64,000 nt of DNA. Origin: Corallium rubrum (taxonomy: Eukaryota > Cnidaria > Anthozoa > Scleralcyonacea > Coralliidae). A program made the position numbers and the translations under genes. The notes below the pieces were generated by a model that was not told the origin of the DNA, ran no database searches, and saw nothing but the letters and a program-made list of their open reading frames with translations. This document shows, piece after piece, positions 1 to 64,000 of this stretch. The stretch is from NCBI GenBank assembly GCA_964035015.1, contig OZ036006.1, positions 1,683,269 to 1,747,268 on the forward strand, read 5' to 3'. How positions within the stretch are numbered: the first letter of the stretch is position 1; every line of letters begins with the position of its first letter.

Positions 1-470
1 ATATTGTTTACTGTTCTCAAGGGAATCGAGAACAATCAGCTAATTACTTGAAACAATACGGAAACGCTCGGAAACGTTACCGTGTGCACATAGCCTTTCA
101 TCCCGTTTTTAAACGAACCCTTAATAACGATATACCATGAAGTATTGTGAGAGCGCTAACCTGAATTTCCGGTTATACGGATCTCGCACGCACTCACCCG
201 CTGTGGCGCACCATGGGGAGTTATTCACAATGGGCAGTCTTAATAAATAGGTACGCAATGCGTACATGCGGATACTGTACTGGTATTTTGCTAACAGACA
301 CACTAATGTACTAAAGACTTACTACTGTAAAGTAAACATATGATGCTGATTATAAGATGAGTTTGGAAAGACCTACAGTACAAGAAGCTGAATACTTTGA
401 GCTGAGTGTTTTGGTAGGCATAATGAAGACTAAATTTGATAGACTGAAATTTTAACAGGAATTTACAAAC
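1..470. other. Gene-free leading stretch
   Basis: No exon, repeat or RNA gene was recognised here. The minus-strand open frame at 121-303 has low-complexity composition and no domain, so it is not called. Confidence 0.4.
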
Positions 471-862
471 TTATTATATGCATGACAAAATTACTACATT
501 CTGATTGGTTGAGAGGAGTACAATTATTTTATTAATTGTACTGCAGTACAATTCATCAACTCATCAATTCAATTTATCAATTCATTACAATTGTACTGCA
601 GTACAACACATCGTTCCCGAGGCCCTGGGAACGATGTCGACAATACAATTCAAAATGGCGGCCAATTCTGCAATGGAACGTTTTCACATTTCCAACGACT
701 TGCGGTATACTATAGACTAAAATTTCCATGTAAATATTTTGAAATGAGTACGGAGAACACGCAGAGTGAAAATTTTTCTTGTCAAGTAATGAAACAAGAT
801 GTTTTTAAAGGCGTGAGTGAGTACGAAGCGTACGTGTTGTAATTTTGTCATGCATATAATAA
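471..862 (+). mobile_element. MITE with 20-24 bp terminal inverted repeats, copy 1
   Basis: The ends at 471-494 and 839-862 are exact inverted repeats containing TATATGCATGACAAAATTAC. The same ends enclose a related element in the opposite orientation at 16881-17178. The interior includes a stretch CGTTCCCGAGGCCCTGGGAACG and an AAAATGGCGGCCAATTCTGC segment shared by both copies. This copy carries about 90 extra bases near the left end with two TGTACTGCAGTACAA palindromes, probably a nested insertion. The open frames at 505-720 and 591-842 lie inside the element and have no transposase motif. Confidence 0.75.
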
Positions 863-867
863 ATAAG

Positions 868-1027
868 TAATCATATGATTTTGCTCGTACAATTAAGGAT
901 TTACACTACTCGTGATATTTGAAAATTATGCCAAGTTGCACTCGCCTAACGGCTCGTGCAATTTTGGCAAAATTTTCAAATATTACTTATAGTGTAAATC
1001 CTTAATTGTACTCGCTATCATATGATT
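868..1027. repeat. Hairpin (foldback) sequence adjoining MITE copy 1
   Basis: Arms at 868-932 and 960-1027 are imperfect inverted repeats (GTAATCATATGA... against ...TCATATGATTAC) around a short loop containing ACTCGCCTAACGG. A similar arm flanks the second MITE copy at about 16740-16880, so the hairpin and the MITE appear to move or duplicate together, or are one compound element. Confidence 0.7.
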
Positions 1028-1478
1028 ACCTATACAAATCACTTTAAAGTAACACTGCAACTTGATGAAGAAAACTGGAGACTGTTTAAAACCTCAACGG
1101 CTCCAAGGATGGCTCAATGTTCAGCCCATTCAACCAGGATGAAATTTCCAATCCTATTTCAAACACAACTACAGAAACACTTTAGACTGACTGGCACACT
1201 TTAGCATTTTATCCAAACAATTTTATACAGCATATTAATGGGGTGCATGCTTGTTTAACCCAATAAGGGGCACACACCATGTTCTGACTGTCGAAACAGA
1301 ATGTGGGATTATCTAGTTTTAACTTAAAATATTCACGTGTATCTTTGACCTACTTGCATAACCTGAATCAAAAGTTTTAGCAATCCACAAAAGATTTGGG
1401 GTAAAAGAAAAAGCTAATATTTAGCAACTTTTTCTGGGAATTAATCATATGAAACATTCCGAGGGGACTCCTGGCTAC
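1028..1478. other. Gene-free stretch
   Basis: Nothing recognisable. A 60-codon open frame at 1022-1204 starts inside the preceding hairpin and has no domain. Confidence 0.4.
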
Positions 1479-2143
<665 letters not shown>

Positions 2144-2182
2144 TAATCCACTACATGGAAATTGTTTTCTTCTAAATTATAC

Positions 2183-2533
2183 CTTCAACCTTCCAAAATG
2201 TAGCCCGAAACCCTCGACCAGACAACCATGTAGTGCTTCTAAACTTTATCATCATAACTTTACCAGTCGAAACATATTCAGGTTGTCCAGAACATATTTT
2301 ACCAAGCAGAGGAGTTGTAGAGTTTGGACCATCGTAAACTTTAACATAATTGCATCGACACGCTGTGCATCTCTCCACGTGAAGGTCGTCAAATCTAAGT
2401 CTCACAAGGTAACCAGTTGTTGCTGTTATTTGCCAAGTGCACTGAAGATTTCCAGGATATTTGCTCGGATAGTTAACACTTTGTATTGTCTTCACGTTGT
2501 CTTCTGCATCTATTTGTCCGCTGCCTGGACACA
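2183..2533 (-). CDS. CUB domain exon (downstream of two)
   Basis: This internal exon encodes one CUB domain, an extracellular beta-sandwich module of about 110 residues used for protein binding in secreted and membrane proteins. The visible pattern is typical: a cysteine at the start, NLQCTWQI, the CTACRC cluster followed by NYVKVYDG, GKICSG near the end, and a terminal GFRATF strand. The exon is bounded by an acceptor AG at 2534-2535 and a donor GTATAA reading down from 2182. Its 351 bp are a multiple of three and both boundaries are phase 1. A symmetric phase 1-1 module is the classic exon-shuffling arrangement. The next exon towards the 3' end was not found in the first 2.1 kb. The parent gene cannot be named because CUB occurs in many proteins. 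Confidence 0.88.
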
Positions 2534-2635
2534 CTGATGAAAAACGAAGGAAATATATTTTATTTATACTTTTCCCAGAAGATAGACCTGCAAGCCGTTC
2601 TATTATATTTATTTACTTTTTTCAATTCTATTTTA

Positions 2636-2862
2636 TTCGATCTATTTTATTCTATTTTATTCCATTCCATTTTAGTCTATTCTACTTTCTTCCATTCCAT
2701 TTTATTCCATCCCAATCCATTTTATTCCATCCCATTCCATTTTATTCCATCCCATTCCATTTTATTCCACTCCATTCCATTTTATTCCATTCCATTCCAT
2801 TCCATTCCATTCCATTCCATTCCATTCCATTCCATTCCATTCCATTCCATTCCATCCCATCC
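2636..2862 (+). repeat. (ATTCC)n tandem array
   Basis: A pentamer array that begins degenerate, with ATTTT and ATCCC variants, and becomes pure TTCCA from about 2775. The long plus-strand open frames through it (FHSIPFHSIP...) are translations of the repeat and are not genes. Confidence 0.92.
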
Positions 2863-3032
2863 ATTGATGAAAATCATCTCGCCACAGTGGGTGGCTCGCC
2901 TCTGTATAAAAAACCCCAACCTCGTTCCCAGGGCCTTTTTGAAATTATTTACGGCATTACTCAGAATAATTTTGCATACTAAATTAAATTGCTAATTTAT
3001 TACATGAAGAATTTCTGGGTGACGAGCCGATG

Positions 3033-3543
3033 CCTGGCACTGATCTGAAAAATAGGACTGGGTCGAATTTTCTGTTGCGTCGGATGAGCTGATTTTGAAG
3101 CCAGCATATTTGCATTGACTAGAGATCATTAGAAACTGCGATTGTGCACGCAAATCAAACTGAGACAATTGTGAAATGGGTTTAGAGTCTGGCCAATATA
3201 TTTACTTTGATAACCATAAATGCCCAAAAACCTGAACTTAATTTGACGCTTCACAGTTGGCTTTTCTCACCAGATAATTAGAGCCAACGGCGGCCATATT
3301 GGAGTGACCTCATTACAAATTCAATGGCTAATCTGAGAGGAAAAGCAAAACTGACCGACATCAAATAACTGTCCAACCAATATGTCCCTTCACTAACATT
3401 AAATAGAAAATGTCAGAATACCCTCCAACATGCCTGCAACGCCACAGTAGTGTCAGGTGGTCACTCCAACATGGCCGCCGTTGGCTTCATTTTCAGTAAT
3501 ACTAACTCGATCCAGTCCTATTTTTCACGTCAGTGATGCCAGG
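3033..3543. mobile_element. MITE with imperfect inverted ends inside the CUB intron
   Basis: The left end CCTGGCACTGATCTG followed by AAAAATAGGACTGG is matched by the inverted right end at about 3507-3543. A second, internal inverted pair surrounds AGCCAACGGCGGCCAT at 3281-3309 and 3459-3487. The element is about 510 bp and has no coding potential. Confidence 0.65.
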
Positions 3544-3623
3544 GCCGTTTCCCGCCCTCTCAATTTCCAAGAGGCCCTGAGAACGTGGTCGAAAAACTCT
3601 CTAAAATGAAGCCTTGCACTCAC

Positions 3624-3989
3624 CTTCAGACTTCCTTACTGCGGCGTAGGATGCCTTAAAGCCTTTTTTAGTCCTCGAGGAATCTGATGTAAATTTGACA
3701 AACATATAGCGACCAGAAGATATTACTGATACACGAGCTACACCGCAATTTTTTCCAAGACTGGGGGCACTCGTGAATCTTCCATCCAGTAGTTCGAGCG
3801 CGTCACACCTACACCTTGTGCAGAATTCAATATCAATAAAATCCACAGTAATGTTTATTAGGTAACCCGGAGCGACCATGATTCGCCACCAGCAACTAGC
3901 GCGATTTTTATATCCTGTATTGTACTTCACTGTTCCTGTTTGTCCCGTGAAAACCTTAGGATTGAATCTGCTCGGACAGGGATCATCTT
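3624..3989 (-). CDS. CUB domain exon (upstream of two)
   Basis: This is a second CUB-domain exon of the same minus-strand gene, lying 5' of the one at 2183-2533. The translation starts EDDPCPSRFNPK and contains NRASCWWRI, the CTRCRC cluster followed by DALELLDG, GKNCG, and a closing GFKASY strand. These match the first exon and give the four CUB cysteines in order. The acceptor AG is at 3990-3991 and the donor GTGAGT begins at 3623. The exon is 366 bp, again phase 1-1, so it joins in frame to the next CUB exon. Upstream exons, including any signal peptide, were not found with confidence. Confidence 0.88.
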
Positions 3990-4937
3990 CTATATAAAGA
4001 GAGATTCGCAGTTAAGAAATTAAAGACGTTTTTCGTGTTTTTATAGAGTTATTCCCCCCTTTTGCAAATAGCGTAGTGCTTTGCGCCTTGGGGGTAAAGT
4101 AAAATCACTGAGCATGTGTACCTGTCGATTCCTCGATATTAAGCGTGATCATAATCACATAAGTCTAAATATCTCAAGAACTAAGTGAAATATGAAATAG
4201 CTGGAAATTAGTAATCTTTATTATTATATGACTATTTTCGTTGGAATCGAGCAATTTGATTGGTCCCTGAGCGATCTGGAATCTGTCGTTCCGGACCGCG
4301 CTGACAGTTGCTGACAGTGAGAATTTTATAAACATGCAAAATGAAAGTCGTGTCAGTATATGCAACAAGATGGATAATAATATATTCCAGAACTACTCAT
4401 TGTTGAAATATATCGTGCAGGTATGTTGTTAGAAATTTTGTTAAGCTTTCATTTGATGTATAGTTTAAGTTCCACGTTATGTGAAACTTTTCAAAATGTC
4501 CGAAATGTCCGTAACCTTTTTCGTAATAATATAGCATTTACTTCTCATAAGTATTATAGAATTTCAGATGTGTTTTTTTATTCAACTACTTAACGCACAG
4601 TCTTGAGCAATATGTCAAACATATAAAGGAATTAAAAAATGCTGTTAGATTTAGACAGTTCAGGATTCTAGCTAAACGTAAAGTACTTTAAAAATGGGAA
4701 AACATATGCAATTTTGGTTATGTCGCAAAAAAGATGGTGGCGAATACGAGCCTAGCACTTCGTCGAGTTTTCACAGCACGTTTACAATATTTGTAGACAT
4801 ATAATAGACTACTTTTTCACCTTGCTTGTACGGTCTGTACTACCTCGGTTCGCTGCGTTTGCTCGGTCCGTACTAAAGACGTCGGTCCGATATTTCACTA
4901 GTACAGACCTCACGCTTTCAATAAGTATTAATTATAT
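3990..4937. other. Upstream intron or flank of the CUB gene
   Basis: No exon was recognised. The minus-strand open frame at 4174-4368 has no domain. The sequence is AT-rich with no tandem array. Confidence 0.4.
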
Positions 4938-4945
4938 AATTTTAA

Positions 4946-5095
4946 CAGAGGCGTAGCCAGTAGGGGGTCCTCTGGCAAAAAAGTGCTGCCCTCCCCCGAG
5001 AAAATTTGGCTTCATAAGCCTCAGTTAAGCTGCCCCCCCTAGCTTTTTCCTGCCCCCTGCCCCCCCCTTGACAAAAAATCCTGGCTACGTCTCTG
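4946..5095. mobile_element. hAT-type MITE with 8-bp target duplication
   Basis: The 150 bp element begins CAGAGGCGTAGCCAG and ends with the inverted counterpart CTGGCTACGTCTCTG (one mismatch). It is flanked on both sides by AATTTTAA (4938-4945 and 5096-5103). Ends of CAGNGG type plus an 8-bp duplication are diagnostic of hAT-family movement. The interior is rich in CCCCCC and non-coding. Confidence 0.88.
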
Positions 5096-5117
5096 AATTT
5101 TAAGAGTTCTTTTAATC

Positions 5118-5483
5118 GACCTTTTCACAAATAGCGGCGCCATCTTGAATTCGCAATGCATTATGGTCTACCAGGGTAGCAAGCTCCATTAAAAGGGCGA
5201 TTGCGTAGTTTTGAGACACAATGCGGTAATTTTTTCTTTGTAAATACTTTCGTGTCAACAATATCTAAATATATTAATTGTCATATTGGTAAAAGCAATA
5301 ATTCTCGTACGTATAAGGATACATTTGTCATGAATCTATCCTTACACGTCCAAGAATTGTTGCTTTTACCAATATGCATTGTGTCTCAACACTACGCAAT
5401 CGCCCTTTTAATGGAGCTTGCTACCCTGGATAGACCATAATGCATTGCAAATTCAAGATGGTGCCGCTATTGGTGAAAAGGTC
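5118..5483. mobile_element. Long-TIR MITE, family with AATAGCGGCGCCATCTTG ends, copy 1
   Basis: About 110 bp at each end are inverted copies, from GACCTTTTCACAAATAGCGG on the left to its counterpart ending at 5483. The ends include GGTCTACCAGGGTAGCAAGC and GCGATTGCGTAG segments. Inside lies a second inverted pair around TATTGGTAAAAGCAA. A diverged relative lies at 47809-48150. Confidence 0.8.
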
Positions 5484-6129
5484 TATTAGGTAGAACTTAA
5501 TAATTTTCAAGGCAGATGTATTTTGAGAGAAAATGTTTAATTAACGAACCTGGTTTCTCAGTTGTCGATGCTAGCTCTACATTAAGACAATGGAAAAAAT
5601 AATAAAATAATGATTAAAACAGCTAAGAGTTGTAGAAAAAATATTTACAAATCAGACAAGGATCATTTTAATATTAAATGTTCCGTTTCCACACTTAATA
5701 TACTCCAATTACGACATTTAGAAGAATTTGAACTGGACAGACAACATGAACAAATACCAAAGTTACACCATTAACGGTCGTCATGTAAGGTCCGTTTCAA
5801 ACGTCGCACTTTTGCCGTTACCCTGCAAGTCAGAGCCCCTTTCCCACCAACGCAGGCATCGGAGGAAAGTGAGCTCTGCCTCAAAACCCCATTTCTCCCC
5901 AAGTTTGGGGCGAGTCAGTCAGATTTTGAACTGGTCAAACAAGTTGTAGCTTTTGAGCACGCGCAAGAAGGAAAATAGCAAGTAACGCGTTAGAGCCTGG
6001 GCCCAAAATAGTATCTTGGCAACCGTTCACGCAAGCTCAAAAAGAAATATCGAGTCTGTTGAGGGCCCACTTTCTCCCGAAGCCTGCATACGTCTGAAAG
6101 GGGCTCTGACTTGCAGGGTATTTTGCCGC
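5484..6129. other. Gene-free stretch
   Basis: AT-rich sequence with no recognised gene. CTGCAAGTCAGAGCCCCTTTC at 5824-5844 is mirrored by GAAAGGGGCTCTGACTTGCAG at about 6096-6116, which suggests a small inverted-repeat element of about 290 bp at 5824-6116. Confidence 0.45.
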
Positions 6130-8475
6130 GTAAATTCAATTCAACTCAACCGAATTCAGTTCAATTCAATTTAATTTAACCCAATATAATTGAATTCAAC
6201 TTAACGCACTTTATTTCACCTCAATTCAATTAAATTTTATTCAACTCAACTCAACTCATCTCAACTTATTTCAACTCAGCTCAACTCAACTCAACTCAAC
6301 TCAACTCAACTCAACTCAACTCAACTCAACTCAACTCAACTCAACTCAACTCAACTCAACTCAACTCAACTCAACTCAACTCAACTCAACTCAACTCAAC
6401 TCAACTCAACTCAACTCAACTCAACTCAACTCAACTCAACTCAACTCAACTCAACTCAACTCAACTCAACTCAACTCAACTCAATTCAACTCAAATGAAT
6501 TCAACTCAAAGTCACTTCAGTTAAGTCCAATTGAATTGAATTGAATTGAATTGAATTGAATTGAATTGAATTGAATTGAATTGAATTGAATTGAATTGAA
6601 TTGAATTGAATTGAATTGAATTGAATTGAATTGAATTGAATTGAATTGAATTGAATTGAATTGAATTGAATTGAATTGAATTGAATTGAATTCCAGTCCA
6701 GTCCAGTCCAGTCCAGTCCAGTCCAGTCCAGTCCAGTCCAGTCCAGTCCAGTCCAGTCCAGTCCAGTCCAGTCAATTCAATTCAATTCAATTCAATTCAA
6801 TTCAATTCAATTCAATTCAATTCAATTCAATTCAATTCAATTCTACTCAACTCCAACTCCAACTTCAACCCCAACTCCAACCTTCAAACCCAACCTTCAA
6901 ATTCAATTTCAACCTTCAGACTTCAACTTCGACCTGCGACCTTCAAATTCAACCATCAAACTTCAACCTTCAACTTCAACCTTCAACCTTCAACCTTCAA
7001 CCTTCAACCTTCAACCTTCAACCTTCAACCTTCAACCTTCAACCTTCAACCTTCAACCTTCAACCTTCAACCTTCAACCTTCAACCTTCAACCTTCAACC
7101 TTCAACCTTCAACCTTCAACCTTCAACCTTCAACCTTCAACCTTCAACCTTCAAATTCAATTTCAACCTTCATCCTGCAACCTTCAAACTTCAACTTCGA
7201 CTTCAACCTTTAATCTTCAACCTTCAACTTCAACCTTCAACCTTGTAACTTTCAATTTCAATTTCAATTTCAATTTCAATTTCAAGTTCAATTTCAATTT
7301 CAATTTCAATTTCAATTTCAATTTCAATTTCAATTTCAATTTCAATTTCAATTTCAATTTCAATTTCAATTTCAATTTCAATTTCAATTTCAATTTCAAT
7401 TTCAATTTCAATTTCAATTTCAATTTCAATTTCAATTTCAATTTCAATTTCAATTTCAATTTCAATTTCAATTTCAATTTCAATTTCAATTTCAATTTCA
7501 ATTTCAATTTCAATTTCAATTTCAATTTCAATTTCAATTTCAATTTCAATTTCAATTTCAATTTCAATTTCAATTTCAATTTCAATTTCAATTTCAATTT
7601 CAATTTCAATTTCAATTTCAATTTCAATTTCAATTTCAATTTCAATTTCAATTTCAATTTCAATTTCAATTTCAATTTCAATTTCAATTTCAATTTCAAT
7701 TTCAATTTCAATTTCAATTTCAATTTCAATCCCAATTTCAATTTCAATTTCAATTTCAATTTCAATTTCAATTTCAATTTCAATTTCAATTTCAATTTCA
7801 ATTTCAATTTCAATTTCAATTTCAATTTCAATTTCAATTTCAATTTCAATTTCAATTTCAATTTCAATTTCAATTTCAATTTCAATTTCAATTTCAATTT
7901 CAATTTCAATTTCAATTTCAATTTCAATTTCAATTTCAATTTCAATTTCAATTTCAATTTCAATTTCAATTTCAATTTCAATTTCAATTTCAATTTCAAT
8001 TTCAATTTCAATTTCAATTTCAATTTCAGCTTCAATCCAATTTCAATGCAATCCAATTCAGTTAAACTCAACTCAATTTCAACTCAACTTAAACCAATTC
8101 AATTTAACTAAGTTCAACTAACTCAACTCAACTCAACTCAACTCAACTCAACTCAACTCAACTCAACTCAACTCAACTCAACTCAACTCAACTCAATTTA
8201 TATTTCATTCAATTCAATTCAATTCAATTCAATTCAATTCAATTCAATTCAATTCAATTCAATTTAATTTAATTCAATTCAATTCAATTCAATTCAATTC
8301 AATTCAATTCAATTCAATTCAATTCAATTTAATTTAATTTAATTCAATTCAATTCAATTCAATTCAATTCAATTCAATTCAATTCAATTCAATTCAATTC
8401 AATTCAATTCAATTCAATTCAATTCAATTCAATTCAATTCAATTCAATTCAATTCAATTCAACTCAATTCAAGTT
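6130..8475. repeat. Composite simple-repeat island, eight consecutive arrays
   Basis: Arrays follow one another almost without spacer: AACTC (about 6240-6485), AATTG (6526-6690), CAGTC (6692-6772), AATTC (6773-6842), the 7-mer CAACCTT (about 6966-7152), the 6-mer TTTCAA (about 7248-8027, roughly 130 copies), AACTC again (8117-8195) and AATTC again (8206-8462). Nearly all contain TCAA or CAA on the plus strand, so related seeds seem to have expanded separately. The long open frames here (LKLKLK, IQFNS, STFNLQP) are repeat translations. Confidence 0.95.
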
Positions 8476-9499
8476 CTTTTTAAACTCATTTTAAATTCAA
8501 ACGCGTCCAAGACAATATAATGTCTTTAATCCCAGATTTAAGTCTTCACTCTATACACAGTTGAAAATAAAACTTACCCCCACAGTTGAATAACACGGAA
8601 AATAGTAGCCCTTTAAAAAAAGATGATAAACATGAGGCTTATTGAAGAAATGAATTACCGCATATAGAAGAGAAAAGAATTTTGAAGCAACTGACTCATC
8701 ATTCGTTCACTCATTCGTAAATGACAGAAGATTCATATAGTTAGGGTTATATACAACCATCGATCACAAAATTCGGTTCGCCTTATAACGTCAATCATAA
8801 ATGCAAATCTTAAATTTTGTTATATAAATCGTGTACTGAAGTTTCAAAAGACAAAAGATCGGATTTTGGAATGAAATTCGAAAATACGAAAAAGTATACA
8901 GTCAAACCATCATCCAGACTTGGAGTGAAACGAAGAAACAGTGTACTTATTGCGATAGATTCAGCAAATCGTGCAAGAAGGAAGAGAAAATCGCCAAAAA
9001 ATACCAGCATGCAAACCATATTAAATAAAAATGACAAAATATGCAATAATGCACGCACAATGGAAATTTTCCGATTGATCAGTTTCTCGTAGTCGACAAG
9101 AAAGATATGCTACTTGATTTGCCTTGTTCAGTTACACACGAACCAGCACACGTCTGACATGTATTTATGGGTTGATTGGCTTCATCTCAAATGCGGGCGG
9201 ATGTTCAAAATTGTATGGAGTGCGTACAGGCTAGCTGTGTCAAAGCCCTGGGGACGATAAGGACGATATTAGACCTAAACATGTTAATTACTATCATGCA
9301 ACGCGATCAAATCCATCATGGAAGGAGAACTGGATAGGCAACTTCACAATACCGGAAACGAAGTTTGCACAACTTGCTATGGTAATTATACGCTTGTAAG
9401 CGGCTAATGCACTTAACAAGTAAACTTAAGTAACATTACACTATTGCTTAAATTCAGTAATAGCTGAACGTAGCCATGTAGGACCGCCCGTTAGGTGCT
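8476..9499. other. Gene-free stretch
   Basis: Unique-looking AT-rich sequence. Open frames at 8810-9058 and 8817-9092 overlap on opposite strands and show no domain. A donor-like GGGGTAAGTT on the minus strand near 8577 could end a short exon, but no start codon or clear partner was found. Confidence 0.4.
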
Positions 9500-9502
9500 T
9501 TA

Positions 9503-9685
9503 AGCCTAGTTCTCATATGTCGCCGACCGTCGCCGATCCATGATTCAGATGCATGTTAAGTAATAAAGAACAATGCAGAAAAGCGCTTCTTTCTGCATTT
9601 TTCTTTATTACTTTTCTTTTTTACCGTTTTAACATGCATCTAAATCACAAATCGGCGACCGTCGGCGACATATGAGAACTAGGCT
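9503..9685. mobile_element. Harbinger-like MITE with TTA target duplication
   Basis: A 183 bp hairpin-type element. The ends AGCCTAGTTCTCATATGTCG and the exact inverted counterpart are flanked by TTA on both sides (9500-9502 and 9686-9688). Inner arm segments CGCCGACCGTCGCCGAT and ATCGGCGACCGTCGGCG also pair. A 3-bp TTA duplication is typical of the PIF/Harbinger superfamily. Confidence 0.8.
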
Positions 9686-9688
9686 TTA

Positions 9689-10480
9689 GTCACTTATAAT
9701 TGTATAATTATCATATCAAGTTGGGCAAATTTTGTTCCGTTTTCGGAATATCGTTTTATGTTTCCTGTCCAGTTCCTCGTCTATATTATCTATGTACAGA
9801 TATTATAAACCAATATTATATATTATAAACCAGATATTTGTTGCTTTAAACATGTAAAAGTGGGTATAGTGTCCACAAAACTATGTTATTATGTTTTAAG
9901 GTGACCTAAATGATTTCCTCCAAAACCTGGAATTTAATTTATGCAAGAACAAGCAATCGCTCGAGTGTTCACAGATCTTACTCTTACTGAGTTAGGGCTG
10001 TGACAAAGGCTTGTGCAGACTCTCGAGCTCTCGACTCCAAGAGCCAGCAAGCAGGCTATCATAGCCTCATTATTTCTCCTTGGCAAAAGCACTCCGGAAC
10101 AATCCAGTAAACACAACATGCAAACGTAAAATAATAATGTGCGTCATTCATTGGGACACAATGCGCTATTAAAAAGTTTTCAAACTTATAAAAATTTGCT
10201 CAATTATGCGGTTAGAAACGAGAAATGCATGCGTTTCAAAACCCGAATCTCAACGATTTTTACCTGCCCACTGGAAAATTTTTACCCACAAATACCATTA
10301 TATATTTTATTTTATTTGTTTTGCCACATGTAGGTTTCAAAAAGCCGATACAGTGAACAAAAATACAAAGCAATTAATAACAACAACAGCAACCAGAGTA
10401 GCAACTATATAGCAAAATGATACAAAATGGCTGGGTTCTCGCAACAGTAGCCTATACGCCAATTACTGTGGCATACTATA

Positions 10481-10511
<31 letters not shown>

Positions 10512-12099
10512 ATGATCATTGTTCGTACAATAATACGCATTTTGTCACTGGTCAATTGTTTTTAAGAATGACTTTCATTGGTTTATCCCAGAGGTTTATA
10601 TCACCAATTATAAACTCCTGCAATAGCCAATGAAATTCGAGGATTTGCATTATTAACTTGTAAATTTATACTATCTATATTATAAACTTTACGTCTATAT
10701 TTTATGGCAGCAAATCGTTTATATAAATTAAGATTATTATTATTAATTAATTAATAAGATTCAAGAATAAGATTTAAGAATAAGATTTAAGAATAAGAAT
10801 AAGAATAAGAATAAGACAAATTTAATTCAGACAAATTTAATTTAATTGTTTGAATTTTATTCGACGAAATCGTCTGAGTCAGAGGGATAATGAGACGATA
10901 ATGCGTGTTCGAGTTACACGACGAATTATCGTCACGTCAAATTAAAGGTTTCTCTTCTCTGTCTGTGACAATTCGGCGCCATGTTTTCAAGAAGTCGTTT
11001 TCAGGCTGCACGAGTCCAAGTAAAAACAATTAAATTCGACTGAAATTCGACGTTTAACTCGATGTCGCATTTACGTCGCATTAACGATGAAGTTAATTCG
11101 AGTTAACTTCGTCGGAATTAAATTCGTCTGTTGTGCGACGTTTAGCGCAGGCCTAATAATAACCTCGGAGCACTCCACATGTTTTTGGTTGTTGTTTTTT
11201 TTTTTAGTATGGTAAACTAGGCATTACAAAACAGCAGTGGGTGCGGTCTGTCGAGTAGGACGTAGGACTTGAACGACTTCAGAGGCAGTGGGTCGTGTAT
11301 AAAGAGAGTTCTTGTTGTTAAGTAACTAGAGTGGGTGACGGTGTCAAAAGCCTTTGAAATTTCAAAGAGAGAACGAGAGATCTAGAGAGCAAGATTTAGT
11401 TCCTTAAAAAACATCTAATTATAATAACTTCTTATTCCACAGAGCATGTCTTGATATTGTCACTGTTTTTTGGGATACGATAATATAGTCCGCACAGTAA
11501 TCTAAACGATATAAACGCAATATCAAAATAGCATCACAAAAACAAAAACAAAACAAAAAACAAGTGCTATCACTCATGCATCATCTCAGCTGGCGTGTTT
11601 CGCAACAATATTTTTCTTCATGGATGTCATGGACGCTCATTTTCTCCGTTTGGTCTTGAATCGTATCATATTCTGTTTTAATTTTATAAAATAACATTTT
11701 GAAAACGCCCGCGGTGGTGATTAGTTAAAATCCGTGTTTCTATAACTCTCTAGAAAACATGGATAGATTACGCCATCCAATGCGCCATCATTCTCATTAA
11801 AATTTGTACAGAAACACCATTATACGCCATCCACTACGCCATCCGTGGAGGGTAATGAGAATTTACGCTTTTTATTTGGATTCATTTTAACGTTTAATCC
11901 ATTTTTGATGGATTATTTTAAGTAAAAAACATTTTTTCCATGTTCCTATAGAGTTAAAGAAACACTTGTGGAAGTTGGAAAATGTTTTCTATTTCTTAAA
12001 TTTTACACGGTTATCTGGAATAGTATTGCGCTGTTCCTCCTTACAGCACGAAAACAAATATTCAAATTATACCAAGCACTCATGACACTAGTCGAATGT
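9689..12099. other. Gene-free stretch with small repeats
   Basis: No gene was recognised. It includes a (TA)n microsatellite at about 10482-10511, an (AATAAG)n-like run at about 10760-10815, a block at 10860-11140 dense in GACGAA/TTCGTC motifs that may be an old MITE, and three CGCCATCC motifs at about 11770-11850. Short open frames at 9934-10412 have no domains. Confidence 0.4.
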
Positions 12100-12105
12100 G
12101 AGTGG

Positions 12106-12225
12106 CTTGAATTGTGATAATTGACTGCGATGCGCTGATTCCGAGACCTTGCGCGCTCAATTCCCGGTTTGGGGTGTCAGATTTTTCGTATTATTATTAT
12201 TATTATTTTATTATTGTGTTAAATT
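12106..12225 (+). mobile_element. tRNA-like SINE fragment 1
   Basis: Contains GATTCCGAGACCTTGCGCG and a degenerate pol III B-box-like CGCTCAATTCCCGG, then GTCAGATTTTTCGTA and a (TTA)n run. The segment is paralogous to the one at 12405-12540, which shares the same order of motifs. No intact tRNA fold is visible. Confidence 0.4.
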
Positions 12226-12404
12226 CTTTCTTAGTTTCAAAAATTTTTCTAAGAAAAAATGTTTTCTATATGGCTATAAGTAGCTCTGGTACTTGAGGAA
12301 ATCATTTGAGGTGTTCCGCTCTACCTTGTGAAGATGAAATATCTTTCTGTAGAGACTTGAGAAAAACGGCGATGTTTAACTGACTGTCCTGACCGTCTCT
12401 CAAT

Positions 12405-12550
12405 ATATTGCTCGGTGGTCAGACCATCAGGGGTTCGGATTCAGAGACCGTGTGTTCGATTTCCGGTTAGGAGAGAGTCAGATTTTTCATATTGTCATTA
12501 TTCTTAATATTATGTTGAAACTTACAATAAAATTTTTATAATAATCAAAT
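12405..12550 (+). mobile_element. tRNA-like SINE fragment 2
   Basis: GCTCGGTGGTCAGACCATC followed by GATTCAGAGACCGTGTGTTCGATTTCC resembles a tRNA A-box/B-box arrangement, with GTTCGATTTCC close to the B-box. GTCAGATTTTTCATATTG follows, as in the copy 240 bp upstream. Confidence 0.42.
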
Positions 12551-14435
12551 CATTAACACGTCTAACGAAACACAAACAAACTTACCGACAAACCAAATTG
12601 TATAAACAGCACGCATTGCCTTGTGCTATATCGCTTGTTGTATATCTTTGCGGCGAAACAGCTTGTTGGGCGTCTTCGTACAGTTACACCAGAGCTACAC
12701 TGTGAAACACAGCTACACAAAGAGAAAAATATAAACGAGAAATCTTTCACTGACGTCACGACTCTTTTTCCCAGCGTGCTCTGGCAGCTCAAGCAAACCA
12801 GAACGACGACGGCAATGTCGAGTTCAGTATCTAACAGAAACCACGAATCATTTACGTATATCAGTTGAATACGTAACGTACGTTTTTCGACATCCAAAAG
12901 CCTATAGAGTTCTAAAAGGACTTCGTTGCCGATAGTTTGAAGACAAACTCGACTAACAGGTTTCGCCGATCACGAGTTAACGTCGTCCAGAAGACGTGAA
13001 AATGATCTGAATAACGTTGTATGTAGAACGGCGTTAAGTTACTCCTGGGACTAAAAACTATTTATCTTCTTTGTTGTGTGCGGAAAATTATATTGTATTA
13101 AGGACGTTGTCCTTGACGTTCGCGTTGTATTTGTATTTGCTTAAGCTCTGAGCTCTCTATTCTTCGCTTCTAATCCTAGAAAGGTTTGAGTAAGAGCGTG
13201 TCTTATCCCGGACGCAATGACCTTAGCCCTCACCCCCAAAAATTATTCAACCCTTTCATTCGCGTTGTTGTTGCATGTATGAAAGGATAAATATCGAGTT
13301 TCCGACTGGTACTGTAAGTATAGCCATTATAATATGATTATAATGTATGAAAGTGCATATGCAACGAAATTGTCAAGTTGGAGAAAATAACATTAAAGTA
13401 AAGTTTGAGATGACTTATTTCAGTTGTGAAAGTTTCAGGGCGAATAATTGAAGGAAAGTATGTTGTGTTAACGTTTGAAAATAGGCTTTTGGCCCAGAAA
13501 GTCGAGACATATATTATTCCACAACTAATGACATCGCCAGGGCCTACATGAATTCTTATTGTCATCAAAAACACTCTTTACAAAATTAAATTCTCAGGGG
13601 AAAGTGTTCACAAAGATGTGTAAATTTATTCATACCGAGTTATTTGTTTTAAAGTATACATAGTCGATGCCGTATTAACTGTCGTCTTAACAGTGATTAG
13701 AAATATACTGTCAATTTTTGACAACTTATACATGTTCGTGAAGTCACTTATGAAATTCGAAATTTCTGACCACAAAATGAACGACAAAATGACTGTATTT
13801 TTCTGTTTATGTACACGGCATTGTGCCAAGAGCTTAGAAGGCAAAATAATTGAGATGTGGGTCGAGTGACCTCATTAGTTGTGCAACTATGCCAACTATT
13901 TTAATTATGTCTCAATTTTTAGGAGGAAAAGCATAGTTTTCAAACGCTAAATAAACATACTTCCATTTAATTATTTGTCCTAAAACTTTTACAGTCAAAA
14001 GAAGCGATATCAAACAATACTTTGATGTTGTTATCTCCAACTTGAAAATTTCGTTGATTTGGCACTTTAAGATTCACACAAATACACTCTGAGTTACGAC
14101 TAAAACCAGTAGAGTGCTCGCACGTTCAAATTAACGACGCGTCAATATAAAGTCTAACGCACAGGAATGTAATCACGTGAGAGGAACAAAGACGTTTCGA
14201 TCGATCATCGAAAAGATCTCGCAAGTCAATGCCTCGGTCTTATGTGTACACGATGTAAATTGTAAATATGTCATTGCTAATGCTGTCTCGAAGTGGAAAA
14301 AATAGAGACTTCCCGGGAATGTTGCCAGAATAAAGAAATAAAGAATCGTGTGAAATACACTTCCTGCATGTAGTTATTTTGGGCCGGACGAGCGCTCTAC
14401 TGATATTGGCAGTAATTTACTCTCTTTCCTTTAGG
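12551..14435. other. Gene-free stretch
   Basis: No coding exon, RNA gene or array was recognised. The open frames at 12562-12897 (minus) and 12623-12868 (plus) are reciprocal shadows without domains. The frames at 13338-13574 and 13626-13844 are also featureless. Confidence 0.4.
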
Positions 14436-14760
14436 GAAACACGGGTGACGTGTGCTGTTAGCACGCTGCCTCTCACCAATTAGAAGTTAAACCCTGTTAT
14501 ACGGGGTTAGTACTTGGATCAATGGGTGACCGCTTGGGAATGACGCCGTTGTCGGGACTCATGCATGTGAGTATAGTTGTGGTTGATCTCTCTTGCGTTT
14601 CGAGTGTTTTTCGCCGGGTTCTCCGGTTTTCCTCCCTCCGTAATCTCAGCTGTGATTCGTGGTCTGAAGTGTGTCGTATAGAGCGCCTTTGATATGATAT
14701 GCCTCGACAGCCAGGCTGCGAGTAAGGATGATTAGCCCTTAGTCCTTTATATCCTAAAGG
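14436..14760 (+). mobile_element. 5S-rRNA-derived SINE (SINE3-like) or 5S pseudogene
   Basis: Bases 14480-14560 resemble the second half of eukaryotic 5S rRNA: AGAAGTTAAACCCTG, then GGTTAGTACTTGGATC and ATGGGTGACCGCTTGGGAAT. These correspond to the internal pol III promoter (A box, C box). A 3-bp insertion lies in GGAT(CA)ATGGGTGACC. The 5' half is strongly diverged. Sequence continues past the 5S part with TTCTCCGGTTTTCCTCCCTC and a tail, which suggests a 5S-headed SINE more than a plain 5S pseudogene. Confidence 0.6.
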
Positions 14761-16739
14761 GCTCCTTTCAAAACGTCAGTATTTCGTTACCAAAACTAAT
14801 ATCGGCTGTTTACCATCTTTTCACTTTACTATACGGAACTAGCATAAGACGTCGAACTGTGTGAAAGAAATAGCTCTTCGCGACCTTTGAAAATTCTGCT
14901 CAACAATAACAAATTTAAAAACCTGTAATTCTCGAAGTAAGAGTCGTATCGACCCAAAAATTTCGACGAGAACTTACAGTACAACAACGATATTTAAAAC
15001 ATTTGAACCGATCAGCCTTGCAGATTTATGATTTAGATTTTAGGATTTTGATGATGTCACATGTCGACGATTCGGACTGATCGGGTGCAAAGAGCAACGT
15101 TTTCTTTTTTTTGTGTGTGTTTTGGAAGTTCCCGTTTCCATCATTGAAGGCAGTACTTTTACAAGAACAATTATGTCTTTTTGCTTGTTGATTAGAATTG
15201 TTTTCTTGTGACCGGGAATCGGGTATTTGAGCAGATTTAGTCTGCGCGCCGCGGCAAAATCGAAAGCACAACATTTGCATTCAACATTGTTGTTATCGTA
15301 GTTGTGCTCTATTGGTCATGGTTTTTATTAGATACTAAATTACACCTTTAGTTCTTCGAAAATGTCGTCTTTTACTATCACAAATGCGAACAACTTGGCC
15401 ACAAAACTAAAATCAAATGGCATACGTTGTATCTAACTCTTAGCCACACGAAGTGCACCTCAAGCCACGCCATTTACAGTAGAAACGTAACGAAGGTCCT
15501 TCGCTCGAAACGTTAGAAAACTACGTTCAATAATTTTGGCAGTACTCGAACCTCATAACTATATTTCAAGTTGTATTTCAACACTGCCTATACAGCACAC
15601 TACTTTTATTTCACTGTTTTGATTTATTCAAAAATTGACCGTTCATACGAGCTGTTTGTGACTTATTTAAGCTGCGGCTTATTTTGCGCCGTATATAAAA
15701 GGCCGTATGAATGTGAATGTTTAGTAACAGTAAATGTTTAGAAGTCTTACTTCAAGGTTCTCTGACTTTGCTTGTTTGATGATTTGGTTTTGTCACTGTT
15801 CTCTTCCGCCCAGCTTCGCAGGATTTGACGTCTTTCCTCTGGAAAGAGAAGAGTTACTATATAGTAAGAGACTTCAACCTCAACGACGTCAACCTCAACA
15901 ACGACGTCCTTTAAAGAAAAGAATTTTTTTAAAAAACAAAGAGAATGGAATAATTTTAGTCCCATGAGTAATCTCAACACCGTCCTCGTTCTTTATACGT
16001 TCTTTAGACGTTTTGGAAGTCATTAAACTAGCTTCAAATATTAAATATAATAGTCAGTTAACCGTGACCTCTTTAAATCGAAAGATTTACCTTGCTTTTT
16101 AACCGTCGTCGTAGTCCTAGCATCTTAAAGTCGATAGTGTTGTCTTTGTTGCGGACTTGCGGTTGCTTGGCAGCGTAGACGAAGAAGAATCTTTAAATTT
16201 ACTATATTATAAATACTATAATTACAGGAAGGGCACATGAGTACAAACGGATTTTCGTAAAACCAAGATGAAAAACATTTTAATTTTATAAACGTTTGGG
16301 TTTAAACTAAAAAACTAAAAAAAAACCGGTTTAAACTAAAGAAAGAGTTTATAAGATTTAAAAAAAAAATTATAAAAATTTTCTTGGTGCAGTTATATCT
16401 GATTAAAATTTCACCTTAGCCGCATGTGAGAAGAGTGCTTCCAGTTTGACTCTACTAAACACCACAAGTTTTCTCCTGTACACTGGACAACTGGACCAAT
16501 GAGGTTTGACCATTACTGGACTTCAAGGAGAACAGTTTGCATGTAGATGTGACTAAACCAGTATAAATAAAAACCGCATCCAGGAGAGAATTTGAAAAAA
16601 TACAAGACAAAGTATAAACCGAAAATAAACATTTTGAAACCCAAAATATGAGCTAAAAACAAGACAGCAATTGAAACGGTGATATTTCGATTTTATTACA
16701 AAATCATATATATATATATAAACTATAAGTATAGGTACA
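14761..16739. other. Gene-poor stretch with retroelement traces
   Basis: No gene was recognised. Bases 15478-15600 (CGAAGG...CGAAACGTTAG and CAACACTGCCTATACAGCAC) belong to the same dispersed family as 18091-18245 and 62207-62362. Bases about 16640-16700 (AAAACAAGACA...GGTGATATTTCGATTTTATT) resemble the 3' flank of the Penelope-like remnant at 48.7-48.8 kb. Open frames at 15734-15980 on both strands are shadows. Confidence 0.4.
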
Positions 16740-16880
16740 CGACAAGTGATATTTCAATTTTTTTCAAAAATTGCACGTGCCGTTAGGCGAGTGCAATTTG
16801 GCATAATTTTCAAATATCACGAGTAGTGTATGTAAATCCTTAATTGCTCGAGCAAAATCATATGATTACTCATTTATTTA

Positions 16881-17178
16881 TATATGCATGACAAAATTAC
16901 GACACGTACGCTTCATACTCACTCATGCCTTTAAAACCATCTTGCTTCATTACTTGACAAGAAACGTTTTCACTCTGGGTGTTCTCTGTACTCATTTCAA
17001 AATATTTACAGGGAATTTTTAGTTCATAGTGTACCACAAGTCGTTGGAAATGTGAAAACTTTCCATTGCAGAATTGGCCGCCATTTTGAATTTTATTGTC
17101 ACCATCGTTCCCAGGGCCTTCTCTATTTTTATTAATCCTCTCAACCAATCAGAATGTAGTAATTTTGTCATGCATATA
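16881..17178 (-). mobile_element. MITE with TATATGCATGACAAAATTAC ends, copy 2
   Basis: The 20-bp terminal inverted repeats at 16881-16900 and 17159-17178 are identical to those of the element at 471-862, and the interior is homologous in inverse orientation. This copy is about 90 bp shorter because it lacks the TGTACTGCAGTACAA segment. The 83-codon minus-strand open frame at 16897-17148 aligns with the frame at 591-842 in copy 1, but it is interrupted there relative to this copy and has no recognisable domain. Confidence 0.75.
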
Positions 17179-17185
17179 TTACGAT

Positions 17186-17260
17186 GTTTATATAATCGAA
17201 AGTAAAAGTGATTTATATAATTTTATACAATATTTATTTCCGGGCACGTCACTCACTTAA
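17186..17260 (+). repeat. 3' end fragment of the 1.2 kb promoter-like repeat
   Basis: TTTATATAATCGAAAGTAAAAGTGAT and TTTATTTCCGGGCACGTCA match the ends of the units at 18800-18870, 60290-60360 and 61520-61600. This fragment precedes a full unit, so the locus is a broken tandem array. Confidence 0.7.
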
Positions 17261-17271
17261 GTAATGCGCGT

Positions 17272-17459
17272 CCGAGGGCTTTATATCGCATACATCCCGA
17301 CGTTCGAGGGATTTATCTGACTTAATTTATTGTTGAGGAGGTTTCCCAACAAAGTCTTGTCTATTTTTTCCACCTTGGACAAAGATTTTCCTTGTTTTCT
17401 TTCTTCATTTCGTATCTAATTAATATTCAAGGGGGCTTTATGCGATATAAAGCCCTCGG
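17272..17459. mobile_element. Short MITE between two repeat units
   Basis: The inverted ends CCGAGGGCTTTATATCGCATA and TATGCGATATAAAGCCCTCGG enclose 188 bp. It lies at the junction between two units of the 1.2 kb repeat, a junction without this insert at about 60365 and 61600. No clear target duplication was seen. Confidence 0.6.
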
Positions 17460-17504
17460 AACAACAAAGAAAACGACTCAATAATAAATTAAACACGAAC
17501 AAAC

Positions 17505-18870
17505 TCTTGCCACTTCCGACGGACATACGTTTCATTTTAAACTAGCCATTCACGTTTCAAAGTAACCAATGCTGTGTTGCTATTGGTCAACATGTAATTT
17601 TTGCTTAGCTTGCTAGTTTCTTTGTGATTTGAAAGGAGTAATTGCAACGGTTCCCGCCAAAACAAAACAGTTTCGTCGATATAGGAGAACATTTACTGTT
17701 AGTAACAGTGGTAAACCGACGCATTAGTTGCATTAAGACGTATACAAAGCACAAAGATTAATACGAATTGGAAGGTAAGCATGTCCAATTTACCTTGTGT
17801 GCGAAAAACATAGCAAGAGATCTATATAATTCAATTGTGAGTTCTTGAAGCGCGTTTAATTCATTCAAACCGACGTTGAACAGTAGTCGGAGCCCTTCTA
17901 CCAACAAATCGATGTTCGATACTTAAAGTGACTTGAATTTAAGATAGATATACAATGATTAGCGTCTGTTTAAATTCAGTGATGACTTATCAAAGAAGAG
18001 CTTGCTAGCTTGCTATTAAGTCCTTCGTCTTCGTAGTCGTCGGTTCGAGTCGTTCGAGCACTATACGTGTAGCTCAATTAGAATATAGTACGGTTGGATA
18101 TATTGCCAAAACAGGGAACGTAGGAGTCTAACGAAGGGCCTTCGTTTGAAACGTTAGATTCCTACGTTCCCTGTTTTGGCAGTATATCCACTTACTATAT
18201 TTCTATTTGTGTTTCAACACTGCCTACGCAGCACACTACTTTGATTTCATTGTTTGGCTCAATTAGGTGTATTTTAGTATGTTAGCTACTGAGATGTTGA
18301 CGTGGTAAAGTATATCGATTTTAATGTTTATTGAACCTAGCAAAACTAGTGTGTGATATTCTTGTTTATATGTTTATTATAATGTTTGCGAGTACTCTTG
18401 TCTTAAAGAGTCAATTATATGTCGTTTATAACGCTAGTAGTTCTTAGCTAAAACAATAACAATTTCACAATTTCACATGGCACTTGCATGTAAGCCGTAA
18501 ATAGGTTAGAAAAACGTAGAACACTACTGTATGTAATTTGTTTGATACAATCAACGTAACGGATGCCAGTTGAAAAAGACCCTTATTGAAATCAATGATA
18601 TAAAATATATTTACCCGTAGTTCAGTAGTTCATTTGTTGAAAGGACTACATGAATCAAACGTGAATTTTCTGAATAAAACGGCTAAACACAGCTAGTAAG
18701 CGAACGATACGACACAGTGATGTGTTTTGGTTACTTGTTAAGAATTTCAATTTAACAAGCAGAAATCAAGCCGTAGTCGTGCAGCAAGAACTATAAGATG
18801 TATATAAGCGAAAGTAAAAGTGTTTTATATTATTACGTATTACAAATTTATTTCCGGGTTACGTCGTCAT
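17505..18870 (+). repeat. 1.2 kb promoter-like repeat, unit A
   Basis: The unit starts at TTGCCACTTCCGACGGACAT and ends at TTTATTTCCGGG. In order it has a paired CCAAT/ATTGG (CCAATGCTGTGTTGCTATTGG), an E2F-like GTTCCCGCCAAAAC, a short leader ending in TTGGAAG, and a consensus splice donor GGTAAGC at about 17775. All are preserved in the tandem units at 59.2-62.6 kb. The unit contains an insertion at 18091-18245, also present in unit D. No open frame is conserved, so this looks like a regulatory or 5' untranslated unit, not a protein gene. Confidence 0.75.
18091..18245 (+). mobile_element. Penelope-like terminal fragment inserted in unit A
   Basis: GATATATTGCCAAAACAGGG and its inverted counterpart flank a core CTAACGAAGGG...TTTGAAACGTTAG. 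CAACACTGCCTACGCAGCAC follows. Related copies lie at 15478-15600, 32930-33060 (weaker) and 62207-62362. The GAAACGTT core hairpin resembles terminal sequences of Penelope-like elements, which in other species carry hammerhead ribozyme motifs. A complete ribozyme core is not seen here. Confidence 0.5.
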
Positions 18871-18950
18871 CATAGTCAAGCCTAGTTCCAGGCCCACCAT
18901 TCATATATTTAAAATGGCTACAAGGCTATACCGATAGTTGTGATAGTTGT

Positions 18951-19250
18951 GAATTGAATTGAATTGAATTGAATTGAATTGAATTGAATTGAATTGAATT
19001 GAATTGAATTGAATTGAATTGAATTGAATTGAATTGAATTGAATTGAATTGAATTGAATTGAATTGAATTGAATTGAATTGAATTGAATTGAATTGAATT
19101 GGATTGAATTGAATTGAATTGAATTGAATTGAATTGAATTGAATTGAATTGAATTGAATTGAATTGAATTGAATTGAATTGAATTGAATTAAATTAAATT
19201 AAATTAAATTAAATTAAATTAAACTAAATTGAATTGAATTGAACTGAATT
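18951..19250 (+). repeat. (GAATT)n array grading into (AAATT)n
   Basis: Nearly perfect GAATT pentamers to about 19190, then about eight AAATT units. The GAATT of this array and the GAGTT of the next differ by one base. Confidence 0.95.
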
Positions 19251-19471
19251 GAATAGAACCTAGCCTAACCTGATTTTCAAAAATCGTTATATGCAGAATT
19301 GCAGTGTGATTTATGAAATTATTTACTTGTCAAACAAATCTCAATATGTCGCTGGTTAGTGACGAAACGTTAGTTCTTCATTAAAAAATTTTTTATCATG
19401 CTTACTTACGACTTTTGATTTTATTATGGCTTTGTTACGAATTATTTGCTGGGCAATAATTTTGATAACAA

Positions 19472-19632
19472 GAGTTGAGTTGAGTTGAGTTGAGTTGAGT
19501 TGAGTTGAGTTGAGTTGAGTTGAGTTGAGTTGAGTTGAGTTGAGTTGAGTTGAGTTGAGTTGAGTTGAGTTGAGTTGAGTTGAGTTGAGTTGAGTTGAGT
19601 TGAGTTGAGTTGAGTTGAGTTGAGTTGAGTTG
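19472..19632 (+). repeat. (GAGTT)n array
   Basis: About 32 uninterrupted GAGTT pentamers. The minus-strand frames reading TQLNS are repeat translation only. Confidence 0.95.
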
Positions 19633-21070
19633 AATTGCATGGTACAACATTGAATTGAAATGAATCGAATTGAATCGAATATTGAATTAAATCGAATAAA
19701 ATCCAATTGCATTAAATTGAATTAAACTGAATTAAACCGAATTAAATTGAAGCTGCACGAATAGAATTGAAATGAAGCTAAATCAAATTGAATTGAAGCT
19801 AAATTAAATTGAATTGGAGCTAAATTGAATGGAAGATAAATTTAATTTAATTGAAGGTAAATTGAAATGAAGCTAAAATAAATTTAATTGAAGGTAAATT
19901 AAATTGAACTGAAGATAAATTAAATCAAATTGAATTAAAACTAAATCAAATTGAATTGAAGCTAAATTAAATTGAATTAAAGCTAAATTGAATTGAATTG
20001 AATTGAATTGAATTGAATTGAATTGAATTGAATTGAATTGAATTGAATTGAATTGAATTGAATTGAATTGAATTGAATTGAATTGAATTGAATTGAATTG
20101 AATTGAATTGAATTGAATTGAATTGAATTGAATTGAAGCTAAATTGAATTGAATTGAATTGAATTGAATTAAAGCTAAATTGAATTGAATTGAATTGAAT
20201 TGAATTGAATTGAATTGAATTGAATTGAATTGAATTGAATTGAATTGAATGGAATTGAATTGAATTGAATTGAATTGAATTGAGTTGAATTGAATTGAAT
20301 TGAATTGAATTGAATTGAATTGAATTGAATTGAATTGAATTGAATTGAATTGAATTGAATTGAATTGAATTGAAGTGAAGTGAATTGAATTGAAATGAAT
20401 TGAATTGCATGGTACAACATTGAATTGAAATGAATCGAATTGAATCGAATATTGAATTAAATCGTTTAAAATAAAGTTGCATTAAAGTGAATTAAATTGA
20501 ATTAAACCGAATTAAATTGAAGCTGCACGAATAGAATTGAATTGAAGCTAAATCAAATTGAATTGAAGCTAAATTAAATTGAATTGGAGCTAAATTGAAT
20601 GGAAGATAAATTGAATTTAATTGAAGGTAAATTGAAATGAAGCTAAAATAAATTTAATTGAAGGTAAATTAAATTGAACTGAAGATAAATTAAATCAAAT
20701 TGAATTAAAGCTAAATCAAATTGAATTGAAGCTAAATTAAATTGAATTAAAGCTAAATTGAATTGAATTGAATTGAATTGAATTGAATTGAATTGAATTG
20801 AATTGAATTGAATTCAATTCAATTGAATTGAATTCAATTGAATTGAATTGAAGCTAAATTGAATTGAATTGAATTGAATTGAATTGAATCAAACCTAAAT
20901 TGAATTGAATTGAATTGAATTGAATTGAATTGAATTGAATTGAATTGAATTGAATTGAATTGAATTGAATTGAATTGAATTGAATTGAATTGAATTGAAT
21001 TGAATTGAATTGAATTGAATTGAATTGAATTGAATTGAATTGAATTGAATTGAATTGAATTGAATTGAAT
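19633..21070 (+). repeat. Higher-order repeat of GAATT arrays and GAAGCTAAATT blocks
   Basis: A block starting GAATTGCATGGTACAACATTG at 19633 and continuing through GAAGCTGCACGAATAGAATTG to about 19985 recurs at 20402-20755, so the period is about 770 bp. Between and after the blocks are pure GAATT arrays (19986-20136, 20176-20390, 20756-20870, 20886-21070). The same block occurs once at 45940-46300. Confidence 0.9.
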
Positions 21071-21741
21071 ATGGCAAGCCGATTGTAGCAAAATTCAACG
21101 ACACTTTTTTATAAAGTATTAAAATTCAATTCAATGCTTATTCAGTGCTTCAATTCAATGAACATATTCAATTCAATGCTTATTCAGTGCTTCAATTCAA
21201 TGAACATATTCAATTCAATGCTTATTCAATGATTCAATTCAATGAACATATTCAATTCAATGCTTATTCAATGATTCAATTCAATGAACATTTTCAATTC
21301 AATGCTTATTCAATGATTCAATTCAATGAACATTTTCAATTCAATGCTTATTCAATGATTCAATTCAATGAACATTTTCAATTCAATGCTTATTCAATGA
21401 TTCAATTCAATGAACATTTTCAATTCAATGCTTATTCAATGATTCAATTCAATGAACATATTCAATTCAATGCTTATTCAATGATTCAATTCAATGAACA
21501 TTTTCAATTCAATGCTTATTCAATGATTCAATTCAATGAACATATTCAATTCAATGCTTATTCAATGATTCAATTCAATGAACATATTCAATTCAATGCT
21601 TATTCAATGATTCAATTCAATGAACATATTCAATTCAATGCTTATTCAATGATTCAATTCAATGAACATATTCAATTCAATGCTTATTCAATGATTCAAT
21701 TCAATACATATATTCAATTCAATTCAATGCTTATTCAATGA
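21071..21741 (+). repeat. 42-bp tandem repeat with unique leader, copy 1
   Basis: The leader ATGGCAAGCCGATTGTAGC at 21070-21088 and following bases precede about 14 copies of a 42-bp unit built from ATTCAATTCAATGAACAT plus a 24-bp half containing GCTTATTCAATG. Because 42 is a multiple of three, a 14-residue periodic open frame spans the array. It has no flanking coding sequence. An inverted relative lies at 45275-45898. Confidence 0.93.
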
Positions 21742-22395
21742 TTCGTGATACTTGAACTGATCTGACTGCAAAAACATGAACGTATTTCAATGAAAAAGCA
21801 ACACTTTACGGTCAGCGGAAAAAAGGCATTTATGACGACTACTTCATGGGACAACCCAACCTCGTAGCAACATATCCTTTCTTCACACAGACGAATATAA
21901 TGATTATCATGATACTCAAGTGAGATTCTGTCCCACATGCGGGATGTTAAACTAAATTGCATATAACAAAAAAAAACAGTAGGGGTGTTGTGGTTAGGTT
22001 TAGGGTCAAGTTTAGAGGTGGGGGTCGGGTTGGGGGTTTGGGGGTAGGGAATTATTTCTTTAAAATTGATGATTATTGTTAATTCTACGTCATTTCACAA
22101 TTAACGATAATCATCATTTCGAGATGAGAGAATATGCTTGCAAGATTAGTATGCTGCCTTGTGCTGGGTTGCCTGTGTCTCGTGTCCAGACCTCTTTGCC
22201 ATGTATTGTCCGGTGAACTATATATATATACCTGGAAGGCTTCCTCCATTCAATCCCAGGACTAAACAGTGAGGCAAAACATGACGGCAATGGGGAATTT
22301 TAGGACGTCAGTTCTAGGCTCCTACGCGGTCATCTTGGATGTCAGCCTTAGTCTTTTTTCTCGTGGCCGAACCACAGGCGGCCCAAACGCGCCCA
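21742..22395. other. Gene-free stretch with a G-rich block
   Basis: No gene was recognised. It holds the G-quadruplex-like run at 22020-22049 and a hairpin (GATGATTATTGTTAATT and its inverse) at about 22067-22117. A (TA)n stretch is near 22220. Confidence 0.45.
22020..22049 (+). other. Potential G-quadruplex
   Basis: Five G-runs of 5, 3, 5, 5 and 3 bases are separated by 2-3 base loops within 30 bases, an excellent fit to the intramolecular G4 pattern on the plus strand. Confidence 0.75.
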
Positions 22396-22547
22396 AACGT
22401 ACACCCCACTGACCTATATATTTAACTGGACTGCGTGCTCCTATTACCTTTGAGTTAGGAAAGTGTCCGCATTTTCACTTTCAAAATGGCGGCATTTATG
22501 GGTCCTTTTGCTAATGGTGAAGGTCGCTGACCGATACCTAAGATCTC

Positions 22548-22920
22548 TAGTTCGTGTTGGACATGTTCGGTCTTTCGCTTTTTTTAAGAAAACTAAGCTA
22601 TTTGGTCGAATAAACTGTATGTATGTTGTAGCCAGATTAATTATCTTTCTTCCAGTATATTTGATAGCTTCTACAGTGGTTTATTTCTCGAGAAAACATT
22701 CGGAGAAGACATTATAATACATACGGAAAAAAAATTCAAAATAGCGGCCGCTATTATGATTTGGACATGTTCGGTATTTCTCTTTTTTTAGGGAAACTAA
22801 GCTATTTGGTCGGATGAACTGTACGTATGTTGTAGCAAGGTAAATTATCTTTCTGCCAATATATTTTATAACTCCTACAGTGGATTATTTCTTGAGAAAA
22901 CGTTCGGAGTAGACGGACTA
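22548..22920 (+). repeat. Tandem duplication of a ~210 bp unit
   Basis: TTGGACATGTTCGGTCTTTC to about 22710 is repeated from TTGGACATGTTCGGTATTTC at 22758 to about 22920. Shared inner segments include AAACTAAGCTATTTGGTCG and CTACAGTGG. The unit has no coding content. Confidence 0.8.
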
Positions 22921-24476
22921 GGTGAAACTTTGTCGAATTTTTGCCAAGTCAGCATAATATCGTCCTGGTCTCGAGTTTGTGTAAACAAAATATTTCTAGT
23001 AATTATGCTTGTTGCTGAGCCTGAGCGGCCCGGGATGTTTTCATGAGAAGGTCTTATTGTAGTTCTGAACTACAATAATATTCCTAGACAATTACTGTTG
23101 TAGCTTTCTAGCAGTCTGAATTAAAAAGACGCGCCGGCCGGCGGTAACCGCACGAACACTTGGCAATAAAATAAACAAGACTGTCAATACACATGGTAGT
23201 AGTGATACCCCCCACTCCAGACTACAAAGGGATGCCGCCTCATTAAATATTCAATTTTTAATTATTCATTCTCATGCTCCTTTGCGACCCTCTAACCCTA
23301 ATCTCGTTACGTAATTATGTTTCGTGCTCCTATATGACCCCCTAACCCTAATCTCACTCAACCCTCCCGGTTTTCACTACGTCATACCGACTTATTATTT
23401 ATTCATTCTCAGACTCCTTTGGGACGTAGTAACCCTAACTTTCCCCCCTAACCCTAGCTGTCACTCAACCCCCCTGGTATTCACTACGTCATTCCCGATT
23501 GGTCTCCGACTGATTTCCGAAGTTACGTAAAAGGCACTGGACTTATCTCTTTATAACTAATAGAAACCAACTTTCATTTAAACCCTTAACCCTACTTATA
23601 GCCAACACTTGTGGGACACGTATACGTACAGAGCATGCGTACAGTAAACTTTAACAAAATAGACGTTCTTTACAAGGAACTAAAGAGAAATTGATAGAGG
23701 CACTTTATATTTTTTTATCTGAAACCTTGTCTCGATGAGTATAGAGAGTTTTGAGCAGCCGAAGTGTCTGAATTGGCTGAGCTCGTATGGACTTAAATCA
23801 ATAGCATATGATGAATATTATATTAGGTTTAGAGCCTAAACATTCAATCATCCTAGAATCATTGCTAGCTAAACCCTTCGTTTGTAAGTGAAGGAATCGT
23901 AAGAAGATAGAATGAGGAGTCAATTCTAAAAGCCATAAGAACGTTTTTAAGTGTCGATATATAAACGAAATATTATTTGGCTGCGGGACGGCTGAGTATC
24001 GACTTGAATTAATAGCAACATGAATATTATATTAGTTAGAACTTAAACGGCCAAACAGCTCTTTACCCATTTACTTGGAGATATGTGCCGAATTGTCGCT
24101 TATTTGGCTTTAGTTTATAAGTAAACGATGCCTTGAATGAAGAAATCGTTCGGCAAACTGTTCGAAAGACATTGAATCATTTTCTTCAGAGGGGTTTGCC
24201 AGAATATAAACTGTCAAGGGTTAAACGGCTGACTCGGCTATTTTTTTAACGTCGTCAAGCATCTTGTTAATGTTGCTACGGCTGATATTTGCGTATTTAT
24301 GCTCAGTGCAGGTGCAGGAGACAAAAGAGAAAACTCATTAAAGTTACTAATGACCAAAACATAACCGGATTTGCATATAAGTAGAATATTTAATTCATTT
24401 TAGGGGTGATCATGAGTTTTTTGGGAATAATAAGGGGCCTGAAGAGGTATTAATATATGGACAAGTTTAGGCGAAA

Positions 24477-24770
24477 AAGTTAGTCTTAGGACTATAGTCT
24501 TAGTTTTAGGACTATATAGTCTTAGTTTTAGCACTATATAGTCTTAGTCTTAGCACTATATAGTCTTAGTATTAGGACTATAGTCTTAGTCTTAGGAATA
24601 TATAGTCTTAGTCTTAGGACTATATAGTCTTAGTTTTAGGACTATAGTCTTAGTCTTACGGACTATAGTCTTAGTCTTTGTCTTAGTCTTAGGACTATAG
24701 TCTTAGTCTTAGGACTATAGTCTTAGTCTTAGGACTATATACTCTTTGGACTATATAGTCTTAGTCTTAT
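24477..24770 (+). repeat. TAGTCTTAGTCTTAGGACTATA array, left arm
   Basis: Variants of a roughly 17-22 bp unit made of TAGTCTTAGTC and the self-complementary core GACTATAGTC or CTATATAG. The mirrored array is at about 27890-28185. Confidence 0.88.
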
Positions 24771-24774
24771 AATC

Positions 24775-24930
24775 ACCGCAGGGGTAATCCCCAAACACCC
24801 CCGGGGTACCCCAATCACCCCTGGGGTAACCCCAAACACCCCGGGGTAACCCCCAAACACCCCTGGGGTACCCCAATCAACCCAGGGGTACCCCAATCAC
24901 CCCAGGGATACCCACAAACACCCCTGTCGT
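24775..24930 (+). repeat. GGGGTAACCCC/GGGGTACCCC array, left arm
   Basis: Units of about 20 bp with palindromic cores, separated by AAACACC or AATCACC. The array ends at the unique stretch TGTCGTGACACTTTTTACA. The mirrored array is at about 27725-27885. Confidence 0.88.
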
Positions 24931-24959
24931 GACACTTTTTACATTTTGTCACGGAAGAA

Positions 24960-25372
24960 CAGCCAGGACTCGGAGCTGGAAGCCGAAGGCTCGGAGCCAG
25001 GAGCCAAGGGCTCGGAGCTAGGAGCCGAGGGCTCGGAGCCAGGAGCCGGGGACTCGGAGCCAGGAGCCGGCGGCTCGGAGCCAGGAGCCGTGGGGCTCGG
25101 AGCCAGGAGCCAAGGGCTCGGAGCCAGGAGCCGGAGGCTCGGAGCCAGGAGCCGGGGGCTCGGAGCCAGGAGACGGGGGCTCGGGGCCAGGAGCCGGGGC
25201 TCGGAGCTAGGAGCCGGGGGCTTGGAGCCAGGAGACGGGGGCTCGGAGCCAGGAGCCGGGGGCTCGGAGCCAGGAGCCAAGGGCTCGGAGCCAGGAGCTG
25301 GGGGCTCGGAGCCATGAGCCGGGGCCTCGGAGCCGGGAGCCAAGGGCTCGGAGCTCGCAGCCGAGAGTTCGG
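24960..25372 (+). repeat. GGCTCGGAGCCAGGAGCC array, left arm
   Basis: GC-rich 18-20 bp units, standing out in an AT-rich region. The mirrored array is at about 27262-27708. Open frames on both strands (GSEPGA, LLAPSPR) are translations of the repeat. Confidence 0.9.
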
Positions 25373-26290
25373 AGTCTTATCTTCCTTATCTTCCTCTTAT
25401 CTTCCCATTATCTTCCTTGTCTTCCTCTTATCTTCCCCTTATCTTCCCATTATCTTCCTTATTTTCCTCTTATCTTCCCATTATCTTCCTTTATCTTCCC
25501 ATTATCTTCCTTATCTTCCTCTTATCTTCCTCTTATCTTCCCCTTATCTTCCCCTTATCTTCCCATTATCTTCCTTTATCTTCCTCTTATCTTCCCCTTA
25601 TCTTCCCCTTATCTTCCCCTTATCTTCCCCTTATCTTCCCCTTATCTTCATCTTATCTTCCTTATCTTCCCCTTATCTTCCCATTATCTTCCTTATCTTC
25701 CTCTTATCTTCATCTTATCTTCCTTATCTTCCCCTTATCTTCCCCTTATCTTCCCCTTAGCTTCCTTATTTTCCTCTTATCTTCCCCTTATCTTCCCATT
25801 ATCTTCCCATTATCTTCCTCTTATCTTCATCTTATCTTCCTTATCTTCCCCTTATCTTCCTCTTATCTTCATCTTATCTTCCTTATCTTCCCTTTATCTT
25901 CCCATTATCTTCCTTATCTTCCTATTATCTTCATCTTATCTTCCTTATCTTCCCCTTATCTTCCCATTATCTTCATCTTATCTTCCTTATCTTCCCCTTA
26001 TCTTCCCATTATCTTCCTTATCTTCCTCTTATCTTCATCTTATCTTCCTTATCTTCCCCTTATCTTCCCATTATCTTCCTTATCTTCCTTATCTTCCTCT
26101 TATCTTCATCTTATCTTCCTTAACTTCCCATTATCTTCCTTATCTTCCTCTTATCTTCCCCTTATCTTCCCATTATCTTACCATAGTCTTCCTTTATCTT
26201 CCTATCTTCCCCTTATCTTCCCCTTAACTTCCCTTTACCTTTCTTATCTTCCCTTTATCTCTTTTTATCTTCCTTATATTCCCCTTATCT
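25373..26290 (+). repeat. CTTATCTTCC array, left arm
   Basis: About 0.9 kb of 10-11 bp units with a strongly pyrimidine-rich plus strand. The right arm (about 26352-27258) is the purine-rich mirror. The order of unit variants differs between arms, showing independent turnover after the palindrome formed. The frames reading LSSSYLPLIF are artefacts. Confidence 0.92.
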
Positions 26291-26293
26291 TCT

Positions 26294-26352
26294 CATAAGA
26301 TTGATTCAATCCTAGGATACAATTATTCAATCTTATAAGAATCAATCTTATG
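26294..26352. repeat. Centre of the giant palindrome
   Basis: CATAAGATTGATTC at 26294-26307 pairs with its inverse at 26339-26352. The spacer contains CCTAGG and a further TTCAATCTTATAA segment. Confidence 0.85.
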
Positions 26353-28449
26353 GGAAGATAAGTGGAATATAAGGAAGATAAGAAGGAGATAAAGGGAAGA
26401 TAAGAAAGGTAAAGGGAAGATAAGGGGAAGATAAAGGGAAGATAGGAAGATAAAGGAAGACTATGGTAAGATAAGGGGAAGATAAGGGGAAGATAAGAGG
26501 AAGTTAAGGAAGATAATGGGAAGATAAGGAAGATAAGATGAAGATAAGAGGAAGATAAGGAAGATAAGGAAGATAATGGGAAGATAAGGGGAAGATAAGG
26601 AAGATAAGATGAAGATAAGAGGAAGATAAGGAAGATAATGGGAAGATAAGGGGAAGATAAGGAAGATAAGATGAAGATAATGGGAAGATAAGGGGAAGAT
26701 AAGGAAGATAAGATGAAGATAATAGGAAGATAAGGAAGATAATGGGAAGATAAAGGGAAGATAAGGAAGAGAAGATGAAGATAAGAGGAAGATAAGGGGA
26801 AGATAAGGAAGATAAGATGAAGATAAGAGGAAGATAATGGGAAGATAATGGGAAGATAAGGGGAAGATAAGAGGAAAATAAGGAAGATAAGGGGAAGATA
26901 AGGGGAAGATAAGGGGAAGATAAGGAAGATAAGATGAAGATAAGAGGAAGATAAGGAAGATAATGGGAAGATAAGGGGAAGATAAGGAAGATAAGATGAA
27001 GATAAGGGGAAGATAAGGGGAAGATAAGGGGAAGATAAGGGGAAGATAAGAGGAAGATAAAGGAAGATAATGGGAAGATAAGGGGAAGATAAGGGGAAGA
27101 TAAGAGGAAGATAAGAGGAAGATAAGGAAGATAATGGGAAGATAAAGGAAGATAATGGGAAGATAAGAGGAAAATAAGGAAGATAATGGGAAGATAAGGG
27201 GAAGATAAGAGGAAGACAAGGAAGATAATGGGAAGATAAGAGGAAGATAAGGAAGATAAGACTCCGAACTCTCGGCTGCGAGCTCCGAGCCCTTGGCTCC
27301 CGGCTCCGAGGCCCCGGCTCATGGCTCCGAGCCCCCCAGCTCCTGGCTCCGAGCCCTTGGCTCCTGGCTCCGAGCCCCCCGGCTCCTGGCTCCGAGCCCC
27401 CGTCTCCTGGCTCCGAGCCCCCGGCTCCTAGCTCCGAGCCCCCGGCTCCTAGCTCCGAGCCCCCGGCTCCTGGCTCCGAGCCCCCGGCTCCTGGCTCCGA
27501 GCCCCCGGCTCCTGGCTCCGAGCCTCCGGCTCCTGGCTCCGAGCCCTTGGCTCCTGGCTCCGAGCCCCACGGCTCCTGGCTCCGAGCCGCCGGCTCCTGG
27601 CTCCGAGTCCCCGGCTCCTGGCTCCGAGCCCTCGGCTCCTAGCTCCGAGCCCTTGGCTCCTGGCTCCGAGCCATCGGCTTCCAGCTCCGAGTCCTGGCTG
27701 TTCTTCCGTGACAAAATGTAAAAAGTGTCACGACAGGGGTGTTTGTGGGTATCCCTGGGGTGATTGGGGTACCCCTGGGTTGATTGGGGTACCCCAGGGG
27801 TGTTTGGGGGTTACCCCCGGGGTGTTTGGGGTTACCCCAGGGGTGATTGGGGTACCCCGGGGGTGTTTGGGGATTACCCCTGCGGTGATTATAAGACTAA
27901 GACTATATAGTCCAAAGAGTATATAGTCCTAAGACTAAGACTATAGTCCTAAGACTAAGACTATAGTCCTAAGACTAAGACAAAGACTAAGACTATAGTC
28001 CGTAAGACTAAGACTATAGTCCTAAAACTAAGACTATATAGTCCTAAGACTAAGACTATATATTCCTAAGACTAAGACTATAGTCCTAATACTAAGACTA
28101 TATAGTGCTAAGACTAAGACTATATAGTGCTAAAACTAAGACTATATAGTCCTAAAACTAAGACTATAGTCCTAAGACTAACTTTTTCGCCTAAACTTGT
28201 CCATATATTAATACCTCTTCAGGCCCCTTATTATTCCCAAAAAACTCATGATCACCCCTAAAATGAATTAAATATTCTACTTATATGCAAATCCGGTTAT
28301 GTTTTGGTCATTAGTAACTTTAATGAGTTTTCTCTTTTGTCTCCTGCACGTGCACTGAGCATAAATACGCAAATATCAGCCGTAGCAACATTAACAAGAT
28401 GCTTGACGACGTTAAAAAAATAGCCGAGTCAGCCGTTTAACCCTTGACA

Positions 28450-28595
28450 GTTTATATTCTGGCAAACCCCTCTGAAGAAAATGATTCAATGTCTTTCGAA
28501 CAGCTTGCCGAACGGTTTCTCGGTTTATATTCTGGCAAACCCCTCTGAAGAAAATGATTCAATGTCTTTCGAACAGTTTGCCGAACGATTTCTTC
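28450..28595. repeat. 73-bp tandem duplication private to the right arm
   Basis: GTTTATATTCTGGCAAACCC starts at 28450 and again at 28523. The matching left-arm region near 24140-24225 has it once. The second right-arm copy is closer to the left-arm sequence. Confidence 0.88.
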
Positions 28596-29542
28596 ATTCA
28601 AGGCATCGTTTACTTATAAACTAAAGCCAAATAAGCGACAATTCGGCACATATCTCCAAGTAAATGGGTAAAGAGCTGTTTGGCCGTTTAAGTTCTAACT
28701 AATATAATATTCATGTTGCTATTAATTCAAGTCGATACTCAGCCGTCCCGCAGCCAAATAATATTTCGTTTATATATCGACACTTAAAAACGTTCTTATG
28801 GCTTTTAGAATTGACTCCTCATTCTATCTTCTTACGATTTCTTCACTTACAAACGAAGGGTTTAGCTAGCAATGATTCTAGGATGATTGAATGTTTAGGC
28901 TCTAAACCTAATATAATATTCATCATGTGCTATTGATTTAAGTCCATACGAGCTCAGCCAATTCAGACACTTCGGCTGCTCAAAACTCTCTATACTCATC
29001 GAGACAAGGTTTCAGATAAAAAAATATAAAGTGCCTCTATCAATTTCTCTTTAGTTCCTTGTAAAGAACGTCTATTTTGTTAAAGTTTACTGTACGCATG
29101 CTCTGTACGTATACGTGTCCCACAAGTGTTGGCTATAAGTAGGGTTAAGGGTTTAAATGAAAGTTGGTTTCTATTAGTTATAAAGAGATAAGTCCAGTGC
29201 CTTTTACGTAACTTCGGAAATCAGTCGGAGACCAATCGGGAATGACGTAGTGAATACCAGGGGGGTTGAGTGACAGCTAGGGTTAGGGGGGAAAGTTAGG
29301 GTTACTACGTCCCAAAGGAGTCTGAGAATGAATAAATAATAAGTCGGTATGACGTAGTGAAAACCGGGAGGGTTGAGTGAGATTAGGGTTAGGGGGTCAT
29401 ATAGGAGCACGAAACATAATTACGTAACGAGATTAGGGTTAGAGGGTCGCAAAGGAGCATGAGAATGAATAATTAAAAATTGAATATTTAATGAGGCGGC
29501 ATCCCTTTGTAGTCTGGAGTGGGGGGTATCACTACTCATGGT

Positions 29543-30270
29543 CATGGAAATCTACAAACATTTCGTTTTATGAAGTCGCCAGCTCTATAAAGAACCGCTG
29601 AAGATCACGACAAAATCGTAAAGAAGCGAGGGGTACCGAGTCCTTCTTAGGGGCTATTTACATGGGAGGCGATATTCCTAGTATTTGGTCAGACAAATAA
29701 TCCAGGAGGCCTCTTGAGTTGTTCCACAAGAAATTAACAATGACCAACCTGCATGCATTAACTCTTTCCTGTCCGAATTTATTGGTCTTTACTCTTTAGT
29801 ATTTTATTCTGGCTAACGCCAGACGATTTTATTCACCTCTGGGGAAGCCCTCGCATAGGAACGATTTATTAATAAAGTAAGAAAATCGCTTTGTGTTTAC
29901 AAAAATATTCTGTTTTCCTACGATAAGTACATGTCAGTGGTCGCTACCATTAGCAGAAGGACCCATAAATGCCGCCATTTTGAAAGTGAAAATGCGGACA
30001 CATTTTTGACCAGCACCCGCAGTCCAGTTAAATATATAGGTCAGTGGTACACCCTCTTGAGCGCGAGCCGTGCAACCTCGTACCCAGGGCATTTTTCCTT
30101 TTTCGTTGGGAGGTCAGCGAAAATGGCCCTGGTATCGGCTAGTCGATTCTATAATCTGACTGGCCGTTTTAGGAAATGATTAATTCAGATAGAGTATAAT
30201 TTATTCATGAAAATTTGAACTCTGCAATTCGAGGCAGCACTTCACTTGCGATAGCAATTTCTAGTATAAC
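29543..30270. other. Gene-free stretch between two mobile elements
   Basis: Bases about 29937-30050 are an inverted copy of about 22400-22535 on the other side of the palindromic element. Shared segments include CTATATATTTAACTGGACTGC and TTCAAAATGGCGGCATTTAT. The open frame at 29931-30179 runs through this repeat and is not called as a gene. Confidence 0.45.
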
Positions 30271-30510
30271 ATATATAAGCAATCTCGTTCCCAGAGCCAA
30301 ATATGCCCGGCCGCGCGGGCAAGTTGAATGGCTCTGGGCAAATCGATTTGAGACACCCAATTTTTGGGTGTCCCGTGACCTGCGCAGTAGTTATTTCGTA
30401 CCTAGCCTCTTCTAGAACCTATTACGCGGTCGAAAATTGATTGCAACTCACGGCTCAGCACTCTTGGAGAGGTTTTCAGAATATTGGCGAAAATATTACT
30501 TTAATTCATT

Positions 30511-31470
30511 ATGACAGACGGTGGAGGAGACGATAATTGCTCGCTGGATGCTGCCATTGATTTTTCTTTGGGAAAAAATTGGGAAAAGCGGCTTAAAAGT
30601 GAAGCCTCAGCGGAGGACGCTATTCGCGTGAACTGGCATTTAATTAACAACTGGCATTTAAACTGGTATGTTGAACTGGCATTTGAATTGTAACTCCCGA
30701 GATGTGCTTGCTGCCAACTGGCTTTGGTAAATCCTTAATTTTTCAACTATTGCCTTTCGTGTACGATTTTCTGAAAGGGGAGAGTCAACGCAGATGTTCC
30801 TTAATATGGTGGTACCACTTCGACTGTATGATCTGCTGTTGAAGTATCAACTAATTTTTGCCCATCCAGAATTATTTGTCGACAATATGAAGGTATGCTT
30901 TTCTCATAAATGCTTGTTTTTGAAATATTACCGCGGTAGTGTGGTTAGGTATGTTATAGTGGGTTAATTGTCTGGCTTATTAAATGCTAACCTAATCTGG
31001 TCCAAAGTTCCGTTCATATAGTTAATTCCAGTGTGAAATAATAAATTTTAAAACCAAGCCAAAATATATGTATGGTTCTAATTTTAGTATATATTTGTTT
31101 ATTTAAACTCATTTGATTTGATGTGTATTAATATTTGGTCTTTTAGGAAAGATTTTCACCATGCTTATGGGAAACTGGGCTTGCTTACTACAAGATTTCC
31201 TGATTAATTTAAATTGGCCTTAACTGCAACAGCAACCCAAACCAGAGAAAATGAGAGTGTGAGTCTTTAGGGCTTACTAATTATCAATGCAAACATTATT
31301 GAAGTAAACCCAGAGCGGTGAAATATATATTTTGCTGTGGCAAGTCAGCCAAACACAGGAGAAAACAAGCCACACCAGATCCTAACCCAACTTGCTGATG
31401 AACTTAGACAGAAGAAAATAAATGCACCAAAGACATTAGTGTATGGTACAATGGATGTTATGGTGTATAC
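30511..31470 (+). pseudogene. RecQ-like DNA helicase, decayed, transposon-borne
   Basis: Superfamily 2 RecQ helicases unwind DNA using ATP. Several family signatures appear in order but in changing frames: a possible start at 30511 (MTDGGGDDNCSLDAA), the Walker A region LLPTGFGKSLIFQLLPF from about 30711, HPELFVDNMK at about 30860-30894, DFHHAYGKLGLLTTRFPD with LALTATAT-type sequence at 31148-31235, and IIEVNPER-stop-NIYFAVA through APKTLVYG at 31294-31450. A plausible intron (GTATGC after 30893 to TTTTAG at 31145) splits it. Stops at about 30693, 31200 and 31319, frame changes, and the missing DExH region show it is dead. Confidence 0.78.
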
Positions 31471-32006
31471 TTGGACAGATGGATGATGACATTTGATGTG
31501 TGACACCATCCAACAGTATATTATTATTAAACTATAATAGCTCAATGTGCACAGCATCAGCAAGACTGAGTTGCTTCTAGTATAACAAGAAATTTAGAAT
31601 TTTGAGAGGAGGAACTTCTAGGATAACATGTAAACAAAATAAAATTTCTATATGTACAAACATGTATATCTGACAACATATGTAGGGGGTCCAGAGCATT
31701 TTGAGAGCACTTTTGAGTAAAATCTGAGTGACAACCTGTGCAGTCTGTTAATAGTTTGGGGTTTGGATGGGCTGATGGGCAGGGCCCCAGTGCGGTTCAC
31801 AGTTTGCACACCCGTAGTGCCACCACTGCTACTAGGAGTCACTGAGATTTGCTTATTAGACTTGAGATGTTATTACATGTATTAGATTTAGGGCCTAGAT
31901 GAAAATTACACTTGTAATTCTAGTTACCCTGGTTAAATACAGTGTTATTATTATCATATGTATTATTATTATTTTCTATCTATTTCAAGACTTTGAAGGT
32001 AAATTA
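31471..32006 (+). other. Interior of the helicase element, no gene seen
   Basis: No continuation of the helicase was recognised. Short open frames at 31345-31563 and 31648-31842 (minus) have no domain. Confidence 0.4.
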
Positions 32007-32417
32007 GGCCCAAAAAAAAGTATTCTGTTTCTGGTCAGGGCACATGCCCAAAATCGACGTGGGGTTTGTTTCTTTTTGGCCTCCCCCCCCTGGCCTCCCC
32101 CCCCCAAAGGCAAACCTTGATTGAACAGACATCTGAAACATGTTGAGTATTCTTATAATATACTTGTCACATGGTATACTGAACATGTACATGTAGCATG
32201 AACACATGATTGAAATATGAAGCCTTCAATCAGTGCCTGCAAACATACCAGCGGTTTTCATAGGAAACATTTGTTGAGAATAGACCAATCAAATATTTAA
32301 TATCCGCTGGTGTCATTTGTAGTAAATTAATATTAAAAATGTTAAAAAATGTATCGACATGCAAGAAAAAAGAAGACACATGCGCTGACCAGAAACAGAA
32401 GACTTTTTTTTTTGGCC
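32007..32417. mobile_element. Nested Harbinger-like MITE with TTA target duplication
   Basis: The left end GGCCCAAAAAAAAGTATTCTG with TTTCTGGTCAGGGCACATG is mirrored at 32370-32417. TTA lies at both outer borders (32004-32006 and 32418-32420). The 411 bp element is inserted inside the helicase-bearing transposon. Confidence 0.75.
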
Positions 32418-32420
32418 TTA

Positions 32421-34285
32421 GGTTAGAGCCCGAAGATCAAAATTTACCAACTCAGTGGACTTTTACTGTATTTAAAATTGAAAAATTTATTTTTTTCCAA
32501 TTTTGCTACACAGAACAAATATATACCATCTGAATGTCATGTGGCTCTAACACGAATTCATACTGTAACGTACCTACTAGTTTGGTGGTAAATACTGCTG
32601 ATGAGAACTTGGACCATGAAATATTAATGACTCAAACAGTAACAGTACTATGCCAACACACCACTAGCTTTTTTAAGTCATTTAGTGTTTATTATAATTA
32701 CAGGCATTGGTAATTTTACACAGTAACACACCTGAAAAAACATTTTCATGGGATACATTTCCACTAATTAATTTCAATTGTCACAATTCAGATCATAGAT
32801 TGGAGGGCCCTTAGGAGTTGGGGCCCTCTAACTCTCTGTTTCATGTCTTGTTATGCCACCAGGTGCCATAAAAAACAATAACAATAAAAAACCTGACCTG
32901 TAACCATCACTGAAATAAAGTAATGGTGCTGCGTAGCTAGCAGTGTTGAAATACAAATCGAAATATAGTAAGGTTTGAGTACTGCTGAAAATATTAAGTA
33001 GTAGTTTCTAACGTGATATTTTCAGCAGCATTAAACCTTACTATAATTCGATTTGTAACCATTACTGACTGTTCACTTCATGAATGAATGCCTAAGTTAC
33101 AATTATACCATCTCTCAGTATCATTAAATGACATGAGCAGGGGTGGTGGAAGCGTGTCCCATGTGGGGGTGACAAACCGTTTTCACCCCCACAAAATTTT
33201 TAACTAACTTAACCTAATACATTATAACAATGGGATTGAAATGAAAGCTAAGAAACTACCATGCAGGTATATGCATGATATACAGCTGTATACTTATTAG
33301 ACATGTCCAACAGGCCATTTTCATATATTATTCTGGAAGGACAACATTTTATAATGCCATCGATATTGGGGGGGGAAATGCTTTACGATTTGAGTAAACA
33401 ACAGCTGTATGGGCAAAGCACGATAAACTGATCCTGCATCACTTTCTCAATGAGATTGATGCCATATTAAACATTTTGTCCTTATAATATATGTATAAAC
33501 CATATGTGATTTTGAAAATGGCCTATTAAAAAGGCTCAAACAGTCTGACAAAACGTTGAACTGATGCAAGTATATGTTTGTTCACGTAATATTGTCTTAA
33601 GTTAGGACATAAAAGGTTTATCTAGGAGCTTTATTAGTGTGTTCCTACCCAGACTGCAAATGAGCCTGAAAATGGTTTGCAGGAAGTCTAAAAATTCAAG
33701 CATGCCCACACTCAAAAACATCTACTGCAGTCCCTGTCTAAAACAGGACGGTGTAATTTGGCAACTAATGCTTAACCATTTGGATATAACCATGTAAAAT
33801 AATGCACTTTTCTAATTAACTTCAGACCACTATATAGATTGTCACATAATTTTAAGAAAGCAATGCCTTCTTGGCTGTTCTTGGCTGCCAATTAAGGAAT
33901 AGTAATCTTACATATATAAAAGCTATAAACGACAGTGTCATATTGATAAAATAATATATTTTTGTTAAAATCAGAGGATACATAACATAGAAAGTCATAT
34001 AAGTCTTACATGTACCTTTTATAAACCGGTAAACTCAAATAATTATGAATTGATCTATTAAAGTTATTATTCAAATAGTCATGACAATATTCCAACGTTA
34101 TCAATAAAGTTTCACTCCCAATGATATTTATTTTTGTACATACAAGCACGGGAATGTGAAATCTGTATATTTCGCCACGAACAATCGACAATGTGGAAAT
34201 CGGTGCCATATCTGTCATACCCAAACGTTCTTTTTCTCGGATGGAAACTCGAATTCGGAATTCCAAACATATTACAAAGGCAAAA
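32421..34285. other. Interior of the helicase element, unassigned
   Basis: No domain was recognised on either strand. It contains the hairpin fragment at 32930-33060. Minus-strand frames near the right end (34006-34333 and 34324-34677) include Cys-containing peptides, but they overlap in different frames and match no family I recognise. Confidence 0.35.
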
Positions 34286-34895
34286 AAGTATTTCTTGTCT
34301 CTTGTCGCACATTTTGTCAGATTTTAGTCCCAAATAAACATGTATTCTTCTTCACTCCTCACGAAAACAACAGCAAGACATGAAGACCGCGCTGGGAGCA
34401 TGGGTGTGAAATTATCTGCGCAGCGCAGTAGGCGTCGAACGTTTAGCCAATCAGAGTCAAGTTTCAAATCGATTGTCCCAGAGCCTTTATTCCCCTCGCG
34501 TGCGAGGGATTTGGCTCTGGGGACGAGATTGATATATAAGTGGCTTTTTTGTTTTTGTTTATAATAATTATATGGTACCAACAGGTTGATGACATCACTA
34601 TATGACGTCATTGTTCGGCCATTTTGGATTCCATCAATGGGATCTATGACGTCATTAGATGAACGTAAATAATACAATATTTATGGACTTATAGTAAAAA
34701 TACTAAAGTAACCAAATACTAAAAAAAAACAACCTCCAAATACCAAATTAGAGCAGAATTTCGAAATTGTTGCCATAAACGGCATCGAAAACGTCTCTGT
34801 ATCTGATTTAAAATTCCTGTTTGGTTCAAGGCTCTTATTACTTCGTCTGATATACTCTTTAATACTCAACTCGTCGTTGCCATGTTGCCTGTGTC

Positions 34896-34918
34896 GGGGG
34901 GGGGGGGGGGGGGGGGGG
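34896..34918 (+). repeat. 23-base G homopolymer
   Basis: An uninterrupted run of 23 G lies about 100 bp upstream of the HECT gene start. Its exact length is likely to be uncertain in any assembly. Confidence 0.9.
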
Positions 34919-35019
34919 TAAGGGAAATTGGGAAATCCGGGTCCATTAATATCGCATAAGATGAAGTACTGCGGATTTGAGATCAGAAAAAGGCGCGAAA
35001 GGACTAAGGAGCATATAAA

Positions 35020-38000
35020 ATGGCTGACCAGGAAGAACAATGTAAACGCTTGTCTGCATGCCTTGATGAGGCCTCCAAGCTCGTTACTGAAATTCTTAGC
35101 CAACCAAGATCTACAGGCACCCAAAGTGTTTCCAATGCTGTAAGCCAGGCTGTCAATCACACGCGGTCAATGCTTTCACAGTCGTCAACAAGTGGCCTGT
35201 TTCCGAGATTGAATCGAAGGCAACGTGAAAGATTAAGAGGCGGAAGTTCAAGTACCGACAGTTGCCCGCCAAAAAAGAAAACTAAGAACCCCGAGGTGAA
35301 AGCTTTTGAATTTGTCCTGATGAACTTTGAGGAAGATTCTGAATGGGTTATTTCGTCTGAAAACACCGTTCTTCGTGGGCTAATCGAAATAAACACCAAC
35401 AGCAATGAAGCAGACATTCGACGAGAAATCGGAAAGGCAACACGATTGGAGTATTCAATGGTTGGAGATCAAGATTTTATATTTCTACGTGCTAGTCGAA
35501 GAAAAGTATCGGTTCCTATGAACTGTAAAAGTTTTGACTACAGACAACTGAAGCTTCTCGCTGGGCAAGGCGCTATTTATGTAAAAGTAAAAGACGGTTT
35601 GGACTGCTTGCTTGTTAGTGAAAAGGAAGACGAAATAGACGAAGGTAACGAATATGCCATTTTTTTAAATTGGGCTATTCCATTTAATACCCGTAAATAG
35701 GACACTGGAATTCTTCAGGGGTCAAGTCAAAAAAATTGAATTCTTCAGGGGTTAAGACAGGAATTCTTCAGGGGTAGCTGTTGTAAAAATCGAAATATGT
35801 TGAAGAAATACCCGTTTTTTCGTAGTATAAAACAAACACAAATGCGACCACATGCGAAAACAAGAAACCGGAAGTGTTGCACAATTGCCCAATGTAAACC
35901 CCCACCTCACAGTCATTTATGGAAATGAGACAAAAAATATCCCCAAAGGAGAGAGATTGGGAACTTTAAACTTTTAGTATTTATTAGTCAGCAATTTGTT
36001 TTAAATTAGCTTGTCTGTGGGGGCAAGCAGAATTTGGAGTTCCCAATCCCCTATATTCTTTGGGGATGTTTTTTTTTGTCTCAAATCCTCTTTATCTTCC
36101 AAATAATCTCCACTCTGTCCAAGGTTGGAGGGGGTGGGGGTGGGGTATTGACTCCTGCATTATGGTAGGGTTATATTTGGAGAATGTTTATTTTGGAAGA
36201 TAATTTTGCATTTAAAAATGGAATATTATATTACTGTATGCGGTCCTGTAAACTGCAGAAAATAACCTCCCACTTAATGCATTATTTCATGTAACTTCCA
36301 AACATAACCTCCCTGACAATAAGCACTTTCACATCTTAAATGTAAGAATCCATCCAATAATAAGTTGTGCCCCACCTCTAAAAATTATATATAGTAATGG
36401 TAGAACCGAAAAATATATTTGTTGTTAATGTATTTGTGGTATTCTAGAGGATTTACCGGTATACCTGTATATTTTAGTAAGTTTAATTAAAATACATGTA
36501 AAGCCCTAAAAGAAGAAATACAGACCTAAATTACATGCAGAAATTGAAATATTTGTATTTTTAACTCTCAACAGTTCAACACCCTTTCACTTTATTAAAT
36601 TAAAGTCTGTCATCTGGTTATTTACATAGCTTTTGTTCTGCCTCCTCCTTTATCAACGATTCAAAATAATCAAGAAGTTCCCATTCCACAAGTGTCGCTA
36701 ATAGACAATGCTATACCAGAAACTCCACAAACGATACAGCAACCATTATCTTACTTGTCATCAACAAGTGCAACAGAGAATTTACCTCACACTTGTTCAA
36801 GTCCTGAAGTTACCAGCCAACTACCAACTCCTGTTACCACATCACAAGTACATGTACCTGAACAACAACATATTGCCCACGATCACAGTGATACTGGTCA
36901 ATCAGAAGCAGAAAATTCTGGTAATACAGTATCAGTTGATGATATTGTAAAGGAAACAGTGGGTTATTGCACAAAGCATAACATTGATGATCCTGTTGAA
37001 ATTTTGCGGTATTTTCAAAAAGTCATGGTTGTCGGCAGAGCTCCTGAAGTGGAGAATCTTCATGACTGTGCAGAAGGTGAAACAAATTTCATCATGGTGG
37101 ATCGTGGGGATATTATTGGCACAGGCTTTGAAGAAATTAAGTCTTTGTCCAACTTCCGGTTAACACTTCAGGTGCAATTTTATGGTGAGGTTAGTAATTT
37201 TAAATTATAACTTAGGACATCACATAAAGTACTTACTTACAGTAGCCTAATGAAGACAGCTACTTTTTCACAAGAATTGCAATTGTTTAAGGACAGTTGT
37301 GCATTTTTGGGCTTTAAGGTAATACTTAAAATTTATTGGACTGTACAGTACATGTATGTTGGTACTAAAAATTAAAAATTGCTACCATTTTTTATGGTGG
37401 GAAAATTACAGTACAGTATATTGTTAAATGTATCGGGAAAAGTGTTTCTTTAGTCCCTGGAGGCTCAAAGCTTGGAATTTGTGGTTGGTTCTAGACTTTA
37501 CAAAAGTCCTTTCCTTGACCTTTATAAAGCTTAGCATGGCCAGGTTCTGCTGTGAAAAGGGCTTTTGTCACTTGCAGCAGGCCAATGCATCAAATCTAAT
37601 ATCTAGTAGAATGTGTGACTTTGAGTATGTCATGATCCCCCAAGATGCTAAAACACAACACATTTAAAGTGTTTGACTTAAGGTGGCTCCATACAGTTTC
37701 TTGAAAAATGGAAAATACAAGTTTGAGAGTCCAAAACACATGATTAAACAATTTGGAAAAAGAATAAAACTAAATGTTATGCATAGTTAAACAGTCTGAC
37801 AAGCAAAAACTGCTACCAAATAAATAGCAACAGTTGTTGCTATGGCAACAATGACGTTTCAAAATGGCTTGCCAATTACCCTTCAAACAAATTTAATTCG
37901 GAAAAAACTTTGGTGACCCCCAAATTTTTTTTCATTAAAACTTTCCCTGAAGTATGAGTAATCAATAGGCCGATTTTAAAAAAATTCTGTAGAACGAATT

Positions 38001-41000
38001 TTTTTTAAATTAACAAACATGATTTTTCCGGAAAAGAAATTATTCATTCTACAGAATTTTTTTAAAATCAGCCTATTGATTACTCATACTTCAAGAAAAG
38101 TTTTAATGAAAAAAAAATTGGGGGTCACCAAAGTTTTTTTCGAATTAAATTAGTTTGAAGGGTAATTGGCAGCCATTTTGAAACGTCATTGTTGCCATAG
38201 CAACAACTGTTGGTATTTATTTGGTAACAGTTTTTGATTGTCAGACTGTTTAGTTATGCATAACATTTAGTTTTATTATTTTCCCGAATTGTTTATGTAT
38301 ATACGTGTTTTGGACTCTCAAACTTGTATTTTCCATTTTTCAAGAAACTGTATGGAGCCACCTTAAGTTTTGATGTGATTGTATACAAATATACAATCAT
38401 GATCAACGAATTTGTCAAGGAAGTGTTGGAAACAGATATGCAAGTAGCGGTTATGTTAATATATATTGTTTATTAAAGCTTGGTTGTCAGGCATTACAAG
38501 AAGCACATACAATAGCACAACAAAAACTTTTGAAGCCTTTGTTAAGAGAAAAGGGACTTTGTTTGCACCTAACCAGATCTGATGACAATAGCCTTGGTCA
38601 AGCACTATTCCCAAATATAAATCTGTATTTTCCAACTGAATTTCCAATTTGATTTAAATCCCTCAGTGAAGCAAGTTGGGTACACTCATAATTAACCTCA
38701 CTCGCTCTCTTACAAGTATTAGATGTGTGAATATTGTGGCTGACTTGTGGCATATCTACCTTGGACCGTGCATGTAAGCACATGGTACATTACATCTTAG
38801 GTACACTGTACATGGTACAAAGACTTATCTAGTACTGTACATAGTATACAGACTGTATAATGTATCTGCTGTTTTATTCTTTCTATTTCATTCTTCTAAT
38901 AGATGGCAGAAGATTATGGTGGTCCAAGGAAGGAGTTCTTCCACATAATCATAAGGGAAATTTATTCTAAATATTTCGAAAAGGGGCTGAGAGAACACAT
39001 TGCTGAGGACTATTACTTGGTGGGATTACTTTTTGGTAAATATAAACACTTTGATTTTTGAGGGTGCTGCCCAAGTCAACTATTACATGTATTTCATAGA
39101 AATTGAGAAACATCTACCTTACTGTAGATCTTTTGAATTATTTTTAACGATCAATACTAACTATCATACTAATTTGTGAGTGAAAACCTTGCTAAACAAA
39201 CCTCGCTCCTGATGAGTCCACCATTTTTGACTGCATGACCAATTGACTATGCCGGTCCTGGTACTTAATTATCTAACCAATGAATAGATATCAGTAAAGA
39301 GCTAATCAACTTACAGTATTTGCAATAGAACACTAGTACCGTAAGTTTCTACTGTTCAATAGATACAGTAATTACTTGTGTGTAAATGTTCTACTGTATT
39401 TCAAGTGGGATTTGAACCCACAACATCTGGTTTTGAGTGAAACGCTCTAACATTTACTGGGAATTAGTTGTTTAAATGTATAGTACAGTATAGAGTGAAT
39501 TAGATACATGTGGTACTGTATGCAGTGGCGTAAGATGCAAGTTTATGTAATTGGAGGGGCACAGCTTCAAAAGGGCACTTTGTTTGAGGGATAGAGCTTC
39601 AAAAGGACACTTGAAGCACATGTTTTACTGAGCAAAGGGCACGTTTTTGTTACGGAGAGGGCAGTTAATGACAAAGTTTGGGGGGACATGTGCCCCCTCT
39701 GGTTCCTATGCCCCTGACTTTATGTGCAAGTACAGTAGTATTACATTTGTTAAATATTGTAAAACATGTTGGTATAAGAAGAAATGTACATGCTACTGTA
39801 ACTCGAACGAGAGAATTGTCTGTAAAATAATGTTCTTAGACATATTTTACTCAGAAAACTTTCTAATTTCTCAAGCTGGACTCAAACCCACAACTTGGTG
39901 TCCCACTTGGAAACCAACTTTGTGTCTCATTTGGGAGCTCAGATATTTTTCTGAGTAAAATAACTTGAAGAACATTACAGACAGTTCTCATGATTAATAA
40001 TCACATTAGCAAATGGGATTCACATGGCCTTCAGTGAACAGCAGGAAACTGGAAATGGTTGAAAATGTTCAGGGATTGAAATAATAGGTTGACCAAATAT
40101 GGTTGTTGAACACAAATTGATAAAATCTTAAAAACTAAAAAAATAATTATTTTTGGCTACGTACTTGGCTGGGTAGTGCGTAATCTTTTTTTTTTATTTC
40201 AATGCTACAAGCAATATTTAACATGTACTCATGCATACAGCAGGGCTTTTTAAAAAATGAAATGTTTCGTTTTTTGTTGATTTATACTTGTAGCATTGAG
40301 CATTATCCAGAATGGAAAAATCCCCCAATTCATTGAAGAGAATATTTTGAAGAGAATATTTTCCAATTCTGTACTGGTGGAAAATTCTTCATTGTGGTAT
40401 CTTCGTAATGGCCTAAAGGTACTTGGACTTTACCAGGTATGTACATGTACAGTACTATGTTAACATTTTGTACTATGCAACTATGCAAAATTTCGAGGAA
40501 CTCTTCTCGCAGTAGACGTTGGTATGATTTCCCTGCTCTCCGAATTTACTTTTTATTTATTATAACTTTGTTCTTTTCATTCAACTCATGCCTCATTGAC
40601 TCCAGCGATAGTACTGGTAGTTCTACTGTAAACATTCTAAAAACAGTTAGATGTAAATGTACTTTTCCTTGCCACCGGTTTTAACTTGTAAAAAAGGAAA
40701 AGGACAGAGCGAGAGGAAGAAGGTGGAAAAGCAGATTTTGGGACATAGAGCCACTTTGAGCATTGCACCTTGAGGTGAAAGAGTCAAATTCAATTTAATT
40801 TTGAGTTTAGTAAAACATTGCCCATGCTAGAATTTTCTTAATTTTAATAGATTGGGTATAAGATGCCAGTTTTCCTTGACATACTTCGACCAAGCCATAC
40901 AAACACCCTGACGGTGAAGTTAATTGCAAAATTGTTTACACCAGCTTTTAGTCCTACCGGCTGAAATAGCAGGATGCATGAAAATACTGTTTATACTGCC

Positions 41001-41591
41001 TTTATGAAGTACTTACGAGAGGTAGCAAGTAAGTAAACTGTGAACTGTACATATTGTTGCAGAATATTTTTACCTCTGATAACCTCATTATTCATAGTAA
41101 ACCAAGTAACCAACCTACACCGGATGTGTGGATATACAAAAGCACATTGCAGTTAATAAGATAATAGGCAACAAATGGAAAAGCAAGTATTGCCTGTAGA
41201 ATTTACATGTATTTGAAAATTTCATACTTGTACTGCATGTGGGATTTGGATGTACATTGTATCCTTACAGTAGCTTGTATGTACTGTACTGTAGATTTGA
41301 GTGTTCTTCAATTGTCATTCATTTATTGTAGGTGGACGAAGGGGTAGTTTGACTCTATCCAGTATTCTTAAGTTTACCACAGGATCAGAAGAAGTACTAA
41401 TTCTTGGCTATGTGTTACAACCCTCCATCGAATTTCCTGAAGTATCAAACTCCTTTTTACCAACCGCCAACACTTGCACCTGTTGTCTTAAATTGCCAAG
41501 ACCAAAGCAAGACTCACCTTTACCTTCACGCAATAAACTATTTCACTTGTATGATCTTTCTTTTGCCAATGACTATTTTGGTAACAAGTGA
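35020..41591 (+). CDS. HECT-domain E3 ubiquitin ligase, G2E3-like, six exons, one in-frame TGA
   Basis: HECT ligases accept ubiquitin on a catalytic cysteine and pass it to substrates. Exons are 35020-35692, 36630-37189, 38903-39035, 40294-40436, 40851-41028 and 41332-41591. All introns are GT-AG, junction phases are 1, 0, 1, 0, 1, and the total of 1947 nt gives 648 residues plus stop. The start has an AAAATGG context. Residues 1-200 hold a basic PPKKKTK stretch and a domain ending LAGQGAIYVKVKDG; exon 2 is Ser/Thr/Gln-rich. The HECT region starts in exon 2 with FYGE, joined to MAEDYGGPRKEFF in exon 3, as in G2E3-type proteins. Exon 6 carries LPTANTCTCCLKLP, with the presumed catalytic Cys611. 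A TGA at 40962-40964 (codon 541) interrupts exon 5 while the frame continues intact beyond it. The gene is convergent with the integrase gene. Confidence 0.85.
35693..36629 (+). other. Intron 1 of the HECT gene
   Basis: The donor GTAAAT follows ...AATACC C and the acceptor TTTACATAG precedes CTTTTG. Both are phase 1 and together restore a CCT proline codon. Without splicing, exon 1 would stop at 35698-35700. The intron has a G-rich GGAGGGGGTGGGGGTGGGG run at about 36127-36145. Confidence 0.75.
37682..38362. mobile_element. Full-length foldback MITE with TTAA target duplication, in HECT intron 2
   Basis: The 681 bp element is a near-complete palindrome starting GGTGGCTCCATACAGTTTC and ending with its inverse, flanked by TTAA at 37678-37681 and 38363-38366. 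Matching inner segments such as TGTTGCCATAGCAAC and ATTGATTACTCATACTTC lie in both arms, and the centre is near 38020. TTAA duplications are typical of piggyBac and Kolobok transposons. Confidence 0.85.
38456..38647 (-). other. Low-support open frame in HECT intron 2
   Basis: A 63-codon minus-strand frame with no recognised domain. It is listed only because it lies in the largest unexplained part of the intron; it is probably not a gene. Confidence 0.12.
39400..39462 (-). pseudogene. tRNA-like remnant 1
   Basis: Read on the minus strand it contains GTTAGAGCGTTTC, an anticodon-arm-like segment, and a perfect B box GGTTCAAATCC within GTGGGTTCAAATCCCAC, which forms a T-arm. The 5' acceptor side does not pair with the 3' side, so it is a tRNA pseudogene or the head of a SINE. 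Confidence 0.5.
39523..39716. mobile_element. hAT-type MITE in HECT intron 3
   Basis: The ends CAGTGGCGTA and TATGCCCCTG are inverted with two mismatches. The flanks ACTGTATG (39515-39522) and ACTTTATG (39717-39724) match at 7 of 8 positions. It resembles the element at 4946-5095 in its ends and its CCCCC-rich right side. Confidence 0.65.
39811..39989 (-). mobile_element. Inverted-repeat element carrying a tRNA-like core
   Basis: GAGAATTGTCTGTAA with TTTTACTCAGAAAA on the left is mirrored on the right (TTTTTCTGAGTAAAA and TTACAGACAGTTCTC). Between them, on the minus strand, is a tRNA-like segment with GGGTTTGAGTCC (B box) at about 39878-39889. The combination suggests a MITE that captured a tRNA-like sequence, or a SINE trapped between inverted ends. 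Confidence 0.5.
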
Positions 41592-41682
41592 AAAGTAGTA
41601 CATGCATTACAATAACATCTTGTTTGTTGTTTCGGATGTTACCGTTGTTTATTTTGTATCGTTGCAGATCTTCTATGGTCCA

Positions 41683-41688
41683 AATAAA
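41683..41688 (+). terminator. Polyadenylation signal of the HECT gene
   Basis: AATAAA lies 92 bases after the HECT stop codon, a normal position for a 3' end. Confidence 0.6.
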
Positions 41689-41896
41689 GTACTTTCTATT
41701 TAAAATGAAAATTATTTGGTACATTAATTTGTTTTTTGGTTAGTTTAATTATAAGGTAAATTTAGGAAAAAGCTCTGAAAAATTATTTATGTTTAAAATC
41801 TTCTAAACGTTTTGCAGTCTAGATTTGTGCCTCATTCTCATTTCTTAGATAGCCTAGTTGTCATTGCTGATAATTTGAAAGTTTTACACTTGCAGT

Positions 41897-41966
41897 GTCT
41901 GTGTCTGTGTCTGTGTCTGTGTCTGTGTCTGTGTCTGTGTCTGTGTCTGTGTCTGTGTCTGTGCCT
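41897..41966 (+). repeat. (TGTGTC)n hexamer microsatellite
   Basis: About 11 perfect TGTGTC copies between the convergent HECT and integrase genes. The frame reading LCLCLC is a repeat translation. Confidence 0.92.
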
Positions 41967-42197
41967 GGACAATTACATTTATTTTAATAATTTTGCAAAT
42001 TTATTAAGAATTAGAATTCTGAACTTACTAAAACAAAGACATTTCTCTAAAAAAACTGCATGCAGATTGTCTAATACTTTTTTTAACACTAAGCCTGTGC
42101 AATAAACTACAGTAGAATGAAGCACGAATCACACTACAAAATGTCTTGGAAGAAAAAAATCTTATTTTTCATAACTTTCCCTGTTGATCCACCTTAA

Positions 42198-42870
42198 AGT
42201 GGTTAACATATATTGTTTACAACAGTATATACATGTACTAGACTAATGCACTGAAGGTAGCTTGGATTTTCGGCTTTTTCTTTCCCCCTCCTGTGATGTT
42301 CATGAAATTGTCCAGTAAAATTGCAAATATATTTTTATTTATAGAAGATTGTTACCATGTAGCAACAATGAGCTTCAATGAAATTTCTTCAAACTTTGTA
42401 GTCTTGCCAAAATGTTTTCAGAAAAACATTTGGTGCAAAATAATTTGGTTTGTTTCTTTCCTGTGCATTTGGTTGGCTATTTTCATTTCAACTTATGTCA
42501 CCACCCTTTTGGCATATATAAGCCTTTTTTATTTTGTTTTAACATATTTTACTCTGATGAAATGCTCTAATCAAAACATACGATTTTCATTCCTAAAAAT
42601 CGCAGCAGTTTACCTGCAGCACCCTACTTACTGTAACCAAATTTAATGTTTTGATTTCTAACCTTGAACTGAATTTGTACCATTTTTCTTTTCTTTTTGA
42701 GATAATTTAAAACGGTTCATACTTTCAAAAGCTCACTGAAGTAAATACAATATATTTGCATTACTGTCTGGGATTTTTGTGAGTGTGACATAAAATTTTC
42801 TAATTATCAGTAATTTTTCTGTTAATTAGAAATCAGCTTGTGTGCAGAGTCAAAACTATAGGGAGCCACT
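42198..42870. mobile_element. Possible TTAA-type MITE between the convergent genes
   Basis: AGTGG at the left and CCACT at the right are flanked by TTAA (42194-42197 and 42871-42874). The right end AGTGGCTCCCTATAG resembles the ends of the element in HECT intron 2 and the length (673 bp) is similar, but the left end is degenerate. The open frame at 42293-42646 has no domain. Confidence 0.4.
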
Positions 42871-42966
42871 TTAATTAACATGCAGTTTTCCCCCAAGTTA
42901 TTTAGTTACACTGTACATGTTACTGTATTGTCAAAAAATTGAGTTTAAATTAAAAAAGTTGTTCAT

Positions 42967-44517
42967 TCAGGTTCTTAAGAGCTGTTGCTGTTCTACCCTT
43001 TCTTTAATAACCTGACGGATCATGCAATAAACATCTATGCCCATCTCAGTTGATTGCATCAAAGGATTTGTAACATCTAGTACATGGTCATGAACTGACT
43101 GAGTATCCATAGGTAAGGCTATAGGAGGAACAATAACATTGTTACTACTATCTTGAAAAGGGGTTGGTGCTTCTGGGTCTAAACCATAGAAATCAGGCTC
43201 AACTTCATCATCCAGCTGTCCATGTGCAAGTGGATTATCGATGTTAACCATCCCATTGAGCCAGATCTGGTATGGAGACCAGTTGTGTTCTGTTCTTAGG
43301 CCATGGTGATTGAAGGTTTCCATGAATTCCAAAAGAGCTAGGTTAATTCTGGGTAAGAATGTGGTGTGTAGTGCAAATAAATCAATAGGATTTTCAATGT
43401 TGAGAAGACCAGCATCTTCCATACCATAAAATATATAATAATATAAGTGATTAACACATCGAAATACATCCCTCCAAAGACGCTCTATCCTCTGATTTCG
43501 TGTGGACGAGCCAGCTATAAAACTCCCTCTTCCTTCCCCTCTAGCAGCCACCATGGCATCACATACCAGTACATTTTCCACACCATAGTCCACTCGGATG
43601 CGAGATGGCCAAAGCCCATTATCTTGATCAATGGCACTTAAAAAAAGATCTAGAACAGTCTGTGATAAGTTATTGTCACTGCACTTCAAGTATATGATTC
43701 TTCTTGAAAAACCATCTATACAACCATGAATAACCATACCCCAGCGAATCAGTGAATGGTGACCATCTAAGTGCCACAATGAGTTAGGCCATGGAACAGA
43801 ATATTTTCTTCGATTAACAACACAACCCCACCTTAATGTAGTATTTTTGGGGTCAACTCTAACTAGGCTTTCACGAATCCGTCGTCGTTGAATTCGCAGT
43901 CCAAGTGACCTGAAATAACCAGCAATATAAGTTTGTCCAGTTGCTGAACCATGGTGACTAATGTAATTCTTAATTATATCGTCCAGTTCTGCATCTGACA
44001 GCGAGCTGAAAGTCGTCATATCTTGTAAACCATAGCTTTGAACCCTTCTGTAGATTGTCCACCTTGAAACACCAAACATTTGCGCTATTTTTGTCCACGT
44101 AAAACCAAGTCCACGTAGATCTTCCAATGTTTCAGCTGTTATGTGAAAGGGTGGTCTGCCAGGTGTCCCTCTCCTGTCTACGTCAGACTGTCCGTTTGTG
44201 ACAGTTGATGGCTTCTGAAGTAGGTTTCTCAACTGCTCATATATAGCAATATAGACGTGGGAAAATCCACTAACAAGACATTCCCACTCATGCTTATCTT
44301 CGTTAGGCACTAGATTATCAGCAATCGACCTCAGCATATTGACAGTCCTATCTAGCACTTCGAAATGAATCTCCAGATCGTTAGCGCCTGTCCTGGTTGC
44401 TTCGTCCGATAATTCAACTGTCCTTTTAAGGACTGATTCCAGAAACTCTGGTAACATATTTTCTATGTCATATTCCTGATAATCTCCATCCATGTTTGTT
44501 TCCCGAGTTGCCGCCAT
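42967..44517 (-). CDS. DDE integrase (transposase-like), single exon
   Basis: This intact 516-residue protein belongs to a retroviral-integrase-fold family known from cnidarian and fish genomes as integrase core domain proteins. Residues 1-100 are an acidic helical leader. Residues 120-165 form a helix-turn-helix (GRPPFHITAETL, then LGFTWTKIAQMFGVSRWTIYRRV), presumably for DNA binding. The catalytic core is residues 240-425, with WHLDGHH (D251), RVDYGVEN (D310) and RIERLWRDVF (E345), giving a D-58-D-34-E spacing. NHLYYYIF and ENPIDLFALHTTFLPRI follow, as in the family. The tail, from about 430, is acidic and variable. The start context AAAATGGCGGC also matches a YY1-like initiator often found at transposon promoters. 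There are no introns and no disruptions. It is convergent with the HECT gene. Confidence 0.88.
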   Translation of the reverse strand: MAATRETNMDGDYQEYDIENMLPEFLESVLKRTVELSDEATRTGANDLEIHFEVLDRTVNMLRSIADNLVPNEDKHEWECLVSGFSHVYIAIYEQLRNLLQKPSTVTNGQSDVDRRGTPGRPPFHITAETLEDLRGLGFTWTKIAQMFGVSRWTIYRRVQSYGLQDMTTFSSLSDAELDDIIKNYISHHGSATGQTYIAGYFRSLGLRIQRRRIRESLVRVDPKNTTLRWGCVVNRRKYSVPWPNSLWHLDGHHSLIRWGMVIHGCIDGFSRRIIYLKCSDNNLSQTVLDLFLSAIDQDNGLWPSRIRVDYGVENVLVCDAMVAARGEGRGSFIAGSSTRNQRIERLWRDVFRCVNHLYYYIFYGMEDAGLLNIENPIDLFALHTTFLPRINLALLEFMETFNHHGLRTEHNWSPYQIWLNGMVNIDNPLAHGQLDDEVEPDFYGLDPEAPTPFQDSSNNVIVPPIALPMDTQSVHDHVLDVTNPLMQSTEMGIDVYCMIRQVIKERVEQQQLLRT

Positions 44518-45274
44518 TTTGCTGACTTTCAGGGTATTGCGCGCGCATCGTTTTGCAAAGAAATTGGCGGGCTCTTGGCGGGCTTCCCCCGTCGGGGAAA
44601 ATTAACAGATTTGTCGGGGAATGATCTGGAAGAAAAATTGTATTTTTAACAATTGGCAAAGAACTTTTTAACTGATTAAGTCAGACAAGTCAGTAATTAA
44701 TGCTTTAACAGTGAAATAAAACTCTTAGAAACACAGGATACGGTATATATTGTGTAGAAGCCAACAGTATCAATAATTACAACGCACAAAATTCCATTTT
44801 CTGTCTGCAATATTGAACGAAAATGGCAAAGGTTAATGACCACACTAGGTGTTCAACAAATTTTTCTTTATTAATAGCATGAAAATAGGTGCTGTAGCTT
44901 GTCGGTTATTGCGATAATTTTACGCGAAGATGGAAAAAGCTATTCTAGACGTTCATATTTTGAAACTTTTCCGGGGACGCATGCCCCCGGAACCCCTTAG
45001 TAGCCCCCCTGTCGGGGACCTTAGCCCTGTGTCGTGGAATTTCTGGCGCCATCCCTGAGTAACAACAGCAGAATAACAGTATTAAACATCCAGAAACTGT
45101 ATCTATACTTTGTTTAGTTTAAACAGTATGTTTACTTTGAGTGGAGCTTGCCAGTTTTTTAAAAAATGATGCACGCGCAACACCCTGAATCTCGCCTATA
45201 CACGCCCAGTGTCATCTCAAAATGCCTTTTGCCACTGACCGTTAAGTGTTGCATTTGCTTTGAATGGTGTTTTG
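44518..45274. other. Upstream region of the integrase gene
   Basis: No gene was recognised. CCGTCGGGGAAAATTAACAG at about 44590 and CCCCTGTCGGGGACC at about 45006 may be parts of a transposon end, but no matching inverted end was found beyond the HECT gene. Confidence 0.35.
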
Positions 45275-45898
45275 AAATGATTGAATAAGCATTGAATTGA
45301 ATATGTTCATTGAATTGAATCATTGAATAAGCATTGAATTGAACATATGTATTGAATTGAAGCATTGAATAGGCATTGAACTGTTAAATATATTGAATTG
45401 AATCATTGAATAAGCATTGAATTGAAAATGTTCATTGAATTGAATCATTGAATAAGCATTGAATTGAAAATGTTCATTGAATTGAATCATTGAATAAGCA
45501 TTGAATTGAAAATGTTCATTGAATTGAATCATTGAATAAGCATTGAATTGAATATGTTCATTGAATTGAATCATTGAATAAGCATTGAATTGAATATGTT
45601 CATTGTATTGAATCATTGAATAAGCATTGAATTGAATATGTTCATTGAATTGAATCATTGAATAAGCATTGAATTGAATATGTTCATTGAATTGAATCAT
45701 TGAATAAGCATTGAATTGAATATGTTCATTGAATTGAATCATTGAATAAGCATTGAATTGAATATGTTCATTGAATTGAAGCACTGAATAAGCATTGAAT
45801 TGAATATGTTCATTGAATTGAAGCACTGAATAAGCATTGAATTGAATTTTAATACTTTATAAAAAGGTGTCGTTGAATTTTGCTACAATCGGCTTGCC
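45275..45898 (-). repeat. 42-bp tandem repeat with unique leader, copy 2 (inverted)
   Basis: About 12-13 units of the same 42-bp repeat as at 21121-21741, on the opposite strand. The leader GCTACAATCGGCTTGCCAT at 45881-45899 is the inverse of the leader at 21070-21088. Confidence 0.92.
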
Positions 45899-46600
45899 AT
45901 AATTGAATTGAAGTGAAGTGAATTGAATTGAAATGAATTGAATTGCATGGTACAACATTGAGTTGAAATGAATCGAATTGAATCGAATATTGAATTAAAT
46001 CGTTTAAAATAAAGTTGCATTAAATTGAATTAAATTGAATTAAACCGAATTAAATTGAAGCTGCACGAATAGAATTGAATTGAAGCTAAATTAAATTGAA
46101 TTGGAGCTAAATCGAATTGAAGATCAATTGAATTTAATTGAGGTAAATTGAAATGAAGCTAAAATAAATTTAATTGAAGGTAAATTAAATTGAACTGAAG
46201 ATAAATTAAATTAAATTGAATTAAAGCTAAATCAAATTGAATTGAAGCTAAATTAAATTGAATTAAAGATAAATTGAATTGAATTGGATTGAATTGAATT
46301 GAGGCTAAATTAAATTGAAGTGAAGTGAAGTGAAGTGAAGTGAATTGAATTGAATTGAATCGAATCGAATCGAATTGAATTGAATTGAATTGAATTGAAT
46401 TGAATTGAATTGAATTAAAGCTAAATCGAATTGAATTGAATTGAATTAAAGCTAAATTGAATTGAATTGAATTGAATTGAATTGAATTGAGGCTAAATTA
46501 AATTGAATTGAATTGAAGTGAAGCTAAATTGAACTGAATTGAATTGAATTCAATTGAATCAAATGAAATTGAATTGAATCGAACCTTGATTTCCCCATAA
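45899..46600 (+). repeat. GAATT/GAAGCTAAATT block, second locus
   Basis: GAATTGCATGGTACAACATTG at about 45940 and the following 350 bp match 19633-19985 and 20402-20755 in direct orientation, whereas the adjoining 42-bp array is inverted. It continues into GAAGTG and GAATT runs. After it, CGTTATATGCAGAATTGCA at about 46648 matches the flank at 19284. Confidence 0.88.
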
Positions 46601-46834
46601 ATCGTTTATTTGCAGAATGAATCGAACCTTGATTTCCCCATAAATCGTTATATGCAGAATTGCATTGTGACTTATGAAATTATTTACTAGTCAAAAAAAT
46701 CTCAATATCTTAAGACTAAAGTGAGATATATTAGAAAAATGTAAAGAATAAAGATTGATCTTTATGACTTCAAAAGATCCTTCAAATAAGAGGGTTTCTT
46801 AAAGACTATGCATTTTTTTATTTAGGTCTTTAGA

Positions 46835-47218
46835 ATGGCGTACTCAGTCTCAAATTGGGTTTTTCGTCCTTCAAACTATATCATATTGTATGACGAATGG
46901 GTAAGAAATGCTCGATATACTTCGTTATGCAACTCGTACTACCCAAGCTGGGGTGAGTTTTGGGAACAGCGAACCATGTTACCGTGGCCAGACGAATGCA
47001 GCGTTTATGACTGTCGTAACCCAGCCCGCTACGGGGCTCATGTACGAGTCAATCAAGATCTGAATCGAATGTTTATTATACCAATGTGTCCGGCGTGCAA
47101 TTCATGTCACAACCGTGAATGGTTTCAGGTTGAGGATGAAACGCTTGCAGTAATCGTAAGACAAGAAGACACAAGTGGTCCTCAACAAGTATGTTCCTCA
47201 ATCCCACAGTGGCCTTAG
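46835..47218 (+). CDS. Small Cys/His-rich protein, possible treble-clef (HNH-like) zinc fold
   Basis: This 127-residue protein has an ordinary amino-acid composition and an ATG directly after two possible splice acceptors (TTTTTTATTTAG at about 46825 and TCTTTAG at 46833). The central part has C55-x4-C60, then ARYGAHVRV with H69, then IIPMCPACNSCHN with C85, C88, N89 and C91. The order Cys-Cys, GAHV, PMCxxCN is seen in small bacterial and some eukaryotic proteins of HNH/treble-clef type; I recognise the pattern but cannot name the family. There is no signal peptide. AATAAA occurs at 47355. It could be an intact single-exon gene or the last exon of a larger one. The function is unknown. Confidence 0.6.
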   Translation: MAYSVSNWVFRPSNYIILYDEWVRNARYTSLCNSYYPSWGEFWEQRTMLPWPDECSVYDCRNPARYGAHVRVNQDLNRMFIIPMCPACNSCHNREWFQVEDETLAVIVRQEDTSGPQQVCSSIPQWP

Positions 47219-47805
47219 TTGGGAAATTAAAAACATATCACTTTGGCAAATTTAGTGATTATGTAATAGCTCGCTAAAATTAGTTGCCACACTAATTCAA
47301 CTCAATGAATATATACTCTTTTTTTAATATGTGCTTAAAATTAGAAAACCGGCGAATAAATTTAAATAAATTTAAAAAAATAATTAAATATAGTAGTTCT
47401 TTATATAGCATACCAGTTGAATTACGATTAAGTTCAGATAGGACAGCATAACCAAAATTTGCACAATTTACTTCATTCTGGCTCCTTTAACCTTAGCTAT
47501 AGGTACTCCAGGAAACCGCTTATCACTATTTTTTAGTAAAATATTATCAAATGTAATCATTTATGCATGAAACTGTGTGATAATATATTGTTTTTGTTGT
47601 ATTCACATTCTTATAGACTTATATTATTGCAATTTTATAGCAATGTTTATATAGTTCTGTTATATAAAACTACGTGCAGTTAATTTTCATGAACGTGATA
47701 TTGTTAAGATATTGTAGGGTGATAAAGAAATTTTAAAAGCGTTGATCGACTATTTTCTTTTGGTGCCAGGCAATAGAACTCGCCACGTGTCATATGACTG
47801 GTTAA
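47219..47805. other. 3' flank of the Cys/His-rich gene
   Basis: AT-rich, with AATAAA at 47355 and 47365. No other feature was recognised. Confidence 0.4.
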
Positions 47806-47808
47806 TGG

Positions 47809-48150
47809 ACCATTTCACTAATAGCGGCGCCATCTTGAATTCGCAATGTATTGTGGTCTATCCAGGGTGACAAGCTCAATTAAAAAGGTGATTGCTTAGT
47901 GTGGAAACACAATGCAGTAAATTTACTTTTATAAATACTTTCGTAATAACAATGTCTAAATGTGAACGTTGCAATATTAGTGAAAGTAATACATGGATGA
48001 AGGATACATTTGTCACGAATCTATCGTTATACGTCCCAGAATTGTTGCTTTTACCAATATCACAACGATTATATTCAGACATTGTTGCCATAAAAGTGTT
48101 TATAAAGAAAAAAAATTACCTCATTGTGTCATACAACACTGCGCAATCAC
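47809..48150. mobile_element. Long-TIR MITE, AATAGCGGCGCCATCTTG family, copy 2
   Basis: The left end ACCATTTCACTAATAGCGGC with GCCATCTTGAATTCGCAATG matches 5118-5170, and the interior GGATACATTTGTCA...AATTGTTGCTTTTACCAATAT matches 5320-5380. The right inverted end fades after about 48150, so this copy is truncated or diverged. The open frames through it (47876-48091 and 47892-48281) parallel the one in copy 1 only because the DNA is homologous. Confidence 0.7.
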
Positions 48151-48994
48151 ATTCGAATTTGCTAAAATTTGAATTGCCTTGTGATTTAAGATATAGCTCA
48201 AACTCATCAACAATCATTAAGAAAACACAAAGGAAATCAGTACCGTGTCGGTGGTTTGGGTATTGGAGGGGAAATACATAAATGAAGCAAGCTTTTATCT
48301 CGAATTTCTCTTCAAAAACCTATTCATGTTTGAGATGCTTTATCAAACGGCACTCGGAAACGTTTTTCATCAGAATTTCTCAAACTCATTAATAATTCGT
48401 GAATTATCGTAGCCAACCCATGAACGTATTTAACTTTATTTAATCAGATACTTGAATGGCAATTTTACAAGATTAGAAAATTGAAAAACTCAAGTTACAA
48501 AACTAATATGTTGAAATCAAATACTTAAAATACCAAGAATTACTTACAAATGTGATTAAAAACTAAGCGATTTGCTAAAAACTATTTACAAATCAAATCA
48601 AGGACAATCATCCCACATCCTAACGCATGTTGGTAAAAAGCTGTTGTCAAAACGATTAGAAACCATAACCAGCCGACAATTTTAAAAAATAAAGAATAAA
48701 ACATAATCCGAAAATCGTCATCTTGTGACTTGATATTCAAGTTAAAAACAAGATAAGACAAAATGAGAGGTAATATTTCGACTCTATTTCAAAGTCATTA
48801 TCAAACCAATAGTTTACAAGCTTACTGAGTCCTATATATATATACAATAATCACAAGGATGATGCCACCGCTTAGTAACTGGAAATGTCACCAAGTTGAC
48901 AAAACAGGTTAGACTGACATGTCAGCTGAATTGTTTCAAGTAAATGTAGATAAAAATAAAAGTTGACAGTGGTGAAAGGATATATACATATTAA

Positions 48995-49450
48995 AGTTCT
49001 AAAAATAAAGCTAAGGAAATAGAGATAGTTCTTTGCTGGCCTTTAGGCCATTGTTCAGTTCAGGTTTTCTAAATTTGATTAGAAGAGCTTCTAAAATAAG
49101 TAATTGATTTGTATTACCAAATTTACAGGAGTGAATTATTTTAAAGTTATTAAATATTTGGTTCGATATACTAGGTCCAAGAAGAGGGAAAACAGAGGTG
49201 TTATTAAGGTTGTCATAAAGAATGTTGAGGTTGGCAAGGTGTTGAGCAAGAGGACAGTCAATTAGGTGCTACGATTAGTTCTACATTTAAACAATGGCAA
49301 TTTACGGGCATCACGGAAGCTATAATGGTGAACAACGGGTTCGGGCACCAAGTCTCTTAGTTTGCTATCTATTTTCAAGGTACTTTCATAGAAAGACCGA
49401 CCACATCACATGCACGAGTTTTGATACCAAATGATAACCTGTAGAAAACG
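48995..49450 (-). pseudogene. Penelope-like element remnant, GIY-YIG endonuclease end
   Basis: Minus-strand translation gives LVSKLVHV and SKLRDLVPEPVVHHYSF, then HLANLNILYDN, ending ILEALLIKFRKPELNNGLKASKELSLF. This resembles the C-terminal linker and GIY-YIG region of Penelope-like retroelements, where a late IxEaLxIKxxKPxLN motif is typical. The pieces lie in different frames and the GIY-YIG core is not visible, so it is a fragment. Downstream DNA at 48690-48800 (AAACAAGATAAGACAAAATG, TAATATTTCGACTCTATTTC) resembles 16640-16700. Confidence 0.55.
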
Positions 49451-49452
49451 TC

Positions 49453-50022
49453 CTAGTGAACTGGATCACATTTCTTTATCTGCATATTGAAATCATTGAA
49501 GAAAACACCACAAATCGCGATGCGAATACGCGTTTGAGAAACAAGATCAAACGCTCGTTGATCGTATTTCATCAGGGGACTCCGAACACGAGAAAACAAT
49601 AAAAACCTCGGGCTATATATGCCCTCGGTTTTCATTTGTTTTCTCATGTTTGCAACCCCTGGTGAAACACTCAAACTCGTGCTTGATCTACTACATCCAA
49701 ACACATCGAAGTTATTCAATATCAGCTTCGCCTCGATTTTCAACAAACGGCTCGCGGTATTTGCATATCCTGATAAAACACTCCTGCTCGTATAGGATAT
49801 ATTGCATCAAACACAAGAAGGAGCTCAGTGTTTGCTCTGATATCAAACATTGAGAAGTGTTGAAAAACCAAAGCAACATTTACATATCAAACAAATTGGA
49901 ATATCTTGAAAACGAAGAAAAAACTGGAAAATTGTAAAAGGTCTTCTTTTTCCATTTTAGGAGTTCTTCCAAATTAGACAAATGTAATTTATATTGCATG
50001 CATGCTAATGCCTCTTAACAAG
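49453..50022. other. Flank of the Penelope remnant
   Basis: The palindrome CCTCGGGCTATATATGCCC at about 49605 and two related AAACACTC...CTCGT segments were seen. The minus-strand frame at 49453-49746 is upstream of the GIY-YIG part and could be more of the same element, but no motif supports this. Confidence 0.35.
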
Positions 50023-50210
50023 ACAAACTATTTGTTTCATATAACAACAGATTCAATGAAACAGAATGACACGTATAAAAGAGAGCTAACTTTATTACAC
50101 ATCCTTAAGAACACGGTAGTTTCATATTAACGAATCATACAGTTGTCTCATTTATAACAACGTCCTTTTACATACAAATTGCTCTCTTTTACTGCAAGGT
50201 TTGGTACACC

Positions 50211-50537
50211 TCACTTCTTGCTTATTCCTTGGTTGGTGTTGTTGTCTGCAGCAGACTGACTCCGGGAAGCAAAGGAATCCTTTGGAATGCTTCCACCGTC
50301 GTATTTTGTAGATTGAGTGCTCATAATACGACTTTTAGCTTCTTGGGTAATAGGATTCTTTGGTGGATTGTTCGGAATCCCAGTTAATCCTTGGTGGGTA
50401 TGCTTGTCTGCTGCAGCCTGACTCCGGGAAGCAAAGGAATCCTTTGGAATGCTTCCACCGTCGTATTTTGTAGATTGAGTGCTCATAATACGACTTTTAT
50501 CCTCCTGGGTAGTGAGATTCTTTGGTGGATTCGACAT
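50211..50537 (-). CDS. Seed-maturation/LEA-like small protein, two-repeat form
   Basis: A 108-residue hydrophilic protein without signal peptide or membrane segment. It holds two copies of a roughly 50-residue module: NPPKN, TTQE or ITQEAKSRIMSTQSTKYDGG, SIPKDSFASRSQ, AAADK or SAADN (residues 3-48 and 56-101). The TxEaxxRIxSxxaKxxGG...SFaxRaQSAA pattern matches the seed maturation protein (SMP/LEA) type domain found in plants, fungi and some invertebrates, linked to stress or desiccation protection; that role here is inferred. The second module is closer to the single module of the paralog at 54529. A duplication of about 180 bp inside the gene explains the two-module form. Confidence 0.7.
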   Translation of the reverse strand: MSNPPKNLTTQEDKSRIMSTQSTKYDGGSIPKDSFASRSQAAADKHTHQGLTGIPNNPPKNPITQEAKSRIMSTQSTKYDGGSIPKDSFASRSQSAADNNTNQGISKK

Positions 50538-53449
50538 CTCGAACTGCTATCTTTTGAAACAAATTGAACCTACAGAGGGATACGACACAATGAATAATCT
50601 AATCACGAGTTCAAAATTAAATGTTCATTATCTGCGAGTTTTTTAACTTTTTCGTAATGTTTTTAGAATCCGATAGAGTTCAATTAAAAATTTAATATTT
50701 GTTTCGAATTCTTATACATCAAAGTGCATTATATATAAACTTATACTTGCATGCAAACACATACAGTAACGAGGGTGGCTAAAGCCAGTTCAAGTGTCTT
50801 GTTCTCTTACAAAAAGAAATTTCATTGTTAACCACTATATCCTCCTGACATTTGAAAATAATTACTTTAATTCGCCTATGGATTTTGTATAATAACCACT
50901 GTCTTCCTTTGAGCACCTTCATACAATTAAAGTTCATAAGAAAAAAATAATTTTGCCTTATTTGAAAGAACACTTAAAATGACAAAGTAACATATTTTGC
51001 AGTTTTTCGTTTCCTTGCTTCGTTGAGATATTTCACATATTGTGACGACTAGTTATATATCTTTGCTATTATAAAATAAAATCACTTGAATTTCTGCATG
51101 TTTGCATGGTGCAGGGTGGGATACACACGAACGCCTCTTTCGAGTTAAGTTTAGTTTGATAATAGCAAAGATATGTAATCTTCTACGATAAGTCATTATG
51201 CACATGTACCTCACAACATGTTACACTTGTATATCAAACAAATTGAACGATCCCAATAACGAAGCAAGGAAACCAAAAACTGCAAAATATTTTACTTTGT
51301 CATTTTAAGTATTCTTTCGAATAAGACAACCTTAATTTTCAAGTCACATAGGCACTTTAAGGTGCAATTTGGATTAATGTAATTTATAGTATTAGAAAAT
51401 TAGACGAGTAGACATTGTTTAGGTACGTCATATGAGAATTCCAAGAATAGAAAAACCATTTCTCAGTAACGCTATAATTGCATATTTTAGATTAATAATC
51501 CCACGAATTCGTTATTCAATCATGCACATGGACTGAATAAGAGTGGAACAATTGGTTATAAGAAAATAGCACAGAAAATCAGAAGTTAAAAGGGAAAATT
51601 GCGAAGTTCAGCCAATAGACTTTTTGCATGACTCCCGTCATTTCCATAACGAAAGTGAAAGCAATTCTGTTAATCTATTGGTAACTGGAGTAAGCTACAG
51701 AACAACTCATTTGGTGAAACGTAAAAATGTTCGAAAAGAAAAGACAGTTGGCTATTATACAGTTCCATAACTCCTTAACACTTTCACTCGCATTGTTGTG
51801 GAACAAATTTATCTTTTTACTCTGTGTAACGCCAGCGATTTCGTCGTCAATGAGAGACGTATTGGAAAGCCATACACGAAAGGGTTTACTTGATGGGGGC
51901 AGGTGATGTATAGGACGTGATCGATTTACGAACGACATCCCTAAGTTTTCTATATGGCTATGGGTATCATTAATCCATGTACAAGCACATATGTCCAAAA
52001 TGCCGGTAGATACAGCAGTTCATACAGCAGTTCAAACATAATCGAAATCAAGTCGTTAAAACGGTGTTCTTACACATGAGGCTCCACAATAGGCTTTGTA
52101 AGCACCGCGAAGGGCGCTCGATATTTACTATCTTTCCCGTATTCCGACGAGTTTGGTTAGCTGATCTAATGCTGACCAACGTCTTTTTAGAAATCCCAAA
52201 TCCCGTTTTTCGATCTCATTTCCCGAATCGGCACGACAGCGAAAGTTTCTAGATCGCGTTTCTCTTCCTATAGATGCATTACAATTTACATAAGATGAGT
52301 CAAGACAAAGAATCAAATGAACAGTTCTTACCTTAAAGATTACCTTTATTCTGAATTTTCAGCCTTTCGAACGTTCCTTGCTTCGAATGAATACTGAATT
52401 TAACTATGACGAACAGCTGTAATGATGTCTTATATACCCTCCCAAAAAGGATACGTAATTGCGTAAGGGAATCCCTCGTGTCCTACAATGTGACGAGCTT
52501 TCAAAAGTTATCCATCAACATGGCCATATATGGAAATGTTTATATATTTTCACAACCAACCAATAGTATATTTAGTCAGCAATTTCCAAAGATTAATTAT
52601 TCCATGTGTTTGGAGAAAACGCAGCTGATTTCTCTATTTACAAAGCATGCATTTATATGCAACAGGGAATTTCCCAACACATATATAATAAGGGACTACC
52701 CCGTTAAATTAGTTGTGATAAGCTCTAAAAAAATAGGACACCCGTTACATATAGCCTGCAATTTTCAAACATTTTTGATATGTTTTTGTACGACTGATTT
52801 CTCTATTCACAAAGTATATATTAGCATTTCTTTGCGACAGGAAATTTGCTCTTTCATACTGTGTAAGGGGAACCCATCTTGTCCTCTTTGATGCGATGAG
52901 CTTTCAAAAATCAGCAGCCAAAATGGCCATATATGCATGGAAATGTTTATCACGATTTTGTTAAAAAAATGGCGGTTTATTTATCATTAAAATGAAAACA
53001 TCGACTTTTTCAGTTGTTGGGCGAACGTGCCTAGATTTCCCAGTATTTCACAGCCAACCAAAAATATATTTAGTCTACAATTTTAACAGATTATTTATTT
53101 CATGGGTTTGGAGAGGACAGATGGAGACATATCTCTCTATTTTCAAAGCATGTATTTATTAATTTTATTTGGGACGGGGAATTTCCCTACACATATATAA
53201 GAAGGGACGGCACCGTTATATTTGTTGTGATGAGCTCCAAAAATCAAGACATCCGTTGCAGTAGGAAAGTTCAAAGTGAAAACACGTTATTAAACACAAC
53301 ACAAAACAATTTAGTGTCTGAGAAAGTTATAATTGATGAAGCAGAGTGTTGAGAGAGAAAACATTGGTTATAATCAACAGAGTGAGAAAACATTGGTTAT
53401 AATCAAGAAATGGCAGTCACAGTGAGACACCTGAAGTCTGCTTCTCAGC
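50538..53449. other. Upstream region of the two-repeat LEA-like gene
   Basis: About 2.9 kb without a convincing gene. The plus-strand frame at 52406-52891 has a partial counterpart at 57129-57392, but the counterpart is truncated and the DNA between is non-coding. A TATATACCCTCCC-type segment near 52430 could be a promoter on either strand. Confidence 0.35.
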
Positions 53450-53930
53450 CAGTAGCAGACTAGGCAGTCAGTAGCAGACTAGCAGTCAGTAACAGACTAG
53501 CAATCAGTAACAGACTAGCAGTCAGTAGCAGACTAGCAGACTAGCAGTCAGTAGCAGACAAGCAGACTAGCAGTCAGTAGCAGACTAGCAGTCAGTAGCA
53601 GACTATCAGACTAGCAGTCAATAGCAGACTAGCAGTCAGTAGCAGACTAGCCAGTAGCAGACTAGCAGTCAGAGCAGACTCGCAGTCTGTAGCAAACTAT
53701 CAGACTAGCAGTCAGTAGCAGACTAGCAGTCAGTAGCAGACTAGCAGTCAGTAGCAGACTAGCAGTTATAGCAGACTAGCAGTCAGTAGCAGACTAGCAG
53801 TCAGTAGCAGACTAGCAGTCAGTAACAGACTAGCAGTCAATAGCAGACTAGCAGTCAATAGCAGACTAACAATCAGTAACAGACTAGCAGTCAGTAGAAG
53901 ACTAGCAGTCAGTAACAGACTAGTAAACAG
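53450..53930 (+). repeat. 18-bp tandem array AGCAGTCAGTAGCAGACT, copy 1
   Basis: About 25 units with single-base and deletion variants (AATAGCAGACT, AGTAACAGACT). It has no spacer/repeat alternation, so it is not CRISPR. The paired array is at 57955-58420. Confidence 0.92.
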
Positions 53931-53935
53931 TTATA

Positions 53936-54340
<405 letters not shown>

Positions 54341-54528
54341 CAAACTATGTTTCATATAACAACAGATTCAATGAAACAGAATGACATGTATAAAAGAGAG
54401 CTAACATTTATTACACATCCTTACGAACACGGTAGTTTAATATTAACGGATCAAACAGTAGTCTCATTTATAATAACGTTCTTTCACATATACAAATTGC
54501 TCTCTTGTACTGCAAGGTTTGGTGCATG

Positions 54529-54696
54529 TCACTTCTTGGTTATTCCTTGGTTGGTGTTCTTGTCTGCAGCAGACTGACCCCGGGAAGCAAAGGAATCCTT
54601 TGGAATGCTTCCACCGTCGTACTTTGTAGATTGAGTGCTCATAATACGACTTTTAGCTTCTTGGGTAGTGGGATTCTTTGGTGGGTTGTTTGGCAT
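54529..54696 (-). CDS. Seed-maturation/LEA-like small protein, single-repeat form
   Basis: A paralog of the gene at 50211-50537. I choose the internal ATG at 54694-54696 (MPNNPPKNPTTQEAKSRIM), because it aligns with the start of the second module of the other copy and the upstream residues (MSYPCRFNFNCFK) are not shared. It encodes 55 residues with one module (TTQEAKSRIMSTQSTKYDGG, SIPKDSFASRGQSAADKN, ending NQGITKK). Conservation of the frame and of nearly all residues between copies, while flanking DNA has drifted, suggests it is still functional. Confidence 0.65.
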   Translation of the reverse strand: MPNNPPKNPTTQEAKSRIMSTQSTKYDGGSIPKDSFASRGQSAADKNTNQGITKK

Positions 54697-54739
54697 TTTG
54701 AAACAATTGAAATTAAACCTGCAGGGATACGACACAATG

Positions 54740-57700
54740 AATATCTACTTACAAGTTCAAAATTAAACGTTCATTATCTGCGAGTTTTTCAACTTTATCG
54801 TAATGTTTTTAGAATAAAATAGAGCTCAATTAGAAGTTTAACGTTTGATTCGAATTCTTATATACCAAAGTGTATGAACAAGAAAAATTGTAAATTCTAG
54901 TCTATTCCAGATAGTTAATTTTATGATTACATTTCCATGCAAACACGTAACAAGGGTGGATGAAGCCAGTTCAAGTGTCTCGTTCAATTATCTTATATAT
55001 ACAAAAACTATTTCATAATCTAGAAATTTCATTATTATACATTATTTCTTCCCGGCGTTTTGATCGAAGTAGGCCTACTGCATGTAATTCGCCGTTCTCG
55101 TGGATATGACGTGTCTTATAACGACTGTCTTCTTTTGAGCGGCTCGGTAATCTTGGCTATACCAGTGTATGTATATACATTTGCCTTATTTGATAAAAAC
55201 TTTAAAATGACAGAGTACCGTATTTTCCAGTTTTATTGTTTCCTTGCTTCGTTGTTGAGATATTTCACATGTTGTGATGTATATACATGTGCATAATGAC
55301 TTCTCGGAGCTAGTTGCCTAGTTGTATATATTTGCTTTTAGAAGACAAAATCACTTGGATTTCTACATGTTTGGTGTTGGGTGTGAAACACACAAATCCC
55401 TCCTTTGAATTAAGCTTAGTTTAATAATGGCAAAGAGATATCACCTTCTCCGATAAGTCATTATGCACATGTACCTCACAACATGTTACATTTACGTATC
55501 AAACAAACTGAACAGTCTGAACAACGAAGCAAGAAAACCAAAAACTGGAAAATATTTTACTTTGCCATTTTAAATGTTCTTTCGAATAAGACAAACTTAA
55601 TTTTCATGTCATAGGCATTTTAAGGTGCAATTTGGATTAATTAATTTATAGTATCAGAAAATTATACCAATATACATTGTTTAGATCATATGAAAATTCC
55701 AAGAATAGAACAACCATTTCTCAGTAACGCTAAATGCACATTTTAGATTAATAAGCCAACGAATTCCTTATCCAATCATGAACATAGACTGGATAAGAGT
55801 GGAACAATTGGTTATGAGAGAATAAAATAGAAAATCAGAAGTTAAAAGGGAGAATTGCGAAGTTCAGCCAATAGACATTAATTTTGCATGACTCCCGTCA
55901 TTTCCATATCGAAAGTGAAGCAATTATATGTTTATCTATTGGTAACTGGAGTAAGCTACAGAACAACTCATTTGGTGAAACGTAAAAAACTTCGAAGAGA
56001 AAAGATAATTTAGACAGTTGGCTATTACAGATCCATAACTCCTTAACAATTTCACTCGCCTTGTTGTTGTGCGACAACGTTTACCTTTACTCTGTCTAAC
56101 GCCAGTCGTCAGACGATTTCCTCGTCAAGGGGAGAAGTATCGGAAAGCCATGTATGAAAGGATTAAAACACACTGCTGATTACTGTGAACTCTTTCACTC
56201 GCATTGTTGTAGTAGGATAACTTTGTCCTTTTATATACTCTGTCTAACGTCAGACGATTTTCTCGTCAATGGGAGACGTATCGGAAAGCCATGCATGAAC
56301 GGCTCGTTGGTGCAGTTGAGTGATCGAATTACGAATGAAATCCCTTATGTTTTCTAAATGACTATCTGGGTATCAATAATCCATACACAGTTCAAGCACA
56401 TATGTCCCAAGTTCTGGTAGATACAGTAGTTCACAAAGAAGCAAATTTAAAGCACGTATAAGGAAGACAATGTTGTCACATATTCAAAATTCAAACATAA
56501 TCGAAATCAAGTCGTTAAAACGGTGTTCTTACACACGAGGCTCCACAATAGGCTTTGTAAAGCACCGCGAATGACGCTCGATATTTACTATCTTTCCCGT
56601 ATCCCGACAAATTTGGTTAGCTGATCTAATGCCGGCCAACGTCTTTTTAGAAATCCTGAATCCCGTTGTTCGATTCACGACAGCGAAAATTTCTAGATCG
56701 CGCTTCTCTACCTATAGATGCATTATAATTTACATAAGATAAGTCAAGATAAAGAATAAAACAGTTGTTACCTTAAAGATTACTTTAATTCTGAATTTTC
56801 AGCTTTTCGAATGTTCCTTGCATCGAATGAATACTGAATTTAAATACGATGAACAGCTGTACCGTCTTTTATACCTTCGCAAAAGGATACGCCCTTGCAT
56901 AATTACGTAAGGGGAATCCCTCATGTCGTATAATGTGATGAGCTTTCAAAAATTAGCCATCAATGGCCATATAAGGAAATGTTTATTGTCATTTTTCTTT
57001 AAATGGCGGGTTGTTTATCTTTTTTTTAATGCATGAAATAGTAAAACGAACCAATCTAATATAAATACATCGGATTTTTACAGTTGTTAGGTGAACATGC
57101 CTATATTTAAATATACTTATACAATCATGTGTTTATTTCATATACTTTTTACAACCAACGTGTTTATTTCATGTGTTTGGAGAAAACGCAGCTACTTTCT
57201 CTATTTACAAAGCATGCATTTATTTGCGACAGGGAAATTCCCTACACATATATAATAAGGGATTGCCCCGTTAAATTAGTTGTGATAAGCTCTAAAAAAA
57301 TAAGACACCCGTTTTCAAACATTTATCTGATGTGTTCTTGTACGATTGATTTCTCTATTCACAAAGCATATATTAGCAATTCTTTGCGATAGGAAGTTTA
57401 CTCTTGCATATTTTGTAAGGAGAATCCATCTTGGCCTCTTTAATGTGATGAGCTTTCAAAAATCAGCAGCCAACATGGCCATATATGGAAATGTGTATTA
57501 AGATTTTGTTAAAAAATTGGCGGTTTGTTTGTTTATCATTAAAATGAAAACATCAATTTTTTTACACTTGCTGGCTGAACGTACCTATATTTCCCAGCCT
57601 TTCACAGCCAACCAAAAATATATTTAGTCTACAATTTTAGAAGATTATTTATTTCATGGGTTTAGAGAGGACAGATGGAGACAGACTTCTCTATTTACAA

Positions 57701-57954
57701 AGCATGTATTTATTTGCGACGGGGAATTTCCCTACACATATATAATAAGGGACGGCCCCGTTATATTTGTTGTGATGAGCTCTAAAAAATCAAGACACCC
57801 GCTACACTAGGAACGTTCAAAGTGAAACCCCGTTATATAAACACCATACAAAACAATTTATTGTCGGCAGATAGTAAATCTGCAGCAAACATTGGCTATA
57901 ACCAACAACTGGCAGCCACAGTGAAACACCTAAAGTCTGCTTCTCCGCAACAAT
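54740..57954. other. Upstream region of the single-repeat LEA-like gene
   Basis: No gene was recognised. It is the homolog of 50580-53449. Open frames at 54505-54822, 55060-55296, 56154-56357 and 57129-57392 are not conserved as proteins. Confidence 0.35.
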
Positions 57955-58420
57955 CGAAAGTAGTTAGCAGTAGCAAGTAGCACACTAGCAGTTAGTAGAA
58001 GACTCATGGTCAGCAACAGACTAACAGTTAGTAGCAGCTAGCAGTCAGTAGCAGACCATAGCAGTCAGCAGCAGACTAGCAGTCAGTAACAGACTGGCAG
58101 TCAGTAGCAGACTATCAGTCAGTAGCAGCTAGCAGTCAGTAGCAGACTAGTAGCAGTCAGTAGAAGACTGGTAGTCAGTAACAGACTAGCAGTCAGTAGC
58201 AGACTAGCAGTCAGTATAGCAGACTAGCAGACAGTAGCAGACTAGCAACCAGTAGAAGACTAGCAGTCAGTATCAGACTAGCAGCCAGTAGAAGACTAGC
58301 AGTGAGTAGCAGACTAGCAGTCAGTAGCAGACTAGCAGTCAGTAGCAGACTAGCAGTCAGTAGTAGACTAGCAGTCAGTAACTGACTATAAGTCAGTAGC
58401 AGAGTAGTCAAGTTAAACCC
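57955..58420 (+). repeat. 18-bp tandem array AGCAGTCAGTAGCAGACT, copy 2
   Basis: About 25 units, more degenerate on the left. The minus-strand frame reading LLLTAS at 58211-58747 arises from this array. Confidence 0.92.
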
Positions 58421-58467
58421 TGATAAATACTTGCCACTTCCGGCGGGCATACGTTTCATTAAAACAC

Positions 58468-59217
58468 GATCAAGTCGGTTTTCTTTGTTCTTTGCAGGTT
58501 TATATATGGCTAATAAACCTATCAAGAACAATAGAAGATTTTGAAAGCAGGCGGCGGCTTTTGAATTGTCTCGGGGGAAAATGGGGTTTATGGGCTGATT
58601 AGCTGATTTACATCTGCGGTCGGGACTATATATATAATCCCGGGGATTATATATATATAATCCCAATGAATTGATAATTGCCCAATTCATAGGGTGCCTG
58701 CTACAACTATCTCGTATGGTAGCGCCCACATACGAGAAGGAGAGCAAGGGTTTGCTTTTCGCTCACGTAATTTACGAGAGGAAGGCAAACCAATGAAAAT
58801 CATCAAAATCTGCTGGTTGAGTCAGCACTTTATTCCACTGAACGTTGAGCATAAAATGTGGGATTGATACTGCATCAATACGCATGCCCAATGCTATAAT
58901 GATATGTGGTACTAATTATTTATCTGACTAATTATTCAAACAAGCTTGTATGTGTTCAATGAACCATTACGTACTTCTCAAGTTTGTTTAATAAACTGCT
59001 TTGGAGTCTTATTTCATAAAATATCGTTAACATTCGACATAACAATGTCCTTCGACACTCGGTAAAGGCTATTTTTTTAGAAAACCTTCTTCAATTGTGT
59101 TTTAAGTAGGTTAAAAACCTCGAACCTCGGCTTTAAGCCAGATTAATCCCTCGGGGCCTGCGGCCCCTCGGGTTATATCTGGCTTAAAGCCTCGGTTCTC
59201 GGTTTTTAACCTATACT
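58468..59217. mobile_element. Insert splitting unit B
   Basis: About 750 bp that is absent from units A, C and D. It contains a TATATATAATCCCGGGGATT palindrome at about 58630 and a terminal hairpin at 59109-59211. The left border follows CGTTTCATT. No coding sequence or clear target duplication was found. Confidence 0.55.
59109..59211. mobile_element. 103-bp foldback element with TA target duplication
   Basis: GGTTAAAAACCTCGAACCTC pairs with its inverse at the right end. Inner arms AAGCCAGAT and CCCTCGGGGCC also pair. TA lies at both borders (59107-59108 and 59212-59213), as for Tc1/mariner-type MITEs. Confidence 0.65.
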
Positions 59218-60379
59218 TATAAACTAGCCATTCACGTTTCAAATTAACCGATGCTGTGCTGCTATTGGTAAACTTGTAATTTTTGCTTAGTTTGCTAGTT
59301 TCTTTGTTATTTGAACGGAAAATTTTGGCAGTTGCCGCTAAAACAAAACGGTTCGTCCATAAGAAGACATTTACTGCTATTCCGGCAGTAGCAAACGTAT
59401 TTATCAAGATATCAAAATATATATCAAAACACAGTTACACAGATTGATACGGACTTGAAGGTAAGCATGCATGTGTGCGAAAAATACAACAAAAGATCTA
59501 TATAATTCAATGAATTGAAAGTTGAGAGTTGAAAGTTCTTGAAGCGCGTTTAATTAATCCAAACCGATGTTGAACAGTGGTCAGATCGAGCCCTTCTGCC
59601 AACAAATTGGTATGCGATACTTAAAGTGACTGGAATTTAGGATAGATATGCACTGGCTAGCGTCTGCTTAAATTCAGTGATAAGTTGTTATCAAAGAAGA
59701 GCTTGCTACAAAGTCCTTCGTCTTTGTAATGCAATGTAGTCGGTTCGACTCGTTCGAGCACTGCGTGGGGCTCAATTATAGGTATATTTTAGTATGTTAC
59801 TGAGATGTTGTGTGGTAAAGTATGTCGATTTCAATGTTTAATGAACCTATCTAGAACTATAGTGTGCGATATTCTTGTTTATAAGTTTATTACATTATGT
59901 TTAACATACGAGTACTCTGGTCTTGAAGAATCAATTACATGTCGTGATATATAAACCTAGTAGTACTTAGCTCAAACAATAACAAATTTCACAATTCACA
60001 TGGCACTTAGAACACTACTGTATTTAATTTGTTTGACACAATCAATGTAACAGGTTACTAGCTAAAAAAGACCCTTATTGAAATCAGTGATGTAAAATAT
60101 ATTTACCCGTAGCTCATTAATTGTTGAAAGGACTACATGAATCAAACGTCGATTTTCTGAGTAAAACGAATAAACCAAGCTAGTATAAGTCAACGATAAG
60201 ACACAGTGATAAAGTGTTTTGTTTGCTGGCTAAGAATTTGAATTTAGCAAGCAGAAATCAAGCTCTAATTGTTCAGCAAGAACTATAAGATGTATATATA
60301 AACGAAAGTAAAAGTGATCTATATGATTATAGAATCATAATTTATTTCCGGGCACGTCATATCGTAGTCCAGCCCAATT

Positions 60380-61600
60380 AAAATAAACTCTTGCCACTTC
60401 CGACGGACATATACGTTTCATTTTAAACTAGCCATTCACGTTTCAAATTAACTGATGCTATTCTGCTATTGGTCAATGTGTAATTTTTACTTAGCTTGCT
60501 AGTTTCTTTGTGATTTGAAACGAATAATTTCAACAGTTCCCGCCAAAACAAAACAGTTTCGTCGATAGAACATTTACTGCCGTTAGTAAGACAGTAGTAA
60601 ACCGACGTATTAGTTGAATCAAGATATATACAAATCACAAAGATTAATACTGATTGGAAGGTAAGTTCGTCCAATGTACCTTGTGTGCGAAAAATACAGC
60701 AAAATATCTATATAATTCAATGAATTGAGAGTTGAGAGTTATTGAAACGCGTTTAATTCATTCAAACCGACGTTGAACAGGGATCGGAGCCCTTCTGCCA
60801 ACAAATCGATGTTCGATACTTAAAGTGACTTGAATTTAAGATAGATATACACTGACTAGCGTCTGTTTAAATTAAGTGATGTGTTGTTATCAAAGAAGAG
60901 CTTGTTATAAAGTCCTTCGTCTTCGCAAATGTAGTCGGTGCGACTCGTTCGAGCACTGCGTGGGGCTCAATTAGATGTCTTGTAGCATGTCACTGAGATG
61001 TTGTGTGCCAAAGTATTTCGATTTCCAATGTTTAATGAACCTAGCACTATGATATTCTTGTTTATAAGTTTATTATACTATGTTTACGAGTACTCTGCAT
61101 GGTCTTAAAGGGTCAATTACATGTCGTATATATAAACCTAGTGGTACTTAGCTCAAATAATAACAATTTCACGATTCACATGCATGCATGACACTTGCAT
61201 GTAAGATCTATAAATAGGTTAGGAAAACGTAGAACACTAGTACTGTATTTCATTTGTTTGACACAATCAACGTAACAGGTTACTAGCTAAAAAGACCCTT
61301 ATTGAAATCTATGATCTAAAATATATTTACACGTAGCCCATTATTCATTAATTGTTGAAAGGACTACATGAATCAAACGTCGATTTTCTGACTAAAACGA
61401 ATAAAGTAAACACAGCTAGTATAAGTCAACGATAAGACACAGTGATACAATGTTTTGTTTGCTGGCTAAGAATTTCAATTTAACGAGCAGAAATCAAGCT
61501 GTAATTGTTCAGCAAGAACTATAAGATGTATATATAATCGAAAGTAAAAGTGATCCATATGATTATCGAATTACAATTTATTTCTGGGCACGTCACCCGA
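60380..61600 (+). repeat. 1.2 kb promoter-like repeat, unit C
   Basis: Runs from CTTGCCACTTCCGACGGACA at about 60391 to TTTATTTCTGGGCACGTCA at about 61580-61598. It has CTATTGGTCAATG, the E2F-like GTTCCCGCCAAAAC at about 60535-60548 and the donor GGAAGGTAAGT at about 60656. It lacks the Penelope-like insert that units A and D share. Confidence 0.78.
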
Positions 61601-61807
61601 TAAACTTTTGCCACTTCCGGCGGACATACTTTCAATATAAACTAGCCATTCACGTTTCAAATTAACCAATGCTGTGCTACTATTGGTCAACTTACTAATA
61701 CTGATTGAAAGGTAAGCATTTCCAATTTACCTTGTGTGCAAAAAATGCAGCAAGAGATCTATATAATTCAAAGAATTCAGAGTCCTTGAAGAGCGTTTAA
61801 TTAATTC

Positions 61808-61968
61808 ATGTGTCCCCAATTAGCTGTAGCTAAATACATTGACACTTAAATAAAGTTATTCATTCATTCATTCATTCATTCATTCATTCATTCATTCATT
61901 CATTCATTCATTCATTCATTCATTCATTCATTCATTCATTCATTCATTCATTCATTCATTCATTCAAA
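61808..61968 (+). mobile_element. Retroposed fragment with (ATTC)n tail
   Basis: GTGTCCCCAATTAGCTGTAG...ACACTTAAATAAAG is followed by about 27 copies of ATTC. It is inserted at the TTAATTCATTCAAACC site that is uninterrupted in units A and C, which gives a precise empty-site comparison. It looks like a short LINE or SINE 3' end with a microsatellite tail. Confidence 0.65.
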
Positions 61969-62206
61969 CCGACGTTGAACAGTGGTCGGAGCCCCTCTGC
62001 CAACAAATTGATGTTTGATATTTAAAGTGACTTGAATTTAGCATAGAACTGATATACATGCACTGACTAGCGTCTGCTTAAATTTAGTGATGAGTTGTTA
62101 TCAAAGAAGAGCTTGCTATAACGTCGTTCGTCTTCGTAAATGTAGTCGGTTCGACTCGTTCGAGCAGTACAATATACGATATACAATATACGATAGCAAG
62201 GTTGGA

Positions 62207-62362
62207 TATATTGCCAAAACATGGAATGTAGAAGTCTAACGTTTCGACATTTCTCTCTGACGAAGGGCTTTCGCTGGAAACGTTAGATTCCTACGTTCCC
62301 TGGTTCAGCAGTATATCCATATTTCAATTCGATTTGTGTTTCAACATTGCCTACGCAGGACA
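62207..62362 (+). mobile_element. Penelope-like terminal fragment in unit D
   Basis: Homologous to 18091-18245 and at the same place in its unit. The core CTGACGAAGGGCTTTCGCTGGAAACG fits the hammerhead strings CUGANGA and GAAA. The segment before it (TCTAACGTTTCGACATTTCTC) could supply stem III, but a paired stem I is not evident. Confidence 0.5.
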
Positions 62363-62640
62363 CTACTTTGATCTCACCGTTTGACTCAATTAAGTGTGTT
62401 AATTTTAGCATGTTACTGAGATGTTGTGTGGTAAAGTATATCGGTTTCAATGTTTATTAAACCTAAGAGAACTAAAGTGTGTGATATTGTTGTTTATGAG
62501 TTAATTAAATTATGTTTGCAAGTACTCTGGTCTTAAAGAGTCAATTACAATTCGTTTATATACCTAGTAGTTCTTAGATGCATGCTCAATTAGTGTATTT
62601 TAGCGGTCGTTGAGATGTTGTGTGGTTAGGAGAACTAGTG

Positions 62641-63735
62641 TATAATATTCTAGTTTATAAAGATGATAACTTTCTCCATCAACTCTGCAAAATATAGAGA
62701 TATTTATTTCATAGATAGTGTGTCAAATGTGAAAGTGAATAAGAGATTATCCCATGATAACAAAAACACAGACTATATTTCACATCAACATGCAGTAAAT
62801 CCTATGGAGATATTTATTTCATGGACACTATGTGAAAAAAGTGAAAGTGAATCACATGTTTTAGGAGTTTTTTTGAATGCTTGCATGGTGAAAATTGTAA
62901 TAAAAGAAGAATCTGTGGTAACACCAGGTGACACCACACCAGAGCAAATGCCAACATCGTGCTGGCTCACGTCATGTAAACAAAAACAACTAAACAATCA
63001 GAATCGCGTAAGAACACAATGACGAAGTTACTTGCCTACGTTTATTCTAAAATTAAATATTAAAAGAGAATTTTACGGCGCGTAACATTCAAAACTGCAC
63101 TATAGTGATCGTAGCAACATTAATTCATAACAAGACGCCCGGGTCAGCCGTTCACATGGGTTACTGGCAAAGCGCGGAGGTCTCCTCCATATAATTTGAT
63201 ATATTTCTCAACGTCTAAATGCATTTAAAAGGTATGATGAATGTCCAAACTAGACAAAAATGCTAAAATATAAAGGTCTTGAGTAGGGGACCAAAACAAA
63301 AATGTTGTTTGAATCTGAGAAAATTTTGCTTTGAGTAGTGTAAATATGGCGGAGTATCGTATCTACAGTGTACATTTATAATCACAGAAAATTTGTACCT
63401 TTGAATTTGTTTCTCAATCTCCAAATGCAGTTAAAAAGCATGTTGACTGATTAAGTTCGACAATAAAGCTAAAATAAAGAAGTATTGAGTAGGGAACTAA
63501 AACGAAACATTTTTGAACGCTTTTTACAAAAAAAATGTGACATCGAAAAAAATCTCCCCTTAATAAATAAAATAAAATTTTCTTTTAGGAGAAACAATGG
63601 GAAGAACGAGCAAAAAAACTACAAAAGTAAAAGGTACAAAAGCAAAAGGTACCAAGTCTGGCAAAAGGTACAGTACTACATTTTGGAAGAACAAGCAACA
63701 AGTGCAGACATACACAATATATATATATTACATAC
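62641..63735. other. Gene-free stretch
   Basis: No gene was recognised. GAGATATTTATTTCATAGATA and GAGATATTTATTTCATGGACA at about 62696 and 62805 mark a degenerate tandem pair inside the open frame 62663-63022, which has no domain. The frame at 63485-63766 is lysine-rich low complexity. Confidence 0.4.
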
Positions 63736-63737
63736 AC

Positions 63738-63866
63738 ATATAATTTCAAGAGGGACTTTTATTTAAACTTTTTTCTATAACGTTTCTTCAGGTGGAAGAA
63801 GGGGCTAGCCCCCCAAACGTTGATATAGAAAAGTTTAAATAAAAGTTCCTCTTGAAATTATATACG
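63738..63866. mobile_element. Inverted-repeat element with GAAGAAGGGGCTAGCCCC core
   Basis: TATAATTTCAAGAGGGACTT with the following AAACTTTTTTCTATAACGTTT is mirrored by AAACGTTGATATAG...AAGTTCCTCTTGAAATTATA. The centre GGTGGAAGAAGGGGCTAGCCC resembles the terminal hairpins of Penelope-like elements. Confidence 0.55.
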
Positions 63867-63901
63867 TTTGCTGGAACAAATTGCTGAATGCTGGCTCTTA
63901 T

Positions 63902-63906
<5 letters not shown>

Positions 63907-63951
<45 letters not shown>
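63907..63951 (+). repeat. (TA)n microsatellite
   Basis: About 22 uninterrupted TA dinucleotides near the right end of the window. Confidence 0.93.
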
Positions 63952-63953
<2 letters not shown>

Positions 63954-64000
63954 GCAGCGTCACGTGCTAGGTATAAATATCGTAAACGACCTCGGTCTTC

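Follow-up and report, generated by a model that had tools for sequence, protein, structure and literature searches.

A 6339-bp palindrome in the genome of Corallium rubrum is probably a non-autonomous, palindromic (copy-back) derivative of a Polinton/Maverick element. It lies in a stretch of 64,000 nucleotides (assembly GCA_964035015.1, contig OZ036006.1, positions 1,683,269 to 1,747,268 of the forward strand), which we refer to as the window. The evidence comes from Polinton-type ends, target-site duplications, gene-bearing relatives that share these ends, the occurrence of palindromes of more than one kind, a loop that is inherited at the axis, and a fold-back junction preserved in one relative, C18.

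Structure and content of the window element

A reading made from the sequence only had described two arms of about 3.1 kb facing each other across about 31 bases, between copies of CATGGT that mark insertion as a unit. The near-perfect palindrome (23198-29536) is indeed bounded by exact CATGGT duplications, with a loop of 31 nt and unlike sequences outside, but the arms are not quite equal in length. Each CATGGT adjoins AGTAGTGATACCCC or its reverse complement. The features, in window coordinates, are as follows.

23192..23197, no strand: target-site duplication CATGGT, left
23198..26307, + strand: left arm, 3110 nt, with AGTAGT at its start
23198..24479, + strand: outer part of the left arm, without arrays, partly aligning to the ATPase-side end of Polinton L035
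24480..24769, + strand: array A, 22-bp unit (mirror at 27892-28181)
24774..24926, + strand: array B, 20-bp unit (mirror at 27734-27890)
24969..25354, + strand: array C, 21-bp unit (mirror at 27282-27691)
25376..26296, + strand: array D, 11-bp unit (mirror at 26352-27261)
26308..26338, + strand: loop at the axis, 31 nt, asymmetric
26339..29536, - strand: right arm, 3198 nt, with ACTACT at its end
28182..29536, - strand: outer part of the right arm, mirror of the left, with a 73-bp unit present twice (28450-28593) and once in the left arm
29537..29542, no strand: target-site duplication CATGGT, right

The outermost 1014 nt of the arms (23198-24211 and 28523-29536) are 100% complementary, and more matched blocks follow further in, so that the terminal inverted repeats of this element extend over the whole arms. 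In four non-palindromic elements with the same ends, the terminal inverted repeats cover 261-791 nt at 88-98% identity (three elements) or 515 nt at 77% (the fourth).

The four tandem arrays stand in mirrored order in both arms, which bears out the nested arrangement described earlier, and the accompanying claim that the arms hold no gene agrees with what we found. All stop-to-stop frames of at least 120 aa in the element overlap the arrays, and those listed are of low complexity. With the long frames falling in arrays, no PolB gene was detected in the element, nor was a retroviral-type integrase gene on inspection of the frames. Two ATPases and two further proteins of relatives had no match when compared with the window, so no packaging ATPase was matched there either.

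Same-ended elements and the link to Polintons

The terminus AGTAGTRATACCCCCC occurs 347 times on the + strand and 347 times on the - strand of the whole genome, against 0 and 0 for the reversed control. Chance is ruled out as an origin by the 694 genomic occurrences of the terminal 16-mer (reversed control 0) and the 27 of the central 30-mer (control 0). The first 100 terminus places, all on C1, resolve into 43 inward-facing pairs of 4976-15877 bp and 14 unpaired ends. Where both flanks were read, the 6-bp duplication is exact in 21 of 22 same-ended elements and matches at 5 of 6 bp in one. Each of the 15 elements captured end to end in a single locus terminates at the motif and has an exact duplication; further exact duplications flank C30, L035/L036 and four of four more C1 elements. 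The hexamer differs at each of 22 elements with exact duplications. Thus, the proposed searches for other genomic copies, and for 6-bp duplications at them, were both positive, and the window element belongs to a real mobile family that inserts as a unit. Its termini, at 23198-23203 and 29531-29536, read (AGT)2//(ACT)2, and AGTAGT//ACTACT is the commonest end motif of vertebrate Mavericks according to excerpts of PMC8097293.

The suggestion that the element is a non-autonomous Polinton/Maverick derivative, which might have longer, gene-carrying relatives bounded by the same ends, was also followed up, and such relatives exist. A 10.1-kb element with the same ends encodes PolB (E 1.8e-42). Among the 43 C1 pairs, PolB is found in at least five, whose lengths are 10.1-14.7 kb, whereas the 21 pairs of up to 7 kb gave no PolB match; these counts are lower bounds, with 43 of 1079 candidates scored. 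The same-ended element C1:6874550-6889266 carries an integrase (rve, 7.8e-15) with a chromodomain (6.1e-12), together with PolB and, in its locus L045, an ATPase (Pox_A32, 5.1e-6, above the cut-off). Pox_A32 also scored above the cut-off in L020 (1.8e-5) and below it in L010 (4.1e-4) and L035 (0.0059). The window element lacks a detectable PolB while some same-ended relatives have one, and we therefore regard it as a derivative and not an autonomous member.

Positions 1-295, 141-800 and 1086-1143 of the window arm align to the ATPase-side end of the PolB-bearing Polinton L035. The other Polinton end also matches parts of the arm (1-245 at 77%, 1006-1100 at 82% and 1124-1283 at 86%); since the two Polinton ends have a terminal repeat in common, it is arm 141-800 and 1086-1143 that point to the ATPase side. 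Overall, the link of the window element to Polintons is supported.

Open reading frames of L045/L046, which we take by eye to resemble protease, core, penton and capsid genes, had no Pfam match supporting a protease or capsid identity, and a same-ended element's PolB, compared by phmmer, had no counterpart among solved structures at E 0.01. Viral contigs searched with the ATPase gave 13 pattern matches with no relative among them. In a genome-wide search with the integrase family PF00665, none of the C1 matches fell inside the 43 pairs (by eye, with 150 of 2916 candidates scored), but this list is uninformative because the integrase of C1:6874550 is absent from it too; we take it to be dominated by retrotransposons.

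Palindrome kinds and a fold-back junction

The loop 30-mer of the window element (from 26309) has its 27 exact copies at different places in the genome, and its palindrome kind therefore spreads as a unit. Another kind bears ATPase genes: it comprises 16 inverted pairs, all '-+' and pointing outward, and three copies share a frameshift at about codon 148 in one arm, which implies that this kind, too, is copied whole. Both the loop counts and this common frameshift speak for propagation as a unit rather than re-formation each time. Loops differ between C18 and C30 and between L047 and L048, favouring more than one origin, or turnover of the axis. When five C1 elements were picked by end motif or PolB, one proved palindromic over its outer 1400 nt and the other four did not, which makes palindromes one of several classes.

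Within the window's kind, mean costs in arm comparisons were 44 for the same side, 51 for opposite sides and 43 within a copy, and side-specific differences are thus kept only weakly overall. In one case the right arms of C1a and C28 differ by 6, while the two arms of each element differ by 110 and 63. In the local BLAST comparisons, matches of up to 60 nt were dropped for the outer-arm query, as were those under 25 nt for the loop and axis; loci L001-L008, which coincide with loci numbered later, were excluded. Axis placement was poor for C1a (L013), C8a and C281, and the C1a loop was located by exact match.

It is C18, and not the window element, that supplies the junction evidence for fold-back. 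The axis of C18, whose duplication matches at 5 of 6 bp, falls within a Polinton gene. From the arm through the 47-nt loop, C18 is colinear with a Polinton for 178 nt at 97%, and then follows it backwards for 117 nt at 98%. In the 7 kb of Polinton sequence read, a single inverted pair matches at 13 of 14 nt with a spacing of 20-100 nt, and the turn lies exactly on it (one in the 3000 nt of L046, none in the 4000 nt of L045, and none in 10 Markov controls of L046). The gene order of the C18 arm is unlike that of the compared Polinton, which may therefore not be its true parent. C30, with genes as in C18, has a weak axis (72% symmetry), and no C18-like junction was found in it. In L035, a minisatellite with a period of about 21 bp separates ATPase from PolB, and the loop and flank of the window element resemble it over at best 34 nt (94% identity).

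Origin of the palindromes and comparison with known systems

We propose that a strand of a replicating Polinton turned back at a short inverted repeat and was extended along itself as far as its own terminus. The product would be self-complementary and would carry the ATPase-side end twice, once at each extremity. The fold-back would probably have happened during protein-primed extrachromosomal replication. Such a molecule would keep the ends for both replication and integration, so that Polinton PolB could copy it and Polinton integrase could insert it with a 6-bp duplication; a helper Polinton may have supplied the enzymes. The window's own lineage may have formed by the same route. Its kind went on to multiply in palindromic form, one loop being present in at least 27 copies; it has no detectable gene, and arrays fill its arms.

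The palindromes could instead have begun as a chromosomal inverted duplication, by fork template switch or break repair in an integrated Polinton, and been mobilised later by Polinton enzymes while gene conversion, which can homogenise close inverted repeats, kept the arms alike. Arms within copies are 0.993-1.000 identical, and in 10 of 16 palindromes the left arm is more similar to its own right arm than to the left arm of any other copy. The two ATPase copies within L047, and likewise those within L048, show 0 differences over 1362 nt, while 40 separate one element from the other. The fold-back of C18 is possible in a chromosome as well, and mobilisation would then give the same product. 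However, host flank would be expected at first, whereas all 15 single-locus copies end exactly at the motif and duplication, and the one-arm frameshift implies that conversion is incomplete. We judge this origin unlikely, though worth keeping in view.

Head-to-head insertion or recombination of two Polinton copies, with the middle deleted, has the existence of composite copies (L017 and L024) in its favour, but it would not be expected to yield arms this alike, nor a loop such as that of C18, which follows one parent colinearly between the halves of an inverted repeat of that parent, and we consider it very improbable. Still less credence goes to a DNA transposon of another superfamily, unrelated to Polintons. 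Six-bp duplications are also made by other superfamilies, but here the ends fit the Maverick motif and same-ended elements encode PolB, a Pox_A32-type ATPase and an integrase with chromodomain. Long palindromes are hard to assemble, yet an assembly artefact is just as improbable, given one asymmetric loop exactly repeated at 27 different places, a different hexamer at each of 22 exactly duplicated elements, and slightly unequal arms.

No earlier palindromic, defective or copy-back Polinton was among the matches listed in a search of full-text literature, a corpus with most subscription papers outside it. Protein-primed Polinton replication has mostly been deduced from genes. Excerpts of PMC7805220 state that no extracellular Polinton form had been detected until then. 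If copy-back is the correct reading, Polinton replication would have left a record in host chromosomes, in the form of palindromes whose junctions trace to short inverted repeats of parental genes, and the relatives with Polinton genes suggest how mirror-image elements arise and then spread as units. More tentatively, palindromic Polintons may be stable, heritable, self-complementary copy-back satellites that parasitise or assist Polintons; one lineage would keep an intact packaging ATPase alone, in two copies under purifying selection, and might represent a minimal satellite that brings along a packaging motor, and the junctions might be genomic fossils of errors in protein-primed replication. 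Should the ATPase-only lineage be under selection, Polintons would have satellites of their own, comparable to AAV snapback genomes.

Copy-back defective interfering genomes of RNA viruses are self-complementary and have one parental end at both ends, and the window element has both properties; those genomes differ from the palindromes here in being RNA and not heritable in host chromosomes. The hairpin plasmid of Kikuchi (1985) is reportedly a perfect-hairpin derivative of a protein-primed linear plasmid (the yeast linear killer plasmids) and, unlike these palindromes, is said to be neither integrated nor a dispersed family. AAV is a parvovirus with hairpin-primed replication and no PolB. Its snapback subgenomes, as described in excerpts of PMC8235507, are double-stranded fold-back defective genomes from the 5' or 3' side of the parent; the palindromes here are likewise two-sided, bearing the ATPase side or PolB, but they are inherited insertions with duplications, whereas AAV snapbacks are packaged subgenomes. 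The window element resembles intact vertebrate Mavericks in its ends and 6-bp duplications, and its same-ended relatives carry PolB, ATPase and integrase; it differs in having no detectable gene and in repeating one Polinton end as a palindrome. At 6339 bp it is also shorter than the intact vertebrate Mavericks, which span 12.7-24.6 kb in excerpts of PMC8097293.

Palindrome structure and target-site duplications

The sequence-only reading had proposed two facing arms of about 3.1 kb, bounded by CATGGT at both termini and each carrying four tandem arrays nested alike, and all of this is borne out in the window. The stop-to-stop frames of at least 120 aa within the element all overlap arrays, and those listed are low-complexity.

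Features of the palindromic element (window positions)
23198-29536: palindromic element, 6339 bp; CATGGT on both sides; ends AGTAGTGATACCCC and its reverse complement; arms of 3110 nt and 3198 nt
26308-26338: loop, 31 nt
24480-24769: array A, mirrored in right arm
24774-24926: array B, mirrored in right arm
24969-25354: array C, mirrored in right arm
25376-26296: array D, mirrored in right arm

A 73-bp unit occurs twice in the right arm (28450-28593) and once in the left; the five other elements of the window's kind that were read all have it twice in each arm. The telomere-like heptamer AACCCTA is found five times in the arm's outermost 400 nt (23294-23594) and 12 times in the whole window, both strands counted.

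Other copies had been sought with the outer 1.2 kb of an arm, and a search of the genome (474,352,983 bases, 312 contigs) with this query gave at least 87 matches (best 40 of 2018 candidates scored). The terminus AGTAGTRATACCCCCC lies at 347 places per strand genome-wide, its reversed control at 0 and 0; the first 100 all fall on contig C1, where they make up 43 inward-facing pairs (4976-15877 bp, median 7397), with 14 ends left unpaired.

Flanking 6-bp duplications had likewise been expected at other copies, and they are exact in 21 of the 22 elements tallied, window included. All 15 elements with both ends inside one fetched locus, the window among them, have one, as do element C30, the element whose two ends are loci L035 and L036, and four of four further C1 elements taken from the end list to span sizes; in element C18, five of six positions are alike. 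A 22nd exact hexamer, TATATT, stands on both flanks of a PolB palindrome whose ends are the variant AGTAGATAACC. No two of these 22 hexamers are alike (0 of 462 cross pairs), and their base preferences follow a dyad pattern: position 3 is a pyrimidine in 19 (p 4e-4), position 4 a purine in 21 (p 5e-6), position 2 an A in 14 (p 0.002) and position 5 a T in 12 (p 0.02). The centre of the duplication is preferentially a pyrimidine-purine step.

Gene-bearing Polintons with the same ends

Excerpts of PMC8097293 give (AGT)2//(ACT)2 as the commonest ends of vertebrate Mavericks (Polintons), report 6-bp duplications at intact ones, and connect the repetition within the end motif with jumping back during protein-primed replication. 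Longer relatives with genes between the same ends, also anticipated from the sequence, do occur. The 10.1 kb C1:40167060-40177171 (ends L035 and L036) carries PolB (DNA_pol_B_2, 1.8e-42) and ATPase pieces, and C1:6874550-6889266 carries PolB, a Pox_A32-type ATPase (5.1e-6) and an integrase (7.8e-15) with a chromodomain (6.1e-12); for its putative protease and capsid ORFs there was no Pfam match supporting either. Among named proteins, the integrase is closest to ones of the octocoral Paramuricea clavata (P0124, 78%; best relatives overall 83%), and the named relatives of the ATPase belong to the coral Oculina patagonica (45-53%), which makes an anthozoan host probable. With the PolB of the 10.1 kb element as query there were at least 49 genomic matches (best 43 of 1079 candidates scored); those of these matches that lie on C1 fall in at least five of the 43 end pairs, each 10.1-14.7 kb long, and none of the 21 C1 end pairs of 7 kb or less has PolB among the matches listed.

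The window arm matches the ATPase-side end of the 10.1 kb element over arm positions 1-295 (88%), 141-800 (86%) and 1086-1143 (93%), the last about 110 nt short of the inward-read ATPase frame, whereas its matches to the opposite end are weaker (1-245 at 77%, 1006-1100 at 82%, 1124-1283 at 86%). The opposite Polinton end holds a 119-aa frame with weak E1B-19K and Bcl-2 matches (L036 4347-4703, minus strand; E 0.0096 and 0.036, below the cut-off) and a GRF zinc-finger frame (L017 925-1617; 5.5e-20).

Kinds of palindrome and their arms

These elements fall into several classes, palindromes being one; among five elements on C1 picked by end motif or PolB, four are non-palindromic. In kind (a), the window's, the loop 30-mer is present at 27 genomic places (control 0), and six of these copies were read (window, L011-L015). 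Kind (b) has a 69-nt loop, identical in L017, L018 and L032. Kind (c) has a 454-aa ATPase in each arm, with at least 16 inverted pairs, 16 of 16 reading outward, among the best 93 of 2144 candidates; of these 93, the top 45 (at least 970 bits) include 31 in pairs and the remaining 48 include one. Three of 14 high-scoring singles (L020, L023, L025) are palindromes with the other arm frameshifted near codon 148, and L020 has a second frameshift near codon 62 of the same ATPase arm. Kind (d), C30 and C18, carries an additional ORF alongside an ATPase of a second type (277 aa, about 42% identical); their centres differ, and symmetry at the C30 axis is only weak. Kind (e) consists of PolB inverted pairs, identified by eye (at least four among the matches listed in one PolB search, at least two in another), and at C20:2.81 Mb the arms are 98.6% alike over 1.7 kb (ends read). 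In kind (f), C1:33510784-33520643, the arms are 99.8% alike over the outer 1400 nt.

L024 408-9900 is a composite palindrome in which a unit of about 1.5 kb from the subterminal part of the arm is present in three copies on the left side and in two or more on the right. Inside one arm of L032 (1613-4316) is a reverse-transcriptase frame (RVT_1 2.4e-11; weak GIY-YIG, 0.026 and 0.069), presumably a Penelope-like insertion, and a 1108-aa LINE-like frame (RVT_1 2.4e-31 plus endonuclease) adjoins a palindromic arm in L028 (3682-7005, minus strand).

Within one copy, the arms are 0.993-1.000 identical (outer 1000 nt). For 10 of 16 palindromes, no left arm of another copy resembles the left arm as closely as its own right arm does; the remaining six belong to the window's kind, with copies nearly identical among themselves. 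The ATPase arms within L047, and within L048, differ at 0 of 1362 nt; between these two elements there are 40 nt differences (dN/dS 0.21), and every between-element comparison with either gives 0.17-0.24. The ATPases of C1c, C8b and C79, 1-7 nt apart, give little informative values (0, 0.35, 0.53). After 40 neutral changes, about 17% of such frames would be expected still open. Together, the between-element ratios and this expectation argue that the ATPase was under purifying selection, in the palindromes or else in their parents.

Read from end to axis, the window's kind has arrays A,B,C,D, while C8a, C1d and C20 have A,B and then, at the axis, a short A; the array at the axis is B in C79, C8b and C1c, and A in C82. 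These orders would fit addition of arrays at the axis over time.

The axis and a proposed copy-back origin

In C18, 178 nt (inner arm and 47-nt loop) match the Polinton C1:6874550-6889266 (L046:1389-1566) at 97%; past the loop the sequence reverses, and 117 nt match L046 1505-1389 at 98%. In the unrearranged Polinton, AAATAAAACTGTGT is followed 47 nt later by its inverted partner, with 13 of 14 positions alike and a longest exact stretch of 8 nt; in C18 the partner is exactly complementary. By script count, 13-of-14 inverted pairs at 20-100 nt spacing number one in L046 (3000 nt), none in L045 (4000 nt of the same Polinton) and none in ten Markov controls of L046. Copying back off a folded strand would leave such a trace at this single junction.

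The window loop and its flank match an approximately 21-bp repeated unit between ATPase and PolB in L035 (16 BLAST rows, 80-94% over 30-50 nt; best 34 nt at 94%), which weakly suggests that the window axis lies just beyond a former ATPase gene, since lost. L016, with ATPase residues 359-454 kept in both arms and adjoined by array B, and L028, with residues 383-454 kept in the arm read, are possible intermediates of this loss.

We propose that copy-back from one Polinton end would yield a palindrome, which enzymes of a putative helper Polinton would replicate and integrate in trans; we infer both this helper and an extrachromosomal stage. Such a course could explain why only one parental end is present, why the termini are exact and flanked by duplications, why the C18 loop is colinear with its parent, and why palindromes come in several kinds. 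No report of a palindromic or copy-back Polinton was found among the papers listed in searches of open-licence literature, and the word stem 'palindrom' is absent from the main text of PMC8097293 and PMC10120064; the nearest analogue found, in excerpts of PMC8235507, is the snapback subgenomes of AAV.

Other features of the window
42970-44601, minus strand: 544-aa open frame with integrase core domain (rva_4, E 9.9e-74), separate from the palindrome
3604-4011, minus strand: CUB-domain frame (E 6.5e-20), probable host-gene exon
21070-21579 and 45392-45901: inverted copies of a 42-bp tandem array (510 nt, 98%), 23.8 kb apart, flanking the palindrome
53446-53923 and 57976-58407: two arrays sharing one 18-bp unit
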